Positions 1-64,000 of a stretch of 64,000 nt of DNA are shown in pieces. Position 1 is the first letter of the stretch, and each line of letters starts with the position of its first letter. This DNA is from Sideroxyarcus emersonii (GTDB taxonomy: Bacteria > Pseudomonadota > Gammaproteobacteria > Burkholderiales > Gallionellaceae): positions 2,541,001-2,605,000 of the forward strand of contig NZ_AP023423.1 of the NCBI RefSeq assembly GCF_021654335.1. The letters run 5' to 3'. The notes under the pieces are model-generated. The model was given only the letters and a program-made list of their open reading frames with translations, made no database searches and had not been told where the DNA came from. The translations under genes and the position numbers were made by a program.

Positions 1-556
1 CTTCGTCCCCTGCGGCACGCCGCCGCACCGGGCGGCCCCGCTGGTAGAGGCGAAATCGCGCTGGGAAATGGTACGCCTGGCACTGAACGGCCATCCCGAC
101 TTCCTCGTCGACGTGCATGAGGTGTTCCGCACCGATCCCTGCTACACCGTGGACACACTTGCCGCATTGCGCGCCGAACTCGGCGAGCAGCAACCGCTGT
201 GCCTCATCCTCGGCGGCGACGCCTTCCTGCAGTTGCACACCTGGCACGAATGGAAGAGGCTGTTCGAACTGGCGCATATTGTGGTGCTGCAACGCGCCGG
301 CGGCCCGCCGCTGGGCAACGCGATGAATTCCAGCGATGCCGCGCTGCAGGCCGAATATCGCGCCCGCCTGGCGCCGGGTGCCAGTGCCCTGCACGAAGCG
401 CCGCACGGCGCGATCTTCGTCGCCGACATGCCGGCCCTGGAAATTTCCTCCACCGACATACGCCGCCGTTGCGCGGAAGGCAGGAATGTCCGCTACCTCG
501 TGCCCGATGCCGTGGTCAATTACATCAACACTCACCAACTGTATCGCACATGCTAA
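1..556 (+). CDS. nadD: Nicotinate-nucleotide adenylyltransferase, 5' end missing
   Basis: Converts nicotinate mononucleotide and ATP to deamido-NAD in NAD synthesis (cytoplasm). The reading frame is open from base 2, so the start codon lies before the window; about 184 C-terminal residues are visible. The first visible residues resemble the PxGxPPHR segment that follows the nucleotide-binding N-terminus of NadD. Further on come LILGGDAF and a W-HEWK segment typical of the family, then the C-terminal ISSTDIRRR signature and a closing YLVPDAVVNYI. The stop overlaps the start of rsfS, and nadD-rsfS-rlmH is a conserved proteobacterial order. The family assignment is firm; only the missing N-terminus is unseen. 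Confidence 0.95.
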   Translation, partial: FVPCGTPPHRAAPLVEAKSRWEMVRLALNGHPDFLVDVHEVFRTDPCYTVDTLAALRAELGEQQPLCLILGGDAFLQLHTWHEWKRLFELAHIVVLQRAGGPPLGNAMNSSDAALQAEYRARLAPGASALHEAPHGAIFVADMPALEISSTDIRRRCAEGRNVRYLVPDAVVNYINTHQLYRTC

Positions 557-903
557 GCACAGAAGAAAAGACCCGGGCCATCGTCGCCGCCCTGGAAGAC
601 GTCAAGGCGCTCGACATCGAAGTCATCGACACCAGCAAGCTGAGCCCCCTGTTTGAACGCATGATCGTGGCCAGTGCCCAATCCACGCGCCAGACCAAGG
701 CGCTGGCAGACAATGTCGAAAAAATGCTCAAGGAGCTGAACGAAGACCCGCTCAGCGTCGAGGGACAGCAAAGCGGCGAATGGATACTGGTCGACTTCGG
801 CGAGGTGCTGGTGCACATCATGCAGCCGCCGGTACGTGCCTATTACAACCTCGAAGAATTGTGGGGCGCGCACCCCAAGGTGCGCGCGCACGCAGCAAAA
901 TGA
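550..903 (+). CDS. rsfS: Ribosome silencing factor RsfS
   Basis: 117-residue RsfS/Iojap-family protein that binds ribosomal protein uL14 and blocks subunit joining when nutrients are short. Family features seen are [14 protein letters not shown] near the N-terminus, the ASAQSTRQ segment, the [14 protein letters not shown] core strand and the terminal YYNLEELW motif. The ATG overlaps the nadD stop by 7 bases, and the stop overlaps the rlmH ATG (ATGA), so translation is probably coupled. Length is normal for the family. Confidence 0.95.
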
Positions 904-1370
904 AACTGCTGATCCTCGCGGTGGGCAACAAGATGCCCGCCTGGATCACCGAGGGTTTCAACGAATATGCCAAACGCATGCCGCGCGAGGCGAAGATCGA
1001 GCTGATCGAGATCAAGCCGGAGCCGCGCACCAGCGGCAAGACCGCCACGCAGATCATGGACGCCGAAGCGCAGCGCATCAAGGCCGCCCTGCCCGCTTCC
1101 GCACTGTGCATCGCGCTCGACGAACACGGCGCCACGCCCACCACCAGGCAACTCGCCCAGCAGATGCAGGACTGGATGCGGCAAGGTCGCGATGTCGCCT
1201 TCATCGTCGGCGGTGCGGACGGCCTGCATGAGTCGATCAAGCAGGCCGCGCAACAGTTGCTGGCGCTTTCGGCCTTCACCCTGCCGCACGGCATGGTGCG
1301 CGTGTTGCTGGCGGAACAGCTTTATCGGGCGCACAGCCTGATGCACAATCACCCCTACCACAGGGAATAA
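900..1370 (+). CDS. rlmH: 23S rRNA (pseudouridine-1915 N3)-methyltransferase RlmH
   Basis: 156-residue SPOUT-family methyltransferase that modifies pseudouridine 1915 in helix 69 of 23S rRNA on assembled 70S ribosomes. It has the expected full length. The SPOUT knot appears as FIVGGADGL followed by [22 protein letters not shown] and the conserved C-terminus NHPYHRE. It starts inside the rsfS stop codon (ATGA overlap) and continues the nadD-rsfS-rlmH-maf-rng operon. Confidence 0.96.
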
Positions 1371-1394
1371 TCCGGAACCGCCTGTCTTGTCGTC

Positions 1395-2012
1395 ATGATC
1401 AAACATCAGCACATCTACCTCGCCTCACAAAGCCCGCGCCGCCGCGAACTGCTCAAGCAGATCGGCGTGCACTACGAGGTGCTATTGCTGCGCGACGACC
1501 CTCGCCGTTTCGTACAAGTGGACGAAACGCCGCACGACGGCGAGATACCGGTGGATTATGTGCAACGCATCTGCCGCGAGAAGGCGCGCGCCGGATGGGA
1601 AACCCTGGCCATGCGCAACCTGCCGCTGCTTCCGGTACTGGCGGCAGACACCACCGTCACGCTGGGAGGCAGGATCATCGGCAAACCGGACAACAACGAA
1701 CATGCCGCCGAAATACTGCGCCTGCTGTCGGGATCACAGCACCAGGTCCTGACTGCCGTCGCCATGGCCTTCGAAGACCGGCTGGAGATGCGCCTGTCGA
1801 CCACCACCATCACTTTCGACACCCTGAGCGAAGAGCGCATGCACCACTATCTGCTCACCGGCGAAGCACACGACAAGGCCGGCGCCTATGGCATCCAGGG
1901 ACATGCCGGAGCTTTCGTGAAGCATATCGACGGCAGCTATACCGGCGTGATGGGACTGCCGCTGTACGAGACGGTAGAATTGCTGAAACTATTCGGATAT
2001 CCCGCACCATGA
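1395..2012 (+). CDS. maf: Maf-family nucleoside triphosphate pyrophosphatase
   Basis: 205-residue Maf/YhdE-type house-cleaning pyrophosphatase that hydrolyses dTTP/UTP or modified nucleotides; the exact substrate cannot be set from sequence. The N-terminal LASQSPRRRELL motif (Maf signature with SxSPRR), the central LAADTTV acidic segment, GKP and the late DKAGAYGIQG motif are all present. It lies 24 bases after rlmH and its stop overlaps the rng ATG. The rlmH-maf-rng order is common in Betaproteobacteria. Confidence 0.94.
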   Translation: MIKHQHIYLASQSPRRRELLKQIGVHYEVLLLRDDPRRFVQVDETPHDGEIPVDYVQRICREKARAGWETLAMRNLPLLPVLAADTTVTLGGRIIGKPDNNEHAAEILRLLSGSQHQVLTAVAMAFEDRLEMRLSTTTITFDTLSEERMHHYLLTGEAHDKAGAYGIQGHAGAFVKHIDGSYTGVMGLPLYETVELLKLFGYPAP

Positions 2013-3463
2013 CAGAAGAGATCTTGATCAACGTCACCCCGCAGGAAACGCGCGTTGCGGTCATGCAGCAAGGCGTCGTGCAGGAACTGCACATCGAGCG
2101 CGGCAGCCAGCGCGGCCTGGTCAGCAATGTCTACGTCGGCAAAGTGAAGCGGGTGCTGCCCGGCATGCAGTCGGCATTCATCGACATCGGCCTGGAACGC
2201 TCCGCCTTCCTGCACGTCGCCGACATCTGGGAGAACCAGCACAACGGCGATGCCGTCAAGCCGATCGAGAAGGTGCTGTTCGAAGGTCAGAGCCTGCTGG
2301 TGCAGGTCATCAAGGACCCCATCGGCACCAAAGGCGCGCGCCTGTCCACGCAACTGAGTTTCGCCGGACGCCTGCTGGTCTATCTGCCGCAGGAGGCGCA
2401 CATTGGCGTCTCGCAGCGCATCGAGAACGAAGAAGAACGCGAAGCACTGCGCGCCAAGCTGCAGCAGGTGCTGCCCGTCGAACAGAAGGGCGGCTACATC
2501 ATCCGCACCATGGCCGAATCGGCCACCGACAGCGAACTGCGTGCCGATGTCGCCTACCTCGACAAGCTGTGGAGCAACCTGCAGCAGCAATCGCAGCGGC
2601 TGGCCGCCCCTGCGCTGCTGTACAAGGAGCTGGACATCAGCCTGCGCGTGCTGCGCGACTTCGTCAACGAAGAAACCACCCGGCTGCTGGTCGATTCGCG
2701 CGAGACCTACGAGCGCATGATGGCCTTTGCCACCGACTACATCGCCGCCGCCGTGCCCAAGCTGGAGCGCTATGTCGGCACGCGGCCGCTGTTCGACATG
2801 TACGGAGTCGAGGAGGAGATCGAGCGAGCCCTGTCGCGCCGGGTCGACCTGAAATCCGGCGGCTACCTCATCATCGACCAGACCGAAGCGCTCACTACCA
2901 TTGACGTCAATACCGGCGGCTTCGTCGGCGGACGCAACTTCGACGACACCATCTTCAAGACCAACCTGGAAGCGGCGCAAGTCATCGCACGGCAACTGCG
3001 CCTGCGCAACCTCGGCGGCATCATCATCTGCGATTTCATCGACATGGATACGGCGGAGCACCGCGATGCCGTGCTGGAAGAATTCAAGAAGATGCTGGCG
3101 CGCGACCGCACCCGCATCAGCGTCAGCGGCTTCTCTTCGCTCGGCCTGGTCGAAATGACGCGCAAGCGCACCCGTGAAAGCCTGGCCCACGTACTGTGCG
3201 AACCCTGTCCGACCTGCCAGGGTCGCGGCGAGGTCAAGACCGCGCAGACGGTGTGTTACGAAATCCTGCGCGAGATCGTGCGCGAAGCGCGCCAGTTCTC
3301 CGCGCGCGAATACCGCATCCTCGGCTCGCAACAGGTCATCGACCTGTTCCTCGACGAGGAGTCGCAGAGCCTCGCCATGCTGTCCGACTTCATCGGCAAG
3401 CCCGTCTCGCTGCAAGTGGAAACTCTCTATTCGCAGGAGCAGTACGATGTCATCCTGATGTAA
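2009..3463 (+). CDS. rng: Ribonuclease G
   Basis: 484-residue endoribonuclease of the RNase E/G family, which matures the 5' end of 16S rRNA and decays some mRNAs. It has an N-terminal S1 RNA-binding region (about residues 35-125, GLVSNVYVGKVKRVLPGMQSA), the catalytic DNase I-like core with TIDVNTGG and ICDFIDMD carrying the two metal-binding aspartates, and the CPTC zinc-link cysteines. It lacks the long C-terminal scaffold of RNase E, which supports RNase G. The start ATG overlaps the maf stop by 4 bases. Confidence 0.95.
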   Translation: MTEEILINVTPQETRVAVMQQGVVQELHIERGSQRGLVSNVYVGKVKRVLPGMQSAFIDIGLERSAFLHVADIWENQHNGDAVKPIEKVLFEGQSLLVQVIKDPIGTKGARLSTQLSFAGRLLVYLPQEAHIGVSQRIENEEEREALRAKLQQVLPVEQKGGYIIRTMAESATDSELRADVAYLDKLWSNLQQQSQRLAAPALLYKELDISLRVLRDFVNEETTRLLVDSRETYERMMAFATDYIAAAVPKLERYVGTRPLFDMYGVEEEIERALSRRVDLKSGGYLIIDQTEALTTIDVNTGGFVGGRNFDDTIFKTNLEAAQVIARQLRLRNLGGIIICDFIDMDTAEHRDAVLEEFKKMLARDRTRISVSGFSSLGLVEMTRKRTRESLAHVLCEPCPTCQGRGEVKTAQTVCYEILREIVREARQFSAREYRILGSQQVIDLFLDEESQSLAMLSDFIGKPVSLQVETLYSQEQYDVILM

Positions 3464-3567
3464 TCAAAGCTACCTGAACGCCTCTATTGCCCGATAAGGT
3501 TGCGTTGACCTAATTTTGGTATTCGTTGATACTTTGCCTCGTACGGGCCCGGTATTCCATTTCTCTT

Positions 3568-4482
3568 ATGCAAGCCATATTGCGCACGCTTCCCTTGCTG
3601 CTCCTGTGTCTATTCACAGGAGCAGCAAATGCAGAAGATGCGTTGACCCGCGCGATTGTCCATGTCGAATCTCTGCAGACCCAGGCCTTGGGTGCTGTGG
3701 CTGCAGCAGAGCGGGCAGTAGAAAATGCTCAGGCTGATTTGCGGGTGGCGCACGCTATCGAAGCCGAGGCCGGCCGCGCACATGATCAGGCCGCAATTAC
3801 AGTAGCCAGCGAAGCAGTACAACAGGCTCAGGCACTGGAACGCGAGACACAACGCAATCTGTCTTTGGCACGAACCCTGTTGGTTGCTCGTAACAAGACT
3901 CTGGAAGATTTACGGGGTTGGACCCACACCAACCGTCGGCCAGCAGCCTTGCTGGTGGTAGATAGAGGCGAAGTGCGTCGTCATAGCCAGAATGGCTCGT
4001 CTGTACCACAGGACTTGACTCCTTTACGTACCGGTGAGCGCATCGAAACCGGCTCGAATGCGCAAGTGCGTCTGTTCGTATCCGGAGGAGATGCCGAGGT
4101 CTTACTGTCTGAAAACTCCTCCTACATGGTAACTCAGGACAACATGTCCGGCGATTTCTCGGCCCAACTGGATGAAGGAATGATGCGCATGCGTGTCTTG
4201 GTGAAAAATAAATTGGGTAAGCGATTTGAAGTTCGCACCCCTGCAGCCGTTTGCGGCGTGCGAGGAACCGATTTTTCCCTTGCACGAAAGTTGGATGGAG
4301 ACGTGATTAAAGTCTACAGCGGCGTTGTAGCGGTGTCTCCACCAGCCGCTGATGGTGTCGAGGTTCTTGTCAAATCCGGTGAACAATTGAATATTCCGCA
4401 ACAAGGAACCTGGCCAGCCCCACAATCATTCACCTCGGATATTGACGATCCGCCATGGAGCTCTAATCATGTTGAGAACTAG
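3568..4482 (+). CDS. Exported FecR-domain protein with N-terminal coiled coil
   Basis: 304 residues, function unknown. I chose the ATG at 3568 because it starts directly with a signal peptide (hydrophobic LLLLCLFTG, likely cleavage after ANA, residue 22); a longer TTG start is possible. Residues about 25-105 are alanine/glutamate-rich and probably form a coiled coil. Residues about 130-290 resemble a FecR domain: RTGERIETGSNAQVRL, then FEVRTPAAVCGVRGTDFSL, the usual second half of the fold. FecR-type domains are periplasmic, but no sigma factor or TonB receptor gene is adjacent. It begins a three-gene unit of envelope proteins and overlaps the next gene by 14 bases. Codon use is less GC-biased than the preceding housekeeping operon. 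Confidence 0.75.
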   Translation: MQAILRTLPLLLLCLFTGAANAEDALTRAIVHVESLQTQALGAVAAAERAVENAQADLRVAHAIEAEAGRAHDQAAITVASEAVQQAQALERETQRNLSLARTLLVARNKTLEDLRGWTHTNRRPAALLVVDRGEVRRHSQNGSSVPQDLTPLRTGERIETGSNAQVRLFVSGGDAEVLLSENSSYMVTQDNMSGDFSAQLDEGMMRMRVLVKNKLGKRFEVRTPAAVCGVRGTDFSLARKLDGDVIKVYSGVVAVSPPAADGVEVLVKSGEQLNIPQQGTWPAPQSFTSDIDDPPWSSNHVEN

Positions 4483-5413
4483 GTCCCTTGCGTGCTTTGT
4501 CGCTGCGATGCAGTTCTTCTTGGCTGCATCCTCGCATGCAGAATACTGCCTAGATTACTCAGCTGGCGTCCTGTCACTGGCACGGCAGTCCGGTTCCAGC
4601 AGCTCACGTGGCTGTGTCGCAACCGAGCAGGAATGTAAAGCGGCACTTATAAGCAATGCGAGTTCCTATAGAGGCAGTTGCTACTATGTACCGGGCCTTT
4701 ATCCACCAACGCATGGAGCTACCAATGGCGGCATGTCCTCTGTAGATAAAGCGGCCAAGGAAAATGACAGCGCACAAAAGAAAATGCGCGCGCAGCAGCA
4801 AGCCGAAGAACGTGCAGAAGTACTCTCCGCACAACAGACCAGCCAAGGCTTGCTCCAAGAAATCAAAGGCACTTCCCAGCCCTCCCCGGGATTGACAATC
4901 AAAATACCGGCGGCCAAGGCCGTTGGCAAGGCACGCACCCAATTGGATTGCGTACAGCGGGCTTCGTCCAACTCAAAGCGCGAGGATGCAGCGCGACTTG
5001 GATCAAGTGTGTTGGTACAAGGCGCTCAAGACGATTTCGAAAATTCCGAAGATTGTCAGCCCGCATCCCCCAGCGTGCCTGAAGTTTCTGCACCCGTACC
5101 GGTTGGCGATGAATTGCCCCGCGATCCGGTTTTGCTATCGCAATTGCTCGATTCGCTACTGGCTCGCCAGCGCGACGCACAACAGCGACTGAAACGCCAA
5201 GACCGCGACATCGCAAAACTCGAAGCCGAAGTAAAGCGCGAGGAAAAGACCCCCAACGCAGAGATCAAGACAGCACCGGTCGAAAGCGATGCTTTGCGTC
5301 GTGCACGCGAGGCGTTGGCCAAGGCACGTGCAGATCGGCAAAAAACAGCGGCAGAGTATGACAAACTGCAACAACAGGCGCAGGCAGCGCGAGAGCGCCA
5401 AGGCACACCTTGA
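4469..5413 (+). CDS. Exported coiled-coil protein, function unknown
   Basis: 314 residues with a clear signal peptide (hydrophobic FVAAMQFFLAA, cleavage after SHA, about residue 25). The mature part begins with a small cysteine-containing region (cysteines in EYC, RGC, QEC and GSC) that could form disulfides. It then becomes low-complexity with charged Ala/Gln/Glu/Arg-rich stretches at about residues 95-130 and 225-310, likely coiled coils. The start overlaps the preceding FecR-domain gene, and a TPR/PDZ lipoprotein follows after 28 bases, so the three are probably one envelope assembly. I recognise no named family. Confidence 0.65.
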   Translation: MLRTRSLACFVAAMQFFLAASSHAEYCLDYSAGVLSLARQSGSSSSRGCVATEQECKAALISNASSYRGSCYYVPGLYPPTHGATNGGMSSVDKAAKENDSAQKKMRAQQQAEERAEVLSAQQTSQGLLQEIKGTSQPSPGLTIKIPAAKAVGKARTQLDCVQRASSNSKREDAARLGSSVLVQGAQDDFENSEDCQPASPSVPEVSAPVPVGDELPRDPVLLSQLLDSLLARQRDAQQRLKRQDRDIAKLEAEVKREEKTPNAEIKTAPVESDALRRAREALAKARADRQKTAAEYDKLQQQAQAARERQGTP

Positions 5414-5441
5414 TTCGTAAACAATGATGGAGGTACTCAGA

Positions 5442-6710
5442 ATGTATGCCACAAGACTGAACCAATTTGCAATCTGCACCGCGCTAGTCGTACTGACTGG
5501 TTGCGCTTCTGCGCCTGAACTACCACCGCTCAGAAGCACTCCTGCAGACGCAGCTCCTGCGCCAATTATTCAGCCCGTGACTGCGATGCCGGAGGCTAAA
5601 TCCGACGAACCAGTTCGAGCCCGAGCCTTCGGCACACCTGAAGACGCACGCCGACATGTCGTACGTGGCGCAGCTGCCATCGAGATGGCCAAGAATATGG
5701 ACGATCTGGCTCGGGCAGCGGACGAATTCCGCCAAGCTACCGAGATCGCACCCGAAATGCCAGAGGCTTGGTACAACCTGGGGGCGATACTGGCAAAGAC
5801 CGGAAAGCTAGATGAAGCGATTGCCAGTTACCGGCGCTATCTGGCCCTTTCGCCCAATGCGGCCGACAAGCAAAAAGTCAGTGACGAGATCATTAAGCTG
5901 GAATATCGACAGGAGCAGATGGTCAAAGAGCAGGCTAGCAGCGGCATCTGGGTGGAAAGTGATGGCACGCCATATCGCTTACAGATCAATGGCAACAAGT
6001 GGCTGCTGTCCACGACAGTCAGGCCTTTCCAGCCCGATGTGGACTATTACTATGGTCCCGGATTGGGTTCCATTGGGATGCCTATCAGCGACATGGAACA
6101 AATCGCTTTCAATATGGAATTGCGCGGCATCAAGCTGACAGGCACTTGGCAGCGTGCTGAAACCGTGGTCGATAAATGTACGGTGCCAGCGGAGACCGGC
6201 GATGTACAAGGTGAACTGGACGCAGCTCACGGCACCGTGACCTTGCAATTTACCAAATCACGCTACAAAACCCTCACATCGGCGCCGTTCATTTTCTCTT
6301 TCGACACCGGAGATACATGTCGAGAAGTGAGCGTATTGGAGCGGCGAGTCGTTCACTTTGTTTTTCTAGGGCCACTGCCCTCTGCAGGCATCGGCGCTAT
6401 CGTGACCACTGCTCACGGCATGATGTCCAAGAAAGACTGGATAGGAGAATTGAGCGTGGTCAACACTGCCAAGGGTTCACCGGCGGAACTGGCCAATCTT
6501 TACAATGGGGACCTAGTGCTTGCTGTCGATGGTGTCGAGGTAAAAAGTCTGTCCGCAGGTGAAGCCATTCGTCGCCTGCGTGGTGAACCAGGCACCGAAG
6601 TACGATTGCTCGTGCAGCGACCGGGGGCAAACGAGCCAGTCGCAATCACCTTGCGACGCCAAGTGTTGCCGGCCCTGCCGGAAAAGATGAACTCGGCATG
6701 GTATAACTAA
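5442..6710 (+). CDS. Lipoprotein with TPR and C-terminal PDZ domain
   Basis: 422 residues. The start at 5442 has a strong GGAGG eight bases upstream and leads straight into a lipoprotein signal with lipobox LTGC (Cys21). Residues about 95-155 hold TPR-type helices (AWYNLGAILAKTGKLDEAIASYRRYLALSPN shape). The middle is a beta-rich region with no recognised family. Residues about 325-410 form a PDZ domain (NTAKGSPAELANLYNGDLVLAVDGVEV, then a hydrophobic beta strand). No protease catalytic triad is visible, so it is probably a binding or scaffold protein. Last gene of the FecR/coiled-coil/TPR-PDZ unit. Confidence 0.7.
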   Translation: MYATRLNQFAICTALVVLTGCASAPELPPLRSTPADAAPAPIIQPVTAMPEAKSDEPVRARAFGTPEDARRHVVRGAAAIEMAKNMDDLARAADEFRQATEIAPEMPEAWYNLGAILAKTGKLDEAIASYRRYLALSPNAADKQKVSDEIIKLEYRQEQMVKEQASSGIWVESDGTPYRLQINGNKWLLSTTVRPFQPDVDYYYGPGLGSIGMPISDMEQIAFNMELRGIKLTGTWQRAETVVDKCTVPAETGDVQGELDAAHGTVTLQFTKSRYKTLTSAPFIFSFDTGDTCREVSVLERRVVHFVFLGPLPSAGIGAIVTTAHGMMSKKDWIGELSVVNTAKGSPAELANLYNGDLVLAVDGVEVKSLSAGEAIRRLRGEPGTEVRLLVQRPGANEPVAITLRRQVLPALPEKMNSAWYN

Positions 6711-7006
6711 TGCGACGAAATCAACCAGGGCAAGGCAAATACATGCCAGCGGATTTGAACAAGCCGCGCCTTTTTTGAATTTCCGAGGCTCCCTTGACAG
6801 CACGGGCTCTAGTTGCTGCAAGAAAGGGCGATTGCCATGAGAGCCGCCAGCACCCTGCGCTTGGCTATATGCATCCTGCACGCTACCGGAATGCGATCTC
6901 TGGTAGCGTAGAAATCAAGGATGGACGGCTTCGACTTTACTAAAATTCCCTTGGCAGTTGCTTAGGAACAATCCACTCCGAAAAATATATAGGCTATTTG
7001 TGAAAT
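6711..7006. other. Intergenic region with an 8-bp inverted repeat
   Basis: 296 bases between two convergent genes, without a convincing gene. The only structure I see is an inverted repeat, ACGCTACC at 6880-6887 and GGTAGCGT at 6902-6909, with a 14-base loop. No T-run follows, so it is not a clear intrinsic terminator. Base composition becomes more AT-rich toward the next gene. Confidence 0.4.
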
Positions 7007-7645
7007 CTACTTGTTCTGATTTATCCACAAAATTAGTGAATTGAAGAGTGGGTAACGGGTATCCGAATCATAGCCAGTACATCTATTGCCACTGTTCATG
7101 CCAGCACCCAACGTAAACAGCCCCATCAATCCGTATCCAACTTTGGAATGCACCTCAACTTCGCTAACAAATACATTTTCCAAAGTATCTGGATTAGTGA
7201 CCGTGAGCCGATAAAAGATGTCGCCACTCTCAATGCATTTGAAATGTATAACCAGGAACGGTTTGTAAGATCGATAAAGATCTCTCACTCCTCCCCAATT
7301 GCTCAGAGTCGTTACCTTGTTTTGTAAATTGTTGGATACGACTAGTTGCTGAAGGTCATCAAAGCCAATTACATCTCTAAAATAGTTTAATGCTCTTAGT
7401 TGTTTTACGTTATCCGTCTTAAAGTTGGAATTCATAGGACTAAAATCATCCTTAGAAATAACAACCAAATCTTGATACGGACCAAGCGCCAGTTTTTTTG
7501 AAACTACCACTCTTGCAACTGCGACTTCTCTATCAGATTGGAGCAATCCTGTTTTCGAATCGACCTGAGCAATTCGACTTTCACCGTATGTTCCACAAGC
7601 AGATGCGGATAAGCATAAGAGCATCACAACAAGTGTTCTATTCAT
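7007..7645 (-). CDS. Putative lipoprotein, unknown function, AT-rich gene
   Basis: 212 residues. The N-terminus has a lipoprotein signal (MNRTLVVMLLCLSASAC, lipobox SASAC with Cys17). The mature protein contains no motif I recognise; it has a mixed alpha/beta composition and two further cysteines (KCIES, NRCTG). The gene is clearly more AT-rich than its neighbours and uses A/T-ending codons freely, suggesting acquisition or relaxed composition. It is isolated, about 240 bases from the gene upstream on the same strand. Confidence 0.6.
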   Translation of the reverse strand: MNRTLVVMLLCLSASACGTYGESRIAQVDSKTGLLQSDREVAVARVVVSKKLALGPYQDLVVISKDDFSPMNSNFKTDNVKQLRALNYFRDVIGFDDLQQLVVSNNLQNKVTTLSNWGGVRDLYRSYKPFLVIHFKCIESGDIFYRLTVTNPDTLENVFVSEVEVHSKVGYGLMGLFTLGAGMNSGNRCTGYDSDTRYPLFNSLILWINQNK

Positions 7646-7884
7646 GATCTATTACGCCCTAATGATAACTGCGCCGTTTTTATGGCTATAAAATCACTAG
7701 CAGGACGTTCCGATGACCGTCCGTTAAGGCCGGATTTTGACTGTTTGACTTTATTGGTACAAAGTCTGCTTCCTTCCACTTGGCTGCCATTCGATACTCA
7801 TTAATTCTCACGTCTCGACCTAATCCGTTCAACCATCCAAAATGTCAGATGGCGGACGTCGTAAAGTCTTAGGATATTTCCACA

Positions 7885-8961
7885 TCAAAATAAGATCGTC
7901 GCGATAAGGCCGGCAACAATGCCTGAAAGCACTACTCCGCATGCAATCACAAGACGGGTTCGTAGACTCAGGATGCGGCCTAGCATTGCCAGCGAAGGCA
8001 GGCTGACCGCAGGCAGCGTCATGATGAGCGCTCCTGCTGGGCCGGCGCCCATGCCTAATGCGAACATCGCTTGCACTATGGGCACTTCCCCCGCAGTGGG
8101 GATGACAAACAGCGTGCCGGCGAGTGCCATCGCAACGATCCAGACGATGCCATCATGCACATCGAGTACCGGAAAAAGCCAGGCCCTGGCAGCACCAAGT
8201 AGAAGCACGAGAATGAGATACTCCGGTACGAGTCTGATCGTCATGGTCAGTAATTCCTGCAACCAACGAGCCATGAAGCTGCCGTTTGAAGACACAGCAT
8301 CAGGGGGTAAAGCCTGCTCAAGAGTATCTGCCTCATGCGATCCAGCATAGCGCTCCGCCAGATAAGCGACACCAAGCACCATCGCAATGCCAAACACAAT
8401 TCTGAAGATGGCCCATCCCCATCCTAATACGAACCCCATGAACACCAAGGTCGCAGGATTCAACACCGGATTCGACATCCACCAGGAAACGACACTACCG
8501 ACAGATGCCCGGCTTTGCCGCATACCAACGGCCACAGGTGCGGCACAGCAGGTACACATCATGCAAGGAATGGAGAAAAGACCGCCCATGGCGGTGCTCC
8601 TGAAACCCATGCGACCAAGCATTGCACTGACCCACTGACTCGGCAGAAGCACCTTGATGCCAGAACCCAGCACAAGACCAAGGACTAGTGCCTTCCAGAT
8701 TGCCTTGCCATAGGCCATGGCGTAATCTGCTGCAGCGTTCCATGATGCGGGCGGCGCAGAAGCTGATTTCCCAGAAAGAATTGAATCGCCTATGGTGTGC
8801 TGGCTTTGAGCGAGAAGTGCCTTGGCATAATAGGGTGCCCATTTGACATAGGCGAACCCGATAATGGCCACAAGAGCAAAAATCATCACTCCAGTAAAGG
8901 GAGACAGGGATTTTTCGTTTGATCTGGTCTGCATGGAATACTTTCTACTATAAGTCGGCAT
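7885..8961 (-). CDS. YraQ/ArsP-type (DUF318) membrane permease
   Basis: About 358 residues with around eight hydrophobic segments. The hallmark is the repeated half-site pattern of the permease family PF03773: a cysteine-rich loop PCMMCTCCAAPVAVGMR in the first half, and FVIPTAGEVPIVQAM in the second, each next to GxxxPxxLxMP-like segments (LIMTLPAVSLPSLAML). Members include the organoarsenical exporter ArsP, but the CMMCTCC subgroup is of unknown substrate. I took the ATG at 8961; the internal ATG at 8934 is also plausible. No ArsR-type regulator is nearby. Confidence 0.75.
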   Translation of the reverse strand: MPTYSRKYSMQTRSNEKSLSPFTGVMIFALVAIIGFAYVKWAPYYAKALLAQSQHTIGDSILSGKSASAPPASWNAAADYAMAYGKAIWKALVLGLVLGSGIKVLLPSQWVSAMLGRMGFRSTAMGGLFSIPCMMCTCCAAPVAVGMRQSRASVGSVVSWWMSNPVLNPATLVFMGFVLGWGWAIFRIVFGIAMVLGVAYLAERYAGSHEADTLEQALPPDAVSSNGSFMARWLQELLTMTIRLVPEYLILVLLLGAARAWLFPVLDVHDGIVWIVAMALAGTLFVIPTAGEVPIVQAMFALGMGAGPAGALIMTLPAVSLPSLAMLGRILSLRTRLVIACGVVLSGIVAGLIATILF

Positions 8962-9090
8962 TGGCAACTATGCCTTGCCACGGAATGCTAATGGTAGCCC
9001 GATTTCAACGACTACTTTTGGCCGTTTGCGGCTGCTGATTTAGATTTAAACCGATGACCGCCATACCTTCGAACTGCCACCTCCGGCTGG

Positions 9091-9900
9091 TCAACTGTGT
9101 CTCCGGATCCACTCGGGCCAGCTTGTCGCAAGCGATGGACAGGCCCCGACAGCGGAGCGCGCTGCTAGAGTAAGCGGCGAACCGAGAATATGCTCATTCT
9201 GCATGGTAGCCGTCAGACAACCCGCCTCCTGGGCGATTAAGGCACCTGCCGCGAAGTCCCACAGCTTTTGTTTGCCGTGCAGATAGGTTTGTACCCTTCC
9301 TGCAGCAAGCCAGCACCAATCCAGTGCCACCGAGCCAAAACTGCGTTGCGAATGATAGGGGTGCTCTGTGGCAATGGCGCTTGTCAGACCGGTCGGCAGG
9401 CGTTTGGTGTCTATGATGGCCATTGCGTGTTCTAGCCTGCCTGGCTCGTCATTGCGGCGGTTGAGTGCCTGTTGATCGAGGTAAGCGCCCATGCCCTTCA
9501 GCGCCTGAAAGCATTCGTCTCGATTGGGGTCGTACACCAAGCCGGCAACCACCTCTCCCTGTTGCATCAGCGCAAGGCTCACTGAATAGACCGGAATGCC
9601 GTGACTGAAATTACTGGTGCCATCCAGTGGATCCAGCAGCCAGCAATTGCCCGTTGCCAAAATGGCCGCCTGTTCGCTTTCAGCCATCTCTTCGCCTAGA
9701 ACAGGAATGCCGGGAAAGTGGTCGAATAAAATCTTGCTGATATCTTCTTGAAGTGCGAGGTCGGTTGCGGTGAGCAAACTGCCATCGGACTTTCGCTCGG
9801 TGATCTGTCGGCCTGTTTTCGCGCGCTGAAAAATATCGCGTGCGGTTTCACGAACAGAGTCGAGCAAAAGGGGCCATTGCTGTCGGATGGTTGGATTCAT
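9091..9900 (-). CDS. Inositol monophosphatase-family phosphatase
   Basis: 269 residues, metal-dependent sugar-phosphate/nucleotide phosphatase fold. The three metal-binding motifs are present: GEE near residue 70, DPLDGTSNFSHG near residue 92 and WDFAAGALIAQEAG near residue 215. The precise substrate (inositol monophosphate, histidinol phosphate or 3'-phosphoadenosine 5'-phosphate) cannot be decided. The ATG at 9900 was preferred over a longer frame because homologues start with MNPTIRQ-like sequence. It follows the HU gene on the same strand but is separated from it by a strong terminator. Confidence 0.85.
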   Translation of the reverse strand: MNPTIRQQWPLLLDSVRETARDIFQRAKTGRQITERKSDGSLLTATDLALQEDISKILFDHFPGIPVLGEEMAESEQAAILATGNCWLLDPLDGTSNFSHGIPVYSVSLALMQQGEVVAGLVYDPNRDECFQALKGMGAYLDQQALNRRNDEPGRLEHAMAIIDTKRLPTGLTSAIATEHPYHSQRSFGSVALDWCWLAAGRVQTYLHGKQKLWDFAAGALIAQEAGCLTATMQNEHILGSPLTLAARSAVGACPSLATSWPEWIRRHS

Positions 9901-9974
9901 GCTAGAGTCAAATCCAAAAATGGTCATGTGCGCCAGCAACTCACAGCATTTACTACCGTTGGAAATTAGCAACG

Positions 9975-10001
9975 AAAAGGCCAGCCGAAGCTGGCCTTTT
10001 T
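9975..10001 (-). terminator. Intrinsic terminator of the HU gene
   Basis: A perfect 11-bp stem (AAAAGGCCAGC paired with GCTGGCCTTTT) around a 4-base loop lies 22 bases after the HU stop codon. Read on the minus strand the hairpin ends in a T-run, so it fits rho-independent termination of HU transcription. Its A- and T-tracts are symmetric, so it could also stop transcription from the other side. Confidence 0.85.
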
Positions 10002-10022
10002 AATCAACGCTGTTTCCAGCGA

Positions 10023-10307
10023 TTACTTCTTTGCGCCGTTGACCGCGGCCTTCAGCGTTGCACCGGCCTTGAAGGCGGGCTGCTTGGAAGCCTTGATCTT
10101 GATAGCTGCACCGGTAGACGGATTGCGGCCATTGCGAGCTGCACGCTTGCGCACTTCGAACGTACCGAAACCAACCAGAGCGACGTTGTCGCCCTTCTTC
10201 AGGGTAGCGGTCACGATATCGATAAGCGCTGCAATGTTACGGTCGGCATCAGCCTTGCTGCTGCCAGTCTTGGTTGCCAGTGCGTCAATCAGTTCTTTAC
10301 GGTTCAT
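10023..10307 (-). CDS. hup: DNA-binding protein HU (beta type)
   Basis: 94-residue histone-like protein that bends and compacts DNA as a dimer. The family pattern is complete: MNRKELIDALA at the start, GFGTFEVRKRAARNGRNP (the core motif leading into the DNA-binding arm), then IKASKQPAFKAGATLK. A good GGAG lies upstream of the ATG at 10307, which decides against a longer frame. Monocistronic, with its own terminator. Confidence 0.95.
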   Translation of the reverse strand: MNRKELIDALATKTGSSKADADRNIAALIDIVTATLKKGDNVALVGFGTFEVRKRAARNGRNPSTGAAIKIKASKQPAFKAGATLKAAVNGAKK

Positions 10308-10460
10308 GCGTATATGCTCCTTGGTTGCGGTTGAAGTACCGGAGCGGATTGTTGAGTATATTTTGCCGGTTGGCAAGAGGGACAACGCCAAACACCCCCT
10401 TTCGATGCACGGCGCTCGGGTTGCCGAACAGGCCAGCCCCCTGCAAATCGCGCAACGGGA

Positions 10461-10745
10461 TCAGCCCAGCAGGCTCTCCGGTTCGACCGTGCTGCCGGTG
10501 ATTGCCACCACTTTATGGCGCGACTGGCCGCCTTGCTTGAGTTCGACCTGGCGCAGCGGCACGCCGAAAGATTCGGCAATGAATTTCAGCAGTGCCTCGT
10601 TGGCCCGGCCCTCGATGGGCGGTGCGGCAAGGCGTATCTTCAGCGCTTCACCGTGCAACCCCGCCACATCGGTACGCTTTGCGCCAGGCTGGATGTGCAA
10701 AGTCAGGGTGAGTACGCCGCCGTTGCGGCGATACCACCCGCTCAC
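10461..10745 (-). CDS. yggU: YggU/DUF167 family protein
   Basis: 94 residues of the small DUF167 family, whose molecular role is unknown. Typical features are the HIQPGAKRTDV strand, LKIRLAAPPIEGRANEAL and the glycine/lysine loop before KVVAITG. It appears to start with GTG at 10745, overlapping the yggT stop as GTGA. The yggS-proC-yggT-yggU order is conserved in Proteobacteria. A second, more divergent DUF167 protein is encoded at 33521-33820. Confidence 0.85.
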   Translation of the reverse strand: MSGWYRRNGGVLTLTLHIQPGAKRTDVAGLHGEALKIRLAAPPIEGRANEALLKFIAESFGVPLRQVELKQGGQSRHKVVAITGSTVEPESLLG

Positions 10746-11308
10746 AACAGTCTCATCACGGCCTGTTCGAGACCGCCGACCGGCACGATCAGGATGAACT
10801 GGCAGATGAGGAACAGCACCAGCACCGAGAGGTCGACGTTGCCCACCGGCGGGATGCGGCTGCGCAGCGGCTGCAGGAACGGCCGGTTCACTGCGAACAG
10901 CATGGGCGCCAGCGGCGTGTGCGGGTTGACCCAGGACAGGATGGCTTCGGCGAGTAACGTAACGATGAGCAGATAGATGCTGATCTTCAGCAGCTTGACG
11001 GCCGTCCATGCCAGCAAGCCGGCCAGCGGGAAGGAATCAAACGCATAGCCTTGCACCCACAGGTAGGCGCCGAGATAGATGAATTCGACCGCGAACGCCA
11101 GCAGCAGCGTGGCAGTGTCCAGCTTCCAGGCCGCCGGGACGAAACGGCGCAGGCGCAGCACGGCGAAGTCGGTGAGGGCCATCAGGAACTCGCCGATCGG
11201 ATTGCGCATTGGCGCCCGCAACCAGACGGCGTGAAAACGGAACAGCAGGATGGCGGCAAACGGTTGCACCAGCGCATCCAGCAGAAACGACAGTGTCTCA
11301 CCCAGCAT
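10742..11308 (-). CDS. yggT: YggT family integral membrane protein
   Basis: 188 residues with two YGGT repeats: an N-terminal one (LLDALVQPFAAILLFRF) and a C-terminal one that includes ILSWVNPHTPLAPML and NRPFLQPLRSRIPPVGNVDLSVLV, the usual signature. About four transmembrane segments. Homologues are linked to osmotic tolerance or cell-division-related membrane organisation, but the function is not firmly known. The ATG overlaps the proC stop. Confidence 0.92.
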   Translation of the reverse strand: MLGETLSFLLDALVQPFAAILLFRFHAVWLRAPMRNPIGEFLMALTDFAVLRLRRFVPAAWKLDTATLLLAFAVEFIYLGAYLWVQGYAFDSFPLAGLLAWTAVKLLKISIYLLIVTLLAEAILSWVNPHTPLAPMLFAVNRPFLQPLRSRIPPVGNVDLSVLVLFLICQFILIVPVGGLEQAVMRLL

Positions 11309-12120
11309 CAGGCATCCTTCCCGAGTTCGTCGCCCAGCTCCCTGGAACGTGCTGCCGCCGCATGGATTGCGGCGACGATGCCCTGCTTCACCTGGCTCGC
11401 CTCCATGCTGAGCAGCGCCTTCTCGGTCGTCCCTTTCTTGGAGGTCACGCGGCCGCGCAAGAGCGCGACATCTTCCTGGCTGCTCTCGGCCAGCTTGCTG
11501 GCACCGAGGAAGGTATCCAGCACCAGCTGCCGTGCCTGCGCCTCGTCCAGCCCCAGTTCATAGGCAGCCTGCTGCATCGCCTCGATGAAATAGAACACGT
11601 AGGCCGGCCCGCTGCCGGAGATCGCCGTCACCGCGTCCAGCATCTCTTCGTCGTCGACCCACAAGGTGCTGCCCACCGCCGAGAGGATGGATTCGGCGCG
11701 ATGGCATTGCTCCGGCACGACAGCGGGCATGGCATACAGTGCGGTAACGCCGCTGCGTATGAGCGCGGGCGTGTTCGGCATGCAGCGCACGATGTTGTGC
11801 GTTCCCAGCCAGCGCGCCATGTCCTGCGTCCGGATACCGGCTGCGATGGAAATGACGAGCTGTCCGGCCAGGATCGGTGCAAGCTGCAGCGCAACCTCCT
11901 GCAGCTGTTGCGGCTTGATGGCGAGAATCAGCACTTCCGCATGTGCCACCGCCACAGCCAGTTCCGGCGTCGCCCTGACCCCGAATTCGTTGTGCAGCTC
12001 CGCACTCTTTTCCTTGCTGACTTCCACAACGTGCATCTTGGACGGCGAGTATCCGCGCTTGATCAGGCCGCCAATCAACGCTTTCGCCATGTTGCCACCG
12101 CCGATGAATGTGATTTTCAT
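11308..12120 (-). CDS. proC: Pyrroline-5-carboxylate reductase
   Basis: 270 residues; the last step of proline synthesis, reducing pyrroline-5-carboxylate with NAD(P)H in the cytoplasm. The N-terminal Rossmann motif FIGGGNMAKALIGGL, the central VRCMPNTPALI and the C-terminal substrate/dimerisation segment TAISGSGPAYVF are all present. It lies between yggS and yggT in a conserved order, 9 bases after yggS. Confidence 0.96.
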   Translation of the reverse strand: MKITFIGGGNMAKALIGGLIKRGYSPSKMHVVEVSKEKSAELHNEFGVRATPELAVAVAHAEVLILAIKPQQLQEVALQLAPILAGQLVISIAAGIRTQDMARWLGTHNIVRCMPNTPALIRSGVTALYAMPAVVPEQCHRAESILSAVGSTLWVDDEEMLDAVTAISGSGPAYVFYFIEAMQQAAYELGLDEAQARQLVLDTFLGASKLAESSQEDVALLRGRVTSKKGTTEKALLSMEASQVKQGIVAAIHAAAARSRELGDELGKDA

Positions 12121-12129
12121 TTGCTTTTC

Positions 12130-12813
12130 CTATGTTCTGTGACCGAATATTGCCGAACCGATGCGCACGATGGTCGCCCCTTCCTGTATCGCCGCCGGAA
12201 AATCCTGCGACATGCCCATCGACAAGGTGTCCACCGCTACCCCCTGCGACTTGAGTCGCTCAAGCAGCTCGCGCATCTGCGCGAACGGCCTGCGCTGCTG
12301 CATTTCCCCGGGGGCTGGTGATGGTATCGACATCAGGCCGCGCAACTTGAGATGCGGCAGCCGCGCCACCTCGCGCGCGAGTTGCTCCACCTCTGCCGGT
12401 GCGACACCGCTCTTGGTCGCCTCGCCGCTCACGTTCACCTGCAGGCACACATTCAGCGGCGGCATGTGCGCGGGGCGCTGTGCCGACAGGCGTTCGGCAA
12501 TCTTCAGCCTGTCCACGCTGTGCACCCAGGCAAAATTCTCGGCGATCGCGCGCGTCTTGTTGCTCTGGATGGGGCCGATGAAGTGCCACTCCAGCGGCAG
12601 GTCGCGCAGCGCCTCGATCTTCTCCAGCGCTTCCTGCAGATAATTCTCGCCGAAAGCGATCTGCCCTGCGCGATATGCCTCGCGTACCGCTTCCGCCGGA
12701 AAGGTCTTGCTCACGGCTAGCAGATGCACATCCGCAACCTGCCTGCCTGCCGATTCCACAGCGCGCGAAACGGCGGCGCGGGTCGCTTGCAAGTTGGAGA
12801 GGATTGCAGTCAT
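12130..12813 (-). CDS. yggS: PLP homeostasis protein YggS (PLPBP)
   Basis: About 227 residues. Binds pyridoxal 5'-phosphate on a conserved lysine (AVSKTFP near the N-terminus) in a single-domain alanine-racemase-like TIM barrel, and buffers PLP rather than acting as an enzyme. Other signatures are FGENYLQEALEKI, WHFIGPIQSNK, HSVDRLKIAERL and LSMGMSQDFPAAI. The ATG at 12813 (MTAIL) seems the best start; an ATG-adjacent longer frame exists. Divergent from pilT, as in many Proteobacteria. Confidence 0.93.
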   Translation of the reverse strand: MTAILSNLQATRAAVSRAVESAGRQVADVHLLAVSKTFPAEAVREAYRAGQIAFGENYLQEALEKIEALRDLPLEWHFIGPIQSNKTRAIAENFAWVHSVDRLKIAERLSAQRPAHMPPLNVCLQVNVSGEATKSGVAPAEVEQLAREVARLPHLKLRGLMSIPSPAPGEMQQRRPFAQMRELLERLKSQGVAVDTLSMGMSQDFPAAIQEGATIVRIGSAIFGHRT

Positions 12814-12865
12814 AATCACCCGGTCATTCGCCATTAAGCTCGGTTTTCAACGCTCAGGATTATAT

Positions 12866-13909
12866 ATGGATATCACCGAACTGCTCGCCTTCGGCGTGAA
12901 GAACAAAGCTTCCGACTTGCACCTCTCCGCCGGCCTGCCACCGATGATCCGCGTACACGGCGACATGCGCCGCATCAACCTGCCCCCGATGGATCACAAG
13001 GAAGTCCACGCCATGGTGTACGACATCATGAACGACGGGCAGCGCAAGCATTACGAAGAGAATAAGGAAGTCGACTTCTCGTTCGAAGTACCTAACCTGG
13101 CGCGCTTCCGCGTCAATGCCTTCATCCAGAACCGCGGCGCCGGCGCCGTCATGCGGACCATTCCTTCCAAGATCCTGACGCTGGAAGACCTGAAGGCGCC
13201 GGCCATCTTCAAGGACATCTCGGAGTTCCCGCGCGGCATGGTGCTGGTGACCGGCCCGACCGGCTCAGGCAAATCCACCACGCTGGCGGCGATGGTGAAC
13301 CACATCAACGAGAACGAGATGGGCCACATCCTGACCGTGGAAGACCCGATCGAGTTCGTGCACGAATCGAAGAAGAGCCTGGTCAACCAGCGTGAGGTCG
13401 GCCCGCATACGCTGTCGTTCAACAACGCGCTGCGTTCGGCACTGCGCGAAGACCCGGACGTGATCCTCGTCGGCGAGATGCGCGACCTCGAGACCATCCG
13501 CCTGGCCATGACGGCGGCCGAAACCGGCCACCTGGTGTTCGGCACCTTGCACACCAGTTCTGCAGCCAAGACCATCGACCGTATCATCGACGTGTTCCCG
13601 GCCGACGAGAAGGAGATGGTGCGCGCAATGCTGTCCGAATCGCTGCGCGCGGTGATCTCGCAGACGCTGCTCAAGACCAAGGACGGTTCCGGCCGCGCTG
13701 CGGCGCACGAGATCATGATCTGCACCCCGGCCATCCGCAACCTGATCCGCGAAGCCAAGGTGCCGCAGATGTATTCCGCCATCCAGACCGGCGGCAACAT
13801 CGGCATGCAGACGCTGGACCAATGCCTGTCCGACCTGGTCAAGCGCAACATCGTGTCTTCCGCCGAAGCCCGCGGCAAGGCGGTGAACAAGGATCTTTTC
13901 CCGGGCTAA
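12866..13909 (+). CDS. pilT: Type IV pilus retraction ATPase PilT
   Basis: 347-residue hexameric secretion-type ATPase that powers type IV pilus retraction and twitching. It begins MDITELLAFGVKNKASDLHLS, the standard PilT start. Walker A is GPTGSGKSTTLAAM, followed by the Asp box (VEDPIEF), Walker B (LREDPDVILVGEMRD) and the His box (TGHLVFGTLHT). The C-terminal AIRNLIREAKVPQMYS contains the AIRNLIRE motif required for retraction. Followed by pilU after 33 bases; the rest of the pilus machinery is outside the window. Confidence 0.97.
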   Translation: MDITELLAFGVKNKASDLHLSAGLPPMIRVHGDMRRINLPPMDHKEVHAMVYDIMNDGQRKHYEENKEVDFSFEVPNLARFRVNAFIQNRGAGAVMRTIPSKILTLEDLKAPAIFKDISEFPRGMVLVTGPTGSGKSTTLAAMVNHINENEMGHILTVEDPIEFVHESKKSLVNQREVGPHTLSFNNALRSALREDPDVILVGEMRDLETIRLAMTAAETGHLVFGTLHTSSAAKTIDRIIDVFPADEKEMVRAMLSESLRAVISQTLLKTKDGSGRAAAHEIMICTPAIRNLIREAKVPQMYSAIQTGGNIGMQTLDQCLSDLVKRNIVSSAEARGKAVNKDLFPG

Positions 13910-13942
13910 GCGGCCCGACAGACGAATCGATAGAGGTACCCT

Positions 13943-15079
13943 ATGGAAAGAGACCAGGCCACCGAACTGGTGCACAACCTGCTGCGCGGGATGATCTCGC
14001 AGAAGGCATCCGACCTGTTCATCACCTCTGGCTTCCCGCCCGCATTCAAGATTGACGGCAGGATGACGCCGGTGTCCAGCCAGGCGCTGACATCTCAGCA
14101 CACGCAGGAACTGGCGCGCAGCATCATGAACGACCGCCAGGCGGCGGAGTTCGAATCCACGCACGAATGCAACTTTGCCATCAGCCCGCCCGGAATCGGG
14201 CGCTTCCGCGTCAACGTGTTCATGCAGCAGCAACGCGTCGGCATGGTGCTGCGCACCATCACCACCAAGATCCCCACCTTCGACGAACTCGGCTTGCCCA
14301 ACGTGCTGAAGGATGTCGTGATGACCAAGCGCGGCCTGGTGATCCTGGTCGGCGGCACCGGTTCGGGCAAGTCCACTTCGCTGGCCGCGATGCTGGGGCA
14401 CCGCAACCACAACAGTTACGGCCACATCATCACCATCGAGGACCCGGTGGAGTTCGTGCACGACCACGACAAGTGCATCATCACCCACCGCGAAGTGGGC
14501 GTGGATACCGACAATTGGCAGATCGCACTGAAGAACACACTGCGGCAGGCGCCCGACGTCATCCTGATCGGCGAGATCCGCGACCGCGAGACGATGGAAT
14601 ATGCCGTCGCCTTCTCTGAAACCGGCCACCTGTGTCTGGCCACGCTGCACGCCAACAGCGCCAACCAGGCGCTCGACCGCATCATCAACTTCTTCCCCGA
14701 AGACCGGCGCGAGCAGTTGCTGATGGACCTGTCGCTCAACATCAAGGCGCTCATCTCGCAGCGCCTGATCCCCAGGCGCGACGGCAAGGGCCGCGCTGCC
14801 GCCTTCGAAATCCTGCTCAATTCGCCGCTGATCTCCGACCTGATCTTCAAAGGCCACGTGCATGAGATCAAGGAAGTCATGTCCAGGTCGCGCGAGCTCG
14901 GCATGCAGACCTTCGACCAGGCCTTGTTCGACCTGCACGAGAGCGGGGCGATCAGTTACGAGGAAGCGCTCAAGAACGCCGACTCCGTCAACGACCTGCG
15001 CCTGAAGATCAAGCTGGAAGGCCAGGCTTCCAAGGACCGGAACGTGCTCAGCGGCACGGAAAACCTGCGTATGACCTGA
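13943..15079 (+). CDS. pilU: PilT-dependent retraction ATPase PilU
   Basis: 378-residue PilT paralogue. Walker A appears as GGTGSGKSTSLAAM, Walker B as LRQAPDVILIGEIRD, and the His box as TGHLCLATLHA. The C-terminal extension beyond the PilT length is typical of PilU. Known from other species to assist PilT in high-force retraction. Same strand and close to pilT, so probably co-transcribed. Confidence 0.95.
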   Translation: MERDQATELVHNLLRGMISQKASDLFITSGFPPAFKIDGRMTPVSSQALTSQHTQELARSIMNDRQAAEFESTHECNFAISPPGIGRFRVNVFMQQQRVGMVLRTITTKIPTFDELGLPNVLKDVVMTKRGLVILVGGTGSGKSTSLAAMLGHRNHNSYGHIITIEDPVEFVHDHDKCIITHREVGVDTDNWQIALKNTLRQAPDVILIGEIRDRETMEYAVAFSETGHLCLATLHANSANQALDRIINFFPEDRREQLLMDLSLNIKALISQRLIPRRDGKGRAAAFEILLNSPLISDLIFKGHVHEIKEVMSRSRELGMQTFDQALFDLHESGAISYEEALKNADSVNDLRLKIKLEGQASKDRNVLSGTENLRMT

Positions 15080-15124
15080 AGCGGGAGACTGGCCCCCGCC
15101 GCCCCTTCCCTGCACCCGTCCGCG

Positions 15125-15766
15125 TCACTCGCGGTACATCTCCGGAAACCGTTTGCGCAATTCGTACAGCTTGGGCATGTCGTTGAACACGATGTAGGGC
15201 TGATAGGGGTGCAGCGCCAGATAGTTCTGGTGATGCTCCTCCGCCGGATAGAAACTTGGCAACGGCACCACCTGGGTGACGATGGGTGCGGCGTAGGTGC
15301 CTGCCGCGGTCAGTTGCCTGATGTACTCCTGCGCGATTTGCCGTTGCCCGTCGTCGGTATAAAAAATGGCCGACCGATATTGGCTGCCGACATCGGGACC
15401 CTGGCGATCGAGTTGGGTAGGGTCATGGGCCACGCTGAAGAATATCCGCAGCAACTGCCGATAGGATACCTGCGCCGGATCAAAAGTCACCTGCACCGCT
15501 TCGGCATGCGCGGTATCGCCCCTGCTCACCTGCTCATAATGTGCCGTGGCGGCGTTGCCGCCGGCATAGCCGGAGACGACAGCGGCCACGCCCCTGACAT
15601 GCCTGAACACCGCATCCACCCCCCAGAAACAGCCGCCAGCGAACACCGCCGACTGCTCGGCCGCCGACGCCAGCAAGGGCAACGGACACAGGCTGAGCAG
15701 CAGCACCATGGCCCCAAGAATATGTCTGGACACAGCGTGGAATGCAAACATGGGAAACCTCCTCAT
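15125..15766 (-). CDS. msrA: Exported peptide-methionine (S)-S-oxide reductase MsrA
   Basis: 213 residues. A hydrophobic signal region (residues about 14-36, ending LLASAAE) precedes the catalytic domain, so the enzyme should act in the periplasm. The catalytic motif GGCFWG places the nucleophile at Cys46, and downstream GSQYRSAIFY and EEHHQNYL are present. I see no other cysteine in the mature protein, so the usual resolving cysteine is missing and the sulfenic acid must be reduced by a partner, plausibly the thioredoxin domain of the preceding gene. Third gene of msrB-dipZ-msrA, 2 bases after dipZ. Confidence 0.93.
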   Translation of the reverse strand: MRRFPMFAFHAVSRHILGAMVLLLSLCPLPLLASAAEQSAVFAGGCFWGVDAVFRHVRGVAAVVSGYAGGNAATAHYEQVSRGDTAHAEAVQVTFDPAQVSYRQLLRIFFSVAHDPTQLDRQGPDVGSQYRSAIFYTDDGQRQIAQEYIRQLTAAGTYAAPIVTQVVPLPSFYPAEEHHQNYLALHPYQPYIVFNDMPKLYELRKRFPEMYRE

Positions 15767-15768
15767 GG

Positions 15769-17472
15769 TCAGCCGAAGGTGAAAGCGTATGCCTCCGCCC
15801 CTTCATCGAGGAATTCAATGCGGAAGACCCGTGCCTGCGCCCCCCCGCTTTGCCGGATCAGTTGATACAGGCGCTGCTCGCGGATGACGCCGTATCCTGC
15901 CGTATCCACATCGGCGCCGTGGTCCTTGCCCGGCGCCACCCCGTCGATCAGCACCCTGAAGCGCACCGGCTTGCCGTCATGCGAGCCCAGCACCAGATGC
16001 AGGTCGCGCCCCCGGAAGTGGTATTCGATCACCCCGCCGGACGCCCCCAGCACGGCCGCTTCCCTGCCTACCCGCCAGGTGCCGCTCAGCGCCCATTGAT
16101 CGGGCCTGAGCCTGTGCGGCACGCTGTAATGTGCCGCGACATCGTTGCGCATCGCTTCGCGCGAAGAAAAATTCTCCTGCCGCGCATAGCCCAGATAGGT
16201 TTCCGGCGATCGTTCCGCGCTATCTGCTGCCGCAGTCGCACCGCTGCCTTGCACCTGCACTAGCCCATGGTTGGGTGCCAGATCCTGTCGAGCTTCCTTG
16301 AGCAAGCTCTGGATCATCTGTTCGGTCTCGCCGTATGCACCTTCGCCGAAATGCTCATGGCGGATGCGCCCCTGGGCATCGATCAGGTAATGCGCCGGCC
16401 AGTATTCGTTGTGAAAGGCATTCCAGATCGCATATTGATTATCGATCGCCACTGGATAACGGATCCCCAGCTCGCGTAGCGCCTGCGTCACATTAGCGGC
16501 ATCCTTCTCGAAGGCGAATTCGGGCGCGTGCACACCGACGATGACCAACCCTTGCGCGCGATACCTTTCATCCCAGGCCTTCAGGTAAGGCAGGGTGCGC
16601 AGACAGTTGATGCAGGAATATGTCCAGAAATCGACCAGCACCACCTTGCCGCGCAGTCTCTGCCCGTCCAGCGGCGGGGAGTTGAGCCACTGCGTGGCGC
16701 CATCCAGCGCTGGAGCCATGCGCCACGTCGCAGGATCTGCAGCAGGCCGTTGTGCCAACCGCTCGATCAATTGCTGCTCGGCGGCAGCGGTACCCGGTAC
16801 GGAAGATCGCGCGAGGAAACGCGTATCCCAGCCCAGTCCGATGACGACGATGCCCGCCACCACGGCCACGCCAAGCGCTCGCCGCATCCACTCCCCGAAG
16901 CCGAGGCTGAGCTTCATCCAGGCGATCAGCCTGCCGCCGGCCAGCAGTGCCAGGGTCAGCGAAGTGGCGGCACCAGCGGCAAACGTCAACAACAATGCCG
17001 TACTGTAGAGATTCGCGCCATTCAGTGCGGCGCCTGCGAGTACCAGCCCCAATATCGGACCGGCACAGGGTGCCCACAGGAAACCCACTGCGACCCCCAG
17101 CAACATTGAACCACGCAGGCTACCCTGCCGCTCCGCATGTCGTTGCAGGCTCCCGCCCAGTGCAACGAAAGGACGCATCAGGCGCTCCGACCACGCCGGG
17201 AAGATCAGCGCCAGCCCCAGCGCGAACAGCAACGACATCGCCGCGTAACGGCCATACTGGTTCACCTCGACCAGCCATCCCCCGCCCATCGCAGCCAGGC
17301 TCGCCAGTGTCGCGAAGGTCGCCGCCATGCCGAACAAAACCGGCAAGCCGGAACGGCGGAACGGCCCGTCCGAACGAGCAAAGACGAACGGCAGCACCGG
17401 CAACACACAGGGGCTGAGAATGGTGAGCACGCCACCCAGGTAGACCAGCAGGAAGATCGACACGGCGTTCAT
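15769..17472 (-). CDS. DipZ-like thiol transporter: CcdA-type membrane domain, thioredoxin and C-terminal domain
   Basis: 567 residues. Residues about 1-235 form a CcdA/DsbD-beta-like membrane domain with the paired cysteines in LSPCVLPVLPF and WAPCAGPILG, which carry electrons across the inner membrane. Residues about 265-410 are a periplasmic thioredoxin/TlpA-like domain with active site SCINC and WPAHYLID. The remaining part resembles the carbohydrate-binding-like C-terminal domain of DipZ. The start at 17472 overlaps the msrB stop (ATGA). Sitting between msrB and msrA, it is the probable source of reducing power for both, a split analogue of neisserial PilB (Trx-MsrA-MsrB). The functional link is inference. 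Confidence 0.85.
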   Translation of the reverse strand: MNAVSIFLLVYLGGVLTILSPCVLPVLPFVFARSDGPFRRSGLPVLFGMAATFATLASLAAMGGGWLVEVNQYGRYAAMSLLFALGLALIFPAWSERLMRPFVALGGSLQRHAERQGSLRGSMLLGVAVGFLWAPCAGPILGLVLAGAALNGANLYSTALLLTFAAGAATSLTLALLAGGRLIAWMKLSLGFGEWMRRALGVAVVAGIVVIGLGWDTRFLARSSVPGTAAAEQQLIERLAQRPAADPATWRMAPALDGATQWLNSPPLDGQRLRGKVVLVDFWTYSCINCLRTLPYLKAWDERYRAQGLVIVGVHAPEFAFEKDAANVTQALRELGIRYPVAIDNQYAIWNAFHNEYWPAHYLIDAQGRIRHEHFGEGAYGETEQMIQSLLKEARQDLAPNHGLVQVQGSGATAAADSAERSPETYLGYARQENFSSREAMRNDVAAHYSVPHRLRPDQWALSGTWRVGREAAVLGASGGVIEYHFRGRDLHLVLGSHDGKPVRFRVLIDGVAPGKDHGADVDTAGYGVIREQRLYQLIRQSGGAQARVFRIEFLDEGAEAYAFTFG

Positions 17473-18008
17473 GCCTTGTCTGGTCGCGGCACGAAACGCA
17501 ACGCTACTGTATTCATGCAATAGCGCAGTCCGGTCGGCTTCGGGCCATCGTCGAACACATGGCCGAGGTGTGCATCGCACAAGGCACAGCGCACTTCGGT
17601 GCGTGTCATGCCGAACAGGCGGTCTTCGCTGGTGCGTACGTTCTCCGGTGCGATGGGTTGCCAGAAGCTGGGCCAACCGGTGCCGGAATCGTACTTGGTG
17701 CCGGCGTCGAACAAGGCATTGTCGCAGCACACGCAACGGTACAGTCCGGGTTCATGCCTGTCATAGCCTGGCTGCGAGAACGCGCGTTCCGTGCCCTGCT
17801 GGCGCGTCACTTCATAGGCCAGCGGCGACAGGCGCTGTCGCCATTCCGCATCCCTGTTCACTTTGTCCAGGGTGACGCGCCCCAGCGGCTTGCCTGCGTC
17901 GGAGAAGCGCATGATGGTCACTTGCATATTGTTCGTCCCGGCAGAGGCGCGCACAGCATAGGACAGTGCAATGCCGGATAAGGCGGATAGAAATTCCCTG
18001 CGTAACAT
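17469..18008 (-). CDS. msrB: Exported peptide-methionine (R)-S-oxide reductase MsrB
   Basis: 179 residues starting at the ATG at 18008, which has GGAG nine bases upstream. The N-terminus MLRREFLSALSGIALS looks like a twin-arginine-type signal. The MsrB domain has the two zinc CxxC pairs (CVCC at 92-95 and CALC at 141-144), SGTGWPSFW, GHVFDDGPKPTG and the catalytic RYCMN (Cys164). First gene of the msrB-dipZ-msrA unit and preceded by a sequence matching the SigF-type promoter found upstream of bufA. Confidence 0.93.
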   Translation of the reverse strand: MLRREFLSALSGIALSYAVRASAGTNNMQVTIMRFSDAGKPLGRVTLDKVNRDAEWRQRLSPLAYEVTRQQGTERAFSQPGYDRHEPGLYRCVCCDNALFDAGTKYDSGTGWPSFWQPIAPENVRTSEDRLFGMTRTEVRCALCDAHLGHVFDDGPKPTGLRYCMNTVALRFVPRPDKA

Positions 18009-18070
18009 GATGTTATCTCCTGCGGACCGGATTGTGCCCAACCGATTGGATTGGGGTACCTGCCACCAAG

Positions 18071-18096
18071 TTCGGCTCCCGGCAGAAAATAGTTAC
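18071..18096 (-). promoter_or_regulatory. Putative SigF-type promoter of msrB-dipZ-msrA
   Basis: On the minus strand GTAACT is followed after exactly 16 bases by CGAA, 63 bases before the msrB start. It differs from the bufA and FecR-like promoters only in the last base of the -35 block. The motif is as I recall it for Caulobacter SigF (GTAACC-N16-CGAA). Confidence 0.65.
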
Positions 18097-18135
18097 ACAA
18101 TCTGCACAACCAGAATGACAGGGATCACGGCAGGG

Positions 18136-18843
18136 TCATGACACGAAAGGGGGCGTGCGCCCGACCAGCGCCTCTGCCAGCATCAGCTCTTCATCGGTAT
18201 GGTTGGGCCTGGCCAGCCGGCCTGCCGCATGGATGCACTGGCCCGGCTGCCCTTGGCCGTAGATATAGAGCGGCTTGTCGTGATGCGCAGAGATCACGGT
18301 TTCCCTGCTGGTCGCATCGCCGTTGGCGACGACATCGACTTCGCCATAGCAATCGCAGAAATAGGTGCGTTCCGGGCCCGCCTCCAGATAGACCCCGGTA
18401 CCGCGGATGCCGATGGTCGCGGATGGCGTTTCGATGCGCATGCCTTTGTTGCGCGACACCGACAGCAGTTTGCCCGCCAGCAGCCGAAGACTGCCGATCA
18501 ACAGCGAGCCCGCATCGTTCCCCTCCCTGGGCTGAATCACCAGATGGCTGCCCCCGCGCAACAGCATCGCATGATCGCCGACCACAAAGACGATCTCGCT
18601 GCCCGGCGCCGTCTTGATGGTGTCGCTGGGTCCGATGCGGGTATGCGCATCCACCCTGTTGCCGTTCACCCACACATGGCCGGATACCCGGTAGACCGAT
18701 TGCGTATCCGGCAATCTGGCCGGTGGACTGAAGATCGCCGCCATCGCCTTCGCTGCGGGCAGCAAAGTCGCCAACAGCCCTGCTGCCGCACCTCGCAGCA
18801 AACGCCTGCGCTGCACACTGCCCACCCTGTCGCCTCGATCCAT
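18136..18843 (-). CDS. Exported FecR-like protein, twin-arginine-type signal
   Basis: 235 residues; start at 18843 preceded by GGGAG. The N-terminus QRRRLLRGAAAGLLATLLPAA resembles a Tat signal, with processing near AMA. The body is FecR-like: GHVWVNGNRVDAHTRIG, IKTAPGSEIVFVVGDHAMLL and IETPSATIGIRGTGVYLE. An odd YFCDCYGEV follows, whose two cysteines could bind metal or form a disulfide. It is monocistronic and has its own copy of the SigF-type promoter. It is not next to a TonB receptor, so a FecR role as anti-sigma for iron uptake is unlikely; function unknown. Confidence 0.75.
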   Translation of the reverse strand: MDRGDRVGSVQRRRLLRGAAAGLLATLLPAAKAMAAIFSPPARLPDTQSVYRVSGHVWVNGNRVDAHTRIGPSDTIKTAPGSEIVFVVGDHAMLLRGGSHLVIQPREGNDAGSLLIGSLRLLAGKLLSVSRNKGMRIETPSATIGIRGTGVYLEAGPERTYFCDCYGEVDVVANGDATSRETVISAHHDKPLYIYGQGQPGQCIHAAGRLARPNHTDEELMLAEALVGRTPPFVS

Positions 18844-18932
18844 GCTCGCTCCCCTGGTTGCCACGATTCATCCGTCATGCCGAAAAACATTCCGTCCGCT
18901 GCAGAGCAGCAGCCACCGCAGCCGCATCGTGA

Positions 18933-18958
18933 TTCGCATCAGACAGGAAAAAGGTTAC
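18933..18958 (-). promoter_or_regulatory. Putative SigF-type promoter of the FecR-like gene
   Basis: On the minus strand GTAACC is followed after exactly 16 bases by CGAA, about 90 bases before the FecR-like start at 18843. It shares both blocks and the spacing with the bufA promoter, and the spacers of both begin with a T-run and contain CCTGTC. Confidence 0.72.
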
Positions 18959-19111
18959 ACCGGCAAGTCATGTTGCCGGCAACCGGGTCGGCGTTGCGAC
19001 TATTATTAAATTAATTTCATGTACGACTTCGCCGGCTATCGCATCGGTACAATCTGCCGGAACCTTCAATTCTTCCGCCACCAGATCGCCATCAGCATGG
19101 AGTCGCACATC

Positions 19112-19564
19112 ATGGAATGGAAAAACGAGTACTCGATCGGGATACAGGAGATAGACGACCAGCACAAACTGCTGCTGCGCAGTTTCACTGCCATCGAAGA
19201 GTCCATCCGCTCCGATCAGGGCTGGTCCAACACCCACTATGCCATCCTTGAACTGAACCAGCTGGCCAGCATGCACTTCACCTTCGAGGAAGCGCTGATG
19301 AAGATGTTCGGCTATCCGGAGGCGGAGGCGCATAAACGCGAGCATCAGCGCTTCTTTGCCGAAATGGGCCGCATAGAAAGACACTCGCTGAACAAGTCGG
19401 CCGAGGTCGAGATGGTCCAATTCCTGCGCAGCTGGCTGACCTCACACATACTCGGCAGCGACAGGGGTTATGCCGGACACATCTTTTCCGGCGCACAGGT
19501 CGTCAGGTCCGCTCCCGCTGCAGCAGCCGTTTCAGGGCTGAAGGTGCTGTCCGATATCCTGTAG
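19112..19564 (+). CDS. Hemerythrin-domain protein
   Basis: 150 residues. Four-helix-bundle O2-binding di-iron protein with all seven expected ligands: His18 (DDQH), His55 and Glu59 (HFTFEE), His74 and His78 (HKREH), His112 and Asp117 (HILGSD). Unlike typical bacteriohemerythrins it has a C-terminal extension of about 30 small/hydrophobic residues. I chose the ATG at 19112 because GGAG lies nine bases upstream and homologues begin at this point; a longer frame reaches 19019. It sits between the divergent FecR-like gene and the bufferin operon but has no SigF-type promoter of its own that I can see. Confidence 0.88.
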
Positions 19565-19621
19565 CCTCCCTCGAACTTCCGGCCGGCAGTCGGCGCCCCC
19601 AAACTTTCTGTTCGAGACGAT

Positions 19622-19647
19622 GTAACCTTTCCTGTCCGTTCCCCGAA
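19622..19647 (+). promoter_or_regulatory. Putative SigF-type promoter of the bufferin operon
   Basis: GTAACC at 19622-19627 and CGAA at 19644-19647 are separated by exactly 16 bases and lie about 55 bases before the bufA start. The operon encodes an ECF sigma factor, so this would be autoregulation. It matches the consensus I recall for SigF of Caulobacter. Confidence 0.75.
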
Positions 19648-19701
19648 TCAAGCGATGGAGACGCACTCTCCATCACTTTCAACTTGATAAAGGGAATCAT
19701 C

Positions 19702-19977
19702 ATGAAGACAACTCAAGGCATCCTCTCCGCAGCAATCGGCAGTCTGTTGGTCGTCGGCCTTGCCGGCAATGCAGCTGCCGCAGACATGAAAATGGAAAAA
19801 TGTTTCGGCATCGCCAAGGCCGGCAAGAACGATTGCTCCAGCAACAAGAGCGCGCACGCCTGCGCCGGACAAGCCACCCGGAACAATGATCCGCTGGATT
19901 TCGTGGCCGTTCCCAAAGGCACCTGCGACAAGATCGCCAATGGCACGACCGAGCCGGCCGGCATGATGATGAAATGA
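19702..19977 (+). CDS. bufA: Bufferin-type copper-binding RiPP precursor (DUF2282)
   Basis: 91 residues. Signal peptide of about 27 residues (cleavage near AAA-AD), then a core with four cysteines at positions 34, 45, 54 and 75 in the family pattern [19 protein letters not shown] and PKGTCDKI. Proteins of this DUF2282/bufferin family are modified on cysteines by an MNIO enzyme, exported to the periplasm and bind copper. The ATG has AAAGGGA upstream. The stop overlaps the bufB start, and bufB, bufC, a DoxX protein, a sigma factor and an anti-sigma factor follow. The modification itself is inferred from family knowledge. Confidence 0.92.
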
Positions 19978-20804
19978 TGAGCGCACCCGCAAGCCCGGCG
20001 CTGCCCGATGTCGCAGGCATCGGCTTGCGGGCGCCGCATTACCGGGAAGTACTCGAACTTCGCCCGGCCCTCGGCTGGGTCGAGGTTCACAGCGAGAATT
20101 TTTTCGGCGGCGGTGCGCCATTGCACACGCTGCTGCAAGTGGCACAACACTACCCGGTCAGCCTGCACGGCGTCGGCATGGGCCTAGCCTCGCCCGATCC
20201 GCTGGACACCCGGCATCTGCGCGAGCTGCGCCAGCTGTGCGATGCAGTCGATCCTGCCAGCATCTCCGAACACCTGTGCTGGAATGCGGTTGGTGGAAAG
20301 GTGATCAACGACCTGCTGCCTTTCCCGTATACGCAGCATGCGCTGGCGCATGTCGCCGCTCGCGTGCAACAGGTACAGGATGCCCTGGGACGCAGGATAC
20401 TGGTCGAGAACCTTTCCTTCTATCTGGCGTTCCGCAGCAGCGAGATGCGCGAGGAGGAATTCCTGGCCGAGCTGGTGGCGCGCACCGGCTGCGGCATCCT
20501 GTTCGACGTGAACAACCTGTTCGTCAATGCCGTGAATCTGGGAGTCGATGCGGACGCCTTCATACGCGGCATCCCTGCCGAGGCCGTCGGCGAATACCAT
20601 CTGGCCGGCCCCAGCCTGATCGACGGCTGCCTGGTGGATACGCACAGCGCACCGGTATTCGACGACGCCTGGGAACTGTACGAAACGGCGCTGCGTCACA
20701 TCGGCAGAAGGCCGACGCTGATCGAGTGGGACGTGGATATCCCCGCTCTGGATGTGCTGCAGGCCGAAGCCCGCAAGGCGCAACAGCGCATGGACCGGTC
20801 ATGA
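19974..20804 (+). CDS. bufB: MNIO-family (DUF692) bufferin-modifying enzyme
   Basis: 276 residues of the multinuclear non-heme iron oxidase family (DUF692, related to MbnB), a TIM barrel that oxidatively modifies cysteines of a precursor peptide. Metal-ligand motifs are visible in order: HSENFF (39-44), HGVG (65-68), SEHLCW (98-103), ENLS (145-148), FDVNN (177-181), HLAG (209-212), DTHS (222-225) and EWD (251-253). The start overlaps the bufA stop; the second Met (19977) could also initiate. Substrate is predicted to be the adjacent BufA. Confidence 0.93.
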
Positions 20805-21586
20805 GCGGCTGGACCGACACGCTGGAACGCTTCTCCGATGCCATCCGCACCGGCACTGGATTCGCACCCGGAGAGATCGTTTGCCCGCGCTACCCGGATC
20901 AGCGCGGCATCGAAGTGTATCGCAACAACCACCGCGGCAACCTGCACGACGCCCTGGCCGGTGCTTACCCGGTGATCCGGCAACTGGTCGGCGAAGAATT
21001 CTTCCGCCTGCTGGCCAGGCATTTCATCGAACGGCATCCATCGCGCAGCGGCGACCTGCATCGCTATGGTGCCGGGATGGCGGAATTCCTGGCGCATTTC
21101 GAACCCGTACGTCGCCTCGCCTATCTGCCGGACATGGCAAAACTGGAGTGGGCATACCACCGTGCGTATTTTGCCGCCGATACGGCGCCGTTTGACCTCA
21201 CACGCCTGGCTGGCATCGCACCCGAAGCGTATGCGGCCCTGACCTGGCGCTTGCATCCCAGCTGCACACTGCTCGCTTCCGCGTTCCCCATCATGGCGAT
21301 CTGGCAGGCGCATCAGGACGGCCCCCCCGCCGCGCTCGACATAGATCTGGACAGCGGCGGTGCAAGCCTGCTGGTATGCCGCAACGGCCTGGATGGTGCG
21401 ATCTTCAACATCGCGCCGGACAGCCATTGCTGGCTGGAGCAACTGCAGCAGGGCAGCACGTTGGAAACGGCGACCGAAACGACCTTGTCCGCCCACCCCG
21501 GTTTCGACCTGGCAAGCACGCTGCATCGCTGGCTGGAACTGGGCGTGTTGACCGACTTCGACATGGCACAGGAGGAATCGCGATGA
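20801..21586 (+). CDS. bufC: BufC, DUF2063 partner of the MNIO enzyme
   Basis: 261 residues. The N-terminal half (IEVYRNNHRGNLHDALAGAYPVIRQLVGEEFF, with Y-RN) matches the DUF2063 putative DNA-binding/RiPP-recognition fold. It is always paired with DUF692 enzymes and is believed to present the precursor to the enzyme. The C-terminal half is a poorly conserved alpha/beta region. ATGA overlaps with bufB upstream and with the DoxX gene downstream indicate translational coupling. Confidence 0.9.
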   Translation: MSGWTDTLERFSDAIRTGTGFAPGEIVCPRYPDQRGIEVYRNNHRGNLHDALAGAYPVIRQLVGEEFFRLLARHFIERHPSRSGDLHRYGAGMAEFLAHFEPVRRLAYLPDMAKLEWAYHRAYFAADTAPFDLTRLAGIAPEAYAALTWRLHPSCTLLASAFPIMAIWQAHQDGPPAALDIDLDSGGASLLVCRNGLDGAIFNIAPDSHCWLEQLQQGSTLETATETTLSAHPGFDLASTLHRWLELGVLTDFDMAQEESR

Positions 21587-22032
21587 ATGCACTGCACAAC
21601 GCTTTGCAACTCTATTACCGCACCAGCAGTCTGCCGGCACTGGCCAGCCCGGTACTGGATGCCAGCCTGCGCCTGTTCCTGGCGAGCGCGTTCTTCCGAT
21701 CCGGCCTGACCAAGATCCAGAACTGGGACAGTACGCTGTACCTGTTCCGCGAAGAATACCGGGTGCCGCTGTTGCCACCGGACTTCGCCGCCTGTCTCGG
21801 CACCGGTGCCGAACTGGCATTCCCCGTGCTGCTTGCGCTCGGTCTGTTCGGGCGCTTTGCGGCACTGGGACTGTCCATCCTGAATGCGGTCGCCGCCTAT
21901 TCGTACTACGACCAGCTGGGCGAGGCAGGACTTAACCAGCACCTCTACTGGGGACTGCTGCTCGCCGCATTGCTGGTGCACGGGCCGGGCAAATGGTCGC
22001 TGGACGCATGGCTGGAACAACGCTGCCGCTAG
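21583..22032 (+). CDS. DoxX-family membrane protein of the bufferin operon
   Basis: 149 residues with four hydrophobic segments of the DoxX/DUF4870-like type, including FFRSGLTKIQNWDSTLYLFREEY, typical of DoxX proteins in bufferin (gig-type) operons, and HLYWGLLLAALLVHGPGKWSLD at the end. Probable role: membrane electron or redox partner; not established. A strong AGGAGG precedes the start and the frame overlaps bufC by 4 bases. Confidence 0.88.
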   Translation: MNALHNALQLYYRTSSLPALASPVLDASLRLFLASAFFRSGLTKIQNWDSTLYLFREEYRVPLLPPDFAACLGTGAELAFPVLLALGLFGRFAALGLSILNAVAAYSYYDQLGEAGLNQHLYWGLLLAALLVHGPGKWSLDAWLEQRCR

Positions 22033-22043
22033 GGAGACTGCGC

Positions 22044-22637
22044 ATGTCGACGATGGCGGGTTACTATTCGCCTGTGTACTTAACGAATGGCGATCAGGTG
22101 ACGGATAGCGGCGACAACCTTGCTGCCTTGATGCAGCGGTCCCTTGGCGGCGACTCGCAAGCCTATGCCATGCTGCTGAAAGAGACGGCACGACTGCTGC
22201 GTCCCTTTCTGCTGAAGCGTCTATACTCGAGCAACGAAGTCGACGACGTGCTGCAGGAGATCCTGATCTCCGTGCACAAGGCGCGCCATACCTACGACGG
22301 CGAGCGGCCGTACAAGCCTTGGGTGTATGCCATCGCAAAATTCCGCCTGCAGGATCATCTGCGCGCGCATTACGCCGACCGGCTGCACGACGCCGAGGAT
22401 CTGTCCGAGCTGGAAGAAGTACTGCCGGATGACGCCGTCGAACCCGGTTTCGACTACGAATCCATCCGCGCCGAGGTCGCCAGGCTGCCGGAGAAACAGG
22501 CAACCATCCTGCAATTGATGCACCACGATGGTTACACTGCCAGGGAAGTCGCCGCCAGGACCGGCATGACCGAATCGGCGGTCAAGGTCGCGGCGCACCG
22601 CGCCTACAAAGTGTTGAGAATGAGACTGGAAAGATAA
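22044..22637 (+). CDS. ECF sigma factor, SigF/NrsF type
   Basis: 197 residues. Region 2 is seen as SNEVDDVLQEILISVHKARHTYDGERPYKPWVYAIAKFRLQDHLR (sigma-2.2/2.4), and region 4 as LPEKQATILQLM, GYTAREVAARTGMTESAVKVAAHRAYKVLRMRL. The ATG at 22044 has GGGAG seven bases upstream. Its stop overlaps the start of the NrsF-type anti-sigma gene (TAATG). It is the likely reader of the GTAAC(C/T)-N16-CGAA promoters at 19622, 18958 and 18096. Assignment to the SigF group rests on its NrsF partner and the promoter motif. Confidence 0.9.
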   Translation: MSTMAGYYSPVYLTNGDQVTDSGDNLAALMQRSLGGDSQAYAMLLKETARLLRPFLLKRLYSSNEVDDVLQEILISVHKARHTYDGERPYKPWVYAIAKFRLQDHLRAHYADRLHDAEDLSELEEVLPDDAVEPGFDYESIRAEVARLPEKQATILQLMHHDGYTAREVAARTGMTESAVKVAAHRAYKVLRMRLER

Positions 22638-23272
22638 TGGCCAATATCGACGACCTTGTTGCGGATCTCGCACAGCAAGCAGGTACGGTGAAGCCTGCGC
22701 CGCATCCCTACAGGCTGAGCCTGCAATGGATAGGCGCCGCCGCCGCCTACCTCGCGCTGTCGCTCGCACTCTCCGGCGTGCGGCCCGACCTGGCGGAAAA
22801 GCTGCACAACATCTGGTTCGCTGCCGAGATCCTTTCCCTGCTCGCCGTCTTCATCGTCACCTCGCTGAGTGCCGCCCTGCTGGCCTTTCCCGACCTGTAC
22901 CAGAAGCGCCACCTGGCGTTCGCACCGATACTGCCGTTCCTGCTGTTCCTGCTGGTCATGGCGCTGGCCTGGCATGCCGACAGCCCGCCTGCGCCGTTGC
23001 CCATCCACAGCTTCGAATGCACCGCCGGCATCACGCTGATGGCATTGCTGCCTGCGGCGTGGACGTTCTACTCGATGCGCCGCTACGCCAGTACGCACTA
23101 CCGGCTGGCGGGCAGCGTCGCACTGCTTTCCGCTTTCAGCGTGGGTGCCCTGTGGCTACGGCTGCATGAAGCGAACGACTCCATCGTGCACGTCATCGAA
23201 TGGCACTACCTGCCGATGCTGGTCATCGGCCTGCTGGGCCTGTGGCTGGGGAAAGTGCTGCTCAAATGGTGA
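22637..23272 (+). CDS. NrsF-type (DUF1109) membrane anti-sigma factor
   Basis: 211 residues with about six transmembrane segments after a 25-residue cytoplasmic N-terminus (MANIDDLVADLAQQ). NrsF proteins hold their ECF sigma factor at the membrane and release it on metal or thiol stress. The first conserved cysteine is present (Cys128, in FECTAGITLM), but the position equivalent to the second is Glu178 (LRLHEAND, where relatives have a Cys after the His). A single-cysteine NrsF would sense differently. Overlaps the sigma gene by one base. Confidence 0.87.
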   Translation: MANIDDLVADLAQQAGTVKPAPHPYRLSLQWIGAAAAYLALSLALSGVRPDLAEKLHNIWFAAEILSLLAVFIVTSLSAALLAFPDLYQKRHLAFAPILPFLLFLLVMALAWHADSPPAPLPIHSFECTAGITLMALLPAAWTFYSMRRYASTHYRLAGSVALLSAFSVGALWLRLHEANDSIVHVIEWHYLPMLVIGLLGLWLGKVLLKW

Positions 23273-23343
23273 CCGCCCCGGCGCGACTGGCGCATGATCG
23301 GCGCCCCGCTATAATCGCGGCAACCCGCCACCGGAAGTCTGTC

Positions 23344-23712
23344 ATGCCCAGACACACCGCTCCCGATCATGCTCGGCTCGACCGTGTCGTTGCCGAAGCC
23401 CGCAAGCAGCGCGAACTGCGCGAGGCCGGCTATCGCGAACGCGCACTCAAGCTGTTTCCCTGGATATGCCGCCGCTGCGGCCGCGAGTTCACCGGTGCAC
23501 GCCTGCGCGAACTCACCGTCCATCACAAGGACCACAACCACGACAACAATCCAGCGGACGGGAGCAATTGGGAATTTCAGTGCATCTATTGCCACGACAA
23601 CGAACATTCGCGCATGCTGGACGAAGCCGCGAGGACGCGCGATGCCGGCGGCCCTGCCGCCGCGACACACCAGCCGTTCGCCGAACTGAAGAAATTGTTG
23701 AAGAAAGAGTGA
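23344..23712 (+). CDS. YajD-type HNH nuclease family protein
   Basis: 122 residues. Two zinc CxxC pairs (CRRC and CIYC) frame the HNH core LTVHHKDHNHDNNPADGSNWEFQ, with catalytic histidines and asparagine and the trailing HDNEHSR. The family is widespread and small, of unknown biological role, presumably DNA-acting. It follows nrsF by 71 bases but has no sign of belonging to that regulon. Confidence 0.88.
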   Translation: MPRHTAPDHARLDRVVAEARKQRELREAGYRERALKLFPWICRRCGREFTGARLRELTVHHKDHNHDNNPADGSNWEFQCIYCHDNEHSRMLDEAARTRDAGGPAAATHQPFAELKKLLKKE

Positions 23713-23717
23713 GCCGC

Positions 23718-24530
23718 CTAGTCGGCCGGTCCCGCAAAACTGCCGACCGCGCGCTCCGACCAGGTCCACAGGCGCTGTGCCAGCTGCCGATCGAGCGCCG
23801 GCGCAGCGGCAGCAGTCTCGGTACAGACGTCGAAATATCTTCCCGTCAGTTTGGCCACCTCGGGCGAGGTGGCGAGATAGACCGATGTGCGCGCCCCCTC
23901 GGCCACCGACCCTCCCGGCATGCTAAAAGCGGCATGCAGCAACTTGGTGCCGATCACTCCCGGATGCAGGCTGTTGGAGGTCAACCAGGGTTCGCGTCGC
24001 GCCAGCTCGTTCGCAAACAGCACATTGGCCAGTTTGGAATTGGCATAGGCCTGATAGCCATTGAAATTGCGCTCGCAATCCATGTCGTCGAACGGAATGC
24101 GCCCACCGGCATGCACCATGGAACTGACCGTGACCACGCGCGGCGCCGTCGATCTTTTCAGCACGGCAAGCAGCCGCCCGGTCAGCAGAAAGTGGGCGAG
24201 ATGATTCACCGCCAGCGTCATCTCGAAACCGTCGTGCGAGATCCTGCGTTCGGTCATGTAGACACCGGCATTGTTGATCAGCACATCCAGTCGCGGCAAC
24301 CGCGCCGCCAATTCCCGGGCCATGCCGGCAACTGCGGCAAGGTCTGCCAGGTCGGCGCTGGCGCTATGCAGGACCGCAGCCGGCGCGACGGCACGTACCG
24401 CATCGCAAGCGCGCCTCGCCTTTTCTTCACTGCGCCCGTGCAGCACCAGTTCGCATCCCTGCCTCGCCAGTTCCCTGGCGGTCGCCAGGCCGATGCCATC
24501 GGTCGCCCCGGTGATGAGTATCGTCTTCAT
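23718..24530 (-). CDS. Short-chain dehydrogenase/reductase
   Basis: 270 residues. Classical SDR with TGATDGIGLATAREL cofactor motif near the N-terminus, NNAG (LINNAGVY), the catalytic serine region TVSSMVHAGG and YANSK (Tyr-x-x-x-Lys). Its C-terminus resembles the retinol-dehydrogenase/WW-oxidoreductase-like group. Substrate unknown. It ends 6 bases beyond the convergent HNH gene and starts 3 bases after the acylphosphatase stop, so it is probably co-transcribed with acyP. Confidence 0.9.
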   Translation of the reverse strand: MKTILITGATDGIGLATARELARQGCELVLHGRSEEKARRACDAVRAVAPAAVLHSASADLADLAAVAGMARELAARLPRLDVLINNAGVYMTERRISHDGFEMTLAVNHLAHFLLTGRLLAVLKRSTAPRVVTVSSMVHAGGRIPFDDMDCERNFNGYQAYANSKLANVLFANELARREPWLTSNSLHPGVIGTKLLHAAFSMPGGSVAEGARTSVYLATSPEVAKLTGRYFDVCTETAAAAPALDRQLAQRLWTWSERAVGSFAGPAD

Positions 24531-24532
24531 GC

Positions 24533-24823
24533 TCAATCGGTAATCTCGAAAACGGAATAGCTGCCCGAGGCCGGCTCCATCTCGACCCGCGCCACCTGTG
24601 CCAGTTGCGGCCCGCATTGCGCCCAGCGCACGATGGCATCCACCGCATCGGCCTGCCCTTGCACCACCGCTTCCACCGTTCCGTCGCTGCGATTGCGCAC
24701 CCAGCCGGAGATGGAAAGAGATTGCGCCTCGCGCCGCATGGAGTCGCGGAAATACACTCCCTGCACGCGACCGTGTATCAGCAGGCGCAGGGTCTTGCAG
24801 CTTGGGAATGGAGGTGGGGGCAT
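24533..24823 (-). CDS. acyP: Acylphosphatase
   Basis: 96 residues. Hydrolyses acyl-phosphate bonds. The two catalytic elements are present: GRVQGVYFRDSM with the phosphate-binding arginine and SGWVRNRSDGTVEAVVQG with the conserved asparagine. Standard ferredoxin-like fold and length. Upstream of the SDR gene on the same strand. Confidence 0.93.
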   Translation of the reverse strand: MPPPPFPSCKTLRLLIHGRVQGVYFRDSMRREAQSLSISGWVRNRSDGTVEAVVQGQADAVDAIVRWAQCGPQLAQVARVEMEPASGSYSVFEITD

Positions 24824-24843
24824 GGTGGGTTACCTGCCGCGGG

Positions 24844-25503
24844 CTAATGCGCTTTCCTCAGCAGCCGGGCTTTCGGCATCCAGAATTTATTCTCCGGATG
24901 CTCTTCAGCGGCCACATAGATGCTGTCGCTGTCCTTGGGGCTGTATAGCACTTGTACCTTCTGGTTCTGTTCGCCCCTGTAGCATTTTGCGATCGCTTCC
25001 TCGAACGTCGAGACCCCGGCTTTCGCCCTGAGCCTGTCCAAAGCCTGCTTCTCGCTGCCCTGGACCACGGGTTCGCCGGTCTTGCCGATCTCCGGTGCAG
25101 CGCCGGTGGGCAGCATATGGGCGATCATCACGCCCAGCACGTAGTTGGCGTAGTCCGAGAGCTCATCGCTCTTGCAGGAATAGAACGGCTCCTGCCGCGT
25201 CGTGAAGGTGACCGCACGCGTGCCTGCCGGACATTCGGCTGTCAGGCAGTTCGTCATATCCGACGCCGCCTGATCAACGACCGCCGGGCTTGCATCGTGC
25301 TTGCCGCTGCCGGCATACCACTGCAACAGCAGAATAAGCAGCAAGGCCAGCAGCGCGAGCGCCATCCCCGCATACCTGGCCTGCGCCGCCCGCGGCTGGC
25401 GATCGGCAGCCGCGTCTGCCGGACTGGGTTCGCCACAGTACGGACAAGGCTCGGTGCTCGATGCGACGATTCTTTTGCACTTCCTGCAGGTGATCAATGC
25501 CAT
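24844..25503 (-). CDS. Membrane-anchored protein with N-terminal zinc ribbon, function unknown
   Basis: 219 residues. The N-terminus has two CxxC pairs (CRKC and CPYC, residues 6-23), a cytoplasmic zinc ribbon. One transmembrane helix follows at about residues 45-63 (LALLALLLILLLQW). The rest should face the periplasm, with three further cysteines (TNCLTAEC, YSCKSDE) that may form disulfides. No recognised domain in the C-terminal part. Same strand as acyP but 20 bases upstream. Confidence 0.6.
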   Translation of the reverse strand: MALITCRKCKRIVASSTEPCPYCGEPSPADAAADRQPRAAQARYAGMALALLALLLILLLQWYAGSGKHDASPAVVDQAASDMTNCLTAECPAGTRAVTFTTRQEPFYSCKSDELSDYANYVLGVMIAHMLPTGAAPEIGKTGEPVVQGSEKQALDRLRAKAGVSTFEEAIAKCYRGEQNQKVQVLYSPKDSDSIYVAAEEHPENKFWMPKARLLRKAH

Positions 25504-25792
25504 CGGATTTCTTCCGGATCTGCGAATGCAAAATCTATCAGCAAAGCATGGGCAAGGCTACATCGGCGTAGAGGTATGCCGCATCGCAGCCAGGCAGTGT
25601 CAAATCACCGTCAAGACGTGGCGATATTTGCTGCCGGAGCACAGAAATCGGCATGCGCTGTCAACAGACCTTGCCGACAAACGTTGCTTGCTTGCCGGCG
25701 CAAAAACTCTGCCGGGCCTTCAAGGCAACACAAGGACCCGTTCTTCGCCCATCTGAAGCAGGTCCGCTCGTTCTCAACCACACGGAGGAAGC

Positions 25793-26155
25793 ATGAAATC
25801 TGTCATTGGAAGCATAGCTGCAACAGCGGGCCTGATGATCGCCGGCAACACCCTGGCCGTCGACATGCCACCGCTGGCAAAGGAATTGAATTGCGTTGCA
25901 TGCCATGCGATCGACCACAAGGTTGTTGGTCCGGCCTGGCGCGATGTGGCCAACCGGTATACCGGCAAGGGCGTGAAAACCTTTACCTATAAAGGCAAGG
26001 AATATCCGCTGATCGAGGGACTGGTGATGAAGGTATCCAAAGGCGGTTCCGGCAACTGGGGCAGCATGCCCATGCCGGCGAACGACCTGAGCGGCGTCAA
26101 GAAGGCACAGATCACCGAACTGGTGAAATTCGAGCAGAGCCTGGCCAACAAGTAG
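25793..26155 (+). CDS. Small periplasmic c-type cytochrome (class I, c551/c552-like)
   Basis: 120 residues. Signal peptide of about 22 residues (cleavage after TLA). Single haem-binding CVACH (34-38), conserved VGPAWRDVA after it, and a distal WGSMPMPAND holding the Met ligand (Met94). Likely soluble electron carrier to a terminal oxidase or from an iron-oxidising chain; the partner is unknown. A GGAGG precedes the ATG. Isolated gene; a 289-base AT-mixed gap upstream shows no clear other feature. Confidence 0.9.
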   Translation: MKSVIGSIAATAGLMIAGNTLAVDMPPLAKELNCVACHAIDHKVVGPAWRDVANRYTGKGVKTFTYKGKEYPLIEGLVMKVSKGGSGNWGSMPMPANDLSGVKKAQITELVKFEQSLANK

Positions 26156-26161
26156 ATCGAC

Positions 26162-26181
26162 CGCCATCGCCCGGGATGGCG
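26162..26181 (+). terminator. Possible terminator hairpin after the cytochrome c gene
   Basis: CGCCATC and GATGGCG form a 7-bp stem with a 6-base GC-rich loop just after the cytochrome c stop. No T-run follows, so rho-independent termination is not assured. Confidence 0.35.
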
Positions 26182-26250
26182 TCCAGGTCGTTTCGGCTTG
26201 CGACGCCTCCCGCCACGCGACCTTGCAGCCGCGGAAAGCTGCGGATCGAA

Positions 26251-26826
26251 CTAGTCGCCCGGCGCGAATTGCAGCGAACAGGACAGGACGCCGGCGACGA
26301 ACAGGTATTCGCCTTGCCCGGCAGGCGCACCCTGCGATAATTTGAAGCACACCAGGGTAGCAACGGCCTTGCGAACCTTCTGATGCGTCACCAGTTCCCA
26401 TGCCGCATCGAACTCATCCTGCCTGAAGACCAGTTCAAGGCCAATGCTGCTCTGGTTCTGCAGCCTGGGGATGTACATCCGGCCGATCTCTCCGCTGCTC
26501 GTTGCTTTGGGCACCGGGACATAGCCGGAATCGCCGGCAGCGATATTGACCCTTGAAGTATCGACCGTCGTGTGCGTGGCAAGGTAATGGAAGAATTTCT
26601 CGTCGAACTCCTGGTCCGACTCGACCTGCGACTCGCGCTTGCCCGCAGAGCCCAGGAACTCGAAATCGGCACTCGGCTTGTTTTCCCTCAGTTGCCGCGC
26701 CGACACGACCTTCTCGCACGAGAATCTCAGCGCCCGGGCAGACATCTGGCTCGACAGGTCTTCAGACTTCCCCATGCTGTTGACCAGGAACGCATCGAGT
26801 TTGAGTTCAAGCGAGAGTTCTATCAT
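26251..26826 (-). CDS. Conserved hypothetical protein downstream of an rRNA methyltransferase
   Basis: 191 residues, no signal peptide and no recognised motif. It starts with amphipathic beta-like sequence (MIELSLELKLDAFLVNS) and ends in hydrophobic strands (EYLFVAGVLSCSLQFAPGD). The ATG at 26826 overlaps the stop of the THUMP-domain methyltransferase gene as ATGA, so it is co-translated with it. Function unknown. Confidence 0.6.
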   Translation of the reverse strand: MIELSLELKLDAFLVNSMGKSEDLSSQMSARALRFSCEKVVSARQLRENKPSADFEFLGSAGKRESQVESDQEFDEKFFHYLATHTTVDTSRVNIAAGDSGYVPVPKATSSGEIGRMYIPRLQNQSSIGLELVFRQDEFDAAWELVTHQKVRKAVATLVCFKLSQGAPAGQGEYLFVAGVLSCSLQFAPGD

Positions 26827-27968
26827 TTTGGCCGGTTGCTCCCTGCCACGATCTTGTACTCGAACAGGCGGCATTCGATCGCGCCGTTGAAAAGCGGCGT
26901 GCGCCTGGAGGGGGTCAGCCGCATCAGCTTGGCGATGCGCAGGTCGGCCGTGAACAGGTAGGCGTTCCAGCCGCCGAATCTCTGCTTCAGCACGTCGCCC
27001 AGTTTGGGATACAGCGCTGCCAGTTCGTCCTCGTCGCCCATGCGTTCGCCATAGGGCAGGTTCGCCACGAGAATGCCTGTCTTTTCCGGCGGCGAGGCTT
27101 CCAGCGCATTGCACTGTTTCAGGTCCACCGTCTCGCGTATGCCCGCCTCTTCCAGGTTCTGGTGCGCCGCCTTGAGCGCGTCGCCATACAGGTCGCTGCC
27201 GTAGATCGGCAGTTCGCTCACCGGCAGTTGTGCGGCGATGGCCGCTTCGCGCATGGCGTTCCAGCTCTTCGCATCGAAGTTTTTCAGTTTCTCGAAAGCG
27301 AAATGGCGCGCGACGCCGGGCTGGATGTTGAGCGACATCTGCGCCGCCTCGATGAGGAAGGTTCCGCTGCCGCACATCGGGTCGAACAGCGGGATGCCGG
27401 GCTTCCAGCCGGTCAGCTTGAGGATGCCGGCGGCCAGATTCTCGCGCAGCGGTGCGATGTTGGTATGCAGGCGCACGCCGCGCTTGTACAGCGCATCGCC
27501 CGAGGTATCTAGGTACATGGTGAACTTCTCGCCCTCGAAGAAGGCATGGATGCGCATGTCCGGATCGAGCTTGGCCACGCTCGGACGCGCATCCTTCTCG
27601 GCGCGGAACTTGTCGCACACCGCATCCTTGATCTTCAGCGTGATGAACTCCAGGCTCTTCAGCGGACACTTGATCGCCGTAACCTTCACCAGGATGGTGC
27701 AGCTCACGTCGAACCAGCGCACCCACGGCAGATCGTAAACGACCTTGTACACATCCTGTTCGTTGCGGAACGGCGTGGCGTCCTTGACGCGCCACAGGAT
27801 GCGCGAAGCGAGCCGGCTCTGCAGATTGGCGCGATAGCACAGCGGCCAGTCGCCGGCAAAGGCGACACCGCCTTCGGTCGGGCGCACATCCGTGGCGCCG
27901 AAACCGGCGAGCTCATCGGTGAGAAGTTTTTCCAGTCCGCGCGGACAGGTGGCGAAAAAATCTGGCAT
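26823..27968 (-). CDS. rlmL: THUMP-domain class I RNA methyltransferase (RlmL-like)
   Basis: 381 residues. An N-terminal THUMP/ferredoxin-like region (MPDFFATCPRGLEKLLTDEL) is followed by a Rossmann methyltransferase with FDPMCGSGTFLIEAA and the catalytic ILVANLPYGER (N-P-P/L-Y-type N2-guanine motif). This matches the RlmL half of 23S rRNA G2445 methyltransferase; the RlmK half found in enterobacterial fusion proteins is absent, as in many Betaproteobacteria. Part of a minus-strand cluster with hemJ. Confidence 0.9.
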   Translation of the reverse strand: MPDFFATCPRGLEKLLTDELAGFGATDVRPTEGGVAFAGDWPLCYRANLQSRLASRILWRVKDATPFRNEQDVYKVVYDLPWVRWFDVSCTILVKVTAIKCPLKSLEFITLKIKDAVCDKFRAEKDARPSVAKLDPDMRIHAFFEGEKFTMYLDTSGDALYKRGVRLHTNIAPLRENLAAGILKLTGWKPGIPLFDPMCGSGTFLIEAAQMSLNIQPGVARHFAFEKLKNFDAKSWNAMREAAIAAQLPVSELPIYGSDLYGDALKAAHQNLEEAGIRETVDLKQCNALEASPPEKTGILVANLPYGERMGDEDELAALYPKLGDVLKQRFGGWNAYLFTADLRIAKLMRLTPSRRTPLFNGAIECRLFEYKIVAGSNRPK

Positions 27969-27969
27969 C

Positions 27970-28386
27970 TTAAAAAGGTTTCACGACGACGAGGATGACT
28001 ACGGCAAGGAGTACCAGTACCGGCACTTCATTGAAGAAGCGGAACCAGACATGGCTGCGGGTGTTGCGCTCGGCAGCGAACACCTTGACCAGGTGGCCGC
28101 AATAAAAATGATACGCGACCAGTCCGGCCACCAGGGCGACCTTGGCATGTATCCAGCCGCCGTTGAAGATGTCGCGATGGCCCAGCCATAGCCACAGGCC
28201 GGTGGCCACAGCAAGTACGCCGATCGGCGTGACGAACTTGTACAGCTTGCGCTCCATCAGCTTGAGGCGCTCTTTCACCGCCGCCTCTTCCGCCATCGCA
28301 TGATTGACGAAAATGCGCGGCAGGTAGAACAGGCCGGCGAACCAGCTGACCACGAAGAAGATATGAAAAGCTTTCAGCCACAACAT
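27970..28386 (-). CDS. hemJ: Protoporphyrinogen IX oxidase HemJ
   Basis: 138 residues, four transmembrane helices. The start MLWLKAFHIFFVVSWFAGLFYLPR is characteristic of HemJ (UPF0093), with conserved His8. The later WIHAKVALVAGLVAYHFYCG carries the conserved lysine and histidines. Catalyses the penultimate step of haem synthesis in the inner membrane. One base separates its stop from the methyltransferase start, and the ABC permease lies just upstream. Confidence 0.9.
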   Translation of the reverse strand: MLWLKAFHIFFVVSWFAGLFYLPRIFVNHAMAEEAAVKERLKLMERKLYKFVTPIGVLAVATGLWLWLGHRDIFNGGWIHAKVALVAGLVAYHFYCGHLVKVFAAERNTRSHVWFRFFNEVPVLVLLAVVILVVVKPF

Positions 28387-28389
28387 GGA

Positions 28390-29175
28390 TCACCTCGACA
28401 AGCGACGACGGAACAACACCAGAGAAACATAGAAACCGCACAACGCATAGGCCAGCAGCACCGCAACATGCAGCAACGCCTGCGGCGGCAGGTTGCCGTT
28501 CATCAGCGGCCTTGCCAGGTCGATCGCATGCGTCAGCGGCAACACGCTCGCGATCATCTGCATGCTGGGCGGCAGCTGGGTGACCGGAAAAAACACGCCG
28601 CATAGTAGCATCATCGGCGTGATCACCAGCGTGAAGTAGTACATGAAGAAATCGTAGGCCGGCGCCAGCGCGGTCATGATCAGGCCGATGGCGGCAAAGG
28701 TCAGCCCGATCAGCAGCGCCAGCGGGATCATCCACAGCGACATCAGGGCGTGCGACAGCCCCAGTATCCAGATCACCGCCAGCACGGCAGCCCCCGACAT
28801 CAGGCTCTTGGTGGCAGCCCACAGGATCTCGGACAGCACCACGTCATCCAGCGCGACTGGCGTGTTCAGGATGGCCTCCCAGGTCCGCTGTTCGTGCATG
28901 CGCGCAAAGCCGGAATACAGCGCTTCGAAGCTCGCGCTGTTCATGGTGCTGTAGCACACCGTGCCGGCAGCCAGGAAGGCCATGTACGACATGCCGCCCA
29001 TGGTCGGCAGCAGGCTGCCGAGGCCGTAGCCCAGGCCCAGCATGTAAATCACCGGATCGGCCAGATGGCCGAGGATGGACGGCGCCGCGATCTTCTTCCA
29101 CACCAGCCAGTGCCTGCGCCAGATCGGGTAGAAGCGCAGACTCAGCCGCGGCAATGCAAAATCCCGTTCGCTCAT
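28390..29175 (-). CDS. ABC-2 type transporter permease, NodJ-like
   Basis: 261 residues with six transmembrane segments. NodJ-type features include the IAAPSILGHLADPVIYMLGLGYGLG opening, TVCYSTMNSASFEALYSGFARM with RTWEAILNTPV, and the LVITPMMLLCGVFFPVTQLP loop near the end. Pairs with the ATPase at 29636. The ATG overlaps the stop of the intervening thioesterase. The exported substrate cannot be predicted, though NodIJ-type pumps move lipid-linked or drug-like molecules. Confidence 0.88.
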   Translation of the reverse strand: MSERDFALPRLSLRFYPIWRRHWLVWKKIAAPSILGHLADPVIYMLGLGYGLGSLLPTMGGMSYMAFLAAGTVCYSTMNSASFEALYSGFARMHEQRTWEAILNTPVALDDVVLSEILWAATKSLMSGAAVLAVIWILGLSHALMSLWMIPLALLIGLTFAAIGLIMTALAPAYDFFMYYFTLVITPMMLLCGVFFPVTQLPPSMQMIASVLPLTHAIDLARPLMNGNLPPQALLHVAVLLAYALCGFYVSLVLFRRRLSR

Positions 29176-29639
29176 TTCGAATTGTCCATTTCCACTGCAG
29201 CAAAGGCATCGACCGGCTTGACCACGCCGACACCCCGCGCATAGACACAGCCCTTCGACGTTCCTTCCGCCATGATGCGCTCACCCTTGCTGAAAACATG
29301 CTTCATATAGAAATACTTCTCGTCCCAGTGCGTCACTTCCGTCCTCACCCGGTAGCGCGCAAAAAGACCCAGCGGCTTCTTGTAGCTCATGGTGTGCTCG
29401 GCGATGACCGGGATCCAGTTGCGCCTGAACATGGCCTTCAGCAAACCGCTGCGCGCGAAGATGTCCACGCGGTTGAGGTCGCAGATGGTCAGGTAACGGC
29501 CGTTGTTCATGTGCAGGTTGATGTCGATGTCGTTGGGCAGCACGCTCAAGGCGAACTCGCTTGCAAAATTGCCGCCCCGCATCCGTTCGCAGAACAGCGA
29601 GCGGACGAGCACATAGAGCATGCGGAAAATCAGGTTCAT
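29172..29639 (-). CDS. Hotdog-fold thioesterase between ABC exporter subunits
   Basis: 155 residues. [16 protein letters not shown] is the classic acyl-CoA/acyl-ACP thioesterase signature (4HBT_2-type, catalytic Asp before HMNNGRY), followed by [31 protein letters not shown]. The start overlaps the ATPase stop and the stop overlaps the permease start, both as ATGA. This placement inside an ABC transporter operon suggests that the transported molecule is an acyl or lipid compound (inference). Confidence 0.85.
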
Positions 29640-30550
29640 TCGCGCATCTCCCTGCCGGTCAGCTTCAGGAACACGTCTTCCAGGTTCGCCGGCCGGTGCA
29701 GGTAGCGCAGTGCGCTTTGTGCCTGCAGATGTTCCACCAGCGGCTGCGCGTCCCTCACATAGCAGAACACCGATTCGCCGCTGACCTCGAAGCGCTGCGC
29801 ATAATTTGCGGCATGCTCGCCCGCCCATTGCGCGGAGGTCTCGCCGAACACTTCCACCACCTGCGGTTCGATGTTGCTGTCGATCAGCTGGCGCGGCGAG
29901 CCTTCGCTGATGAGCCTGCCGTTGTCCATCACGGCAAGGCGGTGGCACAGGCGCTCCGCCTCGTCCATGAAATGCGTGGTGAGCAGCAGCGTCTTGCCCT
30001 GCTGCGTGAGTTCGCGCAAGCGCTGCCAGATCAGGTGGCGCGCCTGCGGGTCCAGCCCCGTGGTCGGCTCGTCGAGGAAGATCACATCGGGATCGTTGAC
30101 CAGCGCGCGCGCCAGCGTGAGGCGGCGCTTCATGCCGCCGGATAGCGTCGGCACCTTGGCATCGCGCTTGCTGGTAAGGCTGGCGAACTCCAGCAACGAC
30201 GGAATGCGCGCCTCGATCTCGCGGTCGTGCAGTCCGAAGTAGCGCCCGTACACCAGCAGGTTCTCGGCCACGGTGAAATCGGGGTCGAGGTTGTCCATCT
30301 GCGGCACCACGCCGACACGGATGCGCGCTTCGCGCGCCGCCTGCGGCACAGGCAGGTCGAGCAGCAAGGCGGTTCCGGCATCCGGTTCGATCAGCCCGAG
30401 CAGCATGCGCAAGGTCGTGGTCTTGCCCGCGCCATTGGGGCCGAGCAGGCCGAAGCATTCGCCTTTGCGGATGGACAGGTCGAGGCCATCCACCACGCGC
30501 TGGCCGCCGTAGGATTTTTGCAGCCCGATAGCTTTGATCACTGCATTCAT
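29636..30550 (-). CDS. ABC transporter ATP-binding protein, NodI-like
   Basis: 304 residues. Walker [15 protein letters not shown], signature [16 protein letters not shown], Walker [15 protein letters not shown], and the H-loop HFMDEAERL. The C-terminal extension (about 80 residues) is of the DUF4162/NodI type. It is the first gene of the ATPase-thioesterase-permease-hemJ-rlmL-like run and its stop overlaps the thioesterase start. Confidence 0.93.
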
Positions 30551-30561
30551 TCTGCTAAACC

Positions 30562-30647
30562 TTTTTAGCCACGGAAAACACAGAGCCCACAGAGAAAATC
30601 CCGCCCTGCGTTCTCCGCGCTCCCTGTGGCTGATTGCTCTTGTTTTT
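30562..30647. repeat. CACAGAG-type dispersed repeat, copy 1
   Basis: Intergenic imperfect palindrome: AGCCACGGAAAACACAGAG then CCACAGAGAAA, a short spacer, and CTGTGGCTGATTGCTCTTG on the other arm. Related copies lie at 45614 and 61633. It lies between the ABC ATPase gene and the hydrolase gene on the same strand, so a transcript could fold here. Confidence 0.6.
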
Positions 30648-30652
30648 TTGCT

Positions 30653-31273
30653 TCACAGTTCCACCCCGTTGAAATGACGCTTCACGATATCGCGCAACTG
30701 CGTCAGCCGCCCGTGGAAGAAATGCTCCGCCTGCGGCAACACCACGATGGGCAGATGTTGCGGACGCGCCCATTCCAGCGCATCGGCCAGCGGCACGACA
30801 TCGTCATGCTCGCCGTGGACGACCAGCGTATCGGGGGCGACGGCCGGCATGGCAAAGCGGCCCACGGCCGGCGCCGCCAGGATCAGGTGCTGCGGGCGCA
30901 CCTGCTGCGCGGCACGCGCGGCAACATAGCCCCCGAACGAGAAACCGGAAAGGATCAGCGGCAGCTCCTCGCCGAATTGTTCCTGCGCAAAACGCACGAT
31001 CGCAATCATGTCCTGTTCTTCGCCGTCGCCGCCGGTGAACTCGCCCTCGCTCATGCCCACGCCGCGAAAATTGAAGCGCAGCGCGACGCAGCCCAGCTCG
31101 GCAAAGGTCTTGGCCAGCGTCACCGCGACCTTGTTCTCCATCGTACCGCCCATGGTCGGCAGCGGATGTGCCACCACGGCGATGCCGCAGGTGATCTCTT
31201 CCGGCATGTGCACGACCCCTTCGAGCAGCCCCGCAGTGCCGGTGGTGGAAAATTTTTCCAGTGTGATCGCCAT
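30653..31273 (-). CDS. Alpha/beta hydrolase, dienelactone-hydrolase-like
   Basis: 206 residues. The nucleophile motif is GFSFGGYVAARA (Ser), then VHGEHDDVVPL with the Asp and AEHFFHGRL with the His. The start VVAHPLPTMGGTMENKV and RFNFRGVGMSEGEF give the CocE/YfhR-like family of unknown natural substrate. The ATG overlaps the ferredoxin stop (TGATG), so the two are translated together. Confidence 0.9.
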   Translation of the reverse strand: MAITLEKFSTTGTAGLLEGVVHMPEEITCGIAVVAHPLPTMGGTMENKVAVTLAKTFAELGCVALRFNFRGVGMSEGEFTGGDGEEQDMIAIVRFAQEQFGEELPLILSGFSFGGYVAARAAQQVRPQHLILAAPAVGRFAMPAVAPDTLVVHGEHDDVVPLADALEWARPQHLPIVVLPQAEHFFHGRLTQLRDIVKRHFNGVEL

Positions 31274-31584
31274 CAGATCTTCAGCCGATCGACGATGCGG
31301 CCATGCTTCAGGTGCTCTTCGATGATCTCGTCGAGATCGCTGTGGTCGACATAGGTGTACCAGACCGCCTCGGGATAGACCACCAGCACCGGCCCCAGCT
31401 CGCAACGCCCCAGACAGCCGGCAGAATTGATGCGCAGGTTGTTCTGCGCGCCGGAAATACCCAGCTGCTTGACCTTGTCCTTGACATAATCGCGCGCCGC
31501 TTGCGCACCGAAGTTGTTGCAGCAATCCTCGCCTGCCGCACGCTGGTTAACGCAGAAGAACACATGCCTGTCGTAGTGACTCAT
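31273..31584 (-). CDS. Thioredoxin-like [2Fe-2S] ferredoxin
   Basis: 103 residues. Cys-ligand pattern of the NuoE/clostridial Fe2S2 thioredoxin-like type: FFCVNQRAAGEDCC near the N-terminus and AGCLGRCELGP near residue 55. Electron carrier of unknown partner. Start at 31584 overlaps the VanZ-family stop by 4 bases, and it overlaps the hydrolase gene by one base. These three genes may form an operon but have no obvious common function. Confidence 0.9.
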   Translation of the reverse strand: MSHYDRHVFFCVNQRAAGEDCCNNFGAQAARDYVKDKVKQLGISGAQNNLRINSAGCLGRCELGPVLVVYPEAVWYTYVDHSDLDEIIEEHLKHGRIVDRLKI

Positions 31585-32669
31585 TTGCCATCCTTATGTT
31601 GATACGATGTTCGCGCCCACCACAGATATCCCGCCAGCAGCAGCGGAAAGACCAGCGATACGGTGTGCGACAGTCCGTTGTAATTGCGCAAATGGCCATA
31701 GCGCCACTGGTACAGGCGCATTGCGGCGGAGGGGGTGCCACTGTCCAGCACCCAGTTCGCCAGTACCACATAGCTCAGCGCACCCAGCGCTGCCGCCCAG
31801 ACCAGCCGCGACCGGGGCAGCCAGGCGGCGCCGGCGATCAGCAGCACACCGACCACGATGCCCAGCATCGCCTCGCCATTCAACCATAACAGCAGCGCCC
31901 AGGATTTCAACAGCAGTGCCGCCGCGATGAACTTGGCCAGCGCCACCACGCCCAGCACCAGCGCCAGCCCGACCACCACATGGCGGCGTTCGCGCAGCAA
32001 CGTCAGCAGCAATGCGCCCAGCATCAGCAGGTTCAAGGCGACCGCCAGGCTCTCCCACAGGTTGAACGGCTCTTCCGGCACAGCGGCGAACATGCGGTAA
32101 GCCGGCTCGGTGATGAACACATTCCCCAGCATCGGCAACGACGGATTGATCTGCGCGAACATCCACAGCGTCGCCAGCGCCAGGCCGAAGTCCACTCCCG
32201 GCCCCTGCCGGAACAGCCCGATGCGCCATTGTGTCACGCGCACGAACCAGGCGCGCTGCACGACCGACACCGCCAGCAGCGCACCGCCCAGCGCGCCGAT
32301 GCCGTTGGCCAGGATGTCCGCATTCGAACTGGTGCGCATCGGCAGATACATCTGCAGGTACTCCATCGCCACGGACAGCGCCAGCGCCGTCAGCGTCGCC
32401 CACAACACGCTGGGTTTCCTGCCGAAATTCGCGCGGTAGGTGAGCGCCAGCAGCAGTCCGAAGGGGAAATAGGCCAGCAGATTGCTCAATGCGTCGAACG
32501 TCGAATAGGTCAGCCCCAGCGGCGAGACCAGCACCGCCCAGAACTCCAGCCCCTGTTCCTGCCAGCCCACGAAAGGCGACAGGCTGGCATACACGATGAA
32601 CACGGCATACCCCGCCGCCAGATAGCGGCGCAACAGACTGCGGGGTTTTGCGTGTAAGGAAGCGCTCAT
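31581..32669 (-). CDS. VanZ-family membrane protein
   Basis: 362 residues, about ten hydrophobic segments. The VanZ-type core lies near residues 55-120 (FDALSNLLAYFPFGLLLA, MEYLQMYLPMRTSSNADILANGIGALGGAL). The C-terminal half adds further transmembrane helices without an assignable domain. VanZ relatives confer teicoplanin resistance in some Gram-positives, but in Proteobacteria this function is not expected. Likely a cell-envelope membrane protein. Confidence 0.82.
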   Translation of the reverse strand: MSASLHAKPRSLLRRYLAAGYAVFIVYASLSPFVGWQEQGLEFWAVLVSPLGLTYSTFDALSNLLAYFPFGLLLALTYRANFGRKPSVLWATLTALALSVAMEYLQMYLPMRTSSNADILANGIGALGGALLAVSVVQRAWFVRVTQWRIGLFRQGPGVDFGLALATLWMFAQINPSLPMLGNVFITEPAYRMFAAVPEEPFNLWESLAVALNLLMLGALLLTLLRERRHVVVGLALVLGVVALAKFIAAALLLKSWALLLWLNGEAMLGIVVGVLLIAGAAWLPRSRLVWAAALGALSYVVLANWVLDSGTPSAAMRLYQWRYGHLRNYNGLSHTVSLVFPLLLAGYLWWARTSYQHKDGK

Positions 32670-32788
32670 GCATCGAAGCCGGCAGGGTCTTTCAAACTTT
32701 TTCGATTGACTCGGAAGCGGCGGGTAAGAAACAATGCCCCCGCTTCAGATATCAGACCAATATCAATTGGCGTTTACTAGGAGGAATT

Positions 32789-33253
32789 ATGGCATACCTG
32801 CACTGGTCCAGTGACCTGGAAACCGGGATAGAGGTCATCGACACGCAGCATCAGCGCATCGTCGACTACCTGAACGAACTGAATACCGCCAACGACAGCG
32901 GCGACCGTAACGCGACCAACCATGTATTGAGCGAACTGGTCGACTACACGCTGACGCATTTCGCCTTCGAGGAGGAACTGCAGGAAAAGGCCGGCTATCC
33001 GTTCATCAAGGCGCACAAGCGGGTGCACGAGATCTTCACCAAGCGTGTCGCGGAATTCCAGAAGCGCGCCGACGCCGGCGAAAACGTCGCGCCGGAACTG
33101 CTCTCCATGCTGAAGATATGGCTGGTCAACCACATCAAGGGCGACGATGCCGACTACGTGGAGAGCGTCAAAAAGATGCTGGGGCTCGAAAGCGCCGGCA
33201 ACAAGGTGGATGGCGGCTGGCTCGGCACGGCACTGAAGAAGTTCTTCGGCTGA
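32789..33253 (+). CDS. Bacteriohemerythrin
   Basis: 154 residues, O2-binding di-iron protein. Seven ligands visible: His21 (DTQH), His57 and Glu61 (HFAFEEE), His76 and His80 (HKRVH), His115 and Asp120 (HIKGDD). A perfect AGGAGG lies five bases upstream. No fused signalling domain, so probably an O2 store or carrier. This is the second hemerythrin in the window, and it has a short exported companion right after it. Confidence 0.93.
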   Translation: MAYLHWSSDLETGIEVIDTQHQRIVDYLNELNTANDSGDRNATNHVLSELVDYTLTHFAFEEELQEKAGYPFIKAHKRVHEIFTKRVAEFQKRADAGENVAPELLSMLKIWLVNHIKGDDADYVESVKKMLGLESAGNKVDGGWLGTALKKFFG

Positions 33254-33291
33254 TCGCCAAAGCGGAAAAACACAGCGAAGGAAAAACCGGC

Positions 33292-33492
33292 ATGAAAAAG
33301 AAAATCGCGCTGATCGTGGTACTGGGCATGGCGGCCGTGAGTGCATTCGCCGGCGGCGCGCCCTGGTACAAGTGGATCAACCGCTACGACCGCACCATCA
33401 TCTGCGCGCAGATATCACCCGGCGAAGCCTGGATCCAGTATCAGGGCCCCTTCATGGAAGCGCGCTGCAGCAAGCCGGGAGTTCCGCAGTAA
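33292..33492 (+). CDS. Small exported protein downstream of bacteriohemerythrin
   Basis: 66 residues. Signal peptide MKKKIALIVVLGMAAVSAFA of about 20 residues, then a short mature part with two cysteines (IICAQISPGE, EARCSKPG) probably forming one disulfide. Starts 38 bases after the hemerythrin stop, so probably in the same transcript. No homology recognised; a real gene is supported by the signal peptide and context. Confidence 0.55.
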   Translation: MKKKIALIVVLGMAAVSAFAGGAPWYKWINRYDRTIICAQISPGEAWIQYQGPFMEARCSKPGVPQ

Positions 33493-33520
33493 CGACCTGC
33501 ACCCGCCAATCACTGGCGTT

Positions 33521-33820
33521 TCACCCCTTACCCAGCCGTTTCGCGATCACCGCCGGCAGACGCTGCGGCGCTTTGACGCGCAATTGCTTATTCACGTTGT
33601 AAACTCCGAACACCACCGTGATCGCGCTTTCAGCCACATCGAACTCCCCCGCCAGGAATCTCACCAGATGCGCCGTGGCGCGTCCGCGCACCGGCTGCTC
33701 GGCCACATGCACCTCCAGCTGATGGCCGATGACCTTGCCGATCCTGGTCTTTTTGGCGCGCGGGCGGCCGAGGATGTTCAGCACCAGCGTGTCGTCTTCC
33801 CACCAGCAGAACGGCTGCAT
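33521..33820 (-). CDS. Second DUF167 (YggU-like) family protein
   Basis: 99 residues. Start at 33820 has AGGAG four bases upstream. The DUF167 shape is visible: TLVLNILGRPRAKKTRIGKVIGHQLEVHVAEQPVRGRATAHLVRFLAGEF, and a lysine-rich C-terminus. More divergent than the yggU product at 10461; its role is unknown. Confidence 0.75.
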   Translation of the reverse strand: MQPFCWWEDDTLVLNILGRPRAKKTRIGKVIGHQLEVHVAEQPVRGRATAHLVRFLAGEFDVAESAITVVFGVYNVNKQLRVKAPQRLPAVIAKRLGKG

Positions 33821-33843
33821 CAGCACTCCTGTAGAATTCAAAT

Positions 33844-34068
33844 ATGAACACCGATGATAAACCAGCCAGGCGCCCCAGCCTCGACGGCATCACGCTTGAG
33901 ATGATCGTCACGCAGCTCTCCGAAAACATGGGGTGGGAAGCGATGGGTATGGCGGTGCCGATCCGCTGCTTCACACATGACCCCAGCGTCAAATCCAGCC
34001 TGAAGTTCCTGCGCCGCACGCCCTGGGCGAGGGCGAAAGTGGAAGTACTGTACCTGAGCCAGCTATGA
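33844..34068 (+). CDS. VF530-family (DUF2132) DNA-binding protein
   Basis: 74 residues. The typical ITLEMIVTQLSENMGWEAMG and IRCFTHDPSVKSSLKFLRRTPWARAKVE are the complete signature of this small helical family, thought to bind DNA. It is divergent from the DUF167 gene, and its stop overlaps that of the next, convergent gene by 6 bases. Confidence 0.9.
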   Translation: MNTDDKPARRPSLDGITLEMIVTQLSENMGWEAMGMAVPIRCFTHDPSVKSSLKFLRRTPWARAKVEVLYLSQL

Positions 34069-34281
34069 AACATCCTTGCGCAAAGGATCGAGCAGCGACG
34101 ACAAGCCGTTGTGATCGATCTCCTGCATCAGCTGCAACAACCGGCCGATCTCGCCCGGCGGAAACCCCTCGCGCGCGAACCAGTTGAGGTAATGCCCCGG
34201 CAGGTCGGCGATGGTACGGCCTTTGTATTTGCCGTAGGGCATGGTGCGGGTGAGAAGTTTTTCGAGGTCTTGCGGATTCAT
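34063..34281 (-). CDS. DUF3820-family small protein
   Basis: 72 residues with the family core MPYGKYKGRTIADLPGHYLNWFAREGFPPGEIGRLLQLM. Sometimes annotated as a quorum-sensing-linked regulator or putative nucleic-acid-binding factor; function unproven. Converges with the VF530 gene. Confidence 0.88.
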   Translation of the reverse strand: MNPQDLEKLLTRTMPYGKYKGRTIADLPGHYLNWFAREGFPPGEIGRLLQLMQEIDHNGLSSLLDPLRKDVS

Positions 34282-34399
34282 CCTGATTCATCACGTAGGG
34301 TGCAATAAGCGCAGCGCATTGCACCATGAGCATTTCATCCGGCGCAATACCCGTTAGTCATTGCGCATTGCGCTGGTCAGAAGCGGTTGCAGGATGGAG

Positions 34400-34813
34400 C
34401 TACACATCTGCGGCGGGATATGCTTCAACGTACTTTTCCCCACTCGCGCCATGGTAGGTACAGGTTCGCGCTGCAAAATCCACGTCGTAGCTCACGACGC
34501 CCGCCTTCCAAGCCGCCATCAGAAACTCCGGAAACGTGCTCGCCCCGGCTTGATCGGCCCGTAGCGCGGTGATAAGGGCATTGCGATCAAATGGCGGCAC
34601 ATCTGCCATGCCCGAGACAAGAGGTGTTCCCTGCATGACCACCGGGCCTTGCTGAGTCAGGTACAGGCTTTGACAAGATGGCAAGGACCAGAAATTGCGC
34701 GTTACGCCAGCCCGACGCAACGTTTCGGCGAAATACGGAAAGCCACCGACCTTCGGACGGCCTGCCATTGCACGTTGCATGGCCAAATTCAGGTTTTCGA
34801 TTGCATCGCTCAT
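34400..34813 (-). CDS. DUF1398-family protein (YbcV-like)
   Basis: 137 residues. Matches the DUF1398 family by FPYFAETLRRAGVTRNFWSLPSCQSLYLTQ and the C-terminal GVVSYDVDFAARTCTYHG. GGAG is present upstream of the ATG at 34813. Function unknown. The 5' side faces the left copy of the 238-bp inverted repeat. Confidence 0.8.
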   Translation of the reverse strand: MSDAIENLNLAMQRAMAGRPKVGGFPYFAETLRRAGVTRNFWSLPSCQSLYLTQQGPVVMQGTPLVSGMADVPPFDRNALITALRADQAGASTFPEFLMAAWKAGVVSYDVDFAARTCTYHGASGEKYVEAYPAADV

Positions 34814-35246
34814 GGTGATTCTCCGTAACGAATGACTGCTGTGCTCTCCGGGCACTTCTTGCATGCGAGGTGGCAGAACGTGCACGCCTGCCGAGGCTAC
34901 CAGACTTTGATTTCTTTCAGAATAATTCGACTCCGGCACGCGCCATCCTAAACCGTCGGGGGTTGCCCGACAGCAAGTCACTTTCTTTTGCTTCGCCAAA
35001 AAGAAAGTAACCAAAGAAAAGGCGACCCCGGTTTGCCGCCCTTCGGGTTCCCTCGATATTTCGCCAACAAGCGGGGCTGCGCAACTCGCCCTAGTGAGGC
35101 ACACACCCCGTGCCTCACCGCGGAGCTCGGACAGTGCTCGCCTAAACCTCCGCTTGTTGGCGAAATGTCGAGGCGGCGCTCAGGGGAAGGGAAATTCAAA
35201 ACCTAAAACCACAGCGTAGGCACTTTGTGTCCCTTACTCTACCTTG
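34814..35246. other. Long intergenic stretch holding the left inverted repeat
   Basis: Non-coding stretch of about 430 bases between the DUF1398 gene and an AT-rich gene. The main content is the 238-bp repeat copy at 34953-35190. I see no gene or convincing promoter outside it. Confidence 0.7.
34953..35190 (+). repeat. Left copy of a 238-bp inverted repeat
   Basis: Nearly identical, in the opposite direction, to 36132-36369 (one mismatch in the first 225 bases by eye, a few near the inner end). It contains its own nested palindromes: a 24-bp arm at 35051-35074 that pairs with 35150-35173 with one mismatch, and a short hairpin CTTTCTTTT...AAAAAGAAAG near 34981-35007. No protein-coding potential beyond chance. 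The core resembles an intergenic repeat common in Betaproteobacteria. Confidence 0.85.
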
Positions 35247-36026
35247 TCAGTCGTTTCCCAAGCCACATCCTGTTACATACCCATTCCATCGGAAATTCTC
35301 CGATTTCATTTCCTCCAGCACCCCAGTTCTTATTCCCTCTTTCCAAACTGCGGAGCCAGTAGATAACTTCAGCGCCTTCTCGTAATTTTCTATAGATAGT
35401 CTTCTCGATTCTCGCATTTGCTCTTCATACGGTTTTTTTGAGATCAAACGTTGATAGCAATTAACTGCCATCTCTCCTTGGCCTTTTCCTTTATTAGCAA
35501 GGCCGCGCACCACCAAATACAAGTCCCGATAGTGATTGGCAAGCGCAAAGTACACACTCGAAGCGAGTGATCCTTGGGGATACTCTTTCAAATAAGCTTC
35601 AAGTGGCTGCAAATCCACACTTGAATCATTTGGTTCCGAGTCTCGCATAGCTACTGCAAACAAAGTGTCTTCTCGAAATGCGGAGTGCGGGTTACGTTTG
35701 TGCGCCTCAATCCATAAAAACCCATAGTGATAGACGGGAATGTGTTCTCCAACCCCCTCTTCTATGCCGATTTCGGAATATTCCGGTCGTAATTGAACGG
35801 TCACTGCCTCATCAAAGGATGCATTTCTAACCAGCTCAACTATTTCGCGATCAAGTGCGATTAATGGCGCCACATCCTCTGTAACAGGGATAGCTCGATA
35901 CTTGGCCACCATTTGATCAAGCTTAGCTTGGTAGGAATTGCTTTTTGTTTGTGTTCCAGCATATCCAAAGAAGCTAATGAGAAGACCAGATATCAGTATT
36001 AGCAGTTTGCTCACATCCCCCCCCAT
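35247..36026 (-). CDS. AT-rich exported protein gene between inverted repeats, unknown function
   Basis: 259 residues from ATG 36026, or from GTG 36014 directly into the signal peptide (SKLLILISGLLISFFGYA). The mature part is alpha-helical with TPR-like helices (SSVYFALANHYRDLYL, MAVNCYQRLISKK, SIENYEKALKLS). Base composition and codon use are far more AT-rich than its neighbours, and the gene is enclosed by the 238-bp inverted repeats. A run of eight G residues sits at the start codon (36017-36024). Looks like acquired cargo; function unknown. Confidence 0.65.
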   Translation of the reverse strand: MGGDVSKLLILISGLLISFFGYAGTQTKSNSYQAKLDQMVAKYRAIPVTEDVAPLIALDREIVELVRNASFDEAVTVQLRPEYSEIGIEEGVGEHIPVYHYGFLWIEAHKRNPHSAFREDTLFAVAMRDSEPNDSSVDLQPLEAYLKEYPQGSLASSVYFALANHYRDLYLVVRGLANKGKGQGEMAVNCYQRLISKKPYEEQMRESRRLSIENYEKALKLSTGSAVWKEGIRTGVLEEMKSENFRWNGYVTGCGLGND

Positions 36027-36446
36027 CTAGAGCATCTCTCAAATCACGGCTAACTCCAATGTACTGGAGTCGAATTGTTTCGACTATGGTGGGCAACTTG
36101 TTGCCCACCATACGGTTTGATTTTAGCTTTTCCATCCCCTGTGCGCCGCCTCGACATTTCGCCAACAAGCGGAGGTTTAGGCGAGCACTGTCCGAGCTCC
36201 GCGGTGAGGCACGGGGTGTGTGCCTCACTAGGGCGAGTTGCGCAGCCCCGCTTGTTGGCGAAATATCGAGGGAACCCGAAGGGCGGCAAACCGGGGTCGC
36301 CTTTTCTTTGGTTACTTTCTTTTTGGCGAAGCAAAAGAAAGTAACTTGCTGTCGGGCAACCCCCGACGGTGTTGGGTTTGAATTAAGAGATGCGGCTAAA
36401 TCCGTTCACCCTTCGACAAGCTCAGGACGAACGGATGAATATCTAT
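36027..36446. other. Long intergenic stretch holding the right inverted repeat
   Basis: About 420 bases between the AT-rich gene and polA. It holds the repeat copy at 36132-36369. The rest (36370-36446) has nothing recognisable, apart from TTCACCCTTCGACAAGCTCAGG, a sequence common in bacterial intergenic repeats. Confidence 0.65.
36132..36369 (-). repeat. Right copy of a 238-bp inverted repeat
   Basis: Inverted copy of 34953-35190, placed on the far side of the AT-rich gene. See left copy for internal structure. High identity between the arms suggests recent duplication or continued homogenisation. Confidence 0.85.
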
Positions 36447-39203
36447 CTAATGCGCCTCATCCCAATTCCCCCCCTCCCCCAACCCCACCTCCAACGGCAC
36501 CTTCAACTCCGCCACATTGCACATCAACTCGCGCACCTTCTCCTTCACCAGCGCCAATTCCCCCTGCGCCACTTCCAGCACCAGCTCGTCATGCACCTGC
36601 ATGATGAGCTTGGTTTCTAATTTCTCTTTCTCCAGCCAGTCCTGCACCGCGATCATCGCCAGCTTGATCAGGTCGGCGGCGGTGCCCTGCATCGGCGCGT
36701 TGATGGCGGCGCGTTCGGCGGCCTGGCGACGCATCGCGTTGGCGCCGTTGATCTCGGGCAGCCACAGGCGGCGGCCGAACACCGTCTCGACGAAGCCCTG
36801 CGCCTTGGCCTGCAGGCGGGTGTCGTCCATGTAGCGCTTCACGCCGGGATAGCGCGCGAAATAGAGGTCGATGTATTGCTTGGCGGCGCTGTTCTCGATG
36901 TTGAGCTGGCTGGCCAATCCGAAGGCGGACATGCCGTAGATGAGGCCGAAGTTGATGACCTTGGCGTAGCGGCGCTGTTCGCTGCTCACCGCATCCAGTG
37001 CGACGCCGAACACCTCGGCGGCGGTGGCACGGTGGATATCTTCGCCGGCGGCAAAGGCCTTGAGCAGGCCCTCGTCGCCCGACAGGTGGGCCATGATGCG
37101 CAGCTCGATCTGCGAGTAGTCGGCGGAGACGATGCGGCTGCCCGGCGGGGCGATGAAGGCCTCGCGGATGCGGCGGCCTTCGGGTGTGCGGATGGGGATG
37201 TTCTGCAGGTTGGGGTCGCTCGAGGCCAGCCGTCCCGTCACTGCCACGGCCTGCGAGTAGCTGGTATGCACGCGGCCGGTGCACGCGTTGACCATCTGCG
37301 GCAGCTTGTCGGTGTAGGTGGACTTGAGCTTGGCCATACCGCGGTAATCGAGCAGCAGTTTGGGCAGCGGGTAATCCAGCGCCAGTTCCTGCAGCACTTC
37401 CTCGTCGGTGGAGGGCGTGCCGCTCGGCGTCTTCTTCTTCACCGGCAGGCCGAGCTTGTCGAACAAAATCTCGCTGAGCTGCTTGGGCGAATTGAGGTTG
37501 AACGGCTGCCCCGCCGCCTCGAACGCCTGTTTTTCGATGACCATCATCTTCTCGCCCAGCTCGTGGCTCTGTCGTGCCAGTTTGCCGCCATCGATCAGCA
37601 CGCCGTTGCGTTCCATCCTGAACAGCACTTCGCGCACCGGCAGCTCGATCTCGCGGTACACCTCGGCCAATTTCCCCTGCAGCTGCGGCGACAGGGTCTG
37701 ATGCAGCTGCAGCGTGATGTCGGCATCCTCGGCCGAGTAGCGCGTGGCGGTGTCGATGTCGACCTGGTCGAAGCCGATCTGCTTGGCGCCCTTGCCCACC
37801 ACGTCGGCATAGCTCATGGTCTCCAGCCCGAGATGGCGCAGCGCGAGGTTGCCCATCTCGTGCGGCTTGTGCGATTCGAGCACGTAGGATTGCAGCAGCG
37901 TATCTTCGGCGATGCCGCGCAGCGCAATGCCGTGGTTGGCGAAGATGTGCTGGTCGTATTTGAGGTTCTGCCCCAGCTTCATGTGCGCCGGGCTTTCCAG
38001 CCAGTGCCTGAGCTTGTGCAACGCGTGCGTGCGCCCGATCTGGTCGGGCGCACCGGGGTAATGGTGCGCCAGCGGCAGGTAGGCCGCCTGGTGCGCTTCG
38101 ATACTGAACGAGATGCCGACCAGCTGGGCGGTCATCTGGTCGAGGCCGGTGGTCTCGGTGTCCAGGCTCACCAAGGGTGCCGCCATCAGCTGGTGCAGCC
38201 AGGCATCGAGCTGCGCCTCGGTGAGAATGGCTTCGTAGCCGGAGGTGTCGTTGGTGGCGGTCGCCTGCGCCGCCTGCTCGAACTGCCGCAGTTCTGCGCC
38301 CGCCGCACGCGACGGCTTCGACGGCGTTTCGCGTGCGACCGCGTGCGAACCGGCTCCGCCCCCGTCGAGTTCGCGCAGCCAGCTCTTGAAGCCGAAACGC
38401 TCGAACAGTTCGCGCAGCTTGGCCACGTCCGCCGCCGGCGCGACCAGTTCGCTGTAGCGCCGGTCCAGCGGCACGTCGCATTTAACCGTGACCAGCCGGC
38501 GCCCCTGCGGCAGCCATTCCAGCGCAGCGCGCAAATTCTCGCCGGCAACGCCCTTGATCTCGCCGGCATGCTCGACCAGGTTGTCCAGGGTGCCGTATTC
38601 TGTGAGCCACTTCACCGCGGTCTTGGGGCCGCATTTGGGCACGCCGGGCACGTTGTCCACGCTGTCGCCGATCAGCGTCAGGTAATCCACGATGCGCTCG
38701 GGCGGCACGCCGAACTTGGCGGCGACGCCGGCAGCATCCAGCTCTTCCTCGCTCATGGTATTGACCCACAGCACATGCTCGTTGACCAGCTGGGTGAGAT
38801 CCTTGTCGCCGGTGGAGATGATGCAGCGCGCCCCCTGTTGCGAGGCCTGCTGCGCCAGGGTGCCGATGACGTCGTCCGCCTCGACGCCGTCCACCATCAG
38901 GATGTTCCAGCCGGCCGCCGCCACCACCTCGTGCAGCGGTTCGACCTGCGCGCGCAGGTCGTCCGGCATGGGCGGGCGGTGCGCCTTGTATTCGGGATAC
39001 CAGTCGTCGCGGAACGTTTTGCCCTTCGCATCGAACACGCAGGCGCTATAATCCGCCGCATAGTCCTTGCGCAGGCGGCGCAGCATGTTGAGCACGCCGT
39101 AGATGGCGCCGGTCGGTTCGCCCTGCGGGCTGCGCAGGTCGGGCATGGCGTGGAAAGCGCGGTACAAATAGGACGAGCCGTCCACCAACAACAATGTCTT
39201 CAT
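36447..39203 (-). CDS. polA: DNA polymerase I
   Basis: 918 residues, full length. N-terminal 5'-3' exonuclease (LLLVDGSSYLYRAFHA, DDVIGTLAQQA, TGDKDLTQLVNEHV, residues 1-290), then a 3'-5' exonuclease domain (SLDTETTGLD, about 345) that keeps the DxE metal ligands, and the polymerase domain with motif A (DYSQIELRIMAHLSGDE), motif B (RRYAKVINFGLIYGMS) and motif C (MQVHDELVLEV). Replication gap filling and repair. Divergent from the LOG-family gene. Confidence 0.97.
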   Translation of the reverse strand: MKTLLLVDGSSYLYRAFHAMPDLRSPQGEPTGAIYGVLNMLRRLRKDYAADYSACVFDAKGKTFRDDWYPEYKAHRPPMPDDLRAQVEPLHEVVAAAGWNILMVDGVEADDVIGTLAQQASQQGARCIISTGDKDLTQLVNEHVLWVNTMSEEELDAAGVAAKFGVPPERIVDYLTLIGDSVDNVPGVPKCGPKTAVKWLTEYGTLDNLVEHAGEIKGVAGENLRAALEWLPQGRRLVTVKCDVPLDRRYSELVAPAADVAKLRELFERFGFKSWLRELDGGGAGSHAVARETPSKPSRAAGAELRQFEQAAQATATNDTSGYEAILTEAQLDAWLHQLMAAPLVSLDTETTGLDQMTAQLVGISFSIEAHQAAYLPLAHHYPGAPDQIGRTHALHKLRHWLESPAHMKLGQNLKYDQHIFANHGIALRGIAEDTLLQSYVLESHKPHEMGNLALRHLGLETMSYADVVGKGAKQIGFDQVDIDTATRYSAEDADITLQLHQTLSPQLQGKLAEVYREIELPVREVLFRMERNGVLIDGGKLARQSHELGEKMMVIEKQAFEAAGQPFNLNSPKQLSEILFDKLGLPVKKKTPSGTPSTDEEVLQELALDYPLPKLLLDYRGMAKLKSTYTDKLPQMVNACTGRVHTSYSQAVAVTGRLASSDPNLQNIPIRTPEGRRIREAFIAPPGSRIVSADYSQIELRIMAHLSGDEGLLKAFAAGEDIHRATAAEVFGVALDAVSSEQRRYAKVINFGLIYGMSAFGLASQLNIENSAAKQYIDLYFARYPGVKRYMDDTRLQAKAQGFVETVFGRRLWLPEINGANAMRRQAAERAAINAPMQGTAADLIKLAMIAVQDWLEKEKLETKLIMQVHDELVLEVAQGELALVKEKVRELMCNVAELKVPLEVGLGEGGNWDEAH

Positions 39204-39218
39204 GCTTTGAGGTCCGAG

Positions 39219-39935
39219 ATGAACAACGATATGAAACTTCCGCCCATGCAGTCGCCCGAGCTGATGCAGTCGAAGGAATCCTGGCGTGTGTTCGGCATTA
39301 TGTCAGAATTCGTCTCGGCGACCGAACGCCTGCGCGACATCCATCCCGCCGTCAGCATCTTCGGCAGCGCGCGCACCCCGCACGACCACCCCTATTACAA
39401 GCTCACCGAGGAGATCGCGCGCCTGCTGTCGGATGCCGGCTTCTCGGTCATCTCCGGCGGCGGCCCCGGCATCATGGAAGCGGCCAACAAGGGGGCGTTC
39501 TACGGCAAGTCGTCCAGCGTCGGCCTCAACATCCAGCTGCCGCACGAACAGCACAACAACCCGTACCAGAACATCAGCCAGACTTTCCACCACTTCTTCA
39601 CGCGCAAGGTGATGTTCGTGAAGTTCGCCAGCGCCTATGTGGTGATGCCGGGCGGCTTCGGCACCATGGACGAGCTGATGGAGGCGCTGACGCTGGTACA
39701 GACCGGCAAGACCCGCCGCATGCCGATCATCCTGGTCGGCAGCAAATTCTGGGGCGGCATGGTGGAATGGTTCAGGAACAGCCTGCTGGCGGAGCAGATG
39801 ATCGCCGCCAGCGACATGGACCTGATCCAGGTCATCGACGAGCCGGAACAGGTGGTCGCCGCCATCTTCAAGCATTACGAGACCCGCGGTTTCGAACCCT
39901 CGGTGGCGGAACTCGAGATGCAACTCAATCTTTGA
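39219..39935 (+). CDS. LOG-family protein (TIGR00730)
   Basis: 238 residues. Lysine decarboxylase-like fold, with the LOG motifs PGGFGTMDEL and SGGGPGIMEAANKGA. Such enzymes release the base from nucleoside monophosphates (cytokinin-activating or AMP nucleosidase-like); the substrate is not defined here. The start at 39219 is preceded by GAGGT and diverges from polA. Confidence 0.9.
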   Translation: MNNDMKLPPMQSPELMQSKESWRVFGIMSEFVSATERLRDIHPAVSIFGSARTPHDHPYYKLTEEIARLLSDAGFSVISGGGPGIMEAANKGAFYGKSSSVGLNIQLPHEQHNNPYQNISQTFHHFFTRKVMFVKFASAYVVMPGGFGTMDELMEALTLVQTGKTRRMPIILVGSKFWGGMVEWFRNSLLAEQMIAASDMDLIQVIDEPEQVVAAIFKHYETRGFEPSVAELEMQLNL

Positions 39936-39981
39936 TCCGTATCGGATAGAATCCGCCCATTCGTTCCAACTGGAAAACATC

Positions 39982-40311
39982 ATGCGCCCCATTTATCTTG
40001 CCGCAATCGCCTGCCTCAGCCTGAGCGCCTACGCGGCCCAGCCCGAGGCACCCGCCCGGGCGGAACCGCCCCCCCCTCCGCCGATGACCGCGGACGAACC
40101 GATCGACGAGCCGCAGGTGACCATCACCAAGAAGACCGAGCTGACCATCGAGGAGTTTCGCGCGCACGGCAAGCTGTACATGATCAAGGTCACGCCCAAG
40201 TATGGCCCGCCCTATTACCTGGTGGACGATCTCGGCGACGGCAAGTTCTCGCGCCAGGAGAGCCTGGATTCCGGTTTCCGCGTACCGCGCTGGATCATCA
40301 AACGCTTCTGA
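39982..40311 (+). CDS. DUF2782-family exported protein
   Basis: 109 residues. Signal peptide MRPIYLAAIACLSLSAYA, then a proline-rich linker and the conserved DUF2782 region (ITKKTELTIEEFRAHGKLYMIKVTPKYGPPYYLVDDLGDG). Always near polA or thrB in Betaproteobacteria. Function unknown; likely a small periplasmic protein. It is 15 bases upstream of thrB, so probably co-transcribed. Confidence 0.85.
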   Translation: MRPIYLAAIACLSLSAYAAQPEAPARAEPPPPPPMTADEPIDEPQVTITKKTELTIEEFRAHGKLYMIKVTPKYGPPYYLVDDLGDGKFSRQESLDSGFRVPRWIIKRF

Positions 40312-40326
40312 AACGAGACTGACCGT

Positions 40327-41268
40327 ATGGCTGTATTTACCCGCGTTTCCGAAGCCGACATCGCTGCCTGGCTGGCCAACTATTCGCTCGGAACATTGCT
40401 CGAACTGCAGGGCATCCCTGCCGGCATCGAGAACACCAATTACTTCGTCACCACCACCAACGGCCGCTTCGTGCTGACGCTGTTCGAGAAGCTCACGGCG
40501 GACGACCTGCCGTTCTTCCTCAACCTGATGGCCCACCTGGCCCGGCACGGCATTCCCTGCCCCTGCCCGGTGGCGGACAAGCAGAACCGTTTTCTCGGCG
40601 AGCTGAACGGCAAGCCAGCCTGCATCGTCAGCCGCCTTTCGGGCAAATCCGTGACGCAACCCACCACCGCGCAATGTGCCGCCGTCGGCGCGATGCTGGG
40701 GCAGATGCACAGCGCCGGCCAGAGCTTCGGCGAGCAGATGCTGAACCCGCGCGGTTCGGCATGGCGGGCCGAAGCGGCGCAACAGGTGAGGCGCTTCCTG
40801 CCCCCCCAGGATGCAGTCCTGCTGGCCGGCGAAGTCGAGTTCCACGCGACGCACCCCCTGGCCGGCATCCCGCGCGGTGTCATCCATGCCGACCTGTTCC
40901 GCGACAACGTGCTGATGGAAGGCGAGCGCGTCGGCGGCCTGATCGATTTCTATTTCGCCTGCACCGGCAAGCTGCTGTACGACGTGGCCATCACCGTCAA
41001 CGACTGGTGCATGACCCCGGAGGGCAAGCTGGATGCGGGCCACACGCGCGCCTTGCTGAATGCCTACCATGCCGCGCGCCCGCTCACTGCGGCAGAGGCC
41101 GATCTGTGGCCGATCGCCCTGCGCGTGGCGGCGCTGCGTTTCTGGATATCGCGCCTGTACGACCTGCATCTGCCGCGCGAAGGCGATATCGTGCACGCGC
41201 ACAATCCGGATCAATTCAAGCGCATCCTGCAGAACCACATCGCCAGTCCCAACCCGCCCTGGCTGTGA
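40327..41268 (+). CDS. thrB: Homoserine kinase, aminoglycoside-phosphotransferase type
   Basis: 313 residues. Phosphorylates homoserine in threonine synthesis. Protein-kinase-like fold: NTNYFV and VLTLFEK near the N-terminus, catalytic VIHADLFRDNVL (H-x-D...N) and the IDFYFACTG metal motif. This is the ThrB type II enzyme common in Betaproteobacteria and Pseudomonas, not the GHMP enzyme. Confidence 0.94.
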   Translation: MAVFTRVSEADIAAWLANYSLGTLLELQGIPAGIENTNYFVTTTNGRFVLTLFEKLTADDLPFFLNLMAHLARHGIPCPCPVADKQNRFLGELNGKPACIVSRLSGKSVTQPTTAQCAAVGAMLGQMHSAGQSFGEQMLNPRGSAWRAEAAQQVRRFLPPQDAVLLAGEVEFHATHPLAGIPRGVIHADLFRDNVLMEGERVGGLIDFYFACTGKLLYDVAITVNDWCMTPEGKLDAGHTRALLNAYHAARPLTAAEADLWPIALRVAALRFWISRLYDLHLPREGDIVHAHNPDQFKRILQNHIASPNPPWL

Positions 41269-41281
41269 ACCGAGACCCGAC

Positions 41282-42055
41282 ATGGAAATCAAGAAACTGA
41301 ATGCCGCACGCGGCTGGATCTGGGTGAAGCACGGCTACCAGCTGATCATGCTCAACCCGCTGATGGCGATCTCCTTTGCGCTGATCGGCGCCCTCGCCAT
41401 CTTCACCGCACTCAGGATCCCGCTGCTCGGCCCGCTCGTCGCCCTGCTGCTGATGCCCGTCGTGATCGTCGGCTACATGCGCGTGTGCCGTGCGCTGGAG
41501 GAGGAAGAGGAGATCGAGCTGCTGCACCTGTTCGCCGGTTTGCGCAAGCACACCGCACAGCTGATCGCGCTCGGCGGTTTCCTCATCCTGGGCCTGCTGC
41601 TCTCCTCGATGGCGATGATCATGCTCGGCGGAGAACCGCTGCGCAACATGCTGGATGGGCTGAACGCCGCCAGCGAACCGCAGATGCTGCTGGATGCGAT
41701 GTGGGCGGCCGGATCGAGCGTGGCGATCAGCCTGATGGTCGGGTTCGCGCTGATGTGCGTGCTGATGCTGGCGTTCCAGTATGCGCCGATGCTGGTGTAC
41801 TTCAACGACCTGCGCCCGCTTGCGGCCATGCATGCCAGCCTGTCCGGCTCGCTGCGCAACATCCTGCCGTACACGGTGTACAACGTCATCATGCAGGTGA
41901 TCGCGGTGGCGCTCAGCCTGCTGCCGTTCAACCTCGGCATGATCGTGCTGCTGCCGCTGGGCCTCACCTCGCTCTACGTCAGCTATCGCAACATCTTCCC
42001 GTTCGCGCACGAACTTGTGCCAACGCCACCGGACGCTCCCGGCACGGAGGCCTGA
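41282..42055 (+). CDS. BPSS1780-family membrane protein
   Basis: 257 residues with about six transmembrane helices. Starts MEIKKLNAARGWIWVKHGYQLIM; the N-terminal ARGWxW and later LFAGLRKH are typical of this betaproteobacterial family. Function unknown. 13 bases after thrB, so probably in the same operon. Confidence 0.82.
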   Translation: MEIKKLNAARGWIWVKHGYQLIMLNPLMAISFALIGALAIFTALRIPLLGPLVALLLMPVVIVGYMRVCRALEEEEEIELLHLFAGLRKHTAQLIALGGFLILGLLLSSMAMIMLGGEPLRNMLDGLNAASEPQMLLDAMWAAGSSVAISLMVGFALMCVLMLAFQYAPMLVYFNDLRPLAAMHASLSGSLRNILPYTVYNVIMQVIAVALSLLPFNLGMIVLLPLGLTSLYVSYRNIFPFAHELVPTPPDAPGTEA

Positions 42056-42057
42056 CC

Positions 42058-42552
42058 ATGCAATACGCCGCCGCCAGCGCCGCCGAAGTCAAACGCGCGC
42101 AATTCCCGCACAACCTGTTCGTCACCGGGCTGTTCATGTTTGACCTGCTGATGACCCCGGCGGTGCTTGCGCTGAAGGTGGGCATGATCGGACTGCTGAT
42201 CCCGCTGCTGTTTTCCGGCTCGCTGATCGCCTATATCTACCTGCGCAGCCGCAAGACCACCGCCTGGTTCGTCGATGTGCACTGGAAGCTCGCCTACGCG
42301 CGCGCAAAATTGCTGATGATCGGGTATGCGATCTCGGCATTGCTGGTGTTCACCGCCTGGCTGATCAGTCTGGCCTCGCACGACCCCAACATGCAGCACA
42401 TCCTGTGGACGGCGCTCACGCGCATCGCGCTGATGCCGACGCTGATCATGGTGATGGTCACCGCCGTGCTGGAATTCGGTGCGTCGGCGATGGCTGCCAA
42501 GCGCGAGGTGCCGGACAAACTGGCGGCGGCGATGCCGCCGCCTGCCGCCTGA
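42058..42552 (+). CDS. Inner-membrane protein, function unknown
   Basis: 164 residues with four hydrophobic helices (LFVTGLFMFDLLMTPAVLAL, VGMIGLLIPLLFSGSLIAYIYL, MIGYAISALLVFTAWLISLA, IALMPTLIMVMVTAVLEF). No signature recognised. Two bases after the BPSS1780-family stop; probably the last gene of that operon. Confidence 0.7.
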   Translation: MQYAAASAAEVKRAQFPHNLFVTGLFMFDLLMTPAVLALKVGMIGLLIPLLFSGSLIAYIYLRSRKTTAWFVDVHWKLAYARAKLLMIGYAISALLVFTAWLISLASHDPNMQHILWTALTRIALMPTLIMVMVTAVLEFGASAMAAKREVPDKLAAAMPPPAA

Positions 42553-42557
42553 GCGGA

Positions 42558-42902
42558 TCAGGCCGGCTGGAATTCCTCGAACGCGCGCAGCACTTCCGCC
42601 GCATACATCAGCGACGGTCCGCCCCCCATGTAGACCGCCACCGCGAGCATCTCGTTGACCTGTTCGCGCGTTGCGCCCAGCCGCACCAGCCCGCGCACAT
42701 GAAAACCGACACATCCCTCGCAGCGCGTCGATACGGCGATGGCCGTGGCGATCAGCTCCTTGTGCAGCGCCGACAGCACGCCATCCGCCATGGCCGATTT
42801 CGCCATCGCGTCGAATCCGGCCATCGGTGCAGCCGCCTCCTTGCGGAAAGGGGTGAGCTCCTTGCTGATCTCCTGCGTGACGGCCTTGTATGAATTGCCC
42901 AT
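42558..42902 (-). CDS. Carboxymuconolactone decarboxylase/AhpD-like protein
   Basis: 114 residues. Core CEGCVGFHVRGLVRLGATREQVNEML carries the CxxC...H active site of the AhpD-type alkylhydroperoxidase fold. Probable redox protein. It is downstream of the MEKHLA-domain gene on the same strand. Ends convergent with the membrane protein gene. Confidence 0.87.
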   Translation of the reverse strand: MGNSYKAVTQEISKELTPFRKEAAAPMAGFDAMAKSAMADGVLSALHKELIATAIAVSTRCEGCVGFHVRGLVRLGATREQVNEMLAVAVYMGGGPSLMYAAEVLRAFEEFQPA

Positions 42903-42936
42903 GCTTTCTCCTGCTGAACGTTGAAAGAGCCCGAAT

Positions 42937-43401
42937 CTATGCCTGCACCACGAATGCTGCGGCCTGCCCCTGCCGCACGCCGTTGTCGTCGAGCAGGTTC
43001 CACACCGTGGTGTCGGCGATCATGAAACGCCTGCCGCTGCCGGCGATGCGCATGCCGGAATAGCCGTCCACATAGCCTTGCTGCGCCACCTTTGCCAGCA
43101 GCTTCTCGCGCGCCTCCTGCGCCAGCGGTTCGGCGGAGAGCCGCGACGGCAAGCGCGCGAACTCGTCGAAATCCATCTCGAACCATTGCAGCGCCAGCCG
43201 GTTGCCGTAGAAAAAAACCGGATCGTCCTCGGTGCCGTGCGCGACGATGGCGCGCGGCGCCTGCCACATTGCATCGCGCAGTGCCGTGATATCCGCAGGC
43301 TCGTCTGCAATCAGCGGCTTGCCGGTGAGCCGCCGATAGCTCGACACGATGAGCCGCAAGCGCTCATCCAGCGCCAGATCAGATGGCGGTGAGCTTGGCA
43401 T
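42937..43401 (-). CDS. MEKHLA-domain protein
   Basis: 154 residues. PAS-like sensory domain of the MEKHLA type: FFYGNRLALQWFEMDFDEFARLPSRLSAEP and the C-terminal YSGMRIAGSGRRFMI. In plants this domain caps HD-ZIP III proteins; in bacteria it is stand-alone with unknown signal. The ATG at 43401 lies inside the 3' end of uvrD (23-base overlap), so it probably depends on uvrD translation. Confidence 0.85.
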   Translation of the reverse strand: MPSSPPSDLALDERLRLIVSSYRRLTGKPLIADEPADITALRDAMWQAPRAIVAHGTEDDPVFFYGNRLALQWFEMDFDEFARLPSRLSAEPLAQEAREKLLAKVAQQGYVDGYSGMRIAGSGRRFMIADTTVWNLLDDNGVRQGQAAAFVVQA

Positions 43402-45544
43402 ATTCGAGTGCCAGCCATTTGCTGCCGGCACGCTTGAAATTGACCTGCACGCGGCCTTCGTTGCCGCCGCCTTCGCTGTCCGTCACCACGCCCTCGCCGA
43501 ACTTCTGGTGGAACACGCGCTGGCCGATGCGCCATACCGAGCTGGGCGCGGGCGGCGCCTTTTCCAGCGGAGTGGCGGCGAACGCCTTGATGTAGCTGCT
43601 GGTCTCGTAGCTGCCGGAGGAGAAGGTCTTGCGCGCGCTCACGCGCGGCGTCAGCCAGTGCAGCAGCTCTTCCGGCAGTTCGCGCAGGAAGCTCGATGCC
43701 GTGCCGTAGTGCGTCTGCCCGTGCAGCATGCGGCTCTGCGCGAAAGTGAGGTACAGGCGGCGGCGCGCGCGGGTGATCGCCACATACATCAGGCGGCGTT
43801 CCTCGTCGAGGTCGCCGCTGTCGATGCTGTTCTGGTGCGGGAACAGGCTCTCTTCCAGGCCGGTGATGAACACGGTGTGGAACTCCAGCCCTTTCGCGGC
43901 ATGCACCGTCATCAGGTGCAGCGCGTCTTCGCTGTCGCCTGCCTGGTGCTCGCCCGCTTCCAGCGAAGCATGGGTAAGGAAGGCAGTGAGGCTGTCGTCC
44001 TCGTTCTCGTGCACGAACAGCGTCGCTGCATTGACCAGCTCGTTCAAGTTCTCCAGCCGCTCCTCGGCTTCGCGCTTCTTCGCACCGGTCTCGTTCTGGT
44101 AATGCGCCGCCAAACCGCTATGCTGCAGCACATGGTCGATGATCTCCGGCAGCGGCAGACCGGCCGTTGCGCTGCGCAGCGATTCGACCAGGCCGACGAA
44201 GGCGGTGACCTTGCCGCCCGCGCGCGCGGCGGCGTCCCACAGCGTGGTGTTGTATTGCTTTGCCGCTTCCTGCAGCTGCTCGATGCTGCGCGCGCCGATG
44301 CCGCGGGTGGGGAAGTTGACGATGCGCAGCAGCGCATTGTCGTCGTCGGTGTTCTCCATCAGCCGCAAATAGGCCAGCGCATGCTTGATCTCCTGCCGCT
44401 CGAAGAAGCGCAGCCCGCCATACACGCGGTATGACAGCCCGGCCGAGACCAGCGCATGCTCCAGCACGCGCGACTGCGCGTTGGAGCGGTACAGCAGTGC
44501 GATCTCGGACAGCCTCACGCCTTCGCGGTTGAGCTGCCTGGCCTCATCGACGATGAACGCCGCCTCGTCCACATCGGTGCCCGCCTCGTACACGCGGATC
44601 TGTTCGCCCTTGTCGGCATCGGTCCACAGGTTCTTGCCGAGGCGGTTGCGGTTGTGCTGGATCAGCGCGTTGGCGGCGTCGAGGATGTTGCCGTGCGAGC
44701 GGTAGTTCTGCTCCAGCTTGATCACGTTCTCGACATGGAAGTCGCGCAGCAGCTCCTGCATGTTGCCGACGTTGGCGCCGCGGAAGGCGTAGATGGACTG
44801 GTCGTCGTCGCCCACGGCGAACAGCGCATTGTTCTGGCCGGCCAGCAATTTCAGCCAGCGGTATTGCAGCGGGTTGGTGTCCTGGAACTCGTCCACCAGG
44901 ATGTGCTTGAAGCGCTCCTGATAGTGCTCGCGCAGCGCCTGGTTACGCGACAGCAGTTCGTAGCAGCGCAGCAGCAGCTCGGAGAAGTCCACCACGCCCT
45001 CGCGCTGGCACTGCTTGTCGTATTCGGCGTACACCTCGATCTTGCGCCGCGTGTAGGGGTCGTAGGCTTCCACTTCGTGGGCACGCAAGCCTTCTTCCTT
45101 GCGGCCGCTGATGAAGTTCTGCATTTCGCGCGGCGGATATTTCTCGTCGTCGATGTTCATCGCTTTCATCAGGCGTTTGATGGCGGACAGCTGGTCGCCG
45201 GAATCGAGGATCTGGAAGGTCTGCGGCAGGCTGGCCTCGCGGTGGTGCGCGCGCAGCATGCGGTTGCACAGCCCGTGGAAGGTGCCGATCCACATGCCGC
45301 GGGTGTTGATCGGCAGCATCGCCGACAGCCGCGTCACCATCTCCTTGGCCGCCTTGTTGGTGAAGGTCACGGCCAGGATGCCGGCGGGCGACACCTGCCC
45401 GGTGCTGATCAGCCAGGCGATGCGCGTGGTCAGCACGCGCGTTTTGCCGCTGCCCGCACCTGCGAGAATCAGTGCGGATCGGGCAGGCAGTTCGACGGCG
45501 GCGCGTTGTTCGGGATTGAGACCGGCAAGCAGGGTGGAATTCAT
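43379..45544 (-). CDS. uvrD: DNA helicase II UvrD
   Basis: 721 residues, superfamily 1A helicase for nucleotide excision and mismatch repair. Walker A LAGAGSGKTRVLTTRIAWL, then TFHGLCNRML, DEFQDTNPLQYRWLKLLA (Walker B), VGDDDQSIYAFRGA and the C-terminal MTVHAAKGLEF and ARRRLYL motifs. I chose ATG 45544 (MNSTLLAGLNPEQRAAV), which is the normal UvrD start. Confidence 0.96.
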   Translation of the reverse strand: MNSTLLAGLNPEQRAAVELPARSALILAGAGSGKTRVLTTRIAWLISTGQVSPAGILAVTFTNKAAKEMVTRLSAMLPINTRGMWIGTFHGLCNRMLRAHHREASLPQTFQILDSGDQLSAIKRLMKAMNIDDEKYPPREMQNFISGRKEEGLRAHEVEAYDPYTRRKIEVYAEYDKQCQREGVVDFSELLLRCYELLSRNQALREHYQERFKHILVDEFQDTNPLQYRWLKLLAGQNNALFAVGDDDQSIYAFRGANVGNMQELLRDFHVENVIKLEQNYRSHGNILDAANALIQHNRNRLGKNLWTDADKGEQIRVYEAGTDVDEAAFIVDEARQLNREGVRLSEIALLYRSNAQSRVLEHALVSAGLSYRVYGGLRFFERQEIKHALAYLRLMENTDDDNALLRIVNFPTRGIGARSIEQLQEAAKQYNTTLWDAAARAGGKVTAFVGLVESLRSATAGLPLPEIIDHVLQHSGLAAHYQNETGAKKREAEERLENLNELVNAATLFVHENEDDSLTAFLTHASLEAGEHQAGDSEDALHLMTVHAAKGLEFHTVFITGLEESLFPHQNSIDSGDLDEERRLMYVAITRARRRLYLTFAQSRMLHGQTHYGTASSFLRELPEELLHWLTPRVSARKTFSSGSYETSSYIKAFAATPLEKAPPAPSSVWRIGQRVFHQKFGEGVVTDSEGGGNEGRVQVNFKRAGSKWLALEYAKLTAI

Positions 45545-45613
45545 GGGGAGATTATCCCACACGATAACCGGCAAACAGACAGATCGGCCGGTCCATTTCG
45601 TTGAAAAACATCC

Positions 45614-45750
45614 TTGCCACAGAGAGCACAAAAAACCACAGGGAATGTGGAGGATTCCTGCAGTTCGCAGGCGGCAGAATTACTGCGCTATTCGACTTGA
45701 AGTGCCTGGCATCTCGGCCAGCCCTGTGTTCTCTGTAGCCAGGTCCTGTT
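45614..45750. repeat. CACAGAG-type dispersed repeat, copy 2
   Basis: Intergenic between uvrD and the MazG-like gene: TTGCCACAGAGAGCACAAA and ACCACAGGGA on one arm, CCCTGTGTTCTCTGTAGCC on the other. The arms are about 90 bases apart, so the element is larger than the copies at 30562 and 61633. Confidence 0.6.
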
Positions 45751-45751
45751 G

Positions 45752-46111
45752 TCAGGATTGCTTGTATTCCGTGTATTTCCTCGAACTGCCGCGCACCTGG
45801 TCGGCCGGGTATTTCTCCGCGTTCAGCGCCAGCTTCTTCTCCACGGCAGCGACGATATCCAGCTTCAGCTTTTCCGCCAGGCTGATGAGGTAGATCTGGA
45901 TATCCGCCAGTTCCAGCTCGACTTCGGCGAGCTTTTCCGCAGAAAGATCACCGCTCTGCTCCTCGGTCAGCCACTGGAAATGCTCGACCATCTCGGCGGC
46001 CTCGACGATGAGCGCCATGGACAGGTTCTTGGGTGAATGGAACTGGTCCCACTCGCGCTCGACGACGAACTGCCGCACCTGTTTCCTTATCCGGTCGAAA
46101 TCGGAGGCCAT
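45752..46111 (-). CDS. MazG-like nucleotide pyrophosphohydrolase
   Basis: 119 residues. NTP-PPase fold, as shown by the metal-binding EAAEMVEHFQW (E-x-x-E) and ELADIQIYLISLAEKLKLDI (E-x-x-D). Start at 46111 chosen because GGAG precedes it. Hydrolyses noncanonical NTPs in relatives. Downstream of prkB on the same strand, separated by a terminator hairpin. Confidence 0.85.
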   Translation of the reverse strand: MASDFDRIRKQVRQFVVEREWDQFHSPKNLSMALIVEAAEMVEHFQWLTEEQSGDLSAEKLAEVELELADIQIYLISLAEKLKLDIVAAVEKKLALNAEKYPADQVRGSSRKYTEYKQS

Positions 46112-46194
46112 CACAATCTCCCGCAATGCAAATAACGGGGACATTGTGGCGCAGCGGCAAGGCCAAATCAATTTCAGGCGATCGCCATGACAAA

Positions 46195-46220
46195 ACGGGG
46201 AAGCGTTTCCGCTTCCCCGT
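46195..46220 (-). terminator. Intrinsic terminator after prkB
   Basis: An 11-bp GC-rich stem (ACGGGGAAGCG paired with CGCTTCCCCGT) with a four-base loop lies about 30 bases after the prkB stop. On the minus strand the stem is followed by TTTTG, giving a modest T-run. Confidence 0.75.
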
Positions 46221-46247
46221 CTGGTGTTGCCTGCCGCTTGCTGTTGC

Positions 46248-47141
46248 TTATTGCTTCTTCTTTTTCTGGATCATGTCGTGCATGATCGGGGCAAGGATGA
46301 TCTCCATCGCATGGCTCATCTTGCCGCCGGGCACCACCAGCGTGTTGGCGCGGGACATGAACGAGTTCGGGATCATGTTGAGCATGTAGGGGAAGTCCAC
46401 GCCCTTCGGATCGCGGAAGCGGATGACCACGAAGCTTTCATCCGGCGTCGGAATGTCGCGTGCGATGAACGGGTTGGACGTGTCCACCGTGGCCACGCGC
46501 TGGAAGTTGATGTGGGTGCGCGAGAATTGCGGAGTGATGTACTTGATGTAGTCGGGCATGCGGCGCAGGATGGTATCCACGGTCGCTTCGGCGGAATAGC
46601 CGCGCTCGGCCTTGTCGCGGTGGATCTTCTGGATCCATTCCAGGTTGACCACCGGCACCACGCCGATACCCAGGTCCACGTACTTGCTCGCATCGTGCTT
46701 GTCGTCCTTCACCAGGCCGTGCAGGCCTTCGTAGAACAGCAGGTCGGTATCCTTCTCGATATCTTCCCACGGCGTGAATACACCGGGCTTGAGATCGGTC
46801 ATGTTGAAGTGCTTGTTGTGGTCTGCAGCCTCGGCGTCGCTGTGTACATAGTAGCGGCGCTTGCACATGCCGGTCTCGCCGTAGGTCTTGAACATCTCTT
46901 CGATCTTGGCGAAGTGATTGGCTTCCGGACCGAAATGGCTGAAGGACGGGTTGCCGTTCTTGCCGGCTTCGGCTGCGGCAGCGCGGAACGCCATGCGATC
47001 CAGGCTGTGCAGGCTGTCGCCCTCGACGACGGCGGCGCTGATCTTCTCGCGGCGGAAGATATTCTCGAACGCGCGCTTGACGGTAGTCGTGCCGGCGCCG
47101 GACGAACCGGTGACCGCAATAACGGGATGTTTACTGGACAT
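46248..47141 (-). CDS. prkB: Phosphoribulokinase
   Basis: 297 residues, class I PRK. It phosphorylates ribulose 5-phosphate to RuBP, the CO2 acceptor of the Calvin cycle. Visible: P-loop AVTGSSGAGTTTVKRAFENIF, VEGDSLHS with the catalytic acid, YYVHSDAEAA, TDLLFYEGLHGLV and MPDYIKYITPQFSRTHINFQRV. No RuBisCO or CbbR gene is in the window, but PRK alone is a strong marker of autotrophy. Monocistronic between its terminator and the divergent leuS. Confidence 0.95.
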   Translation of the reverse strand: MSSKHPVIAVTGSSGAGTTTVKRAFENIFRREKISAAVVEGDSLHSLDRMAFRAAAAEAGKNGNPSFSHFGPEANHFAKIEEMFKTYGETGMCKRRYYVHSDAEAADHNKHFNMTDLKPGVFTPWEDIEKDTDLLFYEGLHGLVKDDKHDASKYVDLGIGVVPVVNLEWIQKIHRDKAERGYSAEATVDTILRRMPDYIKYITPQFSRTHINFQRVATVDTSNPFIARDIPTPDESFVVIRFRDPKGVDFPYMLNMIPNSFMSRANTLVVPGGKMSHAMEIILAPIMHDMIQKKKKQ

Positions 47142-47191
47142 AAGCCACTCTCCTGAAGGATATGAATAAAAATTTTGGACGGCGATTCTAG

Positions 47192-49905
<2,714 letters not shown>

Positions 49906-49906
<1 letters not shown>

Positions 49907-50421
49907 TGACGAATCTGGCGCGCCTGCTGCTGCTCGCTGCAACACTGTCGCTGGCTGCCTGCGGCTTCCATATGCGCGGCAGCCTCGCCAGCGACTATAC
50001 ATTTGCATTCAAATCGCTGTACCTGAAAGCGCCAGGAGAAACTTCGTTCGTTGCCCAATTGCGCCGACAGATAAAGGCATACAAAATCCCCATCGCCGCA
50101 TCCCCGGACCAGGCGGATGTCATCCTGGAAGTCGTGTCCGAACAGCCCAGCAAACAGATCTTGTCGCTGAACAGCCTTGGTCGCGTACAGGAATACCAGT
50201 TGTTCTATCGTGTCTCCATACGCGCTTACGATAACAATCAAGTCGATTGGCTGCCCGCCGACAAAATCATCTTGTCGCGCATCCTGCCCTACGACGACAC
50301 CCAGATACTCGCCGACATGCAGCAGGAAGCGATGCTCAACGCCGACATGGTCAGGGATGCCGTATCCCAGGCCGTGCGGCGCCTGTACAAGGCCAAACCT
50401 TCAGCCCCCACCGAGCAATGA
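49906..50421 (+). CDS. lptE: LPS-assembly lipoprotein LptE
   Basis: 171 residues. Lipobox LAAC (Cys19) preceded by LLLLAATLS; then GFHMRGS and the LptE core (SLGRVQEYQLFYRVSIRAYD). Plugs the LptD barrel in the outer membrane to place LPS. The order leuS-lptE-holA is conserved. Start overlaps leuS stop, stop overlaps holA start. Confidence 0.95.
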
Positions 50422-51431
50422 GAATCTCGACCGAAGACCTGCCGCAGCATCTTTCCAGAGGCCTGGGTTCGTTGTACGTCATTCATGGTGCGGCATTGCT
50501 GCTCGCCATCGAGGCGGCGGATGCGATCCGCACCGCTGCGCGGGCGGCGGGTTACAGCGAGCGCGAAGTGCTGATCGCCGAGCAGGGATTCAAATGGGCC
50601 GAATTGCGCAACAGCGCGCAGAACATGTCGCTGTTCTCTTCGCGCAAGCTGATCGACCTGCGCATCCCGTCGGGCAAACCCGGCGTGGAAGGCGCGCAGG
50701 CATTGCAGGATCACTGCCAGAACCTCGATCCGGACACGCTCACGCTGATCTCGTTGCCGCATCTTGACGGTACGGCGATGAAAAGCAAATGGTTCGCGGC
50801 ACTGGAACAGCACGGCACGGTGATCGGCGCCGACGAGATCGCGCTCTCCGCATTGCCGGCATGGATCGCCGCGCGGCTGAAACGGCAAGGGCAGACGGCT
50901 GATGCGGACACGCTGTCGTTCCTGGCACAACGCGTGGAGGGCAACCTGCTCGCCGCCTTCCAGGAGATACAGAAGCTCGCCCTGCTGTTTCCGGCCGGGC
51001 CGCTTTCTTTCGAACAGGTGAAGGATGCGGTGATGGACGTCGCACGCTACGACGTGTTCAAGCTGTCCGAAGCGATGCTGGCAGGCGATGCCGAGCGCTA
51101 CGTGCGCGTCCTGGACGGACTGCGCGCGGAAGGCACCGCCACCGTGCTGGTCTTGTGGGCGCTGGCGGAAGACATCCGCACGCTGGCCCGGGTCTCGCGC
51201 AGCGTGCAGCAGAACGGCAACCTTTCCGGCGCCTTGCGCGATGCGCGCGTGTGGGGTGTGCGGCAGAAGCTGGTGGAGCGTGCGGTGCGCCGCTTCACGC
51301 CCGCTTTCGCAGAGCGCGCCCTGCGCCAGGCGGCCCAGATCGACAAGCTGGTGAAAGGGCTGCGGCAAGGGGACGTATGGGATGAACTGCTGCAACTGGG
51401 CGTGCGGTGCGCACGGGCAGGTGTACGATGA
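50418..51431 (+). CDS. holA: DNA polymerase III subunit delta
   Basis: 337 residues. The clamp-loader wrench subunit. LYVIHGAALLLAIEAADAIR and the following region match the HolA N-terminal AAA-like fold; VARYDVFKLSEAMLAGD and the helical C-terminal collar region are present. ATGA overlaps at both ends with lptE and cutA. Confidence 0.94.
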   Translation: MRISTEDLPQHLSRGLGSLYVIHGAALLLAIEAADAIRTAARAAGYSEREVLIAEQGFKWAELRNSAQNMSLFSSRKLIDLRIPSGKPGVEGAQALQDHCQNLDPDTLTLISLPHLDGTAMKSKWFAALEQHGTVIGADEIALSALPAWIAARLKRQGQTADADTLSFLAQRVEGNLLAAFQEIQKLALLFPAGPLSFEQVKDAVMDVARYDVFKLSEAMLAGDAERYVRVLDGLRAEGTATVLVLWALAEDIRTLARVSRSVQQNGNLSGALRDARVWGVRQKLVERAVRRFTPAFAERALRQAAQIDKLVKGLRQGDVWDELLQLGVRCARAGVR

Positions 51432-51766
51432 ACGGGAACGAGGTCCTGCTGGTCATCACCAACTTGCCGGATCGCGCCACCGCGGAACGCGTCGCCGAGA
51501 CGCTGGTCATACAGCGCGTCGCCGCGTGCGTGAACGTGCTGGCCGAATGCCAGTCTGTCTATCGCTGGGAAAGCAAGCTGGAGCATGCAACCGAAGTGCC
51601 ACTGCTCATCAAGACCACTCGAGGGGTTTATCCCGAACTGGAAGAGGCATTGCGCAAAGCGCACCCTTATGAATTGCCGGAGATCGTCGCAGTGCCTGTC
51701 GCTGCGGGTCTGCCGGATTATCTGAACTGGGTCGTACAGGAAACTCAAACAAGGAACCAGGCATGA
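51428..51766 (+). CDS. cutA: CutA1 divalent-cation tolerance protein
   Basis: 112 residues, trimeric CutA1. RVAACVNVLAECQSVYRWESKLEHATEVPLLIKTT and HPYELPEIVAVPV are typical. Linked to metal tolerance in E. coli; its true role is unclear. Upstream of dsbD, as in E. coli, with a 4-base overlap. Confidence 0.94.
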   Translation: MNGNEVLLVITNLPDRATAERVAETLVIQRVAACVNVLAECQSVYRWESKLEHATEVPLLIKTTRGVYPELEEALRKAHPYELPEIVAVPVAAGLPDYLNWVVQETQTRNQA

Positions 51767-53550
51767 CGCGTCGTATATTTTTGATCCTGTTGCTGTGCAT
51801 CGCACCGCTGGCACATGCGGACTTCTTCTCGTTCGGCAGCAAGAAGCCGAGCTTCCTCCCGGCAGACAAGGCGTTTGCGCTGGAGGTCCATGCGATCGAC
51901 CAGCACAGGCTGATCGCCAGTTTCACCGTCACCCCCAGCTACTATCTGTATCGCAACAAGATCACCTTCAGCACCACCGACGGCAAGACCAGGATCGCCA
52001 GCGTGACCCTGCCCAAGGGCGAAATCAAGAACGACCCCAACTTCGGCACGCTCGAAGTCTTCCATCAATCCTTCCAGGCGGAGATCGCCCTGGAGGGCGC
52101 CGATGTCACGAAACCGCTGGTATTGAACGCGAGCTACCAGGGCTGCAGCGACAACGGCTTGTGCTACCCGCCCATCGAAAAGACATTGAACATCGAACTG
52201 GCGCAAACGATCGGTTCGGCACCCGCCCCGCTGTCGATGTCCATCGCCGCTCCCGCCAACGAAAACACCCGGATCGCCGGGCTGTTCAAGAGCGGCAGTT
52301 TCTGGCTCGTCATCTCGTTCTTCTTCGGTGCGGGCCTGCTGCTTTCCCTCACGCCGTGCGTCTTCCCCATGATCCCCATCCTGTCCGGCATCATCGTCGG
52401 ACGCGGACACAAGATCACCCATATGCATGCCTTCATCCTGTCGCTGGCTTATGTGCTGGGCATGGCGATCACCTATGCCATTGCCGGCGTGGCCGCGGGC
52501 TATTCCGGCAACCTCGTCTCCAATGCGCTGCAAACGCCGTGGGTGCTGGGCAGTTTCGCCGCGCTGTTCGTGCTGCTGTCGCTGGCGATGTTCGGCCTGT
52601 ATGAATTGCAGCTGCCCACCGCGCTGCAAAGCAGGCTGTCCGATACCAGCAACCGGTTGCACGGCGGGCATATTTCCGGCGTATTCGCCATGGGCGCACT
52701 GTCTGCCGTCATCATGGGGCCGTGCGTCGCCGCGCCGCTGGCTGGCGCATTGCTATATATAAGCCAGACGCACGATGCGGTGCTGGGCGGCGTCGCGCTG
52801 TTCGTACTGGCGCTGGGCATGGGCGTGCCCTTGCTGGTCATCGGCACCTCTGCGGGGGCACTGCTGCCCAAGGCCGGCCCCTGGATGGAAGCGGTGAAGC
52901 GCTCATTCGGCGTGTTGATGCTGGCGATGGCGATCTGGATCGTCTCCCCGGTCATCCCGGTCAGCGTTCAGATGCTGCTGTGGGCAGCGCTGCTGATCTT
53001 CTCGGCCATCCATCTGCATGCGCTCGACCCGCTGCCGCACAATACGCACGGCCTGCACAAGCTGGGCAAAAGCATCGGCATACTCGCCCTGCTGCTGGGC
53101 GTGGCCTACCTGGTCGGTGCGCTGTCCGGCGCCCGCGACATCCTGCGCCCGCTGGGCAATATCGGGCACGCCGCTGCGCCCCCCCCTGCCACGCTGCATT
53201 TCGAACGCATCAAGAGCCTGACGCAACTGGACTCCCGCATCACCCAGGCCAAAGGCAAGGCTGTGATGCTGGATTTCTATGCCGACTGGTGCGTCTCGTG
53301 CAAGGAAATGGAACGGCTGACCTTCAGCGACCCGGCGGTCCAGTCCAGGCTGGGCGGCGCAATACTGTTGCAAGCCGATGTGACCGCCAACGACGCCGAG
53401 GACAAGTCCCTGTTGCAGCGTTTCCAGCTGTTCGGCCCGCCTGCGACCCTGTTCTTCGCCGCGGACGGCAAGGAACAGTCCGACTTGCGCGTGACCGGCT
53501 ACCAGGACGCCGCACAGTTCCTGCAGTCGCTGAAGAACGCGGGTCTGTGA
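51763..53550 (+). CDS. dsbD: Thiol:disulfide interchange protein DsbD
   Basis: 595 residues with three domains. Periplasmic alpha domain after a signal peptide (CSDNGLCYPPIEKTL with redox cysteines, residues about 25-150), a membrane beta domain with eight helices (LTPCVFPMIPIL, GPCVAAPLAGALLY) and a C-terminal thioredoxin-like gamma domain (YADWCVSCKEMERLTF). Moves electrons from cytoplasmic thioredoxin to the periplasm. This is the general system; the dipZ-like protein at 15769 is a second one. Confidence 0.95.
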   Translation: MTRRIFLILLLCIAPLAHADFFSFGSKKPSFLPADKAFALEVHAIDQHRLIASFTVTPSYYLYRNKITFSTTDGKTRIASVTLPKGEIKNDPNFGTLEVFHQSFQAEIALEGADVTKPLVLNASYQGCSDNGLCYPPIEKTLNIELAQTIGSAPAPLSMSIAAPANENTRIAGLFKSGSFWLVISFFFGAGLLLSLTPCVFPMIPILSGIIVGRGHKITHMHAFILSLAYVLGMAITYAIAGVAAGYSGNLVSNALQTPWVLGSFAALFVLLSLAMFGLYELQLPTALQSRLSDTSNRLHGGHISGVFAMGALSAVIMGPCVAAPLAGALLYISQTHDAVLGGVALFVLALGMGVPLLVIGTSAGALLPKAGPWMEAVKRSFGVLMLAMAIWIVSPVIPVSVQMLLWAALLIFSAIHLHALDPLPHNTHGLHKLGKSIGILALLLGVAYLVGALSGARDILRPLGNIGHAAAPPPATLHFERIKSLTQLDSRITQAKGKAVMLDFYADWCVSCKEMERLTFSDPAVQSRLGGAILLQADVTANDAEDKSLLQRFQLFGPPATLFFAADGKEQSDLRVTGYQDAAQFLQSLKNAGL

Positions 53551-53570
53551 ACCTCATATAAGGAGCAGCG

Positions 53571-53939
53571 ATGTCCGACCTGAACGACCCCAGGGTGTTC
53601 TTTGCCGCCGAACGGACATTGCTCGCCTGGAACCGTACCAGCCTTTCCCTGATGGCGTTCGGCTTCGTCATCGAACGCTTCGGCCTGTTTGTCTCCATCC
53701 TGATGCCGCAGCACAGCATGCCGCTGCAACGCGGCATCTCCTTCTGGACCGGCCTGGCCTTTGTCCTGCTGGGGGTATTCGTCGCCCTTTTCTCAACCGT
53801 GCAATACCAGAAAGTGCTGCGCACCCTGAAACCCGCAGAGATTCCGCAAGGGTACCGGACCGATCCGGGCATCATCACCAACCTGCTGGTGGCCGCCCTG
53901 GGCATCATCCTGACGATCTATTTCTTCCACGGCGTCTAA
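53571..53939 (+). CDS. YidH/DUF202-family membrane protein
   Basis: 122 residues. Start MSDLNDPRVFFAAERTLLAWNRTSLSLMAFGFVIERFG is the DUF202 signature, with three transmembrane helices. Function unknown. 20 bases after dsbD, with a good GGAG before the start; probably the last gene in that transcript. Confidence 0.88.
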   Translation: MSDLNDPRVFFAAERTLLAWNRTSLSLMAFGFVIERFGLFVSILMPQHSMPLQRGISFWTGLAFVLLGVFVALFSTVQYQKVLRTLKPAEIPQGYRTDPGIITNLLVAALGIILTIYFFHGV

Positions 53940-54020
53940 ACTGCTGCTAACAGCCTGTATTTTCTTAATTTCGTCGAAAAGGTGGACAATCTCACCCTTT
54001 TTCGGCAAACTCCGCTCCCC

Positions 54021-54464
54021 ATGAAGAACATTCTGGTACTACACGGCCCCAACCTGAACCTGCTCGGCACACGCGAGCCGGAGGTGTATGGTCGCGTCAC
54101 TTTGGACGAAATTAACGCCAAAATGGCGGCACTAGCGGTATCGAAGGGTGCCAAACTGGCCCACTTCCAGAGCAATGCCGAAGCGGCACTGGTCGATCGC
54201 GTCCAGCAGGCGCGCGCAGACGGCACCGACTTCATCATCATCAATCCGGCGGCGTTCACGCACACCAGCGTGGCGATCCGCGATGCCTTGGCAGCGGTAG
54301 CCATCCCGTTCGTCGAGGTGCATCTGTCCAACGTGCACGCCCGTGAGGCGTTCCGCAAGCAATCCTATTTCTCCGATATCGCCGTCGGGGTCATCAGCGG
54401 CTTGGGCGCAACCGGTTACGAACTCGCTTTGCAATTCGCACTACAACATTCTGTAAGGAGCTGA
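54021..54464 (+). CDS. aroQ: Type II 3-dehydroquinate dehydratase
   Basis: 147 residues. Third step of the shikimate pathway. The N-terminal [21 protein letters not shown] and [18 protein letters not shown] are the active-site motifs, and [15 protein letters not shown] follows. The aroQ-accB-accC-prmA order is standard for Beta- and Gammaproteobacteria. Confidence 0.96.
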
Positions 54465-54466
54465 AA

Positions 54467-54925
54467 ATGGACCTACGCAAACTGAAGACACTGATCGAGC
54501 TGGTCGAGAATTCGGGCATCGCCGAACTGGAACTGACCGAGGGTGAAGAGCATGTGCGCATTTCGCGCGCAAGTTCCGTTGCCGCCCCCGTGCAGCATGT
54601 TTATGCCGCAGCCGCCCCGCAGGCGGCGTCCGCACCGGCTCCTGCCGCTGCCACCGCACCCGCGGCTCCAGCCGCACCTGCTGCGCCGGAAGGCCATGTG
54701 GTCAAATCGCCGATGGTCGGCAGCTTCTACCGTTCGCCGTCGCCGGGGGCCAAGGCTTTCGTCGATGTCGGCCAGAGCGTCAAAGAGGGCGATACCCTGT
54801 GCATCATCGAAGCGATGAAGCTGCTGAACGAGATCGAAGCGGACAAATCCGGCGTGATCAAGGCCATCCTCGTTGAAAACGGGCAAGCCGTCGAGTTTGG
54901 TCAACCACTGTTCATTATTGGGTGA
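54467..54925 (+). CDS. accB: Biotin carboxyl carrier protein of acetyl-CoA carboxylase
   Basis: 152 residues. N-terminal domain with an Ala/Pro-rich linker (about residues 45-85), then the biotinyl domain with EAMKLLNEI (biotinylated Lys) and the conserved [14 protein letters not shown] end. Fatty-acid synthesis with accC. The last 15 codons differ in codon choice from the rest and exist again 145 bases downstream; see the duplicated tail. Confidence 0.94.
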
Positions 54926-55070
54926 TGCCATGAATGATACATACACCAAAGCAATGACCGTTTCGGCGCAGGCTAATGTAAGCGCAGCGAACGTTAAGCC
55001 GCAAAGCGGCGGCCGAAGCCAAAACGGGCAAGCCGTCGAGTTCGGCCAACCGCTGTTCATCATCGGCTGA
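54876..55070 (+). repeat. Duplicated accB 3' end with 145-bp offset
   Basis: The last 50 bases of accB (54876-54925) recur at 55021-55070. The first 22 bases are identical and only six mismatches occur in the rest, all at third codon positions and all synonymous; both copies end in [15 protein letters not shown] and a stop. The 145-base unit between the copies looks like an insertion that supplied a new accB tail and pushed the original downstream. The second copy uses the G/C-ending codons typical of the gene. Confidence 0.85.
54930..55070 (+). pseudogene. Small frame made of the inserted unit and the displaced accB tail
   Basis: 46 codons from ATG 54930 to 55070: about 31 residues of unrelated sequence (MNDTYTKAMTVSAQANVS...), then the AccB tail [15 protein letters not shown]. 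Probably not functional; more likely a remnant in frame by chance. No good ribosome-binding site is seen before it. Confidence 0.45.
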
Positions 55071-55130
55071 TCCATCATGGCCGTATTCGAACGCAAACCC
55101 CGTCCTCCCGCACCGCCGGAGAATCCCGTC

Positions 55131-56486
55131 ATGTTTGAAAAGATCCTCATTGCCAATCGGGGCGAGATTGCGCTGCGCATCCAGCGCGCCTGCCGCGAGA
55201 TGGGCATCAAGACCGTCGCCGTGCACTCCGAAGCCGACGCAGAGGCCAAGTATGTGAAGCTGGCGGACGAATCCGTGTGTATCGGTCCGGCCCCCTCCAG
55301 CCAGAGTTACCTGCATGTCCCGGCCATCATCAGCGCCGCGGAAGTGACCGACGCCCAGGCCATCCATCCCGGTTACGGTTTCCTGTCCGAAAATGCGGAC
55401 TTTTCCGAACGCGTGGAGAAATCCGGCTTCGTCTTCATCGGCCCGCGCGCCGAAACCATCCGCCTGATGGGCGACAAGGTCTCCGCCAAGAACGCCATGA
55501 AGAAGGCGGGCGTACCGGTCGTGCCCGGCGTGGACGGTGCCCTGCCGGACGATCCGGCCGAGATCATGCGTATCGCCAAATTCATCGGCTACCCGGTCAT
55601 CATCAAAGCCTCCGGCGGCGGCGGCGGACGCGGCATGCGCGTGGTGCACACCGAAGCTGCGCTGCTCAACGCGGTGACCATGACCAAGACCGAGGCCCAG
55701 GCGGCGTTCAACAACCCCATGGTATACATGGAGAAGTTCCTCGAGAACCCGCGCCACATCGAAATCCAGGTGCTGGCCGACCAGCACGGCAACGCCGTGT
55801 TCCTGGGCGAGCGCGACTGCTCCATGCAGCGTCGCCACCAGAAGATCATCGAGGAAGCACCGGCCCCGCTGCTCAACACCAAACTGCGCGACAAGATCGG
55901 CGAACGCTGCGCGGAAGCCTGCCGCAAGATCGGTTACCGCGGTGCAGGCACGTTCGAATTCCTGTACGAGAACGACGAGTTCTATTTCATCGAGATGAAC
56001 ACCCGTGTGCAAGTCGAACATCCGGTCTCCGAGATGATCACCGGCATCGACATCGTGCAGCAGCAGATCCGCATCGCCGCCGGCGAGAAGCTGTCCTTCC
56101 GCCAGAAGGACATCCAGTTCCGCGGCCATGCCGTGGAGTGCCGCGTGAATGCGGAGCATCCCTACACCTTCGTACCTTCACCCGGCCGCATCACCAACTG
56201 GCACGTGCCCGGCGGCCCCGGCATCCGCGTTGATTCCCACGTGTACAACAACTACTTCATCCCGCCGCATTACGACTCGATGATCGGCAAGATCATCGCT
56301 TACGGCGATACGCGCGACCAGGCCATCGCCCGCATGCGCACCGCCCTGTCGGAAATGGTGGTGGAAGGCATCAACACCAACATCCCGCTGCATCAGGAGT
56401 TGATGAACGACGCAGCGTTCGTGCGCGGCGGCACCAGCATCCACTATCTGGAACACAAGCTGGCAGAGAAATCGAAGGGGAAATAA
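55131..56486 (+). CDS. accC: Biotin carboxylase subunit of acetyl-CoA carboxylase
   Basis: 451 residues. Start [21 protein letters not shown] at 55131, with GGAG nine bases upstream; an in-frame ATG at 55077 would add 18 Pro/Arg-rich residues. ATP-grasp features: [68 protein letters not shown]. Pairs with AccB. Confidence 0.95.
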
Positions 56487-56489
56487 GCC

Positions 56490-57380
56490 GTGCCCTGGCT
56501 CACGCTGTCGGTGACTGCCTCCGCCGACTATGCGGAGGCATTGAGCGAGGCGCTGCTGGCACACGGCGCGCTGTCGGTGGACATGCTGGATGCGGACGCC
56601 GACACGCCCGATGAGCAGGCCATCTTCGGCGAGCCGGGCGAACCGACCTCGTCGGTCTGGCAGCACAATCTGGTCAACGCCCTGTTCGAGAGCGACACCG
56701 ATGTCGCGCACATCCTGCAGGACTGCTGCACCGAGCTCGGACTCGCGACCATCCCGCAACACAAGATCGAAACACTGCAAGAACACGACTGGGTGCGTAT
56801 CACCCAGGCGCAGTTCGACCCCATCCGCATCAGCGACCGTCTGTGGATCGTGCCGACCTGGCATACCCCCACCGACCCGGCCGCCATCAATATCGCGCTC
56901 GATCCCGGCCTGGCCTTCGGTACCGGCAGCCACCCCACCACGCGCCTGTGCCTGCGCTGGCTGGACCAGCATATCCGTGGCGGCGAAACGGTGCTCGATT
57001 ACGGTTGCGGTTCCGGCATCCTGGCCATCGCTGCGATGAAGCTCGGCGCAGGCAACGCCATCGGCGTCGACGTGGATGCACAGGCGGTACAGGCCAGCCG
57101 CGACAATGCCCTGGCCAACCAGGTACATGCCGATTTCTACCTGCCCGACGGCATCGCGCTCTCGCAATACGACGTGGTCGTCGCCAACATCCTGACCAAT
57201 CCGCTGCGCGCATTGGCACCCCTGCTGGCCAGCGCCACCCGCGCCGGCGGACGCATCGTGCTCTCCGGCATCCTGGCCGAACAGGCAGAGGAGGTCATGC
57301 GCATTTACGCGCAATGGTTTGACCTCGCACCTGCGGTGCTGGAAGATGGCTGGTGTTGTTTGTCCGGTGCAAAAAGATGA
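56490..57380 (+). CDS. prmA: Ribosomal protein L11 methyltransferase
   Basis: 296 residues, GTG start. SAM-binding motif VLDYGCGSGILAIAAMKLGA and the NILTNPL catalytic region; N-terminal substrate-binding domain precedes it. The standard position after accC. Overlaps the next gene by 4 bases. Confidence 0.94.
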   Translation: MPWLTLSVTASADYAEALSEALLAHGALSVDMLDADADTPDEQAIFGEPGEPTSSVWQHNLVNALFESDTDVAHILQDCCTELGLATIPQHKIETLQEHDWVRITQAQFDPIRISDRLWIVPTWHTPTDPAAINIALDPGLAFGTGSHPTTRLCLRWLDQHIRGGETVLDYGCGSGILAIAAMKLGAGNAIGVDVDAQAVQASRDNALANQVHADFYLPDGIALSQYDVVVANILTNPLRALAPLLASATRAGGRIVLSGILAEQAEEVMRIYAQWFDLAPAVLEDGWCCLSGAKR

Positions 57381-58171
57381 CAGAGATCACGCAATGCCCC
57401 CAATGCGGCACCCGCTTCAAGGTGACCCAGGCGCAGCTCGATGCGCATGACGGGTTGGTGCGCTGCGGGCGCTGTCATGAGGTGTTCGATGCATCCAAAC
57501 ACCTGCACGACGACGAGCCCAGCCCGCAACTGAGCCTGCCCATCGATGCCGCTCCGCCTGAAAGTCAGGCAGACCTGACCCCGATCGCCGACGTGCCCGG
57601 ACTCGAAGAAGAGCCGATCACCCTGGCACAGCAGGTACAGTTCGTCGAGGAACTCACCGACGAAGTCCTCGAAATGCCGCCCCGCAAAACCAGCTGGATA
57701 AGCATCCTGGCAATATTGCTGCTGACCCTGTCGCTGCTGGGGCAATCCCTGTATTTCTTCCCCGGCGAGATCGGCACACAGCTGCCCGGGCTCAAACCGA
57801 TGCTGGAGGACTACTGCGCGCTGCTCGACTGCAACGTCGCGCTGCCACAAAAGATCGACCTCCTCGCCATCGAATCGTCCGAACTGGAATCGGATCCGGA
57901 GCAGGGCAACATCGTCACGCTGCATGCGCTGATCCACAACCGCGCACCGTATGCGCAAGCCTACCCCAGCCTGGAACTCACGCTCACCAGCGCGCTGGAT
58001 CAGCCTGTCGCACGACGCATGTTCCATGCGGCGGATTACCTGCCTGCGGGGACGAGCGAAAAACAGGGCATCCCCGGCAATCGCGACCTCGACATCAAAG
58101 TGCATCTGGACACCACCGACCTCAAACCAGCCGGGTATCGCCTGTTCCTTTTCTATCCCGAGTCGCGTTAA
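57377..58171 (+). CDS. Zinc-ribbon membrane protein (MJ0042/DUF3426 type)
   Basis: 264 residues. N-terminal MJ0042-type zinc finger (CPQCGTRFKVTQ, then CGRCHEVFDA), an acidic linker, one transmembrane helix near residue 115 (ISILAILLLTLSLLGQSLYFF), and a C-terminal DUF3426 domain with VTLHALIHNRAPYAQAYPSLELTLT. Follows prmA in many Betaproteobacteria. Function unknown. Confidence 0.88.
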   Translation: MTEITQCPQCGTRFKVTQAQLDAHDGLVRCGRCHEVFDASKHLHDDEPSPQLSLPIDAAPPESQADLTPIADVPGLEEEPITLAQQVQFVEELTDEVLEMPPRKTSWISILAILLLTLSLLGQSLYFFPGEIGTQLPGLKPMLEDYCALLDCNVALPQKIDLLAIESSELESDPEQGNIVTLHALIHNRAPYAQAYPSLELTLTSALDQPVARRMFHAADYLPAGTSEKQGIPGNRDLDIKVHLDTTDLKPAGYRLFLFYPESR

Positions 58172-58183
58172 GTTGCGCTCGCC

Positions 58184-58651
58184 TCAGGCGGGCTTGAACA
58201 CCATCAATCCGTAAATCGCCAGCACTGCCGGGAAAGCCACCATGCCGAGCCGTTCCCAGATGCGTGCATAACGCCAATATTGCGGCCCCAGGTCCGCGCC
58301 ATTGTCCGCTGCCGCCCTTGCCATTGCGGCCATCCGGATCTGCAGCCAGACCACCGGCAACCAGCACGCGCCAGCGACGGCAAACAATGCCCAGGTTGCC
58401 ACCAGCCAAGGTTCCAGCAACGAGTACCCCGCTATCGACGCCATGGCAATTCCGGTGACCGGCTGGATGACGACGGCAGGTGAGGTGAACCAGTAATCCG
58501 CCCGCACGACCAGCCTGAGCACTTCTGCGATTGCCGTGACATTCCGGGTGCGATGGATGAAATAAAGATAGAACGCGCTGCCGAATCCGACCCCGACCAG
58601 CACCACGCTGGAAACGATATGCAGCCACTTGAGCAGCAAGTAGGCGCTCAC
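58184..58651 (-). CDS. DUF2269-family membrane protein
   Basis: 155 residues from GTG 58651 (LLLKWLHIVSSVVLVGVGFGSAFYLYF). Four transmembrane helices. The LKWLHIVSS opening and RADYWFTSPAVVIQPVTG are typical of DUF2269. Upstream GTG codons are possible starts. Function unknown. Downstream of the NAD(P)-binding gene. Confidence 0.8.
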   Translation of the reverse strand: MSAYLLLKWLHIVSSVVLVGVGFGSAFYLYFIHRTRNVTAIAEVLRLVVRADYWFTSPAVVIQPVTGIAMASIAGYSLLEPWLVATWALFAVAGACWLPVVWLQIRMAAMARAAADNGADLGPQYWRYARIWERLGMVAFPAVLAIYGLMVFKPA

Positions 58652-58724
58652 GCCAGCCTCACTTCGCGTCCCGGCGGCAGGCGACAAGACGAGCGCGCCA
58701 TAGTCTGCATGACGCACCCCCCGT

Positions 58725-59588
58725 TCATTCGATGAATCCGCGATAGCTTCTCGGGGGACGCCCGAGCAGCGCGGCGAAAGCGGCAGGGTCAGCCGTGTTG
58801 CCTGCAGCCAGCATGGCAAGGGTATCGCTGCACAACGGGCTCGCCGGTATGCGGTCGCCGATCTTGGCCGCCAGCCGGACCAACGCAGCAGGTATCGCCA
58901 CATGCAATGCCGGGCGACGATGCAACTGTTCCCGGTAGCTATCCAGCATTTCCCGCATGGTGGCAGCCTCTGCCCCAACTGCGGCGACGAGCTGGCTGGA
59001 TGCCGCGGCATCGGACAGCCAGCGTACGACCGCCGCGCAAATGTCATCGATGTGCACCGGCTGCAATGTCTGCCTGCCGCCCATCGGCAGACCGTGGATC
59101 GGCAAGCCGGCCAATAACCGGAACATGCGCGCGCTGGCACCGTCTTCCCCATAGATCACCGAGGGACGCAAACACAGCCAGCGCGTGGCAGCGGGCAGTC
59201 GACTCAGCGCATGCTCCGCCGCCAGGCGGGAGGTGAAATAAGCCGTACCGATCCCGCTGTCCACGCCCAGCGCCGAGATCTGCACGATGCGCCCGACCCC
59301 CGCTTCGGCGCAAGCGGCAAACAGGGCCAGCGGTGTCTCCCGATGCAGTTTCTGCATGGGATTATCCCGGCTGTCGCGCAGCACCCCGACCGCATTGATG
59401 ACTGCGTCGATCCCATTGAGTCGCTCCAGCCAGCGCTCCCTGCTGGTGTCGTTGCGAAAGTCCGCTGCGATGTCCTGCCCGTCCACGGGCTTGCGCACGG
59501 CACGTATCACCTCATGCCCCGCCTGCCGCAGCGCCTCCGTCAAATGCCTGCCGACGAATCCGGTGGCCCCGCAGATGAGTATCCTCAT
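58725..59588 (-). CDS. NAD(P)-binding nucleoside-diphosphate-sugar epimerase-like protein
   Basis: 287 residues. Atypical SDR with ICGATGFVGRHLTEAL at the N-terminus, then VINAVGVLRD, VQISALGVDSG in place of the usual Ser/Tyr motifs and LRPSVIYGEDGAS. Similar to complex I NDUFA9-like or YbjT-type proteins. Its substrate is unknown. The ATG at 59588 has GGAGG 11 bases upstream. Confidence 0.85.
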   Translation of the reverse strand: MRILICGATGFVGRHLTEALRQAGHEVIRAVRKPVDGQDIAADFRNDTSRERWLERLNGIDAVINAVGVLRDSRDNPMQKLHRETPLALFAACAEAGVGRIVQISALGVDSGIGTAYFTSRLAAEHALSRLPAATRWLCLRPSVIYGEDGASARMFRLLAGLPIHGLPMGGRQTLQPVHIDDICAAVVRWLSDAAASSQLVAAVGAEAATMREMLDSYREQLHRRPALHVAIPAALVRLAAKIGDRIPASPLCSDTLAMLAAGNTADPAAFAALLGRPPRSYRGFIE

Positions 59589-59769
59589 ATCGTCCATGAC
59601 CTCCATGACTTGTATCGATTCCGGCCCGGCCGCAGCCACAGGAACCGGCCGCCAGCGCTCGCATTGCAGCACCGTACCAATGCCGGTTATCCCGGTCAAC
59701 AGCGGTACGACCGGCCGTTTCGAGGTCTTTGGCAAACCGGCCTGATTCCGGCATAATCCGACCCGCCGT

Positions 59770-59945
59770 TGAAACCGACTGGGAGAGCGTGCCGATCCAT
59801 GGCACCGCCGAAGGCGCAACACCCGTAACCGCTCAGGCTCAAGAACCAATCGGAACAGGCGAATCTGGAGAGCGTCGGCCAGCCCGACCACCGAAGGGGC
59901 ACACGGTTCATCCGTAATCTCTCAGGTATCAAGGACAGATGGGGC
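59770..59945 (+). promoter_or_regulatory. Tandem glycine riboswitch
   Basis: Two glycine aptamers in a row. Aptamer 1 (about 59775-59855): GGGAGAG, GGCACCGCCGAAGG, GCAACACC, then CGCTCAGG and CCAATCGGAACAGG. Aptamer 2 (about 59863-59945): TCTGGAGAGC, CACCGAAGGGGCACACGG, ATCTCTCAGGTATCAAGGACAGATGGGG. Both carry the conserved glycine-class core (GGAGAG, CCGAAGG, TCTCAGG). Precedes gcvT, consistent with activation by glycine. Confidence 0.93.
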
Positions 59946-59976
59946 GCTGCACAGTTTGTGCCGCGCCTTTTTCATT
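59942..59976 (+). terminator. Riboswitch expression-platform terminator
   Basis: GGCGCTGCAC pairs with GTGCCGCGCC, one mismatch, loop AGTTT, followed by TTTTTC. It starts at the end of the second aptamer, so glycine binding may control its formation. This suggests transcriptional control of gcvTHP. Confidence 0.75.
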
Positions 59977-60127
59977 TGTTGCGTGATGCCCCTGGAATTT
60001 CGTTTTGCGGGATGAAGCGCAAGGAGCCGCGCAGCGAATGACGAGACATACCGTAACTGGTAGGCAAGGAATGAGCGAGCACGCGACGTAGCGATTCACC
60101 CGGAAAACAAAATTACAGAGGTATCAA

Positions 60128-61213
60128 ATGACGACTCTCAAACAGACTCCCTTGAATGCATCCCACCGCGCCATGGGCGCCAAGATGGTGGATTTCGGCG
60201 GCTGGGACATGCCGGTGAACTACGGTTCGCAGATCGACGAGCACCACCAGGTGCGCAACGATTGCGGCATGTTCGACGTCTCGCACATGCGCGTGGTCGA
60301 CATGAAAGGTGCCGGGGTGCGCAAGTTCCTGCGTTACCTGCTGGCCAACAACGTGGATAAATTGACCATGCCGGGCAAGGCGCTGTATTCGGCGATGTTG
60401 CGCCCGGACGGCCATGTGATCGACGACCTGATCGTCTACTTCATGACGGAAGAATGGTTCCGCATCGTGGTCAACGCCGGCACTGCCGACAAGGACATCG
60501 CGTGGATGAAGGCGCAAGCCGCCGCTCATGCGCCCGCACTGGACATCGCCGACCATCCCGAACTGGCGATGATCGCCGTGCAAGGGCCGAATGCCCGCGC
60601 GAAAGTATGGGAAGCGCTGCCCGGCAGCCGGGAACTGAGCGAAGGCCTGGTTCCTTTCAGCGCCGTGGAAATGGGCGCGATGTTCATCGCGCGCACCGGC
60701 TACACCGGCGAAGACGGTTTCGAGATCATGCTCCCGGCCAAGGCCGCGACATTCTTCTGGAACACGCTTGCGGAAAAAGGCGTGAAGCCCATCGGCCTCG
60801 GTGCGCGCGACACGCTGCGCCTGGAAGCGGGCATGAACCTGTACGGCCAGGACATGGACGAGACGGTCGGCCCGCTGGAATCAGGCCTGGGCTGGACCGT
60901 GGACCTGAAGAGCGAACGCGATTTCATCGGCAAGGCCGCCTTGCTGGCAAACCCGCCGAGCAAGAAGCTGGTCGGCCTGGTGCTGCTGGATCGCGGCGTG
61001 CTGCGCGGCCATCAGCACGTCAAGACCGCACACGGCGACGGCGAGATCACCAGCGGCAGCTTCTCGCCCACACTGGAGAAATCCATCGCGCTGGCGCGCG
61101 TGCCGAACGGCGTGCAGATCGGCGACACCGTGCATGTCGAGATCCGCGACAAATTGTTGAATGCAAAAGTAGTGAAGTATCCGTTTGCCCGCAACGGCAA
61201 GGGCTTGATTTAA
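60128..61213 (+). CDS. gcvT: Aminomethyltransferase (glycine cleavage T protein)
   Basis: 361 residues. Transfers the methylene group from H-protein-bound aminomethyl to tetrahydrofolate. Motifs: [24 protein letters not shown] near the start, [17 protein letters not shown] and [23 protein letters not shown]. First gene of gcvT-gcvH-gcvP under a glycine riboswitch. Confidence 0.97.
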
Positions 61214-61232
61214 TTTTTCTGAGGACATGACC

Positions 61233-61622
61233 ATGAGCAACCCAAGCAACCTGAAATACACCGCCTCCCACGAGTGGGTCAAAACCGAAGCCGACGGCAC
61301 CATCACCGTCGGCATCACCCAGCATGCACAGGAACTGCTGGGCGACATGGTGTTCGTCGAAGCGCCTGCCACAGGGCGCAAGCTGAAAGCCAAGGAAGAA
61401 TGCGCCGTGGTGGAATCGGTGAAGGCCGCCGCCGACGTGTATGCCCCCGTGTCCGGCACGGTGACCGCCGCCAACGGCGCGCTGGATTCCGCTCCGGAAG
61501 CCATCAACAGCGACCCGTATGGCGCCTGGATCTTCAAGATGAAACCGGACAATGCGGCGGATGTCGCTGCGCTGCTGGATGCGACTGCTTACCAGGCTGT
61601 CGTCGACAGCGAAGCGCATTAA
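61233..61622 (+). CDS. gcvH: Glycine cleavage H protein
   Basis: 129 residues. Lipoyl carrier. [15 protein letters not shown] carries the lipoylated lysine. I chose ATG 61233, seven bases after GAGGA; the ATG at 61227 is too close to that site. Ends 103 bases before gcvP. Confidence 0.95.
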
Positions 61623-61632
61623 ACCCCCAAAG

Positions 61633-61703
61633 TAGCCACAGAGACTACAGAGAAATACCCAAGCGGACATTTCTGCGGACTCTGTGGCAAATTGCTCTTG
61701 ATT
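61633..61703. repeat. CACAGAG-type dispersed repeat, copy 3
   Basis: Between gcvH and gcvP: GTAGCCACAGAGACTACAGAGAAA and, on the other arm, CTCTGTGGCAAATTGCTCTTG. The arms match copy 1 at 30562. Because it lies within the gcv operon, the RNA hairpin may influence gcvP expression. Confidence 0.65.
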
Positions 61704-61725
61704 CTCCAATATTCCCAAGCCCGCC

Positions 61726-64000
61726 ATGAACAACACTGAACAATTCGTGAATCGCCACAACGGTCCGAGCACGCAAGACGTGCAGGCCATGTTGAAAAAA
61801 ATAAACGCGCCCTCGCTCGACGCGCTGATCGACCAGACCGTGCCGGCCGCCATCCGCCTGAAGAAACCGCTGGATCTGCCGGATGGCATGAGCGAACACG
61901 CTTTCCTGCAGCATCTGCGCGGCGTCGCGGCGAAGAACAAGTTGTACAAGAGTTACATCGGCCTGGGTTACTACGACACCGTGGTGCCGCCGGTGATCCA
62001 GCGCAACGTGCTGGAGAACCCCGGCTGGTACACCGCCTACACGCCTTACCAGGCCGAGATCGCGCAGGGTCGCCTGGAGGCGCTGCTGAACTTCCAGACC
62101 ATGATCATCGACCTCACCGGCATGGAGATCGCCAACGCCTCGCTGCTGGACGAAGCCACGGCCGCCGCTGAAGCGATGACCATGCTGCACGGCCTGCGTT
62201 CGCGCGAAGCCGCCGAGCAGGGCAAGAACAGCTTCTTCGTGTCGAACGAATGCTTCCCGCAGACCATCGAATTGCTGAAGACGCGCGCCAGGCCGCTCGG
62301 CATCGAACTGGTGATCGGCGACTTCCGGGCCGTGACGCTGAACGACAAGCTGTACGGCGCCTTGCTGCAATACCCGACCGCCGACGGCGCGGTGCACGAC
62401 TATGCCGATTTCGTGAAGCGCGCCAAGGCGCATGGCATGACCATCGCGGTCGCGGCCGACATCCTCAGCCTGGTGCTGCTCACGCCGCCGGGCGAATGGG
62501 GCGCCGACGTGGTGCTGGGCTCGACACAGCGCTTCGGGGTGCCGATGGGCTACGGCGGCCCGCACGCCGCCTACTTTGCCTGCCGCGATGCGCACAAGCG
62601 CTCGATGCCGGGGCGCATCATCGGCGTGTCGGTCGATGCCGACGGCAACCCGGCCCTGCGCATGGCGCTGCAGACGCGCGAACAACATATCCGCCGCGAG
62701 AAGGCAACCTCCAACATCTGCACTGCGCAGGCGCTGCTGGCGATCATGGCCAGCATGTACGCGGTGTATCACGGGGCGAAAGGCCTGCGCGGCATCGCCG
62801 GCCATGTGCACCAGTCCGCGGTGGCGCTGGCAGGCGAACTGAAAAAGCTGGGCTACACCCTGGCCGGAGGCGTGTTCTTCGACACGCTGAAGCTGATGCA
62901 CACCGACAACGTGAAGATCCATGCGCTGGCCGAGGCAGCCCGGATCAACTTCCGTTACACCGGCGACGGACTGAGCATCTCGCTCGACCAGACCACTTCG
63001 GTCGATGACCTCAACGCCATCCTCGCGGTATTCGCACAGGCTGCGGGCAAGACCGCACCGACGCTTGCCGCGGTGCAGATCTCCGCCCAGACGTTGCTCG
63101 CGAAGCCGCGGTCATCGGCCATCCTGAGCCATCCGGTGTTCAACAGCTACCACTCCGAAACCGAGATGATGCGTTACATCAAGCGGCTGGAGAACAAGGA
63201 CCTGTCGCTGACGCACTCGATGATCTCGCTGGGTTCCTGCACCATGAAACTCAATGCGGCTTCCGAGATGCTGGCGCTGACCTGGCCCGCGTTCGCCAAC
63301 CTGCATCCTTTCGTGCCGCTGGAACAGGCCGAGGGCTACCAGGAGGTCATCGAGGGACTCAACTCGGCACTGACCGAGATCACCGGCTTCGCGCAGATGA
63401 GCTTCCAGCCCAACAGCGGCGCCTCCGGCGAATACGCCGGCCTGCTGGTGATCCAGGCGTACCATCGTTCGCGCGGCGAGGAGCAGCGCAACGTGGTGCT
63501 GATCCCCGCCTCCGCACACGGCACCAACCCCGCCAGCGCAGCGATGTGCGGCATGAACATCGTGGTGGTGAAGTGCGACAGCAAAGGCAACATCGATGTG
63601 GACGACCTGCGCGCCAAGGCGGAAGAACACAAGGCAGACCTGTCCTGCCTGATGGTGACCTACCCCAGCACGCACGGCGTGTATGAAGAAAGCATCAAGG
63701 ACATCACCGCGATCATCCACGCCAACGGCGGCCAGGTGTACATGGACGGCGCCAACATGAACGCGCAGGTCGGCCTCACCAGCCCCGGCAACATCGGCGC
63801 CGACGTGTGCCACCTCAACCTGCACAAGACTTTCGCCATCCCGCACGGCGGCGGCGGACCGGGCGCCGGCCCCATCGGCGTGGCCGCGCACCTCGCGCCG
63901 TTCCTGCCATCGCACCCGCTGGTCAAGGTCGGCGGCGCGCAGGGCATCCATGCGGTATCCGCAGCGCCCTACGGCAGCGCATTGATCCTGCTGATCTCCT
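61726..64000 (+). CDS. gcvP: Glycine dehydrogenase P protein, 3' end missing
   Basis: About 758 codons visible and open to the window end. PLP-dependent decarboxylation of glycine. It opens [14 protein letters not shown]; the N-terminal half has [18 protein letters not shown] and [26 protein letters not shown], and the PLP lysine lies in [15 protein letters not shown] near base 63830. Single-chain type (about 950 residues expected). Confidence 0.96.

Follow-up and report, generated by a model that had tools for sequence, protein, structure and literature searches.

Three copies of a single promoter-like motif lie close together in the genome of Sideroxyarcus emersonii, within a window of 64,000 nucleotides. 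They raise the question of whether a bufferin operon, a methionine-sulfoxide repair gene and a FecR-like gene belong to one regulon, and which sigma factor would read it. In Caulobacter, GTAACC-N16-CGAA is the site of SigF, established in part through 5'RACE and lacZ fusions (PMC3511200), and the ECF16 consensus promoter has a T ahead of GTAAC, tGTAACc-N16-CGAA (PMC3420878). The Caulobacter SigF-NrsF regulon is induced by copper, chromate and cadmium (PMC3511200, PMC8224329). Copper induces a bufferin and methionine-repair regulon there, and sigF mutant cells are sensitive to copper (PMC8224329).

A pattern search of the window found all three sites exactly where the earlier note had placed them, on the same strands and with a spacing of 16. 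The buf operon site (19622-19647, + strand) has its -35 GTAACC at 19622-19627 and, after N16, its -10 CGAA at 19644-19647, with the bufA ATG 54 nt downstream. On the minus strand, the site of the FecR-like gene (18933-18958) has GTAACC at 18958-18953 and CGAA at 18936-18933, 68 nt ahead of a GTG at 18864 and 89 nt ahead of an ATG at 18843. The site of the msrB-dsbD/trx-msrA set (18071-18096, - strand) has GTAACT at 18096-18091 and CGAA at 18074-18071, with the ATG (18008) 62 nt downstream. The T of the ECF16 consensus precedes GTAAC at all three sites, which fit that consensus apart from the GTAACT of msrB. The likeness to the Caulobacter SigF site, stated in the earlier note, is borne out by the published GTAACC-N16-CGAA (PMC3511200).

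GTAACY-N16-CGAA has three matches in the window, all in promoter position, and no other gene there carries it. A search of the whole genome (one contig of 2,738,141 bp) returned the same three sites and nothing else, all inside 1,577 bp. The backward-read control pattern has seven matches in the genome against three for the motif, so the number of motifs is not raised and their placement is the telling feature. The probability that three random matches would fall within 1,577 bp is ~1e-6 (analytic), with no case in 2 million draws. For the window alone, 100 dinucleotide shuffles gave a mean of 0.01 matches, and none reached three. Between 14.9 and 24 kb of the window no sigma-70-like promoter was predicted, against 2.3 (sd 1.7) in shuffles, which lends weak support to a SigF-type reading. 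A small hairpin, GGAGA-CGCAC-TCTCC, lies directly after the bufA -10 box (19657-19671, + strand), and similar inverted repeats are visible by eye at the same spot in four relatives (L094-L097). Another inverted repeat, TGCCGGCAA...TTGCCGGTG (18981-18958, - strand), reaches the fecR -35 box and may be an operator or due to chance.

The buf operon runs in the order bufA, bufB, bufC, doxX, ECF sigma, nrsF on the plus strand, with small gaps or overlaps. The three components of a Buf1 cluster were all recognized by Pfam and NCBIfam: a bufferin precursor of the DUF2282 type (bufA, 19702-19977; PF10048, 84 bits), a BufB-type MNIO maturase (bufB, 19977-20804; MNIO_BufB, 362 bits, cut-off 310) and a DUF2063 partner (bufC, 20801-21586; PF09836, 85.2 bits). 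A DoxX-family membrane protein follows (21583-22032; PF07681, 64.9 bits). The ECF sigma gene (22044-22637) starts 11 nt after doxX and encodes regions 2 and 4 only (Pfam Sigma70_r2 and r4_2). It overlaps by one base with nrsF (22637-23272), the gene of a variant membrane anti-sigma factor that matches PF06532 with 150.1 bits (cut-off 26.8) and reaches 35.9 bits, below the cut-off of 300, on the NCBIfam NrsF equivalog. The earlier note's view that the sigma and NrsF genes sit in the buf operon and would make the regulon self-controlled is supported: both lie at the operon end, and positive feedback follows from that layout.

The promoter that had been assigned to msrB is correctly placed, but the scope given to it was too narrow, as a tight set of three genes follows (18008 to 15125, - strand). 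The first, msrB (17469-18008), encodes an exported protein with the twin-arginine start MLRREF, read from the sequence (TIGR00357, 185.4 bits, cut-off 113, for the ORF from 18041). Next comes a fusion of a DsbD-type membrane domain, a thioredoxin-like domain and Thioredoxin_10 (15769-17472; Pfam, with DsbD_TM at 24.6 bits under the cut-off of 27.1), followed by msrA (15125-15766; TIGR00401, 176.6 bits, cut-off 108) with a Sec-type start likewise read from the sequence. Given the twin-arginine msrB and the Sec-type msrA, the set is probably an operon for methionine-sulfoxide repair in the periplasm, in which the fusion protein would likely supply electrons to the Msr enzymes. The third transcript would carry the FecR-like gene (18136-18864, - strand; ORF from GTG 18864, ATG 18843). 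The fecR and bufA promoters are divergent and have a bacteriohemerythrin gene (19019-19564, + strand; Pfam Hemerythrin, 48.6 bits) between them. In L094 and L095 no such gene is present at that place, and bufA and fecR are directly divergent.

Conservation was surveyed in 150 genomes of Gallionellaceae, in which presence of the sigma gene was defined by a match at E 1e-20; 57 genomes have it. The broad pattern GTAACY-N16-CGAA occurs in 146 of the 150 and so, without position or T-tract, does not separate genomes. Around the sigma genes themselves (loci L094-L150) it is present in 53 of 57, mostly facing msrB, bufA, fecR or a peptide gene, and is missing from L109, L110, L117 and L148. All three promoters and the gene order are kept in the syntenic relatives L094 and L095, the motif stands ahead of bufA in L094-L097 and ahead of fecR in L094, L095 and L114, and the promoters are conserved where the flanks have diverged. 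In eight species of the genus (the window, L094, L095, L098, L101, L103, L114 and L135), the motif stands 61-62 nt ahead of the msrB ATG.

Alignment of 83 different sites from the window and 60 loci revealed a T-tract after the -35 box, with T in 92-93% at spacer positions 2-4; 29 sites from canonical loci did not show it. From it we derived the sharper motif GTAACY-N-TT-N13-CGAA, while gene-level counts use the broad pattern. The sharper motif was found in 56 of the 57 genomes that have the sigma gene and in 22 of the 93 that lack it (Fisher 8.8e-22, kinship of genomes ignored), a test that is not fully independent because the T-tract was spotted in the same set of genomes. The one exception (G073) has the broad motif ahead of bufA. 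Totals were 100 sharper motifs against 42 backward controls in sigma genomes, and 25 against 84 in genomes without the sigma gene. Equal frequency of the motif in random DNA, which the earlier note had named as grounds against a regulon, is thus not what the sharper motif gave over the 150 genomes. In the genome of the window, the sharper pattern with one mismatch gave 10 extra sites against 18 for the control, and we claim no further members from this looser search. Each of the 10 overlaps an ORF of at least 100 aa, a weak criterion against promoters because the fecR site itself (L002) is also overlapped, by an antisense ORF. Neither the strict nor the one-mismatch search of the whole genome gave any sign of a larger regulon.

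The association holds for individual genes, which were tallied by hand for msrB, bufB and fecR. Sigma genomes have the broad motif within 500 bp of an msrB orthologue (at least 65% identity) at 32 of 41 places, the other genomes at 0 of 11 (Fisher 2.8e-6, kinship ignored); two of the nine sigma-genome places without it have GTAACG instead. For bufB, the motif lies within 800 bp at 25 of 32 places with the sigma gene, leaving seven buf operons without it, against 2 of 8 places (at least 60% identity) without the sigma gene (p 0.008, kinship ignored). The count of 25 includes G053. This tally leaves out G116 and G070 (short contigs), a broken third copy in G047, and, from the 2 of 8, G028 and G017 (50% and 45% identity, no motif). 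Two genomes with no detected sigma gene, G117 (91% complete) and G113 (64%), nevertheless carry the motif ahead of bufA. Single relatives have other genes behind it. A Candidatus Nitrotoga contig has the motif ~90 bp ahead of a gene for a chlorite dismutase-domain protein (L137 6637-7509, - strand; PF06778, 94.7 bits). The genes behind the motif at L112 11427-12491, L100 6600-7973, L149 8237-8929 and L184 9462-10130 (all + strand) have as products a catalase-domain protein, a cytochrome b561 and molybdopterin oxidoreductase pair (MsrPQ-like) and a protein that matches Spondin_N weakly, with 20.3 bits against a cut-off of 24, the L184 gene resembling a homologue by eye.

The layout of the window is the minority form. 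The sigma gene lies inside a buf operon only in the window and in L094-L097 among 58 loci, so that self-activation by layout is uncommon in the family; the same layout occurs elsewhere in the phylum (e.g. L199, L200 and L226). Autoregulation through a motif facing the sigma gene itself was rejected: none of the 58 loci (the window and 57 others) has one within 400 bp, strict or loose. The motif near the sigma gene faces away from it in 45 of the 58.

The FecR-like protein earned its name only in part. Its predicted fold resembles that of the periplasmic domains of FecR-type regulators: the model (pLDDT 80.4) has its best PDB matches in such domains (4m0h, 4m0n and 6ovk; E 2e-5 to 1e-4, TM 0.44-0.50). 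Its Pfam FecR score of 21.7 bits is just below the cut-off of 24, and 7 of 12 family members match at E 0.001. The N-terminus is a Tat-type signal, and no N-terminal anti-sigma domain was matched by Pfam or NCBIfam in the 12 members, so nothing marks the protein as a FecI-FecR transducer. C163, C165, H187, H188, D189 and H215 are invariant over the 12 sequences and would suit metal or redox chemistry. In the fetched loci, a subset of all fecR places, 13 fecR genes of at least 63% identity stand in sigma loci. Four lie directly behind the motif at 44-96 nt (the window, L094, L095 and L114), four behind a methionine-rich peptide gene (L098, L101, L102 and L103) and five further down motif-led gene sets (L125, L130, L135, L141 and L150). 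No motif was found within 500 bp of four fecR homologues elsewhere in sigma genomes (G030, G036, G110 and the short-flanked G083).

A short exported peptide with MSKDAM-type repeats is encoded behind the motif in at least 10 relatives; it resembles the methionine-rich peptides associated with such sigma factors in Brucella and in perchlorate islands (PMC8315932, PMC4623255). A search with one query peptide found it in 13 of the 150 genomes, all with the sigma gene (13/57 versus 0/93); K/M-rich variants in L131, L132 and L139 were missed by this search and are not counted. The genome of the window has no match to the query. bufB is present in 1 of the 13 peptide genomes versus 30 of the 44 other sigma genomes (p 2e-4), and within the genus of the window in 0 of 8 versus 8 of 13 (p 0.007), shared ancestry being ignored in both comparisons. 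Bufferin and the methionine-rich peptide thus appear to be alternative modules of one regulon, and their near-exclusive occurrence suggests that they do related jobs.

Taken together, the motif, its positions, its conservation, its co-occurrence with the sigma gene and the identities of the genes support the one-regulon reading. The three sites are very probably promoters of a single sigma factor of the ECF16/SigF type, whose gene lies near the end of the buf operon, which NrsF would hold and stress would release to start three transcripts. Most likely, three matching switches would turn on one small defence programme made up of enzymes for protein repair, a peptide that binds metal and an exported protein. 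From the sequence we infer the transcription from the three sites, the operons and the inducing signal. At rest, NrsF would keep the sigma factor at the inner membrane. Periplasmic stress, in the form of an oxidised periplasm, reactive chlorine or excess copper, would alter the periplasmic face of NrsF and free the sigma factor. The freed sigma factor would then start the bufA-bufB-bufC-doxX-sigma-nrsF transcript, with positive feedback, the msrB-dsbD/trx-msrA transcript, for repair of methionine in the periplasm with a dedicated source of electrons, and the transcript of the FecR-like exported protein.

Other readings of the three sites must be weighed against this one. They could be chance matches or repeated DNA without promoter function; the backward pattern occurs seven times in the genome, and single matches are not rare. 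Against this stand the clustering (~1e-6), the promoter positions, the conservation with diverged flanks and the association with the sigma gene, which leave that reading with very little credibility. The promoters might be read by some other ECF sigma factor in the cell, the sigma gene of the buf operon being just one of its targets. G093 (94% complete) and G097 (80%) have no sigma match at 1e-20 and carry the motif ahead of another msrB-msrA pair (43-47% identity; L152 7378-7403 and L153 7161-7186, both + strand), and the Caulobacter sigF promoter may also be read by another, unidentified sigma factor (PMC3511200). We consider this improbable, as motif presence tracks the present sigma gene over the 150 genomes and the motif is identical to the site published for this sigma group.

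A narrower proposal accepts the buf and msrB promoters as the ones that matter and treats the FecR-like gene as a passenger, its promoter contributing read-through transcription to msrB. From the fecR stop to the start of the msrB promoter is ~40 nt, no terminator-like site was found between the two genes in the window, and msrB lacks its own motif downstream of fecR in L102, L130 and L150. The gene is also placed at several positions of sigma-F gene sets in relatives. Yet all 13 fecR genes of the sigma loci stand behind a motif, and none of nine other homologues (at least 45% identity) in genomes without the sigma gene has one within 500 bp, which makes a passenger role unlikely.

How NrsF would sense stress in this regulon is a further question. 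The anti-sigma factors that have been studied carry a cysteine pair 50 residues apart, C131/C181 in Caulobacter and C129/C179 in Bradyrhizobium and Brucella (PMC3511200, PMC3420878, PMC8315932). Changing either cysteine raises basal expression in Caulobacter (PMC3511200), C179 is required for release in Bradyrhizobium (PMC3420878), and how exactly ECF16 factors are activated is described as unknown (PMC6180224). In all 57 NrsF rows of the family alignment, the second cysteine (Caulobacter C181) is replaced by Glu (E178), and H124, C128, H185, W189, H190 and Y191 are invariant. Across 70 NrsF sequences there is no variation at E178, H185 or H190 and very little at H124. Lacking one of the two key cysteines, this NrsF may sense differently. 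Its relatives in named contigs are mostly from Gallionella, Sideroxydans, Sideroxyarcus, Nitrotoga or Gallionellaceae, some being named only as Nitrosomonadales or Gammaproteobacteria. A collection of plasmids gave no match, and titles and abstract openings of the open-licence literature held no report of a one-cysteine NrsF or of this regulon in Gallionellaceae.

The phylum was sampled through PF06532, found in 80 of 397 genomes at 86 places. Eighty of these were aligned together with 14 family rows; the six left out were G001, G000 (represented by the row of the window) and four places that are second copies or fragments. Eight rows were open on both strands and the first strand was used; five aligned well, and L173, L174 and L175 (wrong-strand reading) were left out, giving a tree of 91 of the 94 rows with a midpoint root only. 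It contains 56 rows with C178 and without both histidines, six with C178 together with H185 and H190, 18 with E178-H185-H190 in a single clade (100/99) and 11 with H178 in a single clade (99/91). A well supported branch (100/99) sets the E178 and H178 clades apart from the rest, and a long-branched C178 row, L194, falls with them with weak support. Position 185 is Met in 6 of the 11 H178 rows (L195, L196, L199, L200, L233, L236, L192, L197, L198, L201 and L202), possibly a copper-type ligand set. The AF2 model of the window NrsF (pLDDT 91.9) has six helices of at least 17 residues, taken to be transmembrane, and three shorter ones. H124-C128, E178 and H185-H190 lie at helix ends on one side, which would be periplasmic if the N-terminus is cytoplasmic. 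The Caulobacter cysteines are placed periplasmically, and the polar residues of the window protein would lie on the same side. A search of the model against the PDB gave no match at E 0.001.

A metal or haem site in NrsF may reasonably be proposed, making it a histidine-based, possibly metal-binding sensor, and the window protein would presumably sense through H124, C128, E178, H185 and H190. As a tentative extension, a large branch of NrsF may have swapped the cysteine-pair switch for a periplasmic metal (or haem) site of His, Glu and one Cys. Metal occupancy or metal-catalysed oxidation would then switch the regulon in this branch, and the peptide module would be exchangeable, with bufferin in some species and a methionine-rich sacrificial peptide in others. 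The change may instead have been neutral for the sensing principle, with C128 alone sufficing and the histidines being structural, a proposal to which we give slightly less than an even chance. It accords with the invariance of C128 in the 57 family rows and with Caulobacter, where single Cys-to-Ser changes raise basal expression and the response to dichromate is retained (PMC3511200). It sits less well with the invariance of E178, H185 and H190, and near-invariance of H124, over 70 sequences, and with an adjoining clade that has His instead of Cys at 178.

Judged by five features, the window system would work like SigF-NrsF systems. The sigma factor with regions 2 and 4 only, the adjacent NrsF/DUF1109 anti-sigma factor, the six transmembrane helices (membrane topology predicted) and the tGTAACc-N16-CGAA promoter were found, and the two cysteines 50 residues apart were not, C128 being present and residue 178 being Glu. 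With Caulobacter it shares the promoter, the sigma-NrsF pair, bufferin-type operons and periplasmic methionine-sulfoxide repair (PMC3511200, PMC8224329). It differs in that repair there is by MsrPQ instead of msrB-DsbD/Trx-msrA, sigF has its own promoter instead of lying inside the buf operon, NrsF has two conserved cysteines instead of one, and no FecR-like target was found in the parts of these reports drawn upon. Bradyrhizobium EcfF-OsrA is likewise an ECF16 system, autoregulated, with MetSO reductases and a DsbD/thioredoxin pair in one regulon (PMC3420878). Its motif is GTAAC(g,a)-N14-15, its anti-sigma factor has two cysteines, C179 being the one needed for release, and bufferin, unlike in the window, was not found among its targets in the consulted sections of that paper. 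Brucella BcrS-AbcS and the SigF-NrsF of perchlorate islands combine a pair of the sigma-NrsF type with a methionine-rich peptide and Msr enzymes against hypochlorite (PMC8315932, PMC4623255). In relatives of the window, a peptide of this kind follows the same promoter; the window genome itself has bufferin and no match to the queried peptide. Described Buf1 clusters share DUF2282, MNIO, DUF2063 and DoxX with sigma and NrsF genes (PMC12452194), and no mention of SigF, methionine sulfoxide or FecR was found in that paper. The modelled periplasmic fold resembles that of FecR in FecI-FecR cell-surface signalling, from which the window protein differs in its Tat-type start and in having no anti-sigma domain that could be found. 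Bufferin and methionine repair under SigF-NrsF are thus already known from Caulobacter; what the window adds to the known regulon is the FecR-like target and the msrB-DsbD/Trx-msrA operon, and the sensor change in NrsF and the peptide exchange are new questions.

The cysteine model of sensing rests on two-cysteine proteins, and the existence in nature of a clade that lacks the second cysteine and has a different set of invariant polar residues allows the mode of sensing to be tested through comparisons and mutants. Across the family the targets are a bufferin or methionine-rich peptide, periplasmic Msr and a FecR-like protein, joined in single relatives by a chlorite dismutase-domain or catalase-domain protein. 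This list of targets points to a joint defence against copper and oxidants in iron- and nitrite-oxidising bacteria.
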